DNA of 64,000 nucleotides from Syncephalis plumigaleata (taxonomy: Eukaryota; Zoopagomycota; Zoopagomycetes; Zoopagales; Piptocephalidaceae), in NCBI GenBank assembly GCA_025201365.1, contig JAIXMF010000005.1, positions 1,302,001-1,366,000 on the forward strand, in the 5' to 3' direction. Of the stretch, positions 1 to 64,000 are shown in pieces (positions within the stretch are counted from its first letter, which is position 1; every line of letters starts with the position of its first letter). The notes beneath the pieces were generated by a model, which was not told the origin of the DNA, did no database searches, and saw only the letters and a program-made list of their open reading frames with translations. Position numbers and translations under genes: made by a program.

Positions 1-1275
1 ATGAATGTGCTAATACTGATATGGCCCGCAATCCATACGTATGCCCCGGTATGATAGTGTGTAAGTTATCATTTCATTTATAAACTATGGTGTACTAATT
101 ACAATCTGCCATACAATTCATATATCTGCCTATAACAGTGTGTAGGTTGCCATTATGACCGTAATGAATGAATGTACTAACTATGATATCGCCCATGATC
201 CACATACGCCCATGTATTACAGCATGTAAGTGATCATTCTGATCATAATATCAAGTGTACTAATACCAATGTGGCCCACTACCGCATACGTTCGTGTATG
301 ATAGAGCGTAAGTTATCATTTTGACTACAGTGAATGAATGTACTAACCACGCTATGACATACGATCCACGTATATTTCTGTTTGATAGACTGTAAGTAAT
401 CATTCTTATCGTAATGTATGAGGCACTAATCATAGTACGGCATGTGATTTACATATGTTTCTGTATACCAGCCTGTAAGTCATTATTCTGGCTACAATGT
501 ATCGATGTACTAATTATGCTATGGCACACGATTAACACATGTCTGTGTATGATAGGGAGTAAGTAATCGTTCTGGCCGTAATGTATGGCATACTAACTAT
601 GATACGACACATTATCCATCTACGTTCTTGTATGATAGGGCGTAAGTAATGATTCTGACTGTGGAGAATGAATGTACTAATTATACTTTGATGCATGATC
701 TCCCGTATGATAGGGCGTAAGTTATCACTCTGATTGTAATGAGTGGGGTACTAATCATAGTATGGCACATGATTTCTTTATGTTCATGTATGATAGTTTG
801 TAAGTCATTATTCTGACTGTAACCTATGAGGTACTAATCAAGCTATGACATATAATCCACGTATGTTCTCGTATGACAGTCTGTAAGTAATCATTCTGAC
901 CGTATTATACGACGTACTAATGATAAACATGGCACATGATTTCCATACATTTGTGGATAACAGTGCGTAAGTTACTATTCCCGATGATAACGTATAGGTG
1001 TACTGATATTAATACGGCACATGATCTACTTATACTCATGTATGATAGTGGGTAAGTAAATATCGCTGACTCTAATGTATGAATGAGTACTAACTACAGT
1101 ATGGCGCATGATCCATGTATGTCCTTTATGATAGGATGTAAGTTATCATTTCAATCATCACCTACGCTACACTAATCACAATACAATCTATATTAATTGA
1201 TTGAATAGCCACGAGATTAAGCAGTAAGTAATAATCCACAATAATCATGCCCATACTAATCCATTATGATTACAG
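1..1275 (+). repeat. about 83-bp tandem array of intron-like units
   Basis: Fifteen consecutive diverged units run from the window edge to 1275, so the array starts outside the window. GT donors lie at 61, 142, 226, 308, 392, 475, 559, 642, 717, 800, 883, 967, 1052, 1138 and 1224. The spacing is 75-86 bp and usually 83. Fourteen of the 15 are GTAAGT and one is GTAGGT. TACTAA occurs once in 12 of the 15 units (for example 93, 175, 258, 341, 591, 1088, 1254); the other three carry CACTAA or TACTGA at the same place. Each unit ends in TATGATAG or a close variant, and the next GT follows exactly three bases after the AG, except at the last unit. Positions between these signals drift freely. The period, splice-like signals and constant 3-base gap are seen directly. 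That the units are functional introns is inference. Confidence 0.9.
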
Positions 1276-1441
1276 GACAAGACAAGGACATCATCAAGTA
1301 GATATTATAGGTATTCAAGTCAAGAATGTATTGGTGCAAGTCCCTCATTTAGTGTCCATACCATTCAAGTCATTATTCCTTGGATCAAGAAATATATCTA
1401 CAAGTCTCTTACGTCTATTCATCCATGGTCCTATTACATAA
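58..1441 (+). CDS. putative gene built of single-codon exons (5' end outside window)
   Basis: If each array unit is an intron, the exons are 3 nt each: TGT at 58, TGT at 139, CAT at 223, AGC at 305, ACT at 389, CCT at 472, GGA at 556, GGC at 639, GGC at 714, TTT at 797, TCT at 880, TGC at 964, TGG at 1049 and GAT at 1135. A 15-nt exon follows at 1209-1223, and a terminal exon starts at 1276. Two frames stay open through the micro-exons. Reading from the second base gives a hydrophobic stretch, VVIALLEAAFLAG then IHEIKQ, and runs on into the last exon to a TAA ending at 1441 (about 55 more codons). Reading each exon as a codon gives Cys-Cys-His-Ser-Thr-Pro-Gly and onwards, and stops inside the 15-nt exon. 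The third frame has an early stop. No family was recognised. The upstream part, the frame and expression are unknown. Confidence 0.4.
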
Positions 1442-1811
1442 ATATCAACTAATGGCTGGTTCATTGATTGAATAAATATGTAATGCTATAGGGCATTCTT
1501 CTACTCTATTCATCGTTGATTCTTTCTTCTACTCCAACTATGCTTATTACTTATCGTGTGCATGAATGAGCATTGTATATCGAGTGAGGTCGTCGAATAT
1601 TGCTTACATGATGCTATTTCATCACATATGTCAGTACCCTTAGAACTATGCTTCCTACATATTGTCATTACACTTGGATTACAACATGTCATAGTTATGC
1701 CTAGGTTGAAAGTGGACAACCTTTTCTCATGTTTATATTAAATGTAAAAAAGTGTAATCACTTTATTCATCGATGGCAACTCTTTGTTAACGTCTTTGTA
1801 TGCGCAATTGA
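1442..1811. other. intergenic, 3' flanks of two convergent genes
   Basis: AT-rich sequence between the array gene and the threonyl-tRNA synthetase stop codon. Short open frames on both strands show no family resemblance. Nothing else was recognised. Confidence 0.6.
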
Positions 1812-4759
1812 TTATTCAAAACGATTTTCAATACGCTTCTCATTGGACAATGATTTCAACTTGTCAATCAATTCGGATAGCACATGTGTTTGTCCCTTGG
1901 CCTTGCTGCCAACATCATCGCGATTGCGTACGTTCACGGATTGCGTATCCAGCTCTTCTTGACCCACGACTAATAGGTGAATAGTAGTAGTAAGTTAATT
2001 AGTTAACTAACTGGCTACATAATAGTATTAAAGAAAAGAACTTACCAAAGATAAAGTTATACTGGGCGAGTTCAGCGTTACGGATCTTCTTGTTGAGCGT
2101 GTCACCGCTTAGATCGGCATCGGCATGGAATCCAGCCTCGTAGCATGCACGACGTACTTGCTCGGCATACTCGTAGAAAGTAACGGCTACTGGCACCACC
2201 ATAATTTGACGTGGTGATAACCAGTATGGCCTATATCGTAAATAGACAAGTAATAACAATATATATACGCGTTTATGTTATTTACACGAATAGTGATGTC
2301 GACTAGGCAATCATCTTACCATTTACCGGCGAAATGCTCAGTCAAAATAGCAATAGTACGCTCTAGACTGCCGTAAATAGCACGATGAATGATTACAGGA
2401 CGTTCGTAGATTACTGCACCCTCTGCATCACGGTCTGCCGTACGGTATTGCAAGTTGAAACGTTGCGGCAACTGGAAGTCCAACTGGAAGGTGGCACACT
2501 GATGTTTACGGTTTAGTGCATCAGCAATGGTAATATCAATCTATTGAACATATGATTAGTTTGCATAATGTCATAATCATATCAATAGCAGCAAAAGGTA
2601 CCTTTGGACCGTAGAATGCACCATCTCCTGGATCGACTGACCATGGTTCACCGAATGCATCCATAGCAGCACCCAACATCTAATAGCGTATAGTATTAGA
2701 AATGTAACGTAATCTACCTTGCTACCTATCTATCTATCTATCATTTACCTTCTCTGCCTTGTCCCATGTCTCAATTTCACCCAAAAAGTTGTCGGGACGA
2801 GTTGATAACTTGAGATGGAATCTAAAGCCAAAGACACCGTACACCTTGCGCATAAATTGAAGGCCGAGGTAATCTCACTTTGAATCTACATATTGATGTG
2901 CGTCAATAGCTAATTTGTACATAGTATTCATTACACCTACTTGATCGGGCGTGCAGAACAAATGGGCATCATCCTGTTGGAAGCGTCGAACACGCGTTAG
3001 ACCGGTAAGTGCACCGCTCGCCTCATTACGGTGGAGTACACCGAAATCAGCCATACGAATTGGTAATTCACGATAGGATCGATCACGATGACCGAACATT
3101 AGACAATGGCCGGGACAGTTCATGGGTTTAAGGGCGAACTTTTCCTTTTCAATTTCAAACGAGAACATGTTCTCCTTGTAGTTCTGCCAGTGACCCGATT
3201 GCTCCCATAGCTTGACGTTATAGATATTAGGTGTAATCACCTCTTGATATTCAAAGTTACGATATTCTGTCTATAGTTGTATTATATTGCATATGAACAT
3301 CAATAATGGCCATTATCATCATTCGCTTCCTAGTTACCTTCATGAAATCCAATAGTGCATTATAGATACGTGCACCGTGTGGGAAGAAGAAACAACTGCC
3401 AGGACTCAATTCGTGGAACATGAACAGTTCTTGCTCCTAAAGAGAGAATACGATGTTATACATTCTATTTATCAATCAATAGATGGTAATGAATTACCCG
3501 TCCAATCTTGCGATGGTCACGTTTAGCGGCTTCTTCGAGGAATTTCTTATAGGCCGTCATTTGCTTATTATCAGGGAATGAAATGCCGTATACACGTTGA
3601 AGTGTGTCATTATTACTGTCACCTAGGAAATACGACGACGAATTCTATTTTACATATTAGTATGTCAACGAATCTAATATAATTATATATATATATGTAT
3701 TACCTTCAATACAGCTATCGCCTTGACCTTTCCAGTGTGTGGTACGTGTGGCCCACACAAAGATCGATCAATGGACCACAACGGTATACGGTGGTAGAGG
3801 CGCCATCCTCAATCTTGCTACCAATTAAATATTGTTTGTAGGGATTATGCTACAATTACCAATATTAGATTAGCATCATAATCGCTATTCTATTCGATTA
3901 ATCTCGTCTTACCTTGAACATTTCAAGCAGATTCGCCTTGGACACCACTAGTCGTTCAAATGGTTGCTTCTCCTTCATGATACCCTTGGCTAGTGTCTCC
4001 AATGCTGGATAATCGTTCTGCGTCACTGGACTAAATGATCATTTAGTAAGAAATCTATCCCACTTTGCTACATTAAATCAATACATACCGATTATCTGGT
4101 GTACCCATCTCGTAGAAGAAACCTTCATCGGTAGGTGGGCCGAGACAAAGGTTACAACCATAATGACGTTCACAAGCCTCACCGAGAATATGAGCACTAG
4201 AATGCCAGAACACCTTCTTGCCTATGCAAATATTAAGTAACCATATTATTATTATTATTACAATAAAATGCTTGCTAGCTTACCTTCATCATGCTCAAAG
4301 TCAAGTAGTTCCAGTTTGCAGGATGCCTCCAATGGTCGAAGTAGATCCCATAGTACACCATCAACCTTGGCAATGACAATACGCTCCGATAATGATTTGG
4401 ATATGGCCGCGGCAATACCCATGGGTGAGGTCTCCCAGGCGATACCCTCGCGTGTCGATCCATTAGGTAACGTCACGGTGATTGGTACACGTTCCTTGGC
4501 TAAATGACAGTGGAGTTAGCATACATAGAGATGACATGTCATACTGCGCGACCTATCAACTACTACTTACAGGCAACTCAGCGTCGTATTGGGCTTTTAG
4601 CGATTCAAATAGCTTAATACGATGAGCAATATACTCTGGTGCCGGTGATACCTCGAGTGGAAAGGCAGATCCGCTGCCTGTCGCGCCCTTTGCTTTCTTC
4701 GCTGGTTTAGCCTTGTCGGCAACGGTGAGATCAGCCATCTTTTCCTCGATTGCAGCCAT
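1812..4759 (-). CDS. THS1: threonine--tRNA ligase, cytoplasmic
   Basis: Charges tRNA-Thr in the cytosol. It is a multi-exon class II synthetase. The start at 4759 ([11 protein letters not shown]) leads a lysine/alanine-rich N-terminus, followed by a TGS domain ([20 protein letters not shown]), the second editing-type domain with [16 protein letters not shown], and the catalytic core. The core shows [20 protein letters not shown] and [14 protein letters not shown] near 2930-3150. The C-terminal anticodon-binding domain starts at [17 protein letters not shown] and ends NRFE-stop at 1812-1814. Introns are short, with clean GTAAG/TAG borders (for example 1970-2045). Two places read one base short of the family: near 3750 ([10 protein letters not shown] is expected) and near 2863 ([13 protein letters not shown] is expected). 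Both sit in G/C runs and look like assembly deletions. An apparent in-frame TGA near 2879 disappears once a 58-nt intron is removed just upstream. Confidence 0.95.
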
Positions 4760-5425
4760 AGTGATTATACAAAGCAAAGACACTATCCGTTTGAGGTGTA
4801 TACCAAACAAGCAGTAGAACGAGATAGAAGCAATGAATAAAGAACACGATAAAGAAAATGGATAGGATCTGGGAGAATAGCAGTTTTAAACTTGATGAGA
4901 TGATGGTAATTAAAAAGCTGTAATGCGTCTGCCCATGAATGGTCATGGCAAACTCCGCATCTTCTTCTAATCATTTGTATACAACATGCGTCAATGGAAT
5001 AATCAAGTAGGCAGATCATTGAATGAATCGTACTACTATAGATTGTTCATCAATCTTTAATCTCGTATATTCTATTTACAAGATACGATAAACTAATAGT
5101 CATCTTCATTAATGACATACTATAGTCATTATAATGTTACAATATTGAAATCGTACATCGATCATAATAATGGAATAAATTAATTAATAACAGGCATTGG
5201 TATAATATACATCTATAATTCTTAAAATAGATGTGCTTATAGTGCAACCATACTTGATCTATGCATAGTGGAGTGATCATTCAAACCAATACATTGAGAA
5301 AAGGAGTCTGTGATACGATTGTCCTCATTTGAATTCATACTCGTTTGCAATATCAACTTTCTATTAGTAGTAACTAGGATATCCACATAACAGTCAGCCT
5401 GATAATACTAGTTTACAACGTAACA
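4760..5425. other. divergent intergenic region (ThrRS / MFS promoters)
   Basis: About 660 bp between two divergently transcribed genes, so it should hold both promoters. It is AT-rich, with short A/T runs and no recognisable repeat or long open frame. No specific regulatory site could be assigned. Confidence 0.5.
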
Positions 5426-7352
5426 ATGTCAACCGAATCTACTAATGAGCAAGCACTAGTAGCAAATGATAGGCCAGCCACTCCTTTACCGAAACGACAG
5501 CTATTCGCATTGCTCGGTGGTCGTTTTGGTGAGCCAACATCATTTACGGTTATATTTCCATTCGTTTACTTTGTAAGATGTTATCCTTTGTATTTCCTAC
5601 GGATATCCTATACTAATTCATCAATGCTACTGTTTAGATGGTAGGCGGTCTAAATTAAACTGAAACTACCGTATAAACCAGCTTGTATCCATTTAGATTA
5701 GGGATTTTCAACTGAGTGATGATGAGGAGATGATCGGTTATTATGCGGGATTTCTGACTTCATGTTTCGCTATTACTCAGTTTATAAGCAGTAAGTGATG
5801 TATGATTAAACCGTATCATCTATATACAGCAGTATTAAGTGCTATTCGATTATTCGATTATTCGTATCTAGGTTTACCATGGGGTAATCTATCCGATAGA
5901 ATAGGTCGTCGTCCGGTCATTCTAGCTGGACAATTAGGCACGATGATTTGCTCCTTACTATTTGGTATGAGTAAATCATTTACATGGGCACTAGTTACGC
6001 GTAGTCTAAGCGGCCTATTAAATGGTAATAATGCCGTATCACAAAGTATGCTAACCGAAATTACCGATGAGACAAATCAAGGCAAGCTCTACTAATGATG
6101 TACGTGTATTCTATCCGTAGATCATTACTAATCTCGATGAACAATCTAGCACGAGCATTCACGCTTATTCCAATGATCTGGGGCATTGGCTGCATTGTCG
6201 GTCCTACTATCGGTGGATTCCTTTCCTATCCAGCGGATAAATTCCCTACACTATTTGGTGAAAGCGCGTTTATGCGCGAATATCCCTTCTTTCTTCCATG
6301 CGCTGTATGTGCACTGATCAATGCTTGTGGATTTATCATAACGTATACATGTTTGGAGGAAACACTAGGGAGTAACAATGCTACAATCGTTGTATCAACT
6401 GAAGACACATCTAGTATTGATCATACAATTGATGAATCTACTCGCTTGCTGAATGGACATGAGCAACAAGTCAATTATGCCGCGACACTAGATGAGCAAC
6501 AGGATATTAGCATACAAAATGATGTATCTCATACGAGAAATGATACTACAACCACAACGATGGAACAACAAATGGAATACAAAGCATCGACATTTGAACT
6601 TGCCTCGATTCCCGCGGAGTGTTGGACACCGATACTTGTGGGTGCATCATTGGCATTTCAAGCAATTGTCTTCGAAGAGGTGTTCCCCATCTGGGCTGCC
6701 GCACCTGTTGAGTTTAATGGACTTGCGCTTACTTCCGACCAGATTGGGTCAATACTATCGCTAGCCGGTATTTACATGCTTGACATACAACTATTCGTCT
6801 ATCCCAAACTGGATCAATATTTGGGTCCACATCGATTATTCGGCATCGGCATGCTTTGTTACACGCCTATTCTATTACTTTTCCCGTGGATATCTCAATG
6901 GACAAAGATAGAAGACAATCATGCTGAGGGAGCATCGCAATTATGTATATGGCTAAGCTTATGCTTAGGACTAGGATGGCAGATTGCTTGCAATAACATT
7001 TGCTTTATCGCTTATAGCTTAGTGGTGAGTGAAGCTGTGATCAGTTTATTATGATTTATGCTAAATTATTATTATTATTATTATAATCGAGCAGCTTGTA
7101 GAGACAGCAAGACAGAGTGGTGTCATTGGACGTGTCAACGGCATTGCAGTAGGTATGCAGTCATTGACGAGAGCAATAGGACCGGCTTTCGGCGGTATTG
7201 TATGGAGTTGGTCGTTGCAGCGCAATCTAGCGTATCCGTTCGATTACACTCTCATTTGGAATATCATTGGGTGTAGTTGTTTCATTACAGCACTAGTAAT
7301 ATTTCGTATCAAGCCAAAACCTTCATCAACAGTGGGAGTAGTAATGGCATGA
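5426..7352 (+). CDS. major facilitator superfamily transporter (Zrt1/TetA-like fungal family)
   Basis: Predicted 12-helix transporter of the fungal drug:H+ antiporter-like branch. The substrate is unknown. The start ATG at 5426 is followed by helix 1 (LFALLGGRFGEPTSFTVIFP). The family signature of the 2-3 loop is GNLSDRIGRRPVILAGQ near 5885, and NGIAVGMQSLTRAIGPAFGG lies in the C-terminal half. The middle loop is long and hydrophilic, and translation ends MA-stop at 7350-7352. Exons are 5426-5572, 5638-5640, 5697-5790, 5872-6081, 6150-7024 and about 7095-7352. The second exon is a single codon, ATG, which supplies the Met of FVYF-M-IRDF, a position normally occupied by Met in this family. The intron at 6082-6149 begins GCAAG and ends TAG (a GC-AG intron) and restores NQ-ARAFTLIPMIWGIG. 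Confidence 0.9.
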
Positions 7353-7645
7353 TAAAAACACGTAGCTGATATTGTATCGTAATCAAGTAACATTTCAATC
7401 TAGACGAATGAAATCAAGAATAACCTATTAAACATGCGAGATTATTATTTTTATTTATTTATACTAAGCTGAATAATGTACCAGAATGGTGTAGTGTAAT
7501 TCAATTATTGCAAGAAGAGGAAGAGGAAGAGAAACAAGCATATCACAACAACAACATCAATATCAATATCATTCTTATTAAGGAAGAACAATATAACTAG
7601 CTAATAATAGGGAAAGTAAAAAGGAACTAAGCATGACGACAGCCA

Positions 7646-8155
7646 TTACCGCGGGCCACGTCGATCACCTAATAAAGTTCATATTAATCATTATAGTCTA
7701 CTCGTCTATTCGTCTACTAGTAGATTCATTCACTTACTATAATCTGATGTATCACGCTGTGCAATACGATCCATACGCCAATAGTAGTAACGTAGCGAGT
7801 ATATCATCATACCACTGGCTGCTGCCGTGAATAGTACGGCCAACCACGCTGAACCAGGCAGGGAAGAGTTAAGGAAACCGACAGCCACGGTGGTAAGTAC
7901 CACGGCCAAGTTTAACCAGTGGAATAGTGTACGCTCGTTGGCCAAATGAACCTTGGGTTCAACGCGAGCTGGTCGAGAAATGATACGCTCATAAGGAACG
8001 GAAGGACTACGTAGTGTACCATAATCACTATTGTTATAATGGTTATTAGCGCGTCGACGAATACTTGTATCAATTTCATCGGAACCAGCTAGACTATCAC
8101 TCTCTATTAGTGATGCATGACTTTTACTAGCAGCCAAACTTGTACGACTAGACAT
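7646..8155 (-). CDS. VTC1: vacuolar transporter chaperone 1-like (DUF202)
   Basis: Small membrane subunit of the vacuolar polyphosphate polymerase complex. It starts at 8155 with a Ser/Arg-rich cytosolic tail of about 85 residues. The VTC1/DUF202 core follows: RVEPKVHLANERTLFHWLN, then two hydrophobic helices (LAVVLTTVAVGFLN and AWLAVLFTAAASGMMIYSL) and YYYWRMDRI. A 69-nt intron (7669-7737) precedes a last exon reading DRRGP and then a stop at 7646-7648. The expected third helix (AVMAVVMLSSFLLSLLLASY) is present immediately downstream one frame away and would end near 7578, so one base is probably missing near 7655. The gene lies next to VTC4 on the same strand, which fits a shared complex. 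Family assignment is firm; the exact 3' end is not. Confidence 0.85.
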
Positions 8156-8954
8156 GACAAAAGAAAGTCTAGAGAAGAAGAGGAGGAAAGTAACAAGAAG
8201 AAAGTGATAATAATAGAAATAGTAATGTAGTAAAAGTAGTTACGAGAAAGTGTTAAAAGCAATGGATAGGAAAGAAGGAAAAGAAAAAGTCACTACTCTA
8301 TCCACATACACACAAGTGATAAATGATAGATGCAGGTATTGAAGAGAGAGAGAGAGAGAGGATAAAGGCACAAAATGCCTGACTGATTGCCTAGCTGACT
8401 GCCTGCCTGACTGCCTGCCTGACCAACCACACTTTACAAGGAGGAATTACACTGTTTGCGTGTAAAAGGGAAAGGAACGAATAGGAATAAAGAGGGGAGA
8501 AGGAGAGAGAAAAGGTACAACATACAGATTATCAAGTTAAATCAATAGTAAAGGCTTAGTGGAAATGATATTAAATTGCTATCTCCTATCATTAGCATAT
8601 ATACTATTTGGTAGAACGATATAAAGATATTAATAACAAATAAATGGAAGGAAGGAAGGAATGTAGCTATGTAAGAGATACACAACGCAACACATACGAC
8701 AAGCATTGTAATAGAAGGATCATTATGATGTCAATGAAACCAAAGAGATAGTGTGAATGTTTATTCTGACTGAAACCGCATCAATAAACAGATAAGTAAT
8801 GCTTATATTGAAGAAGAAGAAGGAAAGAGAGAAATATCTTGTATCTCATTAGAGATAGATAGTATATACACCGTAATGACCAGTATAAATCGTTCAAATA
8901 AACATGATTCTACGATGTATATATAAAATGAGCAAATGAGCAAAATGGATATAT
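8156..8954. repeat. intergenic, simple-sequence rich
   Basis: 800 bp between VTC1 and VTC4. It is purine-rich on the + strand, with an AG microsatellite near 8345-8362, a short CTGACTGC/CTGCCTGA tandem repeat at about 8376-8424, and a GGAA run near 8646. It probably carries the VTC1 upstream region and the VTC4 3' flank. No coding sequence was recognised. Confidence 0.6.
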
Positions 8955-11621
8955 TTATAATGGTGTTGGATTAGGTGATGGCATTACTGGTGGTGGTAAT
9001 GGAATTGGTCCTGAAGCAGGTGGCGATTCTTGTAAACTCGAGAATTTAAGATAAAAGTTGATCACGACAGCGGCAAGAATGACACCTACTAGAACGGCAG
9101 GTCCAACACGATCATCATAGGGACCAGGTTCGCGTGCTCGAATACGATTAGATCGCCAAATGTACAAGTAAAGCGCGTAGATCAATATGCCCATGGAGAT
9201 GACCGTAAATATCACACCGGCTGTACGTCCTACTTTATCGCCAAAGTTAAGTAGACCAAGTGCTAGACCACCTAGTACCACGGCAAAGTGAACCCATGAC
9301 AGGAAGGTGCGTTCGTTGGCAAAGAACACCTTTGGTTCAACGCGTACCGGGACAGCCACTCGTTTATTCGTGGTGGCAGTGGGTGCGATGGAGATATGAC
9401 GCGACGGTGATGATGGCGATGAACGACGATGACTACCGCCACCCATACCGAATACACGTCGAACTGCCGAGGAGAATCGTCCACCAAGACCACCACGATA
9501 TCTACGACGACGATGACGACTAGAGGTGGACGAGGCGATACTACGTGTTGGCGAGGATGATCGTCGTGCATTACTACGTGCACCGCCCACCATTGTACTA
9601 CTACTCTGACCGCCGAGTAATGGCGCACGTTCTACGTCATCATCGTAATGATCACGCGAGCGATAGTATTGCTTGGATCGACTATTCGAGGGACGTTTCT
9701 GATCCGCAATAGCTTCTCGTCGAAGTTTATTCGACAAATAGTCGCGTTCCTGACGTGGCGATGTACTGAGTGCCGCCATAGCACGCGCATCATCCGCTTC
9801 ATTTCGTCCGTCGTCAACGATCACTTCAATCGCGTCATGATCGTCTAGATGACCCTCGGAACGACGACGACCTCGATCGGATACACTTGGTGAACCATCG
9901 CGCGAATTAGTACGCGACATCTCACGTGAACGCGAGCCGATAGACTGGGGACGCGATGCACTTAGTAGCGAGTTGCGTGACATCATCTTTGGTCGTTTTC
10001 TAATGTCCTTGTCCATTTGAGGTAGCCAGAACGGCAACAGCTGTACGTGCGGCTCCAGTAGCGTGGCACAACCATGAATGAATTTGGAGAACTTTGGCAC
10101 TTCCTCTACGAGATGACTTTGCACCAAGTTGGTAACCCAGTTGGGTGGATCGGTGCCCACTTCAGTTTGTAGTTTAACCTCAAGGATGGCATAAGGGAAT
10201 CGACAGATCTCCGTGTCAGGTAGATGCGGGAATGGATAATGCGTGCCAACATCGGTACGTCTCCAGTTGTCACCGGCACGAGATGTGCCATCCATGCTAT
10301 CCTCGCGAATAAGACTCAACTCGGTATCGAGCGAGATGCGTACGGTGGCATCGCCTGGCAATTGGAACGCCGTACGATTGTAGAATGTACGCATGGTAGG
10401 TTGGAGCCCCTTACTATGAATGGAGGCCTGGATCTCATTGGCCAACGTTTCGAGAGCGTCGATTTCCTCGGTTTACGCGTACCCGATGCACGCATCTTTG
10501 CAATCGTCTTGTCGAGGGTGTATTCGCCGCGCATGAATGCATTGACGTGCTTCTCCTTGAGCGGGAATCGCTGCTTCACGCTAGTCTCACCGGTCCAGTC
10601 TTCACGATGCGTTTTACGCTCGATGAATATCTCATTATTGGTGACAGGACCATACCAACGGAATCGAATGGCCTCGGCACCCTCCGTCTTCTCTAGACGG
10701 CCTTGGTACAGGTCGAGATTCTCATTGTCAAAGTAGACGGATGAGATGGCGGGATCCGGTGCAGACGAGGGACCATCGACCTCTGACATGGTGCCGGTGG
10801 TTTTAGATGCTTGGAAGAGTAGTACGGGCAGGTATTTAAGCACGTAGAACTTTAACTCGAGTACATTGTCCGGATGCACCCAATACTTGGTGGTGCGTCT
10901 AACAAAGTTCTGCGCACCGGAGCCACCGGCGGTTGCCGCACGTTCCGCTGGATCACGTCCACCATTGCGTACCACGTCGTAGAGACGAGACAATTGCAGG
11001 ATGAGATCGTCAAAGTTTTCACGATAGAATGGACGTGCATTCAATCGTACCATGAACATCGGTTTCAATACGTAGTTCGTGTGCTTGTCGTGCTTTTGAT
11101 AATCTTAAGGAATCCACTATAGTTGAGACGGGTGAATCGGGCCAGCTCATTCACCTCCTCTAACACTTGATTTACTTCATCCTCAATCTTCTGGTAGGCC
11201 AATGGTAAATCCGACTTTTCCTCTCCTTCTTCTTCCACTGCTGCCGCTGCTTCACCGTCTGTATGGGCAACAGTACCTTCTCGTCGTAGTTTCTTGACAC
11301 GTTGGTCTAACGATTCGACACGTCGATGAATCTCGCCTAGTTTAACTACTTGAAATCCATAGACCTGAATAGAATGAGAACAATAATAATAGTAGTAATA
11401 GTATAGCAAATGTTAGCATTTATCCTTCATATACGTATACATGCATCATGTACCTTTTCCAATTCACGTTCCAATAGTTCAACATAATAGGCCTCGTCTG
11501 TTTCTTGATAATTGTTTGATTTGGTACGTTCCTTAAGCTGTCGTTTCAATCCATCATAGTCCAAATAGTAGAAACGCCACTCAGGAAATAGTCCTTCCTT
11601 TAACTGTGCACCAAACTTCAT
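8955..11621 (-). CDS. VTC4: vacuolar transporter chaperone 4, polyphosphate polymerase
   Basis: Makes inorganic polyphosphate from ATP at the vacuolar membrane. Exon 1 (11454-11621) starts [20 protein letters not shown], the inositol-pyrophosphate-sensing SPX domain. The SPX domain continues in exon 2 from 11364 ([19 protein letters not shown]). The catalytic tunnel domain follows, with [55 protein letters not shown] and [10 protein letters not shown], all close to yeast Vtc4. A Ser/Arg-rich linker of about 190 residues precedes a C-terminal DUF202 domain ([20 protein letters not shown]) with three helices. The end is TPL-stop at 8955. Two positions read one base short: an A run near 11094-11097 ([15 protein letters not shown] is expected) and near 10470 ([16 protein letters not shown] is expected). 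The flanking frames match the family on both sides, so assembly deletions are the likelier explanation. Confidence 0.93.
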
Positions 11622-13420
11622 CGTTCGCTATTGGTCAATAAGTGTACAATGAATATACGATAGTAGTGCCGGGTTAGTATGCAATTCAAGTGAATGTAGG
11701 AGAGTGAGAATGAAAGAGAGATAGGAAGAAAGAGAGAAACGATGCAGTCTACCGGATAACCTGTAGAGAGTAGGCATCCATTTTAAATCATTGGAGAAGG
11801 ATCAAGAGGAACAAGTTATTGGCCCTTTTTATCGTCATAGTTTCAGACAACGGAAAATGCAGGTCCATTTACTTGTGTCTCTCTCTTTCTCTCTTTCTCT
11901 CTTTCTTCTTAAGAACACAATAAAGCAATGACTAGCTTACCTGTTAGTATAATTGTTTATGTAATTATTAGAAAGAACCGTTGCTTCGTTTCAAGTCAAC
12001 ACACGTGATAATAATAACGATAATGGATATGAGTAAGGAAACCTAGACACCAAGTCAAAGGTAATAGGAATGTTGAAATACTAGAAAGTGATATAGAAAG
12101 AAAGGAATGCACTACACCAGAACACCACAAACAGAAAGAGAGAGAGACAGAAACAGAAAGACGAGTAAAGAAAAAATATCCTTAGCCGTATAGTAGTAGA
12201 ATTGATCGGAGTCACTTTGTTGATAGATAGAACAATCGATATATGAAAATGATAAGCGATGAGGTACCTTGGCAAGGGAAAAGATAATATAGAGGGCAAT
12301 TATTTAATAAACGAGTAAAGCGGGAAAGAAAGATGAATATTAATATGGTCACCAAGAGAACGAATTGACATGTATGCGCATACACACGTTACTTTGATGG
12401 TTCTATTACTACTGCTACTGCTACTACTACTAGTAGTAGACGAGCACAACTAAACCACCAGTATACTTGACGTATGCACATTGTACACACACACACGTAT
12501 ATAAGTAGAGGCAGTAGTAAATGAAATACACGTGTAGTAAACAAACCAATCAAAATGAAACAATTGACTATATCACTGATACTAATCAATCGAAATATAG
12601 AATGATACTGTAATAAAAAGAAAGAATCAATAATGACTCTAATAAATAATGATGATATCGTAGTATAAGTCAAGATTAGTATATACAGTAGTTAACTAGA
12701 ATGAATAGAGAATAGTTGTGTAGTACTTAAGTTGCGCAACTACGAAGAGAAGAAACGGTGTTTGTCGCCGTTGTTGTCGTTAGGATTGTAATCATGAAGG
12801 TGTCTCTAATACTTTGACAACATATACCTTCTCGTATTTAACAGTACTAACCACTCAACGAGACACCTTATCCTTATCCCCTTTATTCAATGTGTACATA
12901 TGCATGTATGAACCGTATAGATATACCCTTTACTTGTTCACATAAGGCATTATCTACATTGCGATGCATGCATCTTTCCTATGGCTACATTCTTTTACAA
13001 ATCAACTATAGCTTGTCATTGCCATCAGAATAGGAGTACAGTCCTTTTGTTTGTTTCTCAAAGTTGAGGATGTTTGCATTCAAGGAATGGACGGTGTGTA
13101 AAGATGAAGATAAGGTTAAGGAAAGAATAGAAGAACCAGGAAGAACTTGTCCTCTCTAGACTGACAGACAAGTAAAGGCCTTTACATTTCAATTGTATTA
13201 CTATATGAATGTAGAGGAGATACACTCACTCAATGGCGTTAACTAATTCGTATATTGAATATGAATGATAATTCCCGTGTTATAACATGCATCATTTATT
13301 TCATATACACATACATTTGTGACAGAGGTATATATATGCTTATAAACGGGAATATGGGGTTTTTGTTTCTCAATAATAATGATGATGATAATGGTGGTAA
13401 TTATAGCAGCAGTATATCCC
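11622..13420. other. 1.8-kb intergenic region
   Basis: AT-rich sequence between the VTC4 start and the cytochrome b5 stop. It has a CTTT/CTCT-rich tract near 11880-11910, CA and TAG microsatellites, and a GTAGTAG-type run near 12410-12440. A 10-bp inverted repeat (AAGGTGTCTC at 12797-12806 with its complement at 12860-12869) encloses about 53 bp and may be a weak stem. Open frames here are short and low-complexity. No gene was recognised. Confidence 0.5.
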
Positions 13421-14088
13421 TTAAGACAATAGTTTGAAGGCAATATAGCCACCAATAATCAATGCTGGTACTAGAATACGAAGAGCACTAAATAGGATAA
13501 GGAAAGATACGATTATTACAAATGATAACAGGATACATGGTCATATTAATGACTTACCTTCCCTCCTCTACGGGTGTACGCTTAGCCGATGGTAATACGT
13601 TCTTCTTGGTATCTTTTGAAATGGACTAGTTACAAAGGTAAGTGCCAGCATAGTATATAGGATACAAATATACAAATAATAGATATATATATATATATAT
13701 TAGTACCATTATTTATTCATCTATCTTAGCTTATTAGCTAATAGTAATATCTATTTACGTTTGGGTCCAACTCGCCAATAATGTATTTGGCCAATAGTTC
13801 ACGGGCTTCATCGCTATGGCCTACATCCTCGAATGCTTCTGTGCAGTCTAGACCAGCCTGCTCCAATAGAACTTCCTCACCACCTGGATGCTACAAGTAG
13901 AAAAAGAAGAGTAAGTATATATATGTATAGCGTGGAATAGTTTGCTATTCTATTCACGTATAATGATAGAGTATATTACTTACATCTTCAACAAACTTGG
14001 TGACATCATAGACTTTGCCATGAATAACCATCCACAAATCCTTCTTGTGGTTGTGTTTGCTAACTTCCTCAAGTGTGATTATTGACAT
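13421..14088 (-). CDS. CYB5: cytochrome b5, tail-anchored
   Basis: ER-membrane haem protein donating electrons to lipid desaturases and hydroxylases. Exons are 13984-14088, 13759-13890, 13558-13625 and about 13421-13487. The product is about 125 residues, normal for the family. It starts [40 protein letters not shown] carries the first haem-ligand His (HPGG), and [14 protein letters not shown] carries the second (GHS). The last exon encodes one hydrophobic helix ([19 protein letters not shown]) at the very C-terminus, the expected tail anchor. The third exon joins in frame only if the acceptor is the TAG at 13626-13628. No lesion was seen. Confidence 0.95.
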
Positions 14089-14667
14089 AATGAACGAGTG
14101 TAGCGGTAAGGAACAACAATAAAGATATCAGTTCAAACTGGAGGTGTATTGCACGTTTGACTTGTGTCAACAAACTAGTATGCAATATAAACGGTGAGAC
14201 CGTAGAGAAGCAAACAAATAGACGAGAAGAACAAGAGTAAGAGAGAGAAGAAAGAAAGAAAAGGCTACATATACACTATATATACACACGCACATACACA
14301 TCCATTCATATTCAGCAGGTCCGTATTCGGAATAAAATTACCATTCAACCGACCACTACTGCAACTACCATCATCATAGTGATAATGCTGAATGTGCTAT
14401 TCCCATTGGTGGATTAATGCTTAAATGGCATGTCATGATTGGAAGAAAACAAATGGAGATGGAACGGAAAAAACATGATAGAATCTCACCGTAGATTGGC
14501 AAACAAATCCATCAGGTGTCATTATCATCATCCATGAGTAACAAATAGAGGAAATGATGTGATTCTAGAAATACTACATAAACACACACACATGTTGTAT
14601 CTCTTAACATTCTATGCTTATGAGAGAATTATATTTAATAAACTAAAAAGATTTTTAATTCAATTCT
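14089..14667. other. intergenic region
   Basis: AT-rich 580 bp with AG- and CA-type simple repeats. It is upstream of cytochrome b5 and downstream of CCT5. Nothing else was recognised. Confidence 0.55.
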
Positions 14668-16907
14668 TTACGCTTCTGGTTGCGTAATAATAACATCATC
14701 AATCTTTAGAATCATCTTAACAAGCTGTGTGGCTAACAGGAATTGTTGTCGCTTGGAGATGAGTGGGTCGAATACGTGTTGCGCGCGCATATCTAGAATA
14801 TCATACACACATGAGATGCAACAATATAGGATTGATTTAGTTCATGTAAATATTGCTTATAGATATTACTTCACTTACCGTTGGATCCCTTCATTAGACA
14901 ATCGATACCTAGACGGCTATTGCCCTCCGTGGCCTGTTGCGACTTGACATGAGCCAATGTTTCAATTGGGGATAGACCACTGTTCTCGGCCAATGCAAGT
15001 GGAGTGGCATCGAGTGCGGTGGCAAAGGCACGCATCGCATATTGTTCAATCGATGATACCTGCCCATTACACATTCATTAGTACAATGACTAACATTCAT
15101 TCATTTATTAATCAGCTAACTTACCTTGTCGGCTGCTTGTTCAACAGCTAATGAACAGCTAATCTCTGCTGCACCACCACCATACACTACACGGTTGTCA
15201 CGCACCAAATTGCGTACTACACAGATAGCATCGTGAAGTGATCGTTTGGCCTCATCGATAATCTAACCAGTGAAGATTATTAGCATCATCAATTACAATT
15301 TACATGATGTAACCTACCATCTTGTTACCGCCACGAACGAATACCGTAACTGCGCGTGTGTTGGCACACTCCTCGATAACAATCATACGATCCTTGGTGG
15401 TACCGAATGAAATCTCACGTACAATGCCTGCCTTGCCCAATTTATCCGCTGTCAAATCTTCGAATCGTGGTACAATACGACCATTGGTAGCAATAGCAAT
15501 CAACTAGTAGTATCATAATAAATATATATATATGTATATGTATATCATATTATGTTTAGCTTACCTCAATCTCTTGACCACCCACCCAACGTACAGCTGG
15601 CAATTGATTCTGCATCAACAAATGGTTGGCCTCATCGTCAAAGCCCCATTGACAAATGACTAGATTGGCACCGGTATCCTTGACCTTGCTAATCATTTCC
15701 TCGAACTTTTGACGTTCATAGTCGCGTAGCTTCTCGTATTCCTCGACATTGTTAATGTCCAAATGATGCTTGGTCTTTGGTTTAGGTGGCTCGAATGGAC
15801 ATGTAAGAATGGCTAGCTTGGCATCCTTGACCTCACGAGGCATTTGTGGCTGCGAGAAATCCTTGTCGATAACGACACCTTGAATAAGCTGTGTATCGCC
15901 TAGTGAACCGCCAACTTTGCCATCGACCTTGATCAAGTCGAATTGAACGTCCTTACGTTCGAGGTCGGCCACCGATAGTACGGCATCTACGGCGATACGT
16001 GCAAATTGTTCGTGACACTTTGAAACACTAGTGAAATAGTTAGCAAGCAGAATAAATCAATAAACTAGATTAACTTACATCTTACTACCAAGACTGGTCA
16101 TGGCACACTTGAACAAGTTCTCCGTATTATCCTTGCTAAATGGTACCACATCGGAAATTGTATTCAAATGTGCCACTGCAATTTGACAGGCACGTTCAAA
16201 TCCATCAGCAACACGAATAGGATGGATACCACGATCCAATAGTTGTTCCGCTTGTTCCAACAATGCACCAGCCAATACTATAGAATGTATGTATATACAC
16301 AATATGAGTACACATATACATACATACATACATACATACGTATGTAGTCACTTACCAACTACACCGGTGGTACCATCGCCAATCTCGTCATCTTGAGACT
16401 TGGACAATTGCACCAAGAGTTTGGCTACCTGATGCTCGACCTCCATATCATTTAGAATGGTGGCGCCATCATTAGTGACGGTAATATCACCATCGGGTGA
16501 AATCAATATCTTGTCCAATCCTGTACATCATGCATGTAACACTATAGTTAGTCAATGGATTCGAGTACACATGTGTCCTATATACACTCTCATCATCATC
16601 ATCATCATCATCGCAACTATTGCAATATACAGTAGGAAACATACCACGAGGACCCAACGATGACTTGATAATATTGGCTACGGTTTTGGCGGCTAGAATA
16701 TGTGCCTAGACAATAGGTGAGCATCATCACACGACTATTACACGTAGAATCAAGCGCGTCAAGGCTTAGATCTAACAAACAAACAAGCCATACTGTCTTT
16801 CATCTTACTTTTTGCGCATCTAGTCCCGTTACTCGCAGCTTCTTGTCTTGTTCACGAACAATGATGAACGGACGACCATACTCATCGGTAGCGTAGACAG
16901 CATCCAT
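14668..16907 (-). CDS. CCT5: T-complex protein 1 subunit epsilon (CCT5)
   Basis: Subunit of the cytosolic CCT/TRiC chaperonin that folds actin, tubulin and other proteins. It starts at 16907 with [20 protein letters not shown], the epsilon-type N-terminus. Group II chaperonin motifs follow in order: [24 protein letters not shown] (ATP/metal site), [32 protein letters not shown] (epsilon-specific), [45 protein letters not shown] and [20 protein letters not shown]. The end is [15 protein letters not shown]-stop at 14668-14670. At least seven short introns have GTAAG/TAG borders. No frame problems were seen along the whole length, in contrast to several neighbours. Confidence 0.96.
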
Positions 16908-17247
16908 GATGTACAAAATAAGAAGAGATCAGCGAATATATAAAAGATAAGTATATAGTAGGGATCGCAACAAAAGCAAGTTAAAGCGTGAAAAATGATG
17001 ACGCTGATCCATCGCCACACTTTCTCGCCTTGTTTAATACGCCAATGATGACCACGATGATGATAATGGATTGTGATTTCACAGTTAATCAATAAAATGT
17101 TAAAACTATGTAAAATCAATGGTGCTCGCTCCTCATATACTTTTTTTACGTGATTGTATACAAAGATGCCAGCCATTACTATTACTATTACTATTATACT
17201 ATGGATAGGCAATACATAATTTTATTATAGATGTTATAGTAGATGAT
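16908..17247. other. short intergenic region
   Basis: 340 bp upstream of CCT5 and downstream of RPA12. It contains an ATTACT triplet-type run near 17176-17200. It presumably holds the CCT5 promoter. No other feature was seen. Confidence 0.5.
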
Positions 17248-17845
17248 CTAGCTGTTGACAGAAAACTTGTACCTATAATAAATGAGCAATAAACATGTAC
17301 AGAATGTAAATAGACATGTTCTTACAATAAACGCAACTATCATTGACATACCCGCATTTAACGCAATTGTAGAAAATGGTCTGACCTTCATCGGCTGAAC
17401 GTAACTGCATCGTATGGAAGGACATTTCGGGTGCACCACATTTTGGACACTTCTCTTTGATCTAGTAAGAGAAGAGCAATGAATAGGATGTCGATTTGTA
17501 TACGATAAGCATTGATACTTACCGTGGCAGCTGTTTCGCGTTTCTTCGTTTGTTGCACCAACATACGCTTTAACTTGAGCGGCGAGTTGAATGCATTTTC
17601 TGCACTTTTCGTCACTACCTCAAACGACTCGAATACTATGCGATATGCGTGTTAGTCGATTGTTGGCTACTCGCTTTTCGCTAACATTGACTTACACTGA
17701 GCAGACTGGGAATCACCACATTGATTGCATACAATTACGGATTGTTCCGCAATGGCATCTAATAGATTGCCGCAAGAGGGACAAAAGAAAGCGAGCCATA
17801 TTGATGGCGGTTCTGGAATCCGTAAGATTCAAACGACTGTGCCAT
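17248..17845 (-). CDS. RPA12: DNA-directed RNA polymerase I subunit RPA12
   Basis: Small Pol I subunit with TFIIS-like RNA-cleavage function. The N-terminal zinc ribbon shows [12 protein letters not shown] and VIVCNQCG. The middle matches yeast Rpa12 ([20 protein letters not shown]). The C-terminal TFIIS-type ribbon has [20 protein letters not shown], the catalytic RSADEGQT and [11 protein letters not shown], ending VNS-stop at 17248-17250. Introns are short; the last exon is only about 24 coding bases. The ATG at 17845 (MAQSFES) is one frame away from the first zinc ribbon, so a base appears to be missing near 17800 or the true start lies elsewhere. Identity is clear from the last 90 residues. 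Confidence 0.9.
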
Positions 17846-18159
17846 ATTGATGCTGAAGTAACGTTGTAAAGAAATAAGAATAGAAAAGCGTTTTATGAGT
17901 ATGAAAAAAAAAGAAAAAAGGCAAGCTAACTATTAATATTCTCCCGTATGTGTCAACGTTCATATTACACACACCAAGTGGACTGCCTGCTTTATTACTC
18001 ATACCTACTAACTAACATTTGACCTTTATCATAACTAACAGATGACATGCTTTATACAGGCATACTTAGAATATTACGCGTGGAATTATCGACTAAGCAA
18101 GTATAAATATAGAGTCGTTAAAGTATTATCATGTTAATGAAAAATAAAAACATAATAAC
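17846..18159. other. intergenic region
   Basis: AT-rich 310 bp between the RPA12 start and the repeat at 18160. No coding or RNA feature was recognised. Confidence 0.5.
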
Positions 18160-18545
18160 GACACGAATACAGCGTATGATATGGAATATGCGAGTATTTG
18201 TAATGCGAATCCGATTTATTTGATATGGTATAGTTGACACTGTAAACTATCATTGAAGCATTGGTAAAATCGAGTATTGCATTCTCGTTGTAAGCATATA
18301 TGCATACGTGTTATTCCATTCACTAGGTTGCTAACTATTAAATTGTTAATAACATTAGTCGAATATGACTACACGACACACAAGACTTATGGGTAAGATG
18401 ATAGCGGAAGACATGTATATAAATCCATTAATAAATTCCACTAGATATATTGATTGTGAATTGGATGATGTAGCCCGATGGCCATAGCAGCAATGAATGA
18501 ATTTGAACTAGGTGGCAATATCTCCATGTTATTACAGCCATGATA
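18160..18545 (+). repeat. diverged duplicate of 57575-57965 (inverted)
   Basis: Reads as the reverse complement of 57575-57965 over about 385 bp, with scattered differences (for example the shared block around TATATGCATACGTG at 18298 and 57815). Its right end encodes the RRM end of a PUF60-like protein, so both copies carry remnants of the same gene. A 50-bp continuation found in the 57.5-kb copy (GCGTAAACACGGAT) turns up here only at about 20985-21035. Confidence 0.8.
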
Positions 18546-19173
18546 CCTGGCACATTGATCGAAGGCATGAAGGCATTAAAAGGATTGGCACCACATAAGC
18601 ATCACTGCCGCGATAGCCATACAGCTACTACGAGTACTATGGTCAAAGGTGGTATACACTACATACATACATACATACATACATACGTAGCAATACCTTG
18701 ACAGGACAATCCATGCAATACCACCGGTGGAACCATTGAATAGCGTATTGGGTGAAGAAACATCAGCATTATAGGAAGTCAACGTTACGCGGTAATGCAG
18801 AAACTCGCACAGAGTGAAGAGGTAAGCAACGCATGTACTGGTATATCGAATAACATTGCTGGTGTAGGCAGCTCGTGTTGCACATGATCGTGCACAAAAG
18901 ACGACAACACGACAACTACTGTGGTGCGTATGCTAATGCAGTCACTGCCGGTGAAGCGGACGATGCACTAAAGAAGATCGAGGAGGAGTGTCGTCGTTTT
19001 GGTGCGTAACTCGTATTCATATTGAAGTAGACGACGATCGCTGGTGCCGCCTATATATTCGTGCAGTTTGATGACGTGTCTGATGCATAACAAGCGGTGA
19101 AGATGCTCATGGCCGCTGATTCGGTGGACGACAGTTGACGGCCTACTTTTACAACCAGGATGCGTTTATTTGA
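18440..19173 (+). pseudogene. PUF60-like splicing factor pseudogene
   Basis: PUF60 (poly-U-binding 60 kDa factor) helps select 3' splice sites. Visible remnants in order are: the end of an RRM (AAMNEFELGG, then QYLHVITA in a shifted frame) near 18495-18540; a linker (AMIPGTLIEGMKALKGLAPH); RYAVMQKLAQSEE near 18790-18820 followed by an intron; and a C-terminal U2AF-homology domain (NAVTAGEADDALKKIEEECRR, YIFVQFDDVSDA, FGGRQLTAYFYNQDAFI) ending at 19173. The U2AF-homology domain is cut by stop codons at a Gln and a Trp position and by several one-base frame changes. Introns are kept, so this is not a processed copy. A live paralogue is not in the window. SPF45/RBM17 is the closest alternative identity. 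Confidence 0.7.
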
Positions 19174-20160
19174 GGTAATCATCGATTAGCTATGTAGACA
19201 TCAGGAATAATAAAGTGAATATCTCAATCTGGACATTCATACGACATATGTTGCCACGATGTGTAGTCGACCAATAGTCCTAGAATGATGCATCATTAAA
19301 CATTACCTACAATGAAGTGTCAATTACAATGTGGTATACCTTTACAGCTGGTAATACACTACTAGTATATGATATGCTAGATGTCGTAGTAGCTGATCGA
19401 TACGTACTAACCTATTGAATGATGATGGATTTGATGTAATCTTGTCTAATAAAAAGTATTAGTAGTATGATATGGTGCATTGTACTTACTTGAATGTTTG
19501 CTTTTTAGATATGACCAATGTAAACACGCTTAGACAAGTGTATACAGGAGATTATGAATATTTATTGACAGAAAAAGCAAAACAAACATATTTGATACAG
19601 TTGGCCATACATGGCGCATATTGAATGGAAATAGGAAAAGTGTGGCAACGGCCACATTGTTGGTATAACCCGATAGTAGTAGTAGTAGTAATAATAAAAA
19701 CCTAATAGTAATGTTAGTTGTTGTATTAGTAGTGTATATTAGTGTTGACTTACCTTATTATTATTATTCATCGGTATCACACAACGCACGCGACGATCAT
19801 GCTTGCGTTGTGGTTCGTCCGTGTCGGTAGGTCGACCGACACAGACTTGGAGGGAGAGGGAGTGGTAGGTGAAATGGGAGGAGAAGGAAGATGAGGGCGG
19901 GAGTGCGGGAGTTGCGGCGAGAGCGGAGAGGGGACGGCTGGGTCGAGCCGTGGTGTTGGTTTAAAGATGATTGTCAATGGAGCGACGTCCCGTTGGTATT
20001 GGACGTCTTCCATTGGCGTTGGTGTGTTATTGGAGGAGGAGGAGGAGTGGTAGTGGCGGATGAACAGAAGTCAGGAGAGGAGAGGGATTTGGATGTAGAA
20101 GGATCGAGAGGAGGGAGAGAGGAGCGGGAGAGAGGAGTGGAGGCGTAGCGCCAATGCGGC
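19174..20160. other. intergenic, with a GC-rich proline-coding island
   Basis: 19174-19750 is AT-rich with no recognised gene. 19790-20150 is strikingly GC-rich for this window and purine-rich on the + strand. On the minus strand it encodes a proline/serine-rich stretch in one frame. Another frame reads DEPQRKHDRRVRCVIP and ends at a good GTAAGT donor near 19753. Below it, 19500-19690 on the minus strand has a 45-codon open frame with hydrophobic residues. These could be exons of one unknown gene, but no family was recognised and the frame is uncertain. Confidence 0.3.
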
Positions 20161-20495
20161 TTAGCCGCTCGCGTTCCACTGGCGCCAGAGCTTCTTGCGC
20201 TCGATAGCACGTTGTTTGATGCGCTCTAGGATGCTATCCTTGCGCTTACGCTCGAAATGACGAGCTTTTTTATGCACTCGGTGCACTTTAGTTTTAACTC
20301 GATTTCGGAGTAGGATTGCTTACGAACGATCATGGAAGCGGACGTGGCTTGCGAGTTATAAAATGGGCGTAAGCCCATCATACCACACTAAGTGTGACGT
20401 ATTAGTAACGCGTTTCAACTGCTAGTGCCATAATCACTTACCGTGACGTGTGGTGGCACAATGTTATTGCCCTGTGCACCGTGCACAGATGGCAT
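20161..20495 (-). CDS. small basic protein, possibly mitochondrial bS21-like
   Basis: Two exons, 20442-20495 (18 codons, MPSVHGAQGNNIVPPHVT) and 20161-20387, separated by a clean GTAAGT/TAG intron. Exon 2 reads CGMMGLRPFYNSQATSASMI, then VRKQSYSEIELKLK, then, after a one-base frame change near 20275, VHRVHKKARHFERKRKD and a Lys/Arg-rich helix ending WNASG-stop. The short strand, helix and very basic C-terminal tail resemble ribosomal protein bS21 in layout, but the match is too weak to name. The one-base discrepancy has the same direction as in other genes here. Confidence 0.4.
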
Positions 20496-21190
20496 AAAGA
20501 TGGATTGGTAAGCTGAAAACATACTGCAGATGAACACAGGTAGATGCAGATGGATGCTTGTACTATCAATTAATTAGAACAGCGTGAGTAACATAGAACA
20601 AGTATGCAGTGGGGAGGAGCACATATGGAGCACGTACAATAGAAAGTATTCGAGAAGAGCGCTTGCAGTGCAAATAGCATAGTCATGCACACGAGACTAC
20701 TACACACGAGAGAACATACAACGGGTAGAACAGAGACGAATACGTACAAACAGCATACAAGAGAGATACAGCAGCAACACAATCAGCAATATACTTACCA
20801 GTTATGGTTTAGTAAGCTACAAGAAACGAACAGCGTTTAAAGTTCAAGTGAATAGCTTTTAGTGAGTGCTTTTTAGTGTTGAAAGAAAGAAAGAAATGAA
20901 TGAGTTGATGATGTGACATTATTTAGTGCGCGTCCTTTTTATACCACACACTAAATAAGCAGACAAAATTACTTGCTCATTCCATTACAGCGTAAACACG
21001 GATTTTATTATGATGTACTCGCTATGATATTCTTGCCAATGCTTCTACGCAATAAACATCCATCTTTGCAATAACTATATGCTGATGCTTCGAGCAACTG
21101 CTGTTCTACATTGATGCAAATGGTGTATATCATAGATGAATCTATACTAGATGATTAGTCTTGCTAGGTTTTGACGACGACTGTAACGGT
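20496..21190. other. upstream region plus start of repeat territory
   Basis: Upstream flank of the small basic gene. The segment at 20985-21035 repeats the intron-like continuation of the PUF60 fragment found near 57570 (GCGTAAACACGGATTTTATT). No gene was recognised. Confidence 0.4.
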
Positions 21191-21670
21191 TAGTCCACCC
21201 ACTGACCGAGAATAACATCCGACTCCATTCTAATTACCGAATACTTGCTGCGGTATGTCAGCCATGTGATATGCCCAGTTTAATTTACCGATTGAGATGA
21301 CGATTGCCCATACTCATATGGAAATGCCGTCAATGGTAATAATCGAGTGTTCGCTATGCTGGCAGTAATTAATGTAGCATAGATTGCATAATAGCAGTAT
21401 CGCGTGTATCAATATCTATAATTGATCATAGCATATGGATGTTTATAAACTGATGATGATGATGATGGTATCATTAGTAGTAATAATTGCTAGCTGATCA
21501 TTCTAATCCATTCAACTAATAATGAATATCGTACGCGAATACAGTATAATAAAGTAACAGTTTATAATTGGTATGTGTCTGACAACTTGGTTCTATGTGT
21601 TCATGATGATCGAATGAATCAGGTTGTTATTCAATAGGCCTTCTAGGACACCATTGATGGGATGTTGCTA

Positions 21671-22985
21671 TTAGTTACATGAATGCATAGCAGTGTTAAT
21701 GACGTGTCCATTGTTATTGTTCACAACAAGTCGGCATCGATTGCATAGCCATTCCGGTTGATCAGATCGATAGCTCCAACATCTAGGACATTTATGTCGT
21801 GCCGATAAACGTAGAATCATTTGACCAGATGCGCCATTCATAGTGTCTATTACGTTGTCGATCAATAGTCATTACCATGGCATAATCATGCTTCATACTT
21901 CATACTTACTTGGTAATGATATCGTTTCACTAATAAGGACAGTGTCATTTCTCGTGGTTAATGTCGACTGTGCAGCAACATTAACCGATGCGCATAAGAA
22001 CAGTTCAGGTAGTTGTGATGCTAATGCGTATTGCTTAATAAACTATATACGACCAATATCACTATCGCTATTATTATTATTATTGTCTTACCATATTTCT
22101 GTAGTAGCTGACCTAGTGGAGATATTGCTCTGTCTTCTAGTTCTAGTGCCAGATCGATTTGCGCGCTTGTCTTGATTCCCCTGTCAGCCAATGAGATTTG
22201 TAAATAAATAATCCGTTATACTGCAGATAGCACTTACTTGGCCTGTCGCACCTTCTCGACTAGCTGGTAGTACTGACTACGAAGATGTCGTAGCACTGTC
22301 CACTCTTGCTCCAAAGCAATATTATGCCGACAACCATCCTATTCATTACCAATGCTCGAGTGTTAGACCACACATAGCTCAGTAATTGCAAGTGTTTACC
22401 AGAGATATCCATCCCGACTGGAATACGCTGTCAAGTGGTGTCGAACAACTCGACCAGGAAAAAAGCTGAATCTCCTCGGCTAAATGACAAGTAATTGGTG
22501 CGAATGCGCGTGTGTACACCTCAATTATCTATGCAGTATTCCTTGCTTAGCTACAGTTGCATACCAAGTATCAATGGCTTCTTACACGGTATACGGCAGT
22601 CTGTGCTGATCTTCGTGCCAATGATAATTTGTCGTCAACGTAAACGCGCTCCTTGATAGATTCAACGTAGAATGCCGATAGTTGTGAGTTGGTAAAGCGA
22701 TTCAATTCTTGAATAACTACAATAAACAAGGAAAATATTAGTTCTATCGTTGTATATGCTATTCACACTTCTTATCGACATACATTTATTGAACGAGAAT
22801 ACTTGGTAAGCCTTGCTAATTAACGTGGTAGAACAATGTAGCCCATGTAAGATACAATGATCTATCAAGTAACGATGAGAATGCAAAACGGTTGACATGA
22901 TCAATATCCATTATCACCGTAAAAATGCCAATTGACGGGACGCAACAATGTCAAGCGTAATGATAATGATAAATCAGTATTAGTC
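21671..22985 (-). pseudogene. 3' fragment of mitochondrial isoleucyl-tRNA synthetase
   Basis: Only the C-terminal part of the enzyme is present: the anticodon-binding region and the C-terminal zinc finger. Blocks read LRLTLLRPVNWHFYGDN, RYLIDHCILHGLHCSTTLIS, KAYQVFSFNK, ELNRFTNSQLSAFYVESIKE, ARRSAQTAVYRV, the well-kept HNIALEQEWTVLRHLRSQYY, LVEKVRQAK, and ILRLSARHKCPRCWSYRSDQ with LCNRCRLVV (zinc finger). The introns are still there. The donor after FNK is altered relative to the other copy. No catalytic (HIGH/KMSKS) half exists upstream, where the duplication runs into a gag fossil, so this cannot make an active enzyme. Confidence 0.8.
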
Positions 22986-23253
22986 ATGGATGTCTCATTG
23001 ATAGAGATAACTATTATCATCAATTCTATAAGATAAACGAGACAAGTAGATATATAGGTCGTAATTAAAGCTAGAACAATTGAGTTTAGCATATATGCAT
23101 TAATATGCGCGTCCATGCAAGTTGATGAGAATTCGTTGATCAACACTTTGCACATGGCGTGATGAGCATAACTTATTCACACTATATACGAATGACACCT
23201 ATATAAATATTCTTATGTTCTATTAAAAAGAAGGATTCATTAGTCAACATCTC

Positions 23254-24250
23254 ATGTCAATTGTAGTTGGTACACTAGTGGCAACCGTTCTCTCTTTTAC
23301 TGTCATCGTATTATTGACACCGCTTTCGTCAAAAGGTTTCAGCAAGTCTATCAGTATTATTGTTTACATATCGTCTTCATTTTCAAGCGTCAGTCACTTT
23401 AGTAAGGTATTGCTTTATTGTTATTATCAATGGTGCAGGCTGATCAATCACCTTTATCATCAGTCCCGAAGTTCACCGGAGAAAATGGGTTTCCTGTGGA
23501 CCGTTGGTGCAACCTTGTCGAACAAGTATGGAAAATTAACGATTACAATGAAGCACAGAAAATAGTTTGGGCTGTTCAGCGATTAGGAGGGTCAGCGGCA
23601 GCTTGGCATCAATCCATGCGTGCTAGTCACAAGGCACCTAAGACCTGGAAGCAGTTTAAAAAGGATATCCTCGTACGTTATGGAGGCAATCGGTCAGCTT
23701 CCATCGCTCGGTTGCAGTTATCTAGCTTGTGATGGATGGAGAATCTCGATTTAGAAGAACATATTACCAGGTTCATGGTCATTCGTAGTCGTATCCCCAG
23801 CGCAATAGACGAAGAACTCATTGCGGCATTCCAACAAACACTTCCAGTAGACTATTTGACTGAGTCCCTTCGAGCAAATCCTTGCAGTCTTGATGATACA
23901 TTCCTCAACACACGCGCCCTTTATTATTCTCGGCAACACTGCAGAAGTGAAACGACTCCAAACGAACCAAGAAAGGAAGATAATAGCAATGTCACATCTA
24001 TGGATATTGATGCGTTAGTTCAAGCACTAAACAGTTTAGGATTCCAGAATAATCGAAACAATAACAATCACAGGTATAATAACAACAGTAGTATGCACGG
24101 CGTTGCTATGCGTGTAACGAACTTGGTCACATTGCGAGAAATTGCTTCCAGAGGAATCGCAACAATACCTACAGCAATAATCGTCGTTGGCAATACAATA
24201 ACAATAACAATAGCAATCGTCCGCAAAATAGCAATTTAGAAGTAGATTGA
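23254..24250 (+). mobile_element. LTR-retroelement gag fossil (Ty3/Gypsy-type), left copy
   Basis: About 1 kb of a capsid-like gag region of the Ty3/Gypsy class, with a retrotransposon gag domain (KFTGENGFPVDRWCNLVEQV, VQRLGGSAAAWHQSM) followed by an Asn-rich basic tail. No protease, reverse transcriptase or integrase was recognised around it, and no clear LTR pair. It is a broken fossil with a few breaks, opposite in orientation to the adjoining IleRS fragment. It was duplicated with the whole arm and has a sister copy at 60944-61941. The age is probably older than the duplication. Confidence 0.75.
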
Positions 24251-26700
24251 TCAACATAGGAAATGTACATACTAGATGTTAATGACGTGAACTCGAGAAA
24301 CGACACTCATTAGTAATGGCTTTCGATACTTCTACTGATGACTGGTTCGTCGTTACATCTCTACCAATAAGGATTCCGCCTGGTTTGAGCTGGCCCCACT
24401 CATTCAGGTACGTGCCACTTTAGCGTTACTTACCGTTTCACCTTTGATAAACGGTATATCAGCGCACACATTAATACACTCTGCTGTCTCGACTAATCTC
24501 CTTGACAAATCATTCGTAATAAAATAATCGTAGGTGCTAAACTAAAAAATGAAGTAGAATGTAGCACTATCACTATCAATAAAGCATTTATTGCCAAATA
24601 CAGAATAGCGTGCAATCTAAATGGTAATAATGGCGGCGCCCTTTGCACATACTAGATATATCTTTCTCTCTCTTTTTAAACGTTGTCATACCTTATTTTA
24701 TTATAATACACTATTATGAAACGTTCAAGTAACAAGATCATATATAAGAAATAAAATGAAATGAAATACAAGGATATGATCAAGTTGGATTATCGAAGTG
24801 GGTGTTTATCGACATACTAAATTTCAAAATGAATTACAATGAGGCATCATCAGTACTTACTTGAATCACCAAATGACGATTAACGACGTCATTTTAACAA
24901 ATAAATAGCGCTCGATTCTACAGCTTGCTTAGCTTCGCTTCTTCCTCGCTTCTTCTTTCTTCTTCTTATCCACTTCTCTTTACTCTTTCTTCCTCGCTTC
25001 GCTCATCTCTCATCTTTCATTACTTCACCTCGCTCCACTGCTTCGCTTCTTCTTCGTCTCTTCTCTTTACTTCTTCGCTCTTCTCTTCTCATTACTTCTT
25101 GCTTCTCATCTCATCTCATTACTCTTCTTCTTCTCTCTTCTCTCTTTTCTCACTACTCCTTCTTGTTTGTACATATACATAATAAAATAGGTCAGTGCTC
25201 TGTAAACTGCTTGCGTGCAGCGTAATACTGGAAGTGGTGAAATCCTATCACGGCCAGCGTGAGACGGAGCTTGTAACGAGCTTTCGGTCTTCTATTCGTG
25301 CTTGCTTGCGGGCTTTCGTATGCTTGTATAATACGATGCTATCGCGATGCAATTCTCTTTCCGCTCGTCCTGTTTCATGTGACTCTTTTGAGGCTAACTA
25401 CATGCTGACTAGTTCCGGGAACTGTCCGAGAAAGAGATTGCAGAAACATGCAGCGTCTGTCCTTGTCCCAGGTAATATTTATATTTATCTCACATTGAGG
25501 GATCCTGGCTATAATCTGGGACAGCTGCTGCACTGTTTCTACAGATCATTAAGTTGTAATGTAGCGTGATAGTCCATCTATTATATGAGTATTATGAAAT
25601 GTATTGGATTGCAAATACTTGAACATGTATCTTTATTCTATATTGATATGTGTTTAGGTCAATTTGCCATCATAGTATCACTTAAACGACGCTTGCCATG
25701 ATATTTGACCATCATGTTGCTGCCTTCGCTGGAGAAGGGGCTTAGCTTACTTGATACTGTGGTGACTGGCACTATTTAATGGTATGTTTTCGTGTATGTT
25801 TAATCACTCTTTATTCGCGCTATTCTATTCAAACTGTAATATGCCTATGTACATCAAAATCCTCCCTCCCTTTTTATGTTATGTCCAAACTAGCCCACAT
25901 GTATTTAGATACATTACATTGCTAGTTTACTGATCCCATTGCATGTGCGCGGTTGAATATATCGCGAACGACTACGGCCGTGGCAGCATTGTTCTATGGC
26001 GGTGGTCGCCTAGCCAACAATCATCGTCCATATCAGTCAATGTGTATATGGTCATTGCCACAAGTGTGTGTGTTTCCACTTGTGATCAATGCCCATATAC
26101 CGGCCACCGTAGTCCCTATTGCTAAATGTTGATGTAAGCGCATTTGTGACGACAGCATCCCTATCAACGGCTTCGTAATTAATATGATAGCAGTAATGGT
26201 TACTTGCTAGTATTAATTTGCACAACCACACGAAGCGATGTATGTTCACCTGTGGTGGGTGGACGTACATATGTTGATAGGCACGTACTCCAAATGCAAT
26301 TACATTAATTTTTAGTAATATAGTGATATTTGTCGCAAGACATTCAACTGTATTAGCATGGCGCTTCACTTATGGATGGGAAGGCCCGGTCCGAAGATAG
26401 CGGATATGATGGGGACATAACATATTTTATTACTTTATTACAATCCATTCATTCATTCATTCATAAGTATTAATTACAGGTAAGTTCATTTATTACAATA
26501 CACTAACAATATTACAATTAGAACATTCAACTGTCAACGATATTGACTACATTCCATTCTACATTACTCATTCTACTATTCCGACATTTCTATCAGTAAT
26601 GTAAGCCATTTATTCCATTCTACTACCATTATACACATAACAATAAAGACAAGCTGTTCATTGCTTCATACAATTCATTATTACATTTGCCATTATCGTG
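24251..26700. repeat. non-coding inner part of the left arm
   Basis: Includes a pyrimidine-rich CTTCTTCC/TCTCTT tract at about 24920-25165 (mirrored as a purine tract at 60030-60270). A 25195-25570 stretch has an open frame of unknown nature, and 25570-26700 is AT-rich. The inner boundary with the right arm fades near 26700/58670. No gene was recognised. Confidence 0.6.
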
Positions 26701-26910
26701 CTGTATCAATTTGTATTTCTACAGTGATAATGGTGCTAACAATTACGCAACGTTATTTATAAATAAACTGCAAAAGATAAATGTTAACTGCGCTAATTGG
26801 ATGGAAAAACCCTGTATCATTTCTAGTAGTGTAAACACTCATGGTTTTCCTTTTTCCCTTCCACGATTACTCTGTCATAATTTAACACGATTCTACGTAG
26901 ACCTAAATTT

Positions 26911-28563
26911 ATGGACAAGAAGGTTAACGCACGTAAAAGTACGAATAATACCGGTACGCCTTATTCTAAAAAGAACATGACCGATCAAAAGGATAAGAAG
27001 AAAGCTCCAAAACGACGTAAGGTTGCACATGGTAAGTAAACTGAATTAGCATTGCTTTTCTCTCATATATTTACTTACTTACTTGTCAACACTAGCATGT
27101 GTCTATTGTCGTCGCTCACATATGACATGCGATGATGGTGAGTTATCTAATAGTTAACAAGTAGAAGCGATAGACTAACAACGGCTTAGGTCGTCCATGT
27201 CAACGATGTATCAAGAGAAATATAGGACATTTATGTCATGATGAACACAAATCATCTGATTCATCGAATAATTCGAATAATTCACCAGCAAATAATAATA
27301 ATCGAACGAGTTAGTATAACGACTTGTTAATACTAGTATATAAATATTAATATATATATATATATATATTCATCATTAGAAGCGACGGGGCGACTCTCCA
27401 GCTTCACACCATTGCCAGCTGCACCATTGACCTTTGCTAGTGAGCATGTAGGCGACGAGTTTACTGTCATCAAGTAGGTTACCATTCACGCTTCGTTGTT
27501 ACATCATTAATTGTAGCAATGCAGTGATTTCTTACATAGCCTTGATTCGCATGTCTTTCCTGCATCGTCGTCATCGGCGGTATCGGCATCGGCATCTGCC
27601 ACATTACCGGTCGAGAACACCACGGATAGATTCTTCTTGACGGCGGCAGATCCTTCAGATGGTACACAGGAAGAGAAACTGATGCAAGTAATTAATGCTA
27701 AATATGAGGCTGGATTTCTTAAACCCTACAACTACGTCAATGGATATGCAAGACTTCAAAAGTATATGGAGACACAGTAAGTGGCGTCAATTCTAGATCT
27801 CATGGCAAATACTAATCTCTATTCTATTGCATATTTCATTGCTGCTCCAATGATAGCATGTCCGATATAAGTAAACAACGTATTGTTAATGTGATGGGCA
27901 CATTCCGACCGGCTTTTCGTAAAGTAGCAAAATCACTGACCGATATCGATCTAGTACTTGTAGAAGAGTCGTTTGAACGTTTACTTTTGGTAATGCTACT
28001 ACTATTGTCTAGGAAGCACATGATATGCTATAGCATTTATTGACTGATCAATGTTTTGCATTATAGGATTACGATCGTGTATTTAGTTCCATGGGCATAC
28101 CCGCTTGTTTATGGAGACGTACAGGCGAGATATACAAGGCAAACAATGAATTTGCCGATCTAATTCAAATGCCATTACATCAACTACGCGATGGCAATGT
28201 TTGCATATATGAAGTAGGTCTATACTACGTGACACATATTACATTAACATTGATACTAATCATTTGCAATGATAACAGTTAATGTCAGAAGATTCAGCGG
28301 TTAACTACTGGGAGGTATGTTGTTGATTGACGAATAGTAACAAATAAGCATTATAACCATCTAACTACTATTCTACGTAATAGAAATATGGTAATATCGC
28401 ATTTGATGCAGGTCAAAAGGCGGTACTTACTTCGTGTGTATTAAAGAACAATCTGGATCCACGTAGTAAATTGGAGATATCTTGTTGTTTCTCATTTACT
28501 ATTCGACGTGACAAGTATAACATTCCTACACTAATTGCCGGCAATTTCCTACCTTGCAACTAA
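26911..28563 (+). CDS. ERT1: Zn2Cys6-PAS transcription factor, ERT1/AcuK family
   Basis: Nuclear regulator of gluconeogenesis and non-fermentable carbon use in fungi. It starts MDKKVNARKST with a Lys-rich nuclear signal. The zinc cluster is spread over three exons: ACVYCRRSHMTCDD, then GRPCQRCIKRNIGHLCHDE, giving all six cysteines. After a Ser/Asn-rich linker comes the family-specific block: AADPSDGTQEEKLMQVINAK, YEAGFLKPYNYVNGYARLQK, FRPAFRKVAKSLTDIDLVLV and a PAS domain (VFSSMGIPACLWRRTGEIYK). The end is FSFTIRRDKYNIPTLIAGNF-LPCN-stop at 28561-28563. About 430 residues in eight or nine exons. One exon, LMSEDSAVNYWE, is 36 nt. No frame problems were seen. It is the first gene inside the inverted-repeat arms. 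Confidence 0.95.
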
Positions 28564-28779
28564 TGGACGATATTTACGTATTTTCCTATATAATTTCATT
28601 CTATACTGTTACTTTTCTCCACCATTTCAATATACTTTATTTGAAGAATCAATGGATTAGTTAACATGATCGATGTATCATCACTATTTCTTATATGTAT
28701 ATGTATATATATATTTATAGTGATGTAGGCAGACAAACAAACTACTTGCACTTGCACTAGTAATTGTAGTAATATTTAA

Positions 28780-30371
28780 TTATGCTTCATGTTCGCCACC
28801 TTGATTGAGCTGTGCCAATGCCGCTTGTACAATTTGACATTTACGCATGAGTCGTTTGACAGAGTGCAATACAAGTTCTGGTGGTGTCATGGCACCCGTA
28901 GATTCTACATTAACTGTAGATTCATTAACGATTAGCTTACAATAAACGAGATCATATACATATTTACTTACAAATGAAATGAGTTGGATTATGCATGATT
29001 TTAACCTTGTTCTTGAATTCATCATGACGTAATGCCTCACGATTCATCGTACACAAACGAGCATTGTCCACTTTAGCCTTGCGTACACCTATGCAGCAAT
29101 AAGAAATAGTAATAAAATACTAGTATGTTAGCCATTGGTGCATGAATAAACGATCAACTATTGTCGAACTTGCCTCGTTCTTTTACAACTTTAATGACAC
29201 CAGGTACAAAACATTTGGCAAACTTATCGGCATCTTCATTGGTGATATCCTCCTTGATAAGAATCTCTGGCATCAATCGATAATAAGCGGTAGCTATTGT
29301 ATAATGCATTAGAGAATGATCATGCTATACATATCAATACTATTGTTCAGTATAGTATACTTGCCTACAGGTGAGAATTTGGCATGATCACGACCAATTC
29401 CTTTTTGACAGTGTAGTTCAGCTTGAATACTCTATGATTACTATTAATATGGTTAATATCATATACTATCAATCACATACCTGTCCTGGTCGTAATTTGG
29501 CTATTAAAATTGATTTATACGCAGCACGAATGGGATTCTTTTCAAATTGAATCGCTTGATTACCCTTGGGCTCCCATACTAAATCTCTTGAATATACTAT
29601 TATAATCATTAATGCATTAATTATAATTACATGAACTACAACAATGATAGCAATACTAACCGTTGGCATTTACCACTTTGTTCGTTTGTGAATCTATATA
29701 ACAATCGGCATTCAATTTAAATACAATGGTATTTAGATCGGTGGCCTCAGCATCTAGAAATATTCATTTAGTATTATAACATGCTTCATTATTAACATCT
29801 GCATCAGTATTGACTAACCTCCTTTCCATTGGAATTGCGTTGGATCTACTTTAATTGGAATCAATCCCAATCGATGAGCCAACACTTCATCATGAATGAC
29901 CGATGTGTTCTGTAGCATGAACACAGTTTCTATGGCCATTGTTGGAATCTATCACGTATTATCAATGATTAGATGACTAAACTGTATAATCCCCTTAGAC
30001 AAATGTACAGAGGAGTACAACTTACTTCAGCCATTAGGATACGTCGAATGGCATTGGTAATGGGTGCTTCCACATTGACCATATCAAATTCCATGGCTCG
30101 ACATGAAACACGCACAATATTGATGGAGAAGGACTAGTACAGAAAGTATTAGTTACAGTCAACGATATTAGTCATTATCGTTCATTGTTGATTACCTTGG
30201 CAAAGTTATCAAGGCTCCATGTCTCGTTAGATTCGTGATGTCGCTATTACGCGTGTATTACTACCGGTCAGATAATAGTCCCTTGTTGCTTTTTTGTAAT
30301 TGTCTACTTACATTATTGACGTGATCACTCTCCAGTACAATCTTTCCCTCAGTACTACCCACTGGACTCAT
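28780..30371 (-). CDS. RPC40: RNA polymerases I and III subunit RPAC1 (AC40)
   Basis: Alpha-like assembly subunit shared by Pol I and Pol III, partner of AC19. It starts at 30371 ([20 protein letters not shown]). Family blocks are [120 protein letters not shown] and the C-terminal [17 protein letters not shown]. The end is GGEHEA-stop at 28780-28782. It has about nine exons with short introns and the normal length of roughly 340 residues. It sits tail-to-tail with ERT1 and head-to-head with RIO2 (243 bp between starts). Confidence 0.93.
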
Positions 30372-30614
30372 ATTGACCTAGTATGACGTTGTAGTAGTAA
30401 TATATAGACGATGAGAAGTTGCAATAGAAAAGCAGTTCAAAAAGAAATAGAGTAGGATGGAAATCAATAAAAAGATGCAAGTTTTTTTCTTTTTTTTTAC
30501 TGCCATCAATTTCTTCTCGTTCATAGTTTGACCACACACTTGAATGACCGTTACCACCAATAATTATCACCCTATTTGACTATATAGTATTGCAACGGTA
30601 TAATCACAGTCAGT

Positions 30615-32252
<1,638 letters not shown>

Positions 32253-32355
32253 ATATCAAGTGATTATGACAATGAATTATGCAAATCATACTAGTATAAT
32301 AAACACATCTAGCTTATAGTTATTAGGTAAAAACAATTCCCTTAGTAGGATCTAT

Positions 32356-33512
32356 TTATTTCTTATGCTTCTTGGGAGCTGGTGCATCCTCTTCATCCTC
32401 TTCGTCTTCCGTGTCCTCAATGTCCTCTTCTTCATCAACATCGCTTATGTCATCATCCATATCATCGGATGTAGCAGAGTTGAATAGACTATTATTGCAT
32501 AGATGCATATAAGTTATACTATATATATATCTATACAATTGTAATTACCTAATAGCATCAGGGAAGATGTCATTGGCTATTTGCGCACCCAAGTTCAATG
32601 GATCTTCCTCCGAGGCAAACCATGTAAAGAAGCCAGGTAGCAAGAGTGTGGTGACATCATCCTCATCAGCATCATCTTCGTCTTTAGTAATGATAAGGCT
32701 CTATTGCAATGACATTAGTATTTATATACATATACATATACATATACAATAGCTATTTACCTTGCCCTCTTTCCAGTCAATCTCAGCCTTGGTTGTCGTA
32801 TATCTCTCCTCTTCCAACTTGAATGATTTGGAGATTTCGGTATTGGTGAAGAATTCGTTTTCAGCAAATGACTATAGTGATAATACACACACACATCAAT
32901 TAGGGATACCTATATGAAACTTCTTTTCTATTACTTACAAGAACAATCTTGAAATCTGCTGGATTACTTTCATCACGCTCCACCATTACACCAGTAAGAT
33001 GAGAGAATGCCTAATGAAATACGAGATACATTAGTAATTGATCTACTATAATCATCAATCTACATACCTCCTCGTCACCTGGCATCAATAAACCATCTAT
33101 ATTGAATATATAATTGTTAATATTATATTACAGATGCGCTATAACTAAACAGAGTAAATTACCAATAACGCCAGCGGTTTGCAACTAGATTTATAGTACA
33201 TCACATATTAATTATATATATATACAATTAAAGTAGTAATAATGCGACTTACAACAATCGACCAGAATCCATCGATTTTGTTAACACACTCGGCGCGTTC
33301 CTTGTAGAGTGATGCTTTTTCAAGCTCGAATTTACCCGTCAACTTGGCCTTCTCGTTCTCTATACGTGTACACGTATGGTTCAATAACTATTCGTATATA
33401 ATGTGTATACTATGACAGAATACTTACGGAAACGTAGCTCAATCTTGTTAAGCTTCTCCTCAATCTTCTCAGCTTCTGCCAAAGCGTTATCGAATGGATG
33501 AGCGTCAGACAT
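32356..33512 (-). CDS. SET/TAF-I-type nucleosome assembly protein
   Basis: NAP-family histone chaperone, closest in layout to SET (TAF-I), with VPS75 as the alternative. It starts at 33512 (MSDAHPFDNALAEAEKIEEK) with a dimerisation coiled coil (LNKIELRFRENEKAKLTGKF). The NAP earmuff core follows: FWSIVLQTAGVIDGLLMPGD, EEAFSHLTGVMVERDE, ADFKIVLSFAENEFFTN, TEIDWK-type KAEIDWKEGKSL and SFFTW-type GFFTWFASEEDP. A highly acidic tail (DDMDDDISDVDEEEDIED) and a basic KKHKK end follow, with the stop at 32356-32358. It is convergent with RIO2, with 103 bp between the stop codons. No frame problems were seen. Confidence 0.9.
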
Positions 33513-33959
33513 GATAATTGCAATTATTGAAGGAAAGTCGCTTAAGAATTGGACAGAAAGTACGTTTCACGAGGTGACAATAAGAAATGAAACGAGAAAG
33601 AGAACGAGAAGGAAAAAAAGAGCGAAAGGAAGGAGAGGCAAAAGAAAAACAATCGAATAGCGCTAATTTTGGCAAATAGGACAATTGAACGGTGTTCCTT
33701 TTTTTAATTCCTCTTCCTATTAGGAGTACTCTTTTTACCACTCGTCATCATAGAAAAGAAAAGAGGAAAAAAATTAAAACCACTTTGAACCAGTTCCATT
33801 CCATCCAGTATTTCTATAGGGTGGATGGTGACTGTGTGTGTATACATGATATACGCGTAAGTATGTATCACATATAGGATACACTCTTTTCAATACATAT
33901 TACCTTTGATTAAACGATATTACACTTACAGATAATACACACTGGCAATAACGACTACT

Positions 33960-35792
33960 ATGGGTAAGCTATTGGAAGATTGAACGTTCATTACTCTCGT
34001 GATTAATGGCGTATTCTCTCTCTTTCTCTCTCTCTATTGGAAGATTCGCAAACTTGTCCGTTATGCTTGAAAACAGTGGCACCCTCCAATTATGAACGAC
34101 ATTACCGTAAAGAATTGGCAGCACTTGCCATACCTCAACTACCGCAACAAGTAGCATCAACAACTGGAAAGAGTGATAGTACAAGGTAAGTTCAATATTC
34201 CATATCTCATAGTCATCAATATCCATGTTAATCGTTCGATGATAGTCAACTAGGTAAACGTGGTGCGGCCATAGCGGCAAAGAGTCGTATTCTTGGTGAA
34301 TCAATATCTACAAAGGAAACACCTGAACAAGCAAGTGTACTCATCCTATTTACTCTATTACTGTACTAATTGAATGTAATATTAGGTTATTAGTAAAGTA
34401 AAGCGTCAGATTGATCAGCGTGACAAATGGTTGACATCAGGTAATCATCATTAGTATTAGCAAGAATGACAATATATATATATGTGCTAATCTATTCAAT
34501 TAGATGGCACTTCCAACAATAACAACAACAACAACAATGATACTAGTATAAACAACGTTAGTAGTAATTATGAACAAACTGCTACCGATTTCTTATTATT
34601 ACAAAGTGGAGCATCATCCGAGACAATAGGTAGATATATAGATGTAGATTAGAATACATAAAGTATGTCATCACATTGACAAGTCATCTAACATAACATT
34701 TGATGTAATGATCAAGAATCGACGTGTTTCATGTGTGGCGCGGCATTATCCGGAGATCTAGTACAGATTAATGCACATATTGATCGATGTCTAGCTAATC
34801 CAGAAGCATCCTCTGTCCTGGTGTGTATTATATTGATTACAAATAGAATACAATAGAATCACTAACATATATATGTGTGTATATATTGAATATTAGACAA
34901 CTACTGCTAGTACTACTGCTGCTACTGCCGCTACATCTTCTCAGTCCACTGATACAGACATGACATTTGAAGAGTATACATGGGCGGGTCAGACACGCGT
35001 ACGAGTTACTTCAATGCTCGAGGGAGGTGCTGCAGGTAATATTGTAATAGTAACATACTGCTCATTATTGCTTATTTAACATAAATGCATTGCCTTTATA
35101 GCACTTGCCAGTAATACTGGTCGTCGTGTTGAAGAAGACACCAATGAAGAGTTGGACATTGATTTGGATGATACGGAACAATATGGTGCACAACAATATC
35201 CTTTCTAAATGATAAATTGATATATATATATATATAGTTGATAGATAATAGTTATTACTTAACCATATAGCACGTATACCGAAGATGACGTACGTCGAGT
35301 AATGAACGAAGAAAGTATGGAATCTACTGCCACGTATGTATATACCAAGATATATTATGTCATCGATTGTATAATACCAATGATTAAATGTATGATGATT
35401 AGTGAAACACCAATGGATACAGAAGCATTGCCCGTAACCACCTTTAATCTAGCATCACCTGTCATTACTGATGATCTGGCTCGAGCCAACCTACTAATTG
35501 CTTCACTTAAGGATCGTATTAGACAACAGGTAATCTAATAGGCAGACCATTTATTTGTTTATTTACTTTTATTAATATCATGATGATGATTACTACTACT
35601 TAGGAACAACTCATTTCAAATACTGGCAAATGTTTAATCTGCATGGACAGTTACAAAAAACCGACTACCTCGATTGTATGCTGGCATGTCTACTGCGAGA
35701 CATGTTGGTTACAAAGTCTAGGTGCCAAGAAAGTATGTCCTCAATGTCAGACCATTACGCAACCGGCCGATCTACGTCGTATTTACTTTTGA
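33960..35792 (+). CDS. RING-type E3 ubiquitin ligase, RNF220-like
   Basis: Predicted ubiquitin ligase. The first coding exon is only ATGG (33960-33963). The next begins DSQTCPLCLKTV, a zinc-binding motif repeated later as CFMCGAALSGD with its His/Cys pair. The RNF220-specific middle reads EEYTWAGQTRVRVTSMLEGG and, after an acidic stretch, EQYGAQQYTEDDVRR. The C-terminal RING is CLICMDSYKKPTTSIVCWHV, YCETCWLQSLGAKKVCPQC, TITQPADLRRIYF-stop at 35790-35792, very close to animal RNF220. The QQ-YTE join requires removal of a U12-type AT-AC intron at 35196-35273. A coiled-coil-like helix (LIASLKDRIRQQEQ) precedes the RING. No lesions were seen. Confidence 0.88.
35196..35273 (+). other. minor-class (U12-type) AT-AC intron
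   Basis: A 78-nt intron in the RNF220-like gene. It starts ATATCCTTT, a full match to the U12 donor consensus. It carries TTACTTAAC at 35255-35263, eight of nine matches to the TTCCTTAAC branch site, and ends in AC 10-12 nt after the branch adenosines. Splicing as AT-AC gives GGT GCA CAA CAG TAT ACC, encoding GAQQYTE, the conserved RNF220 reading. The neighbouring AG at 35269-35270 gives a different frame. Confidence 0.9.
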
Positions 35793-35930
35793 TGTGCAGT
35801 GCCACCACCACCACCACCACAGCATTCACTACGTTCACGTCGTTTCTTTGCTGCCAAGTCGCTGATAATTACAGGTGGATTATCATTAATCTCGTGTTTA
35901 TTCGTTAAATGGAGTTCTATGGTTATGCAC

Positions 35931-35967
<37 letters not shown>

Positions 35968-36017
35968 AAATTAGTCTTTGAAATAGCAAACAATAACAAC
36001 GACATATGTCTCTCTAT

Positions 36018-36345
36018 CTACTTACGATAAGTATTGGGTTTATTTTCCATACGTGTTGCTTGTGCCACATTACGCTCTAGTATCGAGGCTACCTCTCGAC
36101 CAAATGCCAATGCCTTTTGAATCTTTTCTGGATCAGTTTCCGTTCGTAATTGCTCAAATTGCTCGCGTGTACGTTGATGAGCCGCTATTTCAGAAATAGT
36201 CAATAGATTGCGTTTACTACTCCTATTACTACTACTATTACTATTTACCTTGAATAACAGCATGATCTTGCTTGAACGTATATCGCTGTGTCCGTAGTAA
36301 AAGACGGTACACGCTTCTTGCTTGTTGTTGTAACTGAGAATTCAT
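36018..36345 (-). CDS. LYR-motif mitochondrial protein, MZM1/LYRM7-like
   Basis: Small mitochondrial assembly factor of the LYR family. MZM1/LYRM7 chaperones the Rieske Fe-S protein into complex III. Exon 1 (36249-36345) is MNSQLQQQARSVYRLLLRTQ RYTFKQDHAVIQ with a YRLLLR LYR-like motif. Exon 2 (36018-36184) reads AAHQRTREQFEQLRTETDPE and ALAFGREVASILERNVAQAT, matching the family's later helices, and ends TYRK-stop at 36018-36020. The product is about 88 residues, slightly shorter than typical. The 63-nt intron has GTAAAT/TAG borders. Other LYR proteins cannot be excluded. It is head-to-head with ATP12, with about 100 bp between starts. Confidence 0.75.
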
Positions 36346-36443
36346 CGTAGAAATATATAGAAGAAGAATGAGAAAGTTGTATTGCGAAGCGGTGATTTCT
36401 CGATTTTCTTTTCTCTTCCGTCTCCCTCCACTACAACCTGAAT

Positions 36444-37658
36444 ATGTTGTTGCTACGTTCCTCTTTGACGCGTATTACCACGCAATACCGTCCAAATGCC
36501 TCAAAGACAGCATTACGACTTATGACCACTAGTGTAGTATGTCGAAATGACAGTGCAAGTAGGAACAAGTATATGTATACCTAACTGAATCTATTACTAA
36601 CACATATAACATATAGCTAAATCTATTAAACGATTCTGGAAACAAGCGGATATCAAGGAAGAAACAGGTAGGAGTAGCAGAACTAGACAATACTGATAGT
36701 ATACAAGGCACTGTATTAATGCAAACATAGATGGTATTCAAGTATTACTTGATAAACGCTCGTTAAAAACACCCGGTGGACAAGCATGTCGTCTACCAAC
36801 AAGTGATATTTGCAGTGCACTAGCTGTAGCAGGAGAATGGGAAGGAGCAGTAGAACAATTGAAACCACATGGACTAACCATGGTAAGTATATATATATAT
36901 AGAGAGAGAGACTACATTTACATGGCTAACTATACTATTACTGCTACTATTGTTACTATAAAGACATCTATCGTTGCTCGTGCAATTGATACATTTCATG
37001 ATAATGAGGAACGAACCAAGGCTATCGATAAATTAGTAGCATTCCTACATAGGGATACACTTTGGTAACTGATACATATTAATTTAATTGTATATCTAGC
37101 AATGTTAATAATGAACTATACTTAGTTATCAACATGATCATCCAAGTACATTAGTTGAACTACAATCATTGCATTGGGAACCATTAGTAAACTGGGCACG
37201 ACAACACTATCAAGTTGAACTAACAGTGACCGATAGTATTATGGGTATACAACAACCGAAGCCTACTGTTGATAAATTACGAGCAGTAGTAACTAGTTTC
37301 TCGCCATTGAAACTTGCAGGTAAGTGCCACTATTGATACTATGATTATTACTATTTACTCATTATACTGCTGTTACTAGCCTTTGAACAAGCAGTTCTAG
37401 CCTCAAAATCATTTATTATTGCATTGGCATTGAGTGAACGACACATCAATGTACAACAAGCGGTAGAGGCATCTCAAGCTGAAGTACTCGCCCAGATTAA
37501 ACAATGGGGTATGGTAGAGGATGGTAAGAAGTGTAATACAATATTGAATAACAATGAAATGAAGTATAATGATTACTTGTTATTTAGGACATGATTTGGA
37601 TTTCGAATTACTACATCAACAATTGGGTGCTGCATCATGTGCCTTTATAACTCGGTAA
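36444..37658 (+). CDS. ATP12: ATP synthase F1 assembly chaperone ATP12
   Basis: Mitochondrial chaperone that binds free F1 alpha subunit. The start at 36444 (MLLLRSSLTRITTQYRP) is a plausible mitochondrial presequence. The body matches the family: KSIKRFWKQADIKEE, GIQVLLDKRSLKTPGGQACR LPTSD, AVAGEWEGAVEQLKPHGLTM, TSIVARAIDTFHDNEERTKA, LLxFLxxDTLCY-type KLVAFLHRDTLCYQHDHP, WARQHYQVELTVTDSIMGI and KSFIIALALSERHINVQQAV. The stop is at 37656-37658. Exon 1 ends in phase 0 whereas exon 2 needs phase 1, so a base is probably missing in exon 1. All later junctions are in frame. Confidence 0.93.
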
Positions 37659-37816
37659 TAAACAGTGACATTTATTCATCTTCTATAGAATGCAATAATG
37701 GTTACTCCTTCATTCTTTAACATGTTAATTCTTATGTACTGATCCATATAGTGTTGGATCTATATACATATAAATATATATTAGTATATTAGTATATACA
37801 TCGTAGATTATTAGTA

Positions 37817-39469
37817 TCATTTATATTCACCTTGACTAGGATATGCTTGTGATACGGTAGTGCTAGTATGGTCATTCTTACTACTTCCAGGTGGTGGTGG
37901 TGGTAATGTGCCATTATTTGTTGTATCAGCTATTAAATTGTCATACATGATTGTAGCATGGGATTAGAAATACCATCTAATACATGACATTGAATCACAA
38001 CTCACCTGTTGTACTTTGTGTCGATTTCAACTCTGATTGTGGTCCTTGTGGTTTAGGACGACCCCATGTTACGCGTAATTGATGCTGCTTCACACTTAGA
38101 TTACCACTACCACCGTAACGTTCCATAGCTTGCTCGGCCGATGATCGTAAAGCAAAGTTGACAAAGGCACATTTTACTTTGCGAGCAATGACAACCGATT
38201 TGATATCACCAAATGTATAAAATGCATTTCTACATATATATATATATAAGCATTATTAATAATCATTAGTTTATACTTCACATAGTCATTCCTACCTTAA
38301 TTCAGTCTCTTCAATATCATCCTCGACACCACTAATAAACAATGATGTCTATTCAATTCAATTCAATTAGATACGGATATATGTATATATCAAGTTAGAT
38401 GTTTGTCTCTTACAATACTTTGATCACTGGGTGGTGCTAATGATGCTAGGAATCCTTTCGATTTGTTCATTATACTCTTGGCTACAGGATCATTCTTACC
38501 GTAGAATCGATCCTTAATGTTTTGATGCGATAACTCGTTCTCTTGCGGCAATTCATGTCTATATATATATAATAATAATAAGTTACTCTTACTACTATTG
38601 TTATTCTCATTATTAGTAATTACCTATAGGGACACTCGGTACCACGACGACATTCACCCTTAACGAAGAACGAGCAAATATGTGCACGATTTCTATTATA
38701 GTATGGATCGGTACGTGCCATACGTTTTAGTAGTTCACGTCCAGCTGATGTTGCTTTACTATGATCGAATACTCCTTCTTCTTCATTCTTTAATATCTAT
38801 TTTCATCGTTTATTATTACTGCCGTATATCTTCATATATATATATCTGTATATCTTACCGTACGTTCTGCACTTTGTGCTGCAAAATTTCGATTGACTTT
38901 ATCTTCTGGTACATGTTCAGCCATACCTAATGCTTTATCGCGCACCTCCACCGGTAATCCTGTAATCAGCAACAATATCATCAGTTATCATGTCTGCTTA
39001 CAATGCTAATATTAATCAGCTCACCATACTCCAAATCGAATACACAAGTTTGACAAACATTCTTCAATTTAGAGCACACTTGACATATTTCTGTTTTCTT
39101 ATAACGCATACTATTGCCGGGATTCCATCGAAAACTGGTAAATGGTCGATTGCATATCTGTACATATACCGTCACATCAATTAATTACTATTTTATATTA
39201 TTGCTGTTATTGTTGCTGTATCCTACTTTACATTCACTGCCATAGTTTTGCTTCAACTATTGATTGTATTAGCATACTAGTTATTACTCATAATAAGTGA
39301 TTAATTATCGACTCACCATGCGTACATAAGGGTTAGGACCTAAGCAGGTCTCGCATAGAATCGGGAATTCCTAGTAGTAACATTTAGTCAGCATATAGTT
39401 TGCTTAGTCATCAATAAACATGATCCTTACCGCTTCCTCCCACTTATTTTTATTCTCAGAGCGTGACAT
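37817..39469 (-). CDS. SLT11: pre-mRNA-splicing factor RBM22/SLT11
   Basis: Spliceosome component of the NineTeen-related complex that contacts U6 snRNA and the intron in the catalytic core. It starts at 39469 ([20 protein letters not shown]). The N-terminal zinc-binding part includes [33 protein letters not shown] and [23 protein letters not shown] zinc finger ([26 protein letters not shown]) is followed by an RRM ([27 protein letters not shown] and [18 protein letters not shown]). The C-terminus is proline-rich, with the stop at 37817-37819. It has eight or more exons and no frame problems. Confidence 0.94.
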
Positions 39470-39773
39470 TGTAGTTTAAACGAATAGATCTGTGCAGCTA
39501 CTGGTAGATAAAGAATTACGACGAGAAAGAGGAAGAGTGAACTGATATAAAAACGGGACACGTTAGAGCAAGCGCCATCATTTCTTGTATCATCTCTCGA
39601 CTCGTCTCATTTTACACCACACACACATCACACACTCATCACACACTCATTAAACTATCATCTTATATCACGTGATTTATACTAGTGCAAATCACTCTTT
39701 CACATCACCTCCAGTCACTGTCTTCTTCCTCCTCTCTCCCTAAGAACCCGTTGGTCGATAATCAATAGTCAAC

Positions 39774-40092
39774 GTAAGTATACGAGAATGATATATGAAT
39801 ACTAGTTAGTATATGAGTATATATGCATATATGTATATATAAATGGATGGATGGATGGATGGATGGATGACAAGATAGACAAATGAATAGGATATTATAG
39901 ATGTTGGATGTTGGATGTTGGATGATTGATATCCAACTACAATATATATCTATATATCTATAGCAAATACATTATTACTATTATTATTACTGTAGTAGTA
40001 CACTTGTATAACATGAATAGCTTTGATATTTGTATTTATAAGGAACAAAATAACTAATCTAAATTCATAATGTCTTGTTGAATTCTTCTTAG
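39774..40092 (+). other. 5' UTR intron of RPL10
   Basis: A GTAAGT donor at 39774 follows a pyrimidine-rich leader, and a TTCTTAG acceptor sits directly before the RPL10 ATG at 40093. The 319-bp intron holds a GGAT tandem run (39843-39868) and three GTTGGAT repeats (39901-39922). A leader intron is common in fungal ribosomal protein genes. Confidence 0.65.
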
Positions 40093-40952
<860 letters not shown>

Positions 40953-41771
40953 AAAGTGACAGAATACTCCTTTTTACAAATGTTCCAATTTTCATTTGCC
41001 TACGATTAAACACCGTTGGTTCCATTGAACATTATTATTGTTGTTGTTGTTGTTAAGACGTGAACGAGTATTAGTGATATCTAGTGGAATGTAATATTGA
41101 TGTATACAATGATGATACATTAGTGTGCCTAGTACAAATAGGATGGCAATTCTGTCAAATGCTCTATAAGCTGTATTCTATTCTTTAACAAACATCAGTG
41201 CATGTCGATCAACAACAACTAGTATATATTGAAATGATTGATGCAGTATAAAAAGATCAAACTATCTATTACATGCATAATCAATACGATAGAGATTAAG
41301 ATTGAAATGTGCAGACATGCAAACATGTACATCTAGTGTGCGCTACTGACAAGCAATGATATAGATTAGTAAAAAAGCATCAAAAGCACCTTTTTTCCTA
41401 TGAATAAATCATACGTGTTTCTTTTTTTAATTCTGAATGGTAAATCTTTACAAAAATAACAGGAAAAACACTGGTAATGATAATGAAGAAGATGAAGACA
41501 ATGACAATGACAACGACGACGAGATATTGACTACAAATAATCATGACAGCAAGGAATAAATGTAGTTGAAATAGAGAAAGGAAAAGAAGTAATAATATGT
41601 ATTTCGTCGTATATAATAATTAGCTGCATGAAATTGTATATCAGCAAAAAAGAAACGATAAAGAAAACACAACATGGAATCTCGTCGTATATCATATGTA
41701 ATGTGTATATATATAAAAGAGATGATAATGATAATATGATAATGCTATCTTTTTCCCTTATTCCCTCTCGT
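40953..41771. other. intergenic, convergent 3' flanks
   Basis: AT-rich 820 bp between RPL10 and the sphingomyelin-synthase-like gene. It contains a TTG triplet run near 41037-41055 and a GAA/GAC-rich stretch near 41480-41525. No gene was recognised. Confidence 0.55.
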
Positions 41772-42862
41772 CTAGACCATATTGAAAGCAGTATTCGATG
41801 GATATTGCTGTTGCTGGTGTTGCGGTACAGGCATTCTATGCGGTAAGTTGGCAGCCGGTGCTGTCGATGAGAAGTTGCCCTGACCATTCATTGTCATGGG
41901 TGTGGTTGTCGGCGCCGTCGCCGCTAGATCTTGCATGACCATGGGTAGCGAGTTCTCCGTACTAGTGGCATGCGTGTGATGCTGGTATAAAAGAGCGTCA
42001 TTCGCGGTTGCTGGATTAATGGTCAGCTTACGACCACGTTGATCGTATAGATTGCCATGAGGGAAGCGTAGCGATACAAGTCGATTGGGCACCACTACCC
42101 ATTGATGCCACCACCATTGCACGAAATACCAGGCACCGACGATAACGTAGCACGCCACCAATATGTCGACAGTGTAATGCGAACGATTAGCGATAATGAT
42201 GATGCCACCGGCAATGGCGCAGCACCAGAAGAATAAGGCGACAACACGGAACAACCAGGTGAGTGGCGAGAATGCCGTCCACATGAGTGCACCCAGCACG
42301 AATAGCATGGTATGACCAGAGTACATGGCATCGCCACATCGATGCAATGACACACTATGGAATGGCGAGCCTGTAACACGCTCACAATCCATACGAGGAT
42401 CGGGGAAGCTTGTAATGGCCACCGTAGTAATACGTAGGATACATCCGATGCAGCAAGCGATCATGGCTTGAACAGCACACGAGAGTGGTGTACGATGATA
42501 GAGAAGGATAAAGAGAACGGCCGGAATGATGGCGATGGCATCGAACACGTCAGTTAAATAAAGGGCCCTAAGTTCGCCTATCTTCTCGAATCCCGCGTCA
42601 CGTAATGGTGCCACTATACGATTATCGGGACTACGCTTGGATGCTACATTGGCCATAACATTCTAGTGGTGCGACACGAATGAGTAAAACGCGCGTATAA
42701 ATTATCAATCATTAGAATGCTAGCACTTACCATGAACCAGTAACAGAGAGCAGTCAGTACCAGAGAAATAAAGGTGACCGATACCGTGACACGATTAATC
42801 TCGTATCGTTGGCGGAAATGCTCAACAATCCGAGTACGTAGGCGAGCAATCTTTTCACTCAT
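41772..42862 (-). CDS. sphingomyelin-synthase-like PAP2 enzyme
   Basis: Multi-pass membrane enzyme of the PAP2-C (sphingomyelin synthase / ceramide head-group transferase) family. It likely acts in Golgi or plasma membrane. Exon 1 (42731-42862) starts MSEKIARLRTRIVEHFRQRY and enters helix 1. Exon 2 (41772-42662) holds several helices and the family's catalytic motifs: SLHRCGDAMYSGHTMLFVLG (C-G-D-x-M-Y-S-G-H-T) and ANRSHYTVDILVACYVIVGA (H-Y-T-x-D), giving the His-His-Asp triad. The cytosolic tail is Thr/Gln-rich and ends NMV-stop at 41772. Fungi usually make inositol phosphorylceramide with Aur1, so the head group transferred here is uncertain. Confidence 0.85.
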
Positions 42863-45710
42863 GATGTAAACGAGCAATAATCCTTTTTTTTACCTTTCAC
42901 AACAACAGCAACAACAGCAACAACAGTGATGATATGATGTGTATTGCTATGTCTCACGTAAGTACGTTACTTTTTAGCTGGACTTGTTGCAATAGTAATA
43001 TATATCTATGCAAATATTACGCGAGGAGAAAAAAAGGTAGAGGAAAAAGAACAAGTCAATGAATAAAAGAGACTCGAGGATAATGGTCCAGATCCAGATT
43101 AGTAAAGCTTAATGCGGTTTAACAATGGATATCTCGGGTTTAACAATTTTTTGTCTCGTTCGTAAAACCGTTAAACTATGCTGTATCGTTGTCGTCGTGG
43201 TTAATAATGAATAGATACGCGTGTGTCTGTGTGTCTGTGTATGCAAAGTCGACCTTGACTTGTATTACACTGCTGTCTTACGAATGACACAGGTAGGATT
43301 TAGTAATGCTGCCGCTGTTGCCGCTGTTATAACTAAATCAATCAAGTTTCACCGTTCCTGTAGATCAATGTTTCGTGTTCCCTACTAGTAGCCAGTTGAT
43401 TAATGCCAATGAGACGAGAATAATAAATGCGGATCACGGCAGTTCTAAGGAGGAATCACGGAATAGATAGCTGAATAGAATCTTGGATTGCCGACAAACT
43501 ACTATAATAGATAAATAGATAAATAGATAGATAAATGAAGATATGGATAAATCAATAGGGAAAAGTAGGAGAGACAACAATAATAAATAGTCGGTTAATA
43601 TGCTTAATGAATGGACCTATGCACAAATAGATGGATATATATACAGATATACAAGCACGCACGCACATCCATTTATAGATTGATCATTAGACCGTGCTAC
43701 TAGTTAGAAAAAGGGGGAGTGACATAGACAACATCCATAGCATGTGGCAAATAACACATGTTACTTTTATACATTAATACTTCATGGACATTAACATCTC
43801 TGACTAGCACGTGGTATGTACTCATATAGTCTACAGATTGTATATATTTATGTGTATAGACTATCTCATTTGCAGCATTACTTTCTCTTATGATTGTTCC
43901 ATAGACTACTCACCTGCGAATACCGGTTTACTGGGAGAAGGGCGTGTTCAATGCGAGGCAGATCACTTCTATTTAGATATAATATAATAGATGGTGTTCC
44001 ACACTATTTCGTTGTATGATGATTATTGTTATTACCACGAAAGGAATCTGCCACTCTGATATATGTTAAACTAGAATAGAACCGGAAAAACACACACACC
44101 AAATGAAAAAGAGAAAAACCTGACAACAACAACAATAGCAGCTGCAGTTATAGACTAATGATAGCAGTCGTTGACAATCGAATGTTCGATAATACGCAGA
44201 CAGAATATCGAATTATATCGTTGTTCTACCGAGAAGAAAGCGTACTTGTCAGTTTTGTCCACTAGTTGTTGCTTCTATTTAGTAGAGACCACGAGGGAAC
44301 AAAGAAGATGAGTGAGCGAGTGAGAAGAGAACAAACAGTAAGCAATGAGAGCAGTGTAGTTCCACTTTGTCACTATGTTACTCTACTGGTGTAAGGCAAT
44401 GCAAACAGTGTCAGAATAGAACAAAGCCGCTTAATAAGTGGAATTACTATAGAGTAGCAATAGTAGTAGTAGTAGCAATAACAATATAACAATAAACGAA
44501 TGAATAATATACTGAAAGTAGAGTGACCGTGTGTGTGTGCGCGCGTATGCGTAGAGTATTACCGCTAGAAACGGATCCAAGTGCGTATTTCTCTACTTAT
44601 TAATAGAGCGAACGCGTTTCACTATCTACGCCAAGAGTACAAGCGATGGTGTTCTAAGGTGGTCGTTGTTGTGGTTGTATTGTTTCCGTCCCATATGTAC
44701 GGTTAAAACACAGACCGGACTTTTTCCCTTTTCCTTGTACGTGACTGGATTGGTGCAACCAATTAGCGTCAACTAGAACGAGAAGCAGCAAATCAGTCGG
44801 TCAATCGGAGAAGGAGAAAGAGAGAAATGCAGCCGTACACCGATACCGATAATATGGACAGAGATGAATGAGTACTAGATAGATACACGCACATACACAT
44901 ACATACACATGTAAGATGTAAGATGTCCGATGTTCAATGGATGTGAAATGTGTATGTGTGTGTGTGTGAATAGATTCGGTAAATTCGGTTGTAATACCAA
45001 AAGTAAATTACTATAGTAAGAATAGAATGACTAATAGCGGTGACGGTAAAAGTAGAGGATAGCAAAGAAGGAGAGACAAATCCAAATGGAACAAGTGTCT
45101 TGTATTAGTATATATCGGAACAATCCATTTACTTATTAAACAATCATGGTATACACATCTACATACTACTATAAATGTATGATATTTTATTTATTGTATA
45201 CACTATGTAAGATAATTGTATCATTCTACTTGTTATTACAATTGATTGCTTACTATTAATAAATCATCATAGTGTGCTAATAATAATTATAAGAATAGTA
45301 ATGCGGATAGTAATGACGATGATGATGATGATGGTAACAATAAAGCATTGCTACTTTATTGTACAACCTTTATTATACTCGGAGATACGGATAAAGTAAA
45401 TCCGTATTTTTCTACCCATCCCATTAGTAAACTGTATAGCCAAGATAAGGATCTACACATGAACATATACGTATACGTACGTGTGTGTGTGTGTGTACAG
45501 TAATCCAACCGGTTTATTGAATATATACAAGTGTACACGGACGATCATTTCAACGGAAAAGAAATAAAAAGTACTAGTAGAAGACAGGTTATGAAATGCC
45601 AAGATACTTGGCAGTGACATATCATTAACGTGTTGACAATGTCTAGGAGTTACAACCTATGGCACATACGACATTTACGACACATACTACATGTGGATGA
45701 CTATTCGTCG
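42863..45710. other. 2.85-kb intergenic region
   Basis: The longest gene-free stretch between the inverted arms. It is AT-rich with CA/GT microsatellites (near 43220, 44935-44970 and 45480-45500), a TAGA/TAAA run near 43504-43535 and TAG triplets near 44460. No long open frame, tRNA or snRNA was recognised by eye. The large gap may simply hold the promoters and 3' flank of the two neighbouring membrane-protein genes. Confidence 0.5.
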
Positions 45711-48700
45711 TTGCCTTGTTCATCGGGTATAGGTGTATAGGCAGGGTCGCCTCCTTGTCGTCGTCGCTTCATCCACGTCTGATGAGCGTAGAAACCACCG
45801 CCGCCTAGAGTGGCACCCGCACCTGTCACCATTAGTAGGATATCCACCAAGCCCAGCCGGGTAGTCGACCATCCAGTAGGACGACATCGATTCGATGCAC
45901 GACACCCATCGGGATACTGCCACTACGCTCGATGGTGGCACTACGATCCTCGCCTAGTTGCTTATTATCGCTGCCGTGTCGTCGCATGCCCACACGTAGA
46001 CGACCGTTGCTACGCTCGAATTCCAAATAGATACTTCGATCCTTAAGTAGGGTGGCAAATTCAAATCCTATATTACCGCCATCTCTTCTGCCTATAATGC
46101 GATTTGCCACAATATGTCCGAGGATAATACGCCTCATACGCATTTCATCCTTGAACAATAGCGTGTCGTTGAACTGAGCGAATGCCTCATCGCTGGGCAC
46201 GAAGAACGTGTAACCACGCATGGACGATGGCTTATGCGAGTCAATGAGACTGCCTAGACCGAGTCGATCGATGGCCTGTAGAAAAGTGTTGCCGCCGGCT
46301 GCTCGAAATAGATCACGCAGCGTGAATTGTACACCTGATGGCACTACAACATTGTCTATACGATGCACGACACCATTACGAATGGGTAGATCCGGTGCTA
46401 CAATGGTGGCGTTATTGGCACCAATACTGGAATCACCGCGCAAGTACAACTTTTGCTGATTCGGGTTCTCGGGATCTTTAGCACGCTCGAGGGTAACTAC
46501 CCCGCCATCAAGGGTAGGTATCTTGTACGGCTTATTCGTAATCATGTCACTGTACAATATGCCATCAACGGCGATAGATGCCTTAATCACACGACGTAAT
46601 TTCTCTGCTGCATCAGGCAATCGCATTGCATCGTACACCAATCCTAATGAATCGAATGCCGCCTGAGTGGGTACAAATAGCGTGATACCCTTTTGCGATC
46701 GCACTTGCGATAACTGTCCCGAGTCCGAGAGTGCCGACAGAAATGTCGTGCTATCCTTGGAGCCATTGAGGAAGTCGACCACATGAGTGGGTGCGGCAAA
46801 CGGTGCACGTACCATGTAAATGGTATGCTCACCAATAGTAACTATATGAAAACATTATTAATAAAGAAATAAAGAGGAGTAAAAAAATAAGAAAAAGCAA
46901 TTACCTGGTCCGACTGCCACTTCAACATCATTGATATGTGTTGCTTGTCCTTGTGAATCCAATTGAATTCGTACTGGCTGATGCACACCATTGGCTTCCG
47001 GATCAGTTAGAATGGATCGAGCAAGTTGATAATTGTTGCTTGCATTGTTGTAAACAAGCGATCCCGGCACAATTTGATACTGCACCTGTCGTAGTAGATC
47101 CTCTTGTCGTAGAGTTGCCATCCTTGCACCATCCGATAAAGCACTATCCGCAACTGCTATGAATGTATAGGCTTTACTGGTGCTATTAGTAAGGGTATCC
47201 ATACCGGTGGCCGATAGATCATCCGCAAATTGTACGGCATCCAATCCTATTAGATACTTGAATGAATTCATAACAAACGCCTTGGGTTGTAGTAATGACG
47301 GTAAGAGATGGACAACACCTATTAGACATCACTCATTAATCACCATCATTTATGACAAATAAACAACTAATAGCTATTATTATTATTATTATTATTAGCT
47401 TACCATTGGAACCGATCATGTCGAATGTTTTCAATGGTACGCCATTGATGCTCACTTGATCCGCATTTCTGGCCAGTTGAACCGATTCACCCTGGAGTGT
47501 TTCAACTACACCGATATGAGTACACACTAGCTAGACTAATCTTTTACTAGTGATGCTCACCTTTATGATCACCGGATTCCTTGTTTATCTCACTTGCGTA
47601 CACTTGACCTTTATGTACGTGGTAACTTAGTAACGTGGATAGATCGTTTACACCTCGCTCATGAGCAAGGTAGCGTTTCTCGACCCAGTGCATGTCGTGG
47701 AATGGTTGGTTCTCCGGTAGGAATACGGTCCAAGGACCAGGACCACTAAATTGTTGCTCCAAATTAATCTTTTCTAATGCTTGTCGCGCTTGTTCCGTAT
47801 CAACCATACGTGACAATAATGTAGCTAGACACATCTAGTTAATATATATATATATATATATAGATACGTTTATTTGCTAATATTTGATGCAATCACACTT
47901 ACCGATATCCGGTGGAGGTATGAGGAAATTGTCCATTTCATGTACAACACCTAATAATATATAAATAACAAATAATAATCAATCAAGCAATTAGCTCACC
48001 TTTTGTGGCCAATAAATCCGGACGTAATATGTTGGCAGAATCAGCAACACGAATTTGCATCGATGGCAGTGTCTCATTACGCTTATCACCTCCATTGTCA
48101 TCGCCTTCTAGTAGAGTGGTAACAAGATTCTCGCTATCCTTCTTCTGAATCGATAATTCCACTCGCATAGCTAGACCCGTGCCGTTCATCCAGGTACCAT
48201 TGAGATAGGCCGATCCCAATACACGCACTCTTAAATCGGTATCAAGATTGACATTCGACTGGTCGATGCCTGCAATGTTCGTCATGTATGATACGGGCGT
48301 TTGATCCGAGATCGATTGATGTAACAAATGTTGTCGATCCCAACGATCTCCCGGCACTAGATGATAGAGTAGTTTATCGCGCAACTCTCGACGTGCCTCT
48401 TCTCGACCCTTATGGGCGTGCACCATCAACAGGCGTAGGTCGTGACGTAGCGAGAACACATTGTCACTCGGAGCGAAGAAGGTGCAATTGGATAATGAAT
48501 TGATATACGGAATTAAACGAGCTAGCTGAAGGGCAGTCACAACTTGGGAGAAGTTCGCGGACTGTGATAGCACATCGACTACAGTGGTGCTGGCCTCGAC
48601 ATTGGTAAAGAGATCGTGACTAACGAGTGCAACGAATAGCGCAATATTAACTAGGACCGTCGTTATACCTTGCCAGCCGGATATCCTGACCGGATAATAA

Positions 48701-48735
48701 GACGTCGGCGAGAACAAGAATCGCAGCCACGTCAT
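45711..48735 (-). CDS. multi-domain fasciclin (FAS1) membrane protein
   Basis: Cell-surface or vacuolar adhesion-type protein. It starts at 48735 (MTWLRFLFSPTSYYPVRISG) with a signal-anchor helix (ITTVLVNIALFVALVS). Four to five FAS1 repeats follow, recognisable by the H1/H2-type blocks CTFFAPSDNVFSL, TVFLPENQPF, TFIAVADSAL, GITLFVPTQAAF and YTFFVPSDEAFAQF. Each repeat ends in a V-H-x-[IM/L]-[DL] motif (VVHEMDNFLIPP, GVVHRIDNVV, GVVHRIDVVL). A C-terminal helix (LVDILLMVTGAGATLGGGGF) and an acidic tail end at TAG 45711-45713. That last segment is one base out of frame with the preceding FAS1 domain, near 45856 (CCCGG context). Otherwise translation would stop near 45832. Five exons, about 880 residues. 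Confidence 0.88.
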
Positions 48736-49891
48736 ATGGATGAATAATATACAATGGTTTCACTTCTTATGCTTGTATAGTTATACCAATAAACCGTTGT
48801 ATTGAATCAAACGAGTGAAAGATGAACGAGATACACTTGGAATCACAGCAATACTGTAATATAGATAAAGTCAGCAGATTATAGGTGTCAAATGGCGAGA
48901 GAGCGAGAGAAATGAGAGAAATGACAGATGAAGAGGAAAATATTCTATTGAGTAAAAGAGAGAGGAGAGATAGTGTGGTTATCCAGAATATATGACATTG
49001 GATGCTTCATGCTGAAAAAGTCAAGTGATTTCAGGGTGAGTGTTCTCCAAGATTATGCATTATTAGTAAACATCCATAGATATTGCTGTCAAGTTCCATT
49101 AACCTATGTCAATCTATCGATCACTTGACTAGCTTCCACTATATGTTTACGTTTCGTTATCTAACATTTATATGAGATTGAGGAATCAACATTACACATG
49201 GTATTATAAAAAAAGGACATATCTTTCTATTTTATCAAATCCATGGTAATTATAGGATTAAACTCCAAAAGTCATGTCAATTAAATAGTATGTCATCGAC
49301 TAAGGGAATCAATAGAAAAGCGTAGAAAGTTGTCAAAGAACTACTAATAACCATAATAACAGAGAAGAAGGCCGTCTTTAAAGGTGATGTTGATGTTGAT
49401 GTTAAAGTACGCACGCACGCACACATACACACATGCACATATACGCCATAAATATATATATGTAGAGAGAAAGAGAGAAGAGAAAGAGAGGAGAGAAATA
49501 GTGAAAGGGACATACTAATAGAAGCAATTAAATGCCAATTAAATTAATAGTAACTATCAGCGTTATAACTATTGCTTCAAAGTAATAGAGATAAATGAGA
49601 GAATTGAAGTAAATCATCAATGGTTGTGATAACAATAGTAATAATAGTAATAATAATAATAGTTAATGAGCATGGTGACGATAATAGTTAGAATCACAGA
49701 GAACAACTGTTCATCATCAATATCGATCTCTCGCGTATAGGTAACAATCGCGATCAAGCCAAATTCGCACTGTAACGTTCGAGAAGGTAGAGAAATGGTA
49801 AAAGTAAGCATCATGACATAATGAATTATATATGCTAATCAATATACGTGTATATAGATTAACAATCCGTAGACCTCAGTGGATAGAATGC
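48736..49891. other. intergenic, simple-repeat rich
   Basis: AT-rich, with GA-rich tracts near 48895-48965 and 49465-49500, a GTTGAT repeat near 49384-49404 and TAATAG triplets near 49630-49665. It is upstream of the FAS1 gene. No gene was recognised. Confidence 0.5.
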
Positions 49892-50577
49892 TTAATCGCG
49901 TAGGTTACGTAAAAATACGGTATCTGATTCATGGGTACGAGGACGGAATTGATCGTTGAAAGTTTCACCCAATTCTGGTTTATGGAAACGACGGTTACTC
50001 GACTAATTACAATCAAGACATATGAGTAATCTAGTACAATCTGCTTTTTGTTTCTTTCTATGCTTACCTTAAGCTTGATCTTACGGAAGATACATAAACC
50101 AATAATGGATATCACAATAATACCACCGATAACACTGCAAGTAATAATAGTCGTCATATCATCGCCCTTTTTAGCACTGCCACCGCCGCCGCTGTTGTTA
50201 TTGCCACTATTGCCATTGGGAGCATTGGTGGGTGTGTCCACATGGTCCATGTACCATCTGCACCGAGAGTGGCACCAAGGACACTAGTGGAGAAGACTGT
50301 CGATCCACCACCAGGCTTGTTGCCACCATTGCCAGGAGCTGGACTAGGACCTGGATCTAAATGATACACGATGAGCATGAGTGATAGCTCGATCAATTGC
50401 TTTGATTCAGCTCTTACTTGGACTGGGAGCAGGATTAGGAGCAGGACTGGGACTAGGACTTGGACTAGGGCTCGGACTGGGACTCGGACTAGGACTTGGG
50501 CTCGGACTAGGTCTAGGTCTAGGCGCGGATGAATTATCATTGTCCTGCGCCATCGTCCAGGCTATGAGCACTGCCAT
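49892..50577 (-). CDS. single-pass membrane protein with Pro-Ser repeat ectodomain
   Basis: No named family. The start at 50577 gives a short hydrophobic signal (MAVLIAWTMAQ), then DNDNSSAPRPRP and about 14 PS/PSP repeats (roughly 50420-50515). A Gly/Asn-rich region (PGNGGNKPGGGS; GNSGNNNSGGGG) is followed by one transmembrane helix (MTTIITCSVIGGIIVISIIG), then the basic FRKIKLK and a cytosolic tail ending ESDTVFLRNLRD-stop at 49892-49894. One base appears missing near 50245, between the Gly-rich part and the helix. The tail and helix architecture match the gene at 52681-53543, so the two are paralogues. A role as a cell-wall sensor or adhesin is inference from the layout only. Confidence 0.7.
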
Positions 50578-52680
50578 TAATAGGACGAGACATGCTCGAC
50601 TCCAGCTTAACCGAACATATTGGCAAATAGGATAAAAGTGGAAGAAAAGAAAAGCCTAGTAAACCTGCATTCGTCAATAACCGAATATTACAAATAAACC
50701 AATGGACACAACAGACAAATGCACATATGTCAGTCTACAGTGTTGCTACAACGAAAATGACAATAGATGATATGTTGCATCTACTTACCCGATAGATTAG
50801 TGCGTAATGCGTTATCAATCAATAAAGAAAAAAGAAAGAAAAGAGAAAAAGCCTAGTAACTGGCCAGTGGTTGTTCACGCTCTGTTCGTCTTCTCCTACC
50901 TGTGAAACACACGATACGATAAAAGACAACGAGAAGCGGGAACAGAGAGACGTGCCAAGTCTGGTTGCGAGACGCTGAATAGAATTAGATGCAAGATGGG
51001 ATGCACTAGAAGATGGAACAAAAGCCGTAGCGTACACGAATGGTGGAGATAACGCACTTCAAAGGATAAGCAAGCGGGATGAAGAAGAGAGAGAGAGAAA
51101 GCAAGGCCAGCAGAGTAACCACCAAAGTTAGCCAAGTAAAAGTAACAAGTATGTTTTGTGTGTGAATGAATGAGAGAATATGAATGTGAGTGTATGTGTG
51201 CCTCTAGAGGAGAATCCTGTAGCACACACCTATACAGTAGAGATGGATAGACAGATCAATAAATATACTTGTAATGATACTAATAATTGCTGCAGCAATA
51301 GTAATAGTAGTAACGATACCAGTAGTTGCCAACACTAGAACAAAGGAGAGAAGGCAGGATAATTAAATATGGATAAATAGCCACACCATGAAATAACGAG
51401 AGAAATACTGAACCAATACTAGTAGTCTTTTATGTTATTAATAATAATATGAGATTGTATAGACAATATTGATATTGACATTGATGTTGATGTTGTTGAT
51501 GTTGGTAATAAGACGGTTTGTATCAAACAACGATCATGGAAAAAAACCAGTAAAATCGGACTAGATTACAGAGTGAGCGGTGGTGTAAATGACTCCGCTT
51601 GAATAGAACAATGTAAAAAAAAGTATGGACATTGAAAGCGGGACTACAAAACAGACACACTCTTCCATTCAATCAATCAATGTAAGGAGTAGTGTGTGTG
51701 TGTATAGGATGGATGGCGGCATGTCAATAGAGTTTAAATGGCCGAATTCAGTTATAATAATAATAGCACATCACTATTTATGTCACAGGTCGCATGGATG
51801 TGAAATAGACATGCTCTATATGACACTATGTTGTAAAGCAATGCTTATAGAAAGAGAAGAGAGAGAAAGAAAGAAAGCAAGGGTACATACTATCCTCGTA
51901 ACCACACGTGTACAGATAGATTATAGTAATTGATGGCACATGTCACTATTGAATACATATATGTATATAGTAGAAATAATCAAATTTATAGTAATAATAT
52001 TCCAAGGAAAATAATAATAAAAAAGCGAGCCTACACAAATAACTGCCATGTTGCTATACGCCAAGGATGACTGATGATGCACAGGTGTCATTCTAATATA
52101 CGATAACTGTAATACGCCGGCATATTACAAAGTTACGCATATTAGAATGATGTGTACATCACAAGTAGATGCCGTATAAAGAAAAGGATATAATACCATG
52201 GAAATAGTCAGCATCATTTATAGAGAGAGAGAGAGAGAGGAATAAGAGAGAAAGAGAGAAAGTCCATGTAATGGAACAAATAAACTAGACTAATGATGAT
52301 AATAATGGTCATAGAAATGTATGTATATCCAATCTATATCGTAATATGATCTATACACACATTTCTACTAAATAATAGTAATAATAATAGTAATAGCATT
52401 ACAAGTACTAGTTGTTAGGCTGGCGACACCAAACTAACTAGAGAATGATGGTTGCTGTTGCGATAATGAGTATAGTAATGCCTCTTCCTCTTCCTCCTCT
52501 TCCTCTTTGTGATCCGTTGACTCATGATAGTATAGGCATTATTCGTTTGGCTTAAAGGGACATATTACAATGGCAGTCATGTGTTATTACATTGATCTTC
52601 TTAACGTATACGTGCGCGTATGTATATGTATATTCATTCATCATCATCATCATCATTAATGACATTTCGATATTATGTAG
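50578..52680. other. 2.1-kb intergenic region between two paralogues
   Basis: AT-rich, with GA-rich tracts (51080-51105, 52220-52262) and TAA/TAG triplet runs. It contains a compact hairpin at 52076-52160 (listed separately). No coding exon was recognised. Confidence 0.5.
52076..52160. repeat. near-perfect loopless inverted repeat (hairpin)
   Basis: Two arms of about 42 nt (52076-52118 and 52119-52160) are reverse complements with only a handful of mismatches; the cores are TCATTCTAATATACG and CGCATATTAGAATGA. There is almost no loop. No open frame or terminal-repeat transposon was found around it. It could be a foldback MITE remnant, an RNA hairpin precursor or a cruciform-forming site. Confidence 0.75.
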
Positions 52681-53543
52681 TTAGTTACGAAGATGACGTA
52701 AGAATGCCGCATCAGACGAGTTTGATCGTTCTCGCATGTTATAGTCTGGTGCTTCTAGACGAGTACGGCGCGATGTATTCTATAATAATAGTAATAAATG
52801 ATTAACATGTTGATTATTAGATGTTATACTACAAGAGTATCATTATAATGACTTACTGTGAACTTCAATTTACGCAATACAAAGATACCAACCACACTGG
52901 CTAGGATGACACCACCAACAGCAATGCAAGTGATGGTCATCGTGGATAGACCACCCTCGGATCGCTTGGATGGATTGGCATTGGCAGCGGATGCACTCTC
53001 TGAGGTAGATGCCGACTTTTTATCACCACTCACTACATTGTCACCGGCAGTTCCTGCGTTAATAGCATTTCCACCATTGGGGGCTGCATTAGAAGCACTA
53101 GTTGTATCGGTTGATGGCGATGGTGTGTTTGAGGTGGCATCAGTGGGTACTTTGGATGATCCGCCATTTGATGAAGTATTGGTATCGGTAGACTTGTCTT
53201 TTTCATTGTTTGTCGTGTCTTTACTCGTCGTATCCTTGCTTGTCGTATCCTTGCTCGTTGTATCTTTTTTGTCTTTGCTCGTTGTGTCTTTACTCGTCGT
53301 ATCTTTATCCTTGGCGGGAGTAGTACTAGTATCTTTACTCTTATTAGGGCTTAAGATGGGTATATCGATCAAGTTGTCACTTGTACCGGAAGAACCAGTA
53401 CTAGTTACACTTGATTCTTTATCAGCAGGAGATCGACGTATTACTGCTGCCTGGGTATTGACCGCCAATAGAGCAATCAAAAATACAGCTGCGCTAATAC
53501 GCACTACACGGTTCATACGACCACTTTGGCTGGAGAGACGCAT
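52681..53543 (-). CDS. single-pass membrane protein with Ser/Thr-rich SKDTT-repeat ectodomain
   Basis: Paralogue of the gene at 49892-50577. The signal peptide lies within MNRVVRISAAVFLIALLAVN TQAA (Met at 53516); upstream Mets at 53543 or 53582 are alternatives. The ectodomain is rich in Ser, Thr, Lys and Asp, with about six SKDTT repeats (53210-53300), likely O-glycosylated. One helix (MTITCIAVGGVILASVVGIF) precedes LRKLKFT, then a second exon (about 52681-52779) reads NTSRRTRLEAPDYNMRERSN SSDAAFLRHLRN-stop. The terminal FLRxLR[DN] and the R-K-[IL]-K after the helix are shared with the paralogue while the ectodomains differ completely. Function unknown; a wall-sensor-like role is a guess. 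Confidence 0.75.
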
Positions 53544-55220
53544 GGTAGAGAGAGTACTTTTACAGTGTGCTACTGACAACAAACAAACAAAGGAACAAAT
53601 AGATAGATAGGTAGGTAGTGTATCACTAATAGCAAATAGTAACGAATACTATGAGAGAAAGTAATACTACGATAGCTAGCTAACTGGTCGTTTTGAATAA
53701 AAAGCACTAGATAAGCAGTGGAATGACGAGAGGAAGGTCAATAAAGGTAGTAATTGGGTATAGCAGCGGCACAGCCGACACTAGACGACAATGGGATGAA
53801 GAAGATGTGGAAAGTAAAGGAAATGAGTTGTATATATCAACTGCGTGGAATGATGTGCGTGAATGAGTGAGTATGAGAGTGTGTGGATTGGCTGTGGTGT
53901 GTGTGCCCTCAAACTGAAGCTTGTCTATCAGACAGGTGTGGTAATGTTCTCCCCTAGAAATAATAGCATAATGTTTGGTAACACAATAATGAGAGGCGGT
54001 AAGTTTACGCACATTGATGAAATAGATGCAGCAATACGCATGGTAGACGACAAACGGTGGTATGAGGACGGAATGATGATATGGCTCGTTGGCATGGCAC
54101 ACAGCATTCGAATGGAACGCTACAGCCACACTCACGCATCTCATGCATCCACAAGTGTGTACACACAAATTACCTTTTACCGCATCATCCAGTTATTCTT
54201 GTATACATGCGTACACTTACCTGGAAATAAAGCTTGGTTATTTAAGCGTTGCTGTGATCGTCGTTGTCGTCGTTGTCGTTTTCGTTTCCGTCTTTGTTGT
54301 TGTTATCGTCGGTGTCGTTCGATGATATCAGAATCAGTTGCGTTAAAATGAGCTGTAAGGAGAAAAAAAGGAGAAAAAAGATGTAGCTGCTTTTTTTAGT
54401 GTTATTCAATGGTTCTACTAATGATGATAGTAGCTCGTAAAGGTCGTTTATCGTGCCCACTTAATAGTGGTTCGAAAGAGCAAGTGACGTGCGGTTTGTA
54501 GAAGAAGAAAAAGAGGAAGAAAGAAGGAGGAAGGAAGAAACAAGGCGATGCGGGTACACATATCACCAATATAAGTAGAAATGCCGAATATAAACGAGGC
54601 TGCGGGTTTCTAAAAGGATAGGACAAAAAAAGTAACTGCCATCAAACGCTGTGACAATTGCGGCAGATGAGGAATTCCGTAAACAGTACACGCCTCCTAT
54701 ACTGAAACAGGAGAGTGTAGTTTACCCTTTAGTTGAGCCCTCACTTCTATCAATGAACTGAAAAGTGCGTAGTTATTATTAGTGCAAAAGTAATACTACA
54801 ACTTACACTGCTATTATTCAATGGTCTATGCTATTATGCTTGTTATTATTAGATACACAATTATTTGAATAGATAAAGCGATGTTATAGTATGTTACTAT
54901 ATGGAAATAACATTTAGAGCCCTTAGGAGTCCTAAACTAAATAGGAAGATGATTGTAAAAAAAAGTCAGACAATGAACAACTGGATGGATCAAACTGGTA
55001 CACCCAACTATTGAATGGTCAAGTTCACCTATTACTTTGTATTCTCATATTCATACTGGTTTATTTATTACAGAGAAGCAGTATTAATAGAACTGATTAG
55101 TAACAATAAATAATGAATATTCATACGATAAACATCAATATTGAATTACCAGTCATATTACTAATGTATACAGATAGATATAGATATATCAAGAAATCAC
55201 CTTTAACATTCGTAGAAATC
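53544..55220. other. 1.7-kb intergenic region
   Basis: Contains a GTTGTCGTC-type triplet run near 54255-54315 and GA-rich stretches near 54505-54545. Open frames on both strands are short and low in complexity, and no gene was recognised. Confidence 0.5.
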
Positions 55221-55808
55221 CTACATCTTAGTGTTGGACTCAGCCCATGGATCAAGATCACGCGTAAGAAATGCTTCTATATCACACAAGGTATTTGCTA
55301 TAGTAGTTGAATGGCTGACTGTTTCAGCGGTGTGTTTGGTTTCATTCATGTTGAACGTTGAATTCGGCGGCTGTTCAAGGGGCATCGCTAAGCAATTCGT
55401 TTGATCTGCCGCCTCGATAATCTCAATCAACGAACGTGATTGCTTATATATCGCTTCTAAAGAGGGACCAATTGGACACGCGTCGTTTGCCGTTGTTACA
55501 ATACCTAGTATATCCCAGCCTAGTTTGTAGTAGGCCTGACTTCTGTAAACAGACTTATTCCGTGTTTGTATCGCCTGCTGACAATGTTGATGCAGACAGT
55601 GTGGTTTCGAGCTAGTAGCAGTAGCAGTAACAGTAGTAGCAGTATGGCGTTGGTTTGTGATTAAATTAGTCTGATTCTCGGAAAATACTGTTCTACGAGC
55701 ACGCGTACAATTCAAGTATACTGGTGTATATCGTCGAAAGGCCCTCGCCAATTGGTGTATTTTTGTTGTTCTAACGGGCTGTCGTGTAGTCGATGACTCG
55801 TGGAACAT
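55221..55808 (-). CDS. hypothetical protein
   Basis: One uninterrupted frame of about 195 codons from Met at 55808 (MFHESSTTRQPVRTTKIHQL) to the stop at 55221; it stays open upstream to 55949, but that would overlap the Nse4 start. The N-terminal half is basic and Thr-rich (TATTVTATATSSKP, with a CLHQHC motif). The C-terminal part (LGWDILGIVTTANDACPIGP, LEAIYKQSRSLIEIIEAA) looks helical and folded. No family was recognised. Intact length and non-repetitive composition support a real gene. Head-to-head with Nse4. Confidence 0.5.
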   Translation of the reverse strand: MFHESSTTRQPVRTTKIHQLARAFRRYTPVYLNCTRARRTVFSENQTNLITNQRHTATTVTATATSSKPHCLHQHCQQAIQTRNKSVYRSQAYYKLGWDILGIVTTANDACPIGPSLEAIYKQSRSLIEIIEAADQTNCLAMPLEQPPNSTFNMNETKHTAETVSHSTTIANTLCDIEAFLTRDLDPWAESNTKM

Positions 55809-55933
55809 GGTAAACGTACAATTACGAAGAAAAATAAGAAACAACGCGATAGTGTAATGGATAAATGAGCAATAGATTTTACATTTGTTTTTCCCCTTAC
55901 TATTGAAATTATACGTGCTTTTCAACTGCTTTA

Positions 55934-57273
55934 ATGGATTTACACGCAAAGGACGCTTTTTCGCAGCAATTAGACAGGATCACTAATCGTAATGTATACG
56001 ATCCTGACCAATCAGAAGCGGAGAAACGCTTTCTACGTCAAGAGTATCGCCAGCTTATTGAATCCACTGAAAGTAAGACGTTAGTTAATCGATAAAAGTA
56101 AGATGTATGTTAACAGAGCAATATCGCTCTAGAACAACGTGTCAACTTACAAGATCTCGAGTCCAATGGCATTGTTGAAACGCTAGAACGTGCCGAAGAC
56201 CTAATTAATCAAGGTGAACTAATATGAGCAAGCTCGAATCTCTACATAACTAATACTCTCGATATATATATATATAATATAGTTAAACAGCCGTACGAAG
56301 CAACTCTCGACTCGAGATTATTAGTACTATCCGCAGATATTAATCATGAGAAAGCACGTCGAATGCGAGTAGAGCATGGACTATTCGATGTGGATGAGTA
56401 TATCTCGCGTTTAATCACCGTCATGGGTGGCCGACATGATCTGGATACAGCGACGACAACAACGACGACGTCATCCACTATGTCAATGGAGCAGTTGCGT
56501 CGTATGGACTGGACGCGTATTGGACGCGTGACAACAGGCTACATGACCCGTGCTCCTGCTTGTGATTTTATGTAAGTGAATACGACGTTCTTGTTAACAT
56601 TAAGCTAACATGAAGGTATTCAACCTATAGTTTAGGTCCACTATCATTAACACCAAAGGAACAGACGCGACAGCGTAATACAAACAGATCAGTGGATAAG
56701 ACTGCCGTGGCAGCACGTCCAGTAGAGGTAGATATTTATTGAATGAATTGAATTGCATCAAACTAATACCTACATGATAGTTGCAAGGCAATGAGATAGT
56801 ACGCGATGAAAATGAGACGACAAAGAACGTCATCGCCATTGCCAATTTACTGGAAAGAAACGGACCGATTAATCTGTTCAAATTCGTCATTAATCCAGAT
56901 TCTTTTGGTCAAACCGTTGAGAATCTATTCCATTTATCGTTCCTTATTCGCGATGGCAAGGCAAGCATTGATGATGAGACGGGCGAACCCATTCTAGGTA
57001 ATTATGACAATACGAAATGGAGCATAAACTACATAGTAGAATTAATACGTTTTTATAGAGCTTTGTTTACCTCCTACGAATGAAAACTATCAACAAGGAT
57101 TGACAAAGAAGCAGCTGATCATGGAACTGGATCCAGGTACTTGGGAGGTAACGTCTAATCTATCGGCAAATGTATAAGGTGATCTAACAAGAGCTGTTTA
57201 TTTAGGATTGATTCAGCTGTACAATATAAAACGCGCCATTATTCCATCTAGATCTGTGTCCGATACATCATGA
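55934..57273 (+). CDS. NSE4: SMC5-SMC6 complex kleisin Nse4
   Basis: Non-SMC kleisin bridging the SMC5/6 heads, used in DNA repair. It starts at 55934 (MDLHAKDAFSQQLDRITNRN) with RFLRQEYRQLIESTE, then QRVNLQDLESNGIVETLERA and EATLDSRLLVLSADINHEKA RRM, the N-terminal kleisin helices. A mid region (DWTRIGRVTTGYMTRAPACDFMLGPL split over a junction) precedes the conserved C-terminal winged helix: NGPINLFKFVINPDSFGQTV, ENLFHLSFLIRDGKASID, and KKQLIMELDPGTWE. The stop is TGA 57271-57273. The second exon joins in frame only at the CTCTAG acceptor near 56153. No lesions were seen. Confidence 0.92.
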
Positions 57274-57574
57274 ATGACTACAGTATTTTCCAAGACAATT
57301 AGGATATTGTAATAATAAATGAGATATATATATAGCTTATAAAAGAATTGATACAAATAAATAATGATTGCGAGTTATCCTATAATAATATGTGTACATT
57401 GTAAAATAGCGCCTATAAGACCATGTTGTTGATGACAATACATTAATACTAACGTGTACATGTAGCATACGAGTGACTACTGGATTGTATGTAATCTGTA
57501 GTATTATTAGCAAAACGCTTAATAGTCAATAAGTTGGTAAGAATACGAGTAACGAGCATACCATAATAAATATC
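57274..57574. other. short flank after Nse4
   Basis: AT-rich sequence of 300 bp, with its last 50 bp resembling 20985-21035 in inverted orientation. Nothing else was seen. Confidence 0.4.
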
Positions 57575-57965
57575 CGTGTTTACGCCGTAATAACATGAAG
57601 ATTACTGCCACTATTCAAATCCATTCATTGCTGCTATGGCCACCGGGACTACTTATCCGATTCGAAATCGATAAATTAGTGCAATTTATTAAATGGATTT
57701 ATATACATGTCTTCTGCTATCATCTTACCGTAAGTCTTGTGCTGTCTTGTAGTCCTATTCGGCTAATGTTATTAACAATTTAATGGCTAGCAAACTAGTG
57801 AATGGAACGACCACGTATGCATATATGCTTACAACAAGAATGCAATACTCGATTTTACCAAATGCTTCAATGATAGTCTACAGTGTCAACTATACCATAC
57901 TAAATAAATCGGATTCACATTACAGATACTCGCATACTCCATAATCATATGCTGTATTCGATGAG
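57575..57965 (-). repeat. inverted, diverged duplicate of 18160-18545 with PUF60 fragment
   Basis: On the minus strand this matches 18160-18545 and then runs directly into GCGTAAACACGGATATTTATT, which on the left side lies 2.45 kb further on. It encodes the same end of an RRM (NLHVITA) followed by an intron-like GTAAAC. It is only a gene fragment. Confidence 0.75.
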
Positions 57966-58669
57966 CATTTTAAGTCGTGTATTTATTGAATAAGTTATGA
58001 TGATAATGCTTACAGTTAATTGCATAGAGAGCAACGTGTGAACAAAGTGAATACACGATAAACAATGTAATAAACAAGCAGTAACTGGTAGAATGACTGA
58101 CTTGTCACGAACGAGCGAGGAATGAGCAAGGAAGAGTGCATGAACACGTATGCCAGTTTATTTGAAGAAACAGCGTATGCTTGTATGTGGTAAATAGAGT
58201 ATGTAGATGGCAGTAAACAAATAAAATACAAATAAAGCATGACGTATGGCATACAAACAGATGACGGAAAAGAGTGGTAAAAGTAAAGGTGCATATTACA
58301 ACGAGAGCAGTAACGCTTAAACATTGATAAATAAGCAGGACAGTGATAGAAACAAAGGACTAGAACGAACAATAAACAATGCTTATTGGTATAGTAATAA
58401 TAACGATAAGTGAGCATGTAGATAGGTTAGAGCAAGAGGAAACAAAGAGATAAATAAAGTCATAGAGAGGTATGACAGAATAGTTGTTATAGAGAATGTA
58501 TATGTTAAAGTGAAAGAGAAAGTAAGTGGAATGTGAATGATACGAAGAAGACGCGTGCTGTGTAAAGAAGTAAATAACAAGGGAAATGAGCAATAGGTGG
58601 AATAGTGAATACATGCAGTGTAAAATGGGAATAGTGACAAGCATGTATATGTAGTGGGATGAAGTAGCA
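57966..58669. other. purine-rich low-complexity spacer
   Basis: About 700 bp biased to purines on the + strand, giving several overlapping minus-strand open frames rich in Leu, Tyr, Ser and His. Composition alone explains these. No gene was recognised. Confidence 0.5.
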
Positions 58670-60943
58670 TTTGTGAACATAGTGAATTGTATGAAGCAAT
58701 GGACAGCTTGTCTTTATTGTTATGTGTATAATGGTAGTAGAGAGGAATAAATGGCTTGCATTGCTGATAGAAATGTCGGAATAGTAGAATGAGTAATGTA
58801 GCGTGGAATGTAGTCAATATCGTTGACATTTGAGTATTCTAATTGTAATATTGTTAGTATATTGTAATAAATGAACTTACCTGTAATTAATACTTATGAA
58901 TGAATGGATTGTAATAAAGTAATAAAATATGTTATGTCCCCATCATATCCACATCCATTTATACTCGGCCAAAAGGGCCAAGCAGATGCTACGTTGAAAC
59001 AGCTGGATAGCCTTGCGACAATATATTGCTATATTGTTGAGTACTAATGTAATGCCATTTGCTAGTCTTTTTCAGACAGCCACTGAATACTATCAATCCA
59101 TTGCTGGAGACCGTATTATAAACCATGGATCTATGGCAGATCAATAATTGACCGTCAATGCCATAGAACCATGGCGCAGCTAGCATTATAATGCTTCACA
59201 AATGAGCATTACAATAGCATCAAGCAATAGGCACTATGGAGGGCAGGTATATAATTATTTATTACCAATGGCCATACACACATAGTGTTTTCACAATATA
59301 TACCAGCTAAGACACATACAAAGGGATCAGTGTATTAGCACATTTATACAAATGTATCTGTGCTAATGGGACATAACATAATAAATGAGGGGATTGGGAA
59401 GTGGAGATATGAACAAAAGATACAATTAAAATGTAATAGGATAGCGCAAATAAAGAGTGATTAAACATACACAAAAACATACCATTAAATAACGTCAGTC
59501 ACCATAATAGCAAGTAAACTAAGCCCTTCTCCTTGAAGTAGCAACATGATGGTCAAATATCATGGCAAAGCATAGCTAAATGATATTATGATGGCAAATA
59601 TCTCAAACACATATCAATATAGAATAAAGATACATGTTCAAGCATTTGCAAACCGATACATCTCATAATACTCATATAATAGAGAGGCTATCGCGCTACA
59701 TTAACAACTTAATGACCTGTAGAAACAATAGCTCAGTAGATTATTCCCTAGGAACCAGGAAAACTTTTGAAACCTATCGTTAAACCTCCATACACCATTG
59801 TTTTGCAGCACCTTCATATTATACATGAATGCCCGCAAGCAAGTAGCTTCATATTATACAAGTATATGAATGTCCGCAAGCAAGTAGCGTAGAAGACCGA
59901 CACCCGTTACGGGTACCGACATCACACTGAGTTGAAAATGTCAACTACGCTCATTACCACACTCAGCGCTACGCTATACGCAAACAGTTTACAGAGCACT
60001 GACCTATTCTACTATGTGTATGTTTAAACAAAGAAAAGTGAAGGCGAAAGTAAAAAATAAAGAGGAAGAGTAATGAGAGGAAAAGAGAACAAGAAGGAGT
60101 AATGAGGAGAAAGAAGAGTAAAGAAGCAAGGAAGAAGCAAGAAGAAAGCGAGGAAGCGAAATGAAGTAATGAGAGAAGAAGAACGAAGAGACGAAGAAGA
60201 AAGAAGTAGCAAAGAGAAGTGGATAGGAAGAAGAAAGAAGAAGCGAGGAAGAAGCGAAGCTAAGCAAGCTGTAGAATCGAGCGCTATTTATTTGTTAAAA
60301 TGACGTCGTTAATCGTCATTTGGTGATTCAAGTAAGTACTGATGATGCCTCATTGTAATTCATTTTGAAATTTAGTATGTCGATAAACACCCACTTCAAT
60401 AATCCAACTTGATCATATCCTTGTATTTCATTTCATTTTATTTCTTACATATGATTTTTTTACTTGAACGCTGCATAATAGTGTTTATTATAATAAAATC
60501 AGGTATGACAACGTTTCAAAAGAGAGAGAAAGGATATATCTAGTATGTGCAAAGGGCGCCGTCATTATTACCATTTAGATTGCACGCTATTCTGTATTTG
60601 GCAATAAATGCTTTATTGATAGTGATAGTGCTACATTCTACTTCATTTCCTAGTTTAGCATCGACGATTATTTTATTACGAATGATCTGTCAAGGAGATT
60701 AGTCGAGACAGCAGAGTCTTATAATGTGTGCGCTGATATACCGTTTATCAAAGGTGAAACGATAAGTAACGCTAAAGTGGCACGTACCTGAATGAGTGGG
60801 ACCAGCTCAAACCAGGTGGAATCCTTATTGGTAGAGATGTAACGACGAATCGATCATCAGTAGAAGTATCGAAAGCCATTACTACTGAGTGTCGTTTCTC
60901 GAGTTCATGTCATTAACATCTAGTATGTACATTCCTATGTTGA

Positions 60944-61941
60944 TCAATCTACTTCTAAATTGCTATTTTGCGGACGATTGCTATTGTTATTGTTATTGTA
61001 TTGCCGACGACGATTATTGCTGTAGGTATTGTTGCGATTCCTCTGGAAGCAATTTCTCGCAATGTGGCCTAGTTCGTTACACGCATAGCAACGTCGTGCA
61101 TTACTACTATTGTTATTACACCTGTGGTTGTTATTGTTTCGATTATTCTGGAATTCTAAACTGTTCAGTGCTTGAACCAACGCATCAATATCCATAGGTG
61201 TGACATTGCCATTATCTTTCTTTCTTGGTTTGTTTGGAGTCGTTTCACTTCTGCAATGTTGCCGAGAATAATAAAGGGCGCGTGTGTTGAGGAATGTATC
61301 ATCAAGACTACAAGGATTTGCTCGAAGGGACTCAGTCAAATCATATACCGGAAGTGTTTGTCGGAATGCCGCAATGAGTTCTTCGTCTGCTGCGTTGGGG
61401 ATACGACTACGAATGACCATGAACCTGGTAATATGTTCTTCTAGGCCGAGATTATCCGTCCATCGCAAGCTAGATAACTGCAACCGAGCAATGGAAGCTG
61501 ACCGATTGCCTCCATAACGTACGAGGATATCCTTTTTAAACTGCTTCCAGGTCTTAGGTGCCTTGGGACTAGCACGCATGGATTGATGCCACATTGCCGC
61601 TGACCTTCCTAATCACTGAACAGCCCAAACTATTCTCTGTGCTTCATTGTAATCGCTAATTTTCCATACTTGTTCGACAAGATTGCACCAACGGTCCACA
61701 GGAAACCCATTTTCTCCTGTGAACTTCGAGACTGATGATAAAGGTGATCGATCAGTCTGCACCATTGATTATAACAATAAAGCAATATCTTACTGAAGTG
61801 ACCGACGCTTGAAAATGAAGACGATATGTAAACAATAATACTGATAGACTTGCTGAAACCTTTTGACGAAAGCGGTGTCAATAATACGGTGACAGTAAAA
61901 GAGAGAACGGTTGCCACTAGTGTACCAACTACAATTGACAT
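60944..61941 (-). mobile_element. LTR-retroelement gag fossil (Ty3/Gypsy-type), right copy
   Basis: Sister of the fossil at 23254-24250, in opposite orientation. It shows the same gag domain and keeps a CCHC zinc knuckle (CYACNELGHIARNC) with an Asn/Arg-rich tail. No pol genes or LTR pair were recognised nearby. It is broken, with few breaks, and is somewhat better kept than the left copy. It was copied as part of the arm rather than by independent insertion, since its flanks match as well. Confidence 0.78.
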
Positions 61942-62214
61942 GAGATGTTGACTAATGAATCCTTCTCTTTAATAGAACATAAGAATATTTGTATAGGTGT
62001 CATTCGTATATGGTGTGAATAAATTATGCTCCTCACGCCATGTGCAAAGTGCTGATCGACGAATTCTCATCAACTTGCATGGACGCGCATTTTAATGCAT
62101 ACATGCTAAATTGAATTGCTCTAGCTTTAATTACGACCTATATGCCTACTTGTCTCGTTTATCTTATAGAATTGAATATAGTAGTTATCGCTATTAATGA
62201 AGCATGCATGACTA

Positions 62215-63523
62215 ACACTGATTTATCATTATTATTACGCTTGACATTGTTGCGTTCCGTCATTTGGCATTTTTACGGTGATAATGGATATTGATCACGT
62301 CAACCGTTTTGCATTCTCATCGTTACTTGATAGACCAGTACACTTTACATGAACTGCATTGTTCTGCCACATTAATTAGCAATGCCTACGAGGTATTCTC
62401 GTTCAATAAAGGTATGTCGATAAGAAGTGTGAGTAGCATACGCAACGGTAGAACTAATATCTGTCTTGTTTATTGTAGTTATCCAAGAACTGAATCGCTC
62501 TACCAACGCACAACTATCGGCGTTCTACTTTCAATCTATCAAGGAGCGGCTTTATGCTGACGACAAATTATCATTGGCACGAAGGTCGGCACAGACTGCC
62601 GTATACCACGTAAGAAGCCATTGATACTTGATATGCAATTGTAGCTAAGCAAAGAATGCCGCATAGATAACTGAGGTGTACACACGCGCACTCGCACCAA
62701 TTACTTGTCATTTAGCCGAGAAGATTCAGCTTTTTTCCTGGTCGAGTTGGTCAACACCATTTGATAGCGTATTCCAGTCGGGATGGATATCTCTGGTAAA
62801 CACTTGCAATTACTGAGCTATGTGTGGTCTAATACTCGAGCATTGATATGAATAGGATGGTCGTTGGCATAATGTTGCTTTGAAATAAGACTGGATAGTG
62901 CTACGATACCTTCGTAATCAGTACTATCAGCTAGTCGGGAAGATGCGACAGGTCAAGTAAGTGCTATCTGCAGTATACCAAATGATTTATTTACAAATCT
63001 CACTGACTGACAGGCGAATCAAGACAAGCGAGCAAATCGATCTGACACTAGAACTAGAAGACAGAGCAATGTCTCCACTAGGTCAATTACTACATAAATA
63101 CGGTAAGACGGTAATAATAATAATAGCGATAGTGATATCGGTTGTATATAGTTTACTAAGCAATACGCATTAGCATCACAACTACCTGAACTGTTCTTAT
63201 GTGTATCAGTTAATGTTGCTGCACAGTCGACATTAACCACGAGAAATGACACTGTTCTTATTAGTGAGACGATATCATTACCAAGTAAGTATGAAGTATG
63301 CAGTATGAATGTGCCGTGATAATGACTATTGATCGACAATGTAATAGACAGTATGAGTGGTGCATCTGGTCAAATGATTCTACGTTTATCGGCACGACAT
63401 AAATGTCCTAGATGTTGGAACTATCGATCTGATCAACCGGAATGTCTATGCAATCGATGCCGACTTGTTGTGAACAATAACAAGGGACACGTCATTGACA
63501 CTGCTATGCATTCATGTAACTAA
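62215..63523 (+). pseudogene. 3' fragment of mitochondrial isoleucyl-tRNA synthetase, right copy
   Basis: Sister of the left fragment. Blocks are RYLIDQYTLHELHCSATLIS, NAYEVFSFNK followed by a good GTATGT donor, NAQLSAFYFQSIKERLYADD, LARRSAQTAVYH, ALAPITCHLAEKIQLFSW, VFQSGWISL, and the C-terminal zinc finger KCPRCWNYRSDQPECLCNRC. A stop codon interrupts the block corresponding to ALEQEWTVLRHLR (TAA near 62881), which is intact in the left copy. So the two copies have decayed independently. The catalytic half is absent. Stop codon of the original frame at 63521-63523. Confidence 0.8.
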
Positions 63524-64000
63524 TAGCAACATCCCATCGATGATGTCCTAGCAAGCCTATTGAATAACAACCTGATTCATTCGATCATCCTGAACACATA
63601 GAACCAAGTTGTTAGACACATACCAATTATAAACCGTTACTTTATCATATAGTACTCGTGTACGATATTCACTATTAGTTGAATGGATTAGAATGATCAG
63701 CTAGCAATTACTACTACTAATGATACCATCATCATCATCAGTTTATAAACATCCATATGGTATGATCAATGATAGGTATTGATACACGCGATACTGCTAT
63801 TATGCGATCTATGCTACATTAATTACTGCCAGCATAGCGAACACTTGATTATTACCATTGATGGTATTTCTATATGAGTATGGACAGTCGTCGTCTCAAT
63901 CGGTAAATTAAACTGGGCATATCACATGGCTGACATACCGCAGCAAGTATTCGGCAATTAGAATGGAGTCGGATGTTATTCTCGGTCAGTGGGTGGACTA

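Follow-up and report, generated by a model that had tools for sequence, protein, structure and literature searches.

A putative family of secreted-protein genes in Syncephalis plumigaleata predicted to be spliced one codon per exon

In the excerpts of the literature on which this comparison draws, the schistosome MEGs are described as genes of secreted parasite proteins, fast-evolving and hard for automatic annotation, in which the mature part is built from many tiny symmetric exons (PMC10526429, PMC4350168). The exons are mostly of 15 bp (range given as 6-81 bp in one text and as 3-81 bp in the abstract) and the introns of 0.1-5 kb (PMC10526429, PMC4350168). The aphid bicycle genes are described as a large family of fast-evolving putative effectors with ~17 exons on average, tiny and almost all of phase 2, and the bicycle-related megacycle gene as having more than 100 microexons (PMC9168663). 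An exon of 3 nt can be spliced, as described for Drosophila homothorax (PMC7392893), and the term 3-nt microexon is used in surveys of plant and Drosophila microexons (PMC8042270, PMC8831610). Fungal introner-like elements are described as introns multiplied within one genome (PMC4457414), and a 2024 abstract states that no functional microexons had been described earlier in filamentous fungi (PMC11121469). Among the matches listed from the open-licence PubMed Central literature, no report was found of rows of single-codon exons or of the family presented here. Conotoxin precursors have a conserved signal peptide and conserved cysteines with hypervariable residues between them, and no conotoxin mature peptide is known to be divided among single-codon exons. 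Introners are dispersed over many genes.

Syncephalis plumigaleata is an early-diverging mycoparasitic fungus. The window, meaning the whole stretch of 64,000 nucleotides analysed here (C329:1302001-1366000), comes from an assembly of 32.6 Mb in 383 contigs, and its left edge lies inside gene L009, exon 1 of which is upstream of the window. A VTC-domain protein encoded in the window has 100% identity to a protein of S. plumigaleata. A preliminary description made from the letters alone had proposed that the first part of the window is an array of introns separated by single-codon exons. All 14 of its units were recovered, each with AG, exactly three bases and GTAAGT (GTAGGT once), the triplets running from 58-60 to 1135-1137. 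Also borne out were the 12 different triplets among the 14 (TGT and GGC occur twice each), the intron sizes of 71-83 nt between triplets and the 15-nt exon at 1209-1223 following the triplet array. The upstream continuation that had been suspected was found as well, the array running ~1 kb further to a signal-peptide-like exon at C329:1300982. The window array very probably belongs to a gene that encodes a small secreted protein and makes up its 3' half, the product being predicted as MKFSAVIAIAAAVVALTSLVAVEASPALVRR-DLPA-CEWDYNGYCCHSTPGGGFSCWD-PRD, with one codon per exon. The features are listed below; the splice-only model is the gene model scored on splice signals, and the trio comprises L009 and its paralogues L064 and L070.

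58-60, + strand: single-codon exon TGT (Cys), exon 12 after exon 1, opening the CC pair; paralogues L064 and L070 retain this Cys
61-138, + strand: array intron of 78 nt, GTAAGT...TACTAAT...CAG, recognised from its splice signals
139-141, + strand: single-codon exon TGT (Cys), closing the CC pair; splice-only model and paralogue trio
223-225, + strand: single-codon exon CAT (His); splice-only model, His kept in both paralogues (L064, L070)
305-307, + strand: single-codon exon AGC (Ser); splice-only model
389-391, + strand: single-codon exon ACT (Thr); splice-only model
472-474, + strand: single-codon exon CCT (Pro); splice-only model
556-558, + strand: single-codon exon GGA (Gly); splice-only model
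639-641, + strand: single-codon exon GGC (Gly); splice-only model
714-716, + strand: single-codon exon GGC (Gly); splice-only model
797-799, + strand: single-codon exon TTT (Phe); splice-only model
880-882, + strand: single-codon exon TCT (Ser); splice-only model
964-966, + strand: single-codon exon TGC (Cys), with which the Cys motif ends; splice-only model and paralogue trio
1049-1051, + strand: single-codon exon TGG (Trp); splice-only model, Trp kept in both paralogues
1135-1137, + strand: single-codon exon GAT (Asp); splice-only model, Asp kept in both paralogues
1209-1223, + strand: terminal coding exon CCACGAGATTAAGCA (Pro-Arg-Asp-stop); in-frame TAA, at the same place in L013, L064 and L070
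1224-1275, + strand: last intron, of 52 nt and within the 3' untranslated region; junction placed from intronless relatives
1276-1476, + strand: last exon, 3' untranslated; AATAAA at 1471-1476, transcript end putative

The end of the last intron at 1275, as implied by the end coordinate of the preliminary description, is most likely right: intronless relatives join TAAGCA straight to a stretch resembling AACAAGACAAGG or AGCAAGACAAGG, and such a stretch comes after the 52-nt intron in the array genes. For this intron the splice-only model of L009 picked a later acceptor, at 1310. The next gene downstream, at window positions 1800-4000 on the minus strand and pointing towards the array gene, is presumably a threonyl-tRNA synthetase-like gene as judged by eye.

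Gene models were scored from donor, branch-point and acceptor only, the reading frame never being a term of the score; array introns were allowed lengths of 55-112 nt, and the settings for acceptor, donor and length limits were loosened after inspection of model failures. Exon 1 of L009 starts ATGAAGTTCTCTGCC, downstream of a TATA-like box. Throughout the family exon 1 reads, by eye, as a signal peptide followed by a dibasic pro-site and ends in phase 1, its length being 94 nt in 35 of the 38 models, 97 nt in L028 and L072 and 70 nt in L059. The phase is brought to 0 by small exons, usually of 3 nt, then 3, 6 or 9 nt, then 5 or 2 nt, after which single-codon exons run to a stop-bearing exon of 9-15 nt, usually ...TAAGCA or TAAGCG. 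In L009 the phase fix is followed by 22 single-codon exons; the predicted joined sequence is TGTTGTCATAGCACTCCTGGAGGCGGCTTTTCTTGCTGGGATCCACGAGAT, and the model gives MKFSAVIAIAAAVVALTSLVAVEASPALVRRDLPACEWDYNGYCCHSTPGGGFSCWDPRD. The largest case, L027 (C58, minus strand), has 69-70 introns and a predicted product of 118 residues, with many 6-nt two-codon exons in the 3' part that encode a Pro/Arg-rich tail. In L063 (C113:161300-163500, minus strand) the single-codon exons come after a run of exons of 9 and 12 nt that encode Pro/Glu-rich repeats, the same trick with larger modules.

A genome search for arrays of AG-NNN-GTAAGT with the strict pattern TACTAACN{20,50}AGNNNGTAAGT returned 400 matches against 17 for the reversed control pattern, far above chance, and the matches listed were clustered and lay on many contigs. 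Scaled by 988/179, the 400 strict matches give an estimate of about two thousand 3-nt exons in the assembly, haplotigs included. The exon-1 peptide matched the assembly at no fewer than 150 places, 150 of 170 candidates having been scored, and many of these matches are probably haplotig duplicates.

Compared with the schistosome MEGs as the excerpts describe them, the array genes likewise have a signal peptide at the 5' end (here exon 1, judged by eye) and a coding region mostly of very small symmetric exons, 641 of the 670 interior exons being of 3 nt and 24 of 6 nt. They differ from the 15-bp exons and long introns of the MEGs in their single-codon exons and homologous tandem introns of 60-91 nt (median 80). 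The many tiny exons of one phase in fast-evolving putative effectors recall the aphid bicycle genes in their published description; unlike those insect genes, whose exons are of phase 2 and are not described as one codon each, the array exons are of phase 0 after a 5- or 2-nt exon and are separated by up to ~70 introns. Whereas single 3-nt microexons are isolated cases as far as the surveys describe them, here tens occur in a row. The array genes share with conotoxin-like precursors the conserved signal peptide and cysteines and the variable residues between, but not the undivided mature peptide. Introner-like elements are dispersed over many genes; the introns in the array loci read here lie in tandem within a single gene family, each bringing a codon with it. 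Introners are near-identical, and introns within the present arrays are ~70% alike (upstream introns 0.68-0.71 identical on average), clearly one family. The MEGs and bicycle genes come closest to the array genes in architecture and probably also in role, but each departs from them in at least one structural feature. The architecture was rated categorically new, tandem intron-plus-codon modules being undescribed for MEGs and bicycle genes in the excerpts by which both were compared; it would be an extreme variant if all microexon-rich effector genes were taken as one kind.

The reading frame was evaluated in 39 array loci, of which 38 were modelled, L021 being without an intact exon 1. The start-codon frame was open in 34 of 38 models, of which 18 were complete with a stop in the terminal exon and 16 stayed open as far as the model reached, and it was broken in the other 4; with six close copies set aside, 28 of 32 were open or complete in this frame. 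Frame +2 was open in 2 of 38 models and frame +1 in 30 of 38, and openness is therefore a weak test that makes no choice between frames 0 and +1. An open frame alone was rejected as proof of coding on this ground, and the shuffle test and the codon structure carry the weight for coding in frame 0. Inspection of the broken models by eye revealed a missed 5-nt exon plus a 2-nt exon in L012, a 5' exon border in L014, TAGTTT where the acceptor TAG leaves TTT in L023, and a 5-nt exon taken as 3 nt in L056. An interior 2-nt exon, frame-breaking if real, is present in L012 (broken) and in L024 and L058 (both counted as open); the terminal exon of L058 is 14 nt. These 2-nt exons may be lost bases, sequencing errors or dead or disabled alleles. 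Several one-base length differences and a shifted exon 1 distinguish L021 (C35) from L020 (C15), which may reflect sequencing error or a dead allele.

Stop codons were absent from the 3-nt exons (0 of 675), whereas 2000 shuffles preserving the composition at each position averaged 17.9 and never fell below 7. The set of 675 omits eight allelic loci (L020 unnecessarily) and also L012, L032 and L063, in which no phase-fixing exon was recognised; L056 was kept. A separate count gave 0 of 591 against 15.5 expected, a count of pattern units in 20 loci gave 0 of 417, and the strict matches genome-wide gave 0 of 400, where only the 63 triplets with T first could be stops and all 63 were checked. With longer multiple-of-three exons added to the triplets, stops numbered 2 of 642 in frame 0, 3 of 616 in frame +1 and 76 of 616 in frame +2, one of the two frame-0 stops being the TAGTTT in L023.

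The third base of the triplets was a purine in 22 of 258 cases in the eight four-fold boxes versus 89 of 203 in the AA, CA and GA boxes (Fisher P 6e-19), where a third-base purine specifies Lys, Gln or Glu. In the TG box, TGG occurred 30 times and TGA zero times. A pyrimidine seems to be favoured beside the donor and yielded where the amino acid requires a purine. Scored by the codon usage of five ORFs in the window, the observed triplets (-2842) ranked above all 2000 shuffles (best -2850). A match of codon usage to ordinary genes was found to be weak, the arrays preferring TTT, TAT and CCT versus TTC and CGT in the window ORFs. The synonymous fractions of arrays and the five ORFs correlate only weakly (Spearman 0.32), and splicing context therefore also shapes the third base.

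The frame coherence from ATG to stop, the absence of stops from the 675 triplets, the third-base usage and a Cys motif at homologous exons together support the one-codon-per-exon message proposed in the preliminary description, with splicing deduced from the DNA. Two of the alternatives raised there, a message-less satellite and a circular-RNA array, leave these coding signatures unexplained.

The earlier claim that the splice signals are kept was examined by comparing six close pairs of arrays, and it was upheld: substitutions affected 7 of 1226 donor positions versus 536 of 13030 positions in intron interiors, with 30 of 1317 in branch sites, 8 of 611 in acceptors and 29 of 659 in small exons. 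Alignment columns of 350 array introns also showed peaks of conservation at the donor, TACTAA and AG, which is partly circular because GT, AG and most signal letters entered the model score. The low rate at donors also bears on whether the arrays are relics, formerly coding and now silent pseudogenes. Such decay would fit the 4 broken models of 38, the 2-nt frame-breaking exon in three models and the shifted exon 1 of L021. We nevertheless judge it very unlikely in view of the lack of stops among the counted 3-nt exons, the donors preserved against the intron interiors, and the presence of TATAAA within 250 nt upstream of the ATG in 19 of the 22 models with at least 200 upstream bases.

Codon change outran intron change in some close copies and not in others. 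In L019/L065 only 1 of 36 codons changed while intron sites diverged by 9%, and no change was found in the 36 and 15 3-nt exons of L017/L067 and L015/L071 (intron divergence 1.2% and 1.7%). In L009/L064, 16 of 72 exon bases changed (22%) versus an intron divergence of 7.6%, and in L028/L072 the triplet bases diverged by 21% versus 8.5% for intron sites. Because L019/L065 is constrained and L009/L064 changed in excess, the exons follow coding selection and not drift. The trio L009/L064/L070 kept the residue in nine of 22 array exons (4-25), namely Cys 4, 12, 13 and 23, N9, G10, H14, W24 and D25, and the others change, often at 2-3 bases. These results bear directly on the satellite, or introner-like array, in which the splice signals would be incidental and the triplet a free spacer. 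It would account for units ~70% alike within an array and present in many arrays, and introner-like elements are described from fungi in the excerpt available (PMC4457414). The constraint in one pair and excess of change in another, the stop-free triplets with third bases dependent on the amino acid, the shared Cys exons, and a start and stop in one frame render a free spacer highly improbable.

Among 236 exon pairs from eight pairs of arrays, 27 codons were changed, and in 17 of these codons two or three bases differed. Intron halves beside changed codons were more diverged than those beside unchanged codons (permutation P 0.002 upstream and 0.012 downstream); the same comparison with whole introns gave P 0.003 upstream and 0.14 downstream. 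Introns were also more alike between units of one array that share a codon (upstream 0.711 versus 0.675, P 0.001). The divergence pattern suggests duplication and conversion of intron-plus-codon units with selection on top, and hypermutation limited to the triplets is another possible source of the codon change. If units are exchanged, the intron-plus-codon unit would be a recombination cassette, and its duplication, loss or conversion would add, remove or swap exactly one amino acid with the frame kept. Since exchange would proceed one residue at a time and be safe for the frame, surface residues would turn over fast while the Cys exons stay, and the extreme gene structure would seem to permit stepwise change of the protein, residue by residue. 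We put at about even the chances that the unit is a heritable codon cassette in this full sense, with homologous introns as recombination handles, one-residue edits by duplication, loss or conversion under protection of the frame, and maybe in-frame skipping of single codons as well.

The C...CC...C pattern is present in 13 of 32 models (six close copies set aside), and the same Cys-motif exons occur in L012 and L056, the models of which are broken upstream of them. The intron before the first Cys exon was of one subtype in 14 of 15 genes by eye, the exception being L025; this exon therefore seems to be homologous in the different genes, in which case the array structure would be older than their divergence. 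Across genes, units with the same amino acid shared more intron 6-mers (0.0624) than in within-gene shuffles (0.0574, s.d. 0.0006), an excess driven mainly by Cys, then His and Trp. L016 and L013 encode Ser/Gly/His-rich or Ala/Lys repeat proteins. None of the eight proteins tested against Pfam reached the cut-off.

Family members lacking intron 1 provided a further, independent view of splicing, with junctions in the joined state. Among 20 exon-1 loci with longer open frames, 16 read through without intron 1 and L036, L038, L039 and L040 keep it; intron 1 is also absent in L029, L030 and the second exon 1 of L025. The members without intron 1 are L029, L034, L035, L037 and L041-L053, some with promoter homology. 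TAAGCA is joined to the start of the last exon in six, L029, L042, L043 (with degenerate bases after), L044, L045 and L051. In L029, exon 1 runs straight on into CCC, CTCAAGAGC and ATGAT, which correspond to the 3-, 9- and 5-nt exons, and L043 and L044 encode CDKEKCCIMDSDIC, with a Cys pattern of the array-gene kind. An intronless copy with codons equal to those of one array was not found, the best match being at family level (E 0.002, L043 and L044 versus L018). The intronless members may be processed copies, or they may represent an older form without introns. Of 12 compared, L029 has the limits expected of a processed copy, with just 72 shared bases upstream of the ATG and an end close to the poly(A) site, and no poly(A) tract was seen in the part of this locus inspected. 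The upstream sharing was 67-116 bases in L041, L043, L044 and L050 and 161-216 bases in the seven others.

In the gene models, each residue of the mature peptide has a 3-nt exon to itself, and the flanking introns, ~80 nt long, all belong to one homologous family. In the proposed mechanism, each intron would be recognised by intron definition through its own donor, TACTAAY branch site and acceptor, its length being about that of introns in a neighbouring ordinary gene; the neighbouring VTC gene has two 80-nt gaps between exon matches, one nearer 89 nt on account of a 3-residue overlap. Exons of 3 nt are too short to accommodate both neighbouring splice complexes at the same time, which makes the removal of introns one after another the likeliest route. 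The whole array might instead be a single long intron that is excised in steps by recursive splicing at ratchet sites, such that the mature message skips the triplets; AG-NNN-GTAAGT looks like a ratchet point, and stepwise removal is mechanically likely anyway. Recursive-splicing ratchet points retain no exon, the acceptor directly abutting the donor. Here, by contrast, three bases with coding signatures lie between acceptor and donor, and the intronless relatives keep residues between the pro-site and the stop (C..CC..C in L043 and L044), results that leave a message devoid of the triplets scarcely credible.

The NCBI protein P0121 (BDF22DRAFT_685685) matched the array of L057/L068 residue by residue apart from gaps, with 62 of 74 residues identical; the outside annotation, a putative gene model, therefore already uses many 3-nt exons. 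The gaps correspond to missing small exons, namely the residues matching a 9-nt exon, TGC, GGA and two further codons, and no match in L057 was found for the C-terminal residues of P0121. The gaps raise the prospect of real single-codon-exon genes in which many exons are skipped at will, the product being a population of in-frame isoforms. Nearly all exons are multiples of three, so nearly all skips would stay in frame, and the schistosome MEGs are said, in the excerpt available, to use alternative splicing likewise (PMC4350168). Against this, P0121 may reflect an error of the predictor and not a transcript, and the order and spacing of the Cys exons are conserved in the trio L009/L064/L070, which suggests a defined full-length product. 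Free skipping on this scale is possible but doubtful, and a full-length product with one codon per exon is preferred.

A profile search in which the best 8000 candidates by shared words were scored gave 20 matches: 17 S. plumigaleata proteins, one other NCBI protein and two JGI metagenome proteins. No schistosome MEG or aphid bicycle protein was among these 20 matches from the 8000 scored. The metagenome proteins, P0139 and P0140 (E 0.006 and 0.02), resemble the family in their signal peptide and dibasic site, and relatives may therefore exist outside the assembly; a search for relatives of P0139 found only P0139 itself.

The secretion, cysteines and fast evolution predicted for these proteins suggest that they are most likely cysteine-rich effectors or defence peptides secreted at the fungal host. 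If the proposed structure is true, the mature protein of a gene family would be spliced one codon per exon, across ~70 introns in the largest case read, L027, which would test the shortest exon that the spliceosome handles routinely. Introns would then serve as recombination handles for single residues, the codon-level divergence of close copies giving a direct view of residue-by-residue diversification, and a whole class of mycoparasite secreted proteins would be largely invisible to standard annotation.

An apparently unrelated second set of sites was observed, in which TAT forms the 3 nt between AG and GTAAGT at 8 places, most of them after a stretch resembling TACTAACAACAACAAC:

C27:18331, C68:485193, C223:1350240, C326:21211, C340:754819, C351:172716, C362:545043 and C364:40372, outside the window: sites of the TAT set

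These sites perhaps belong to another gene family with a 3-nt exon.
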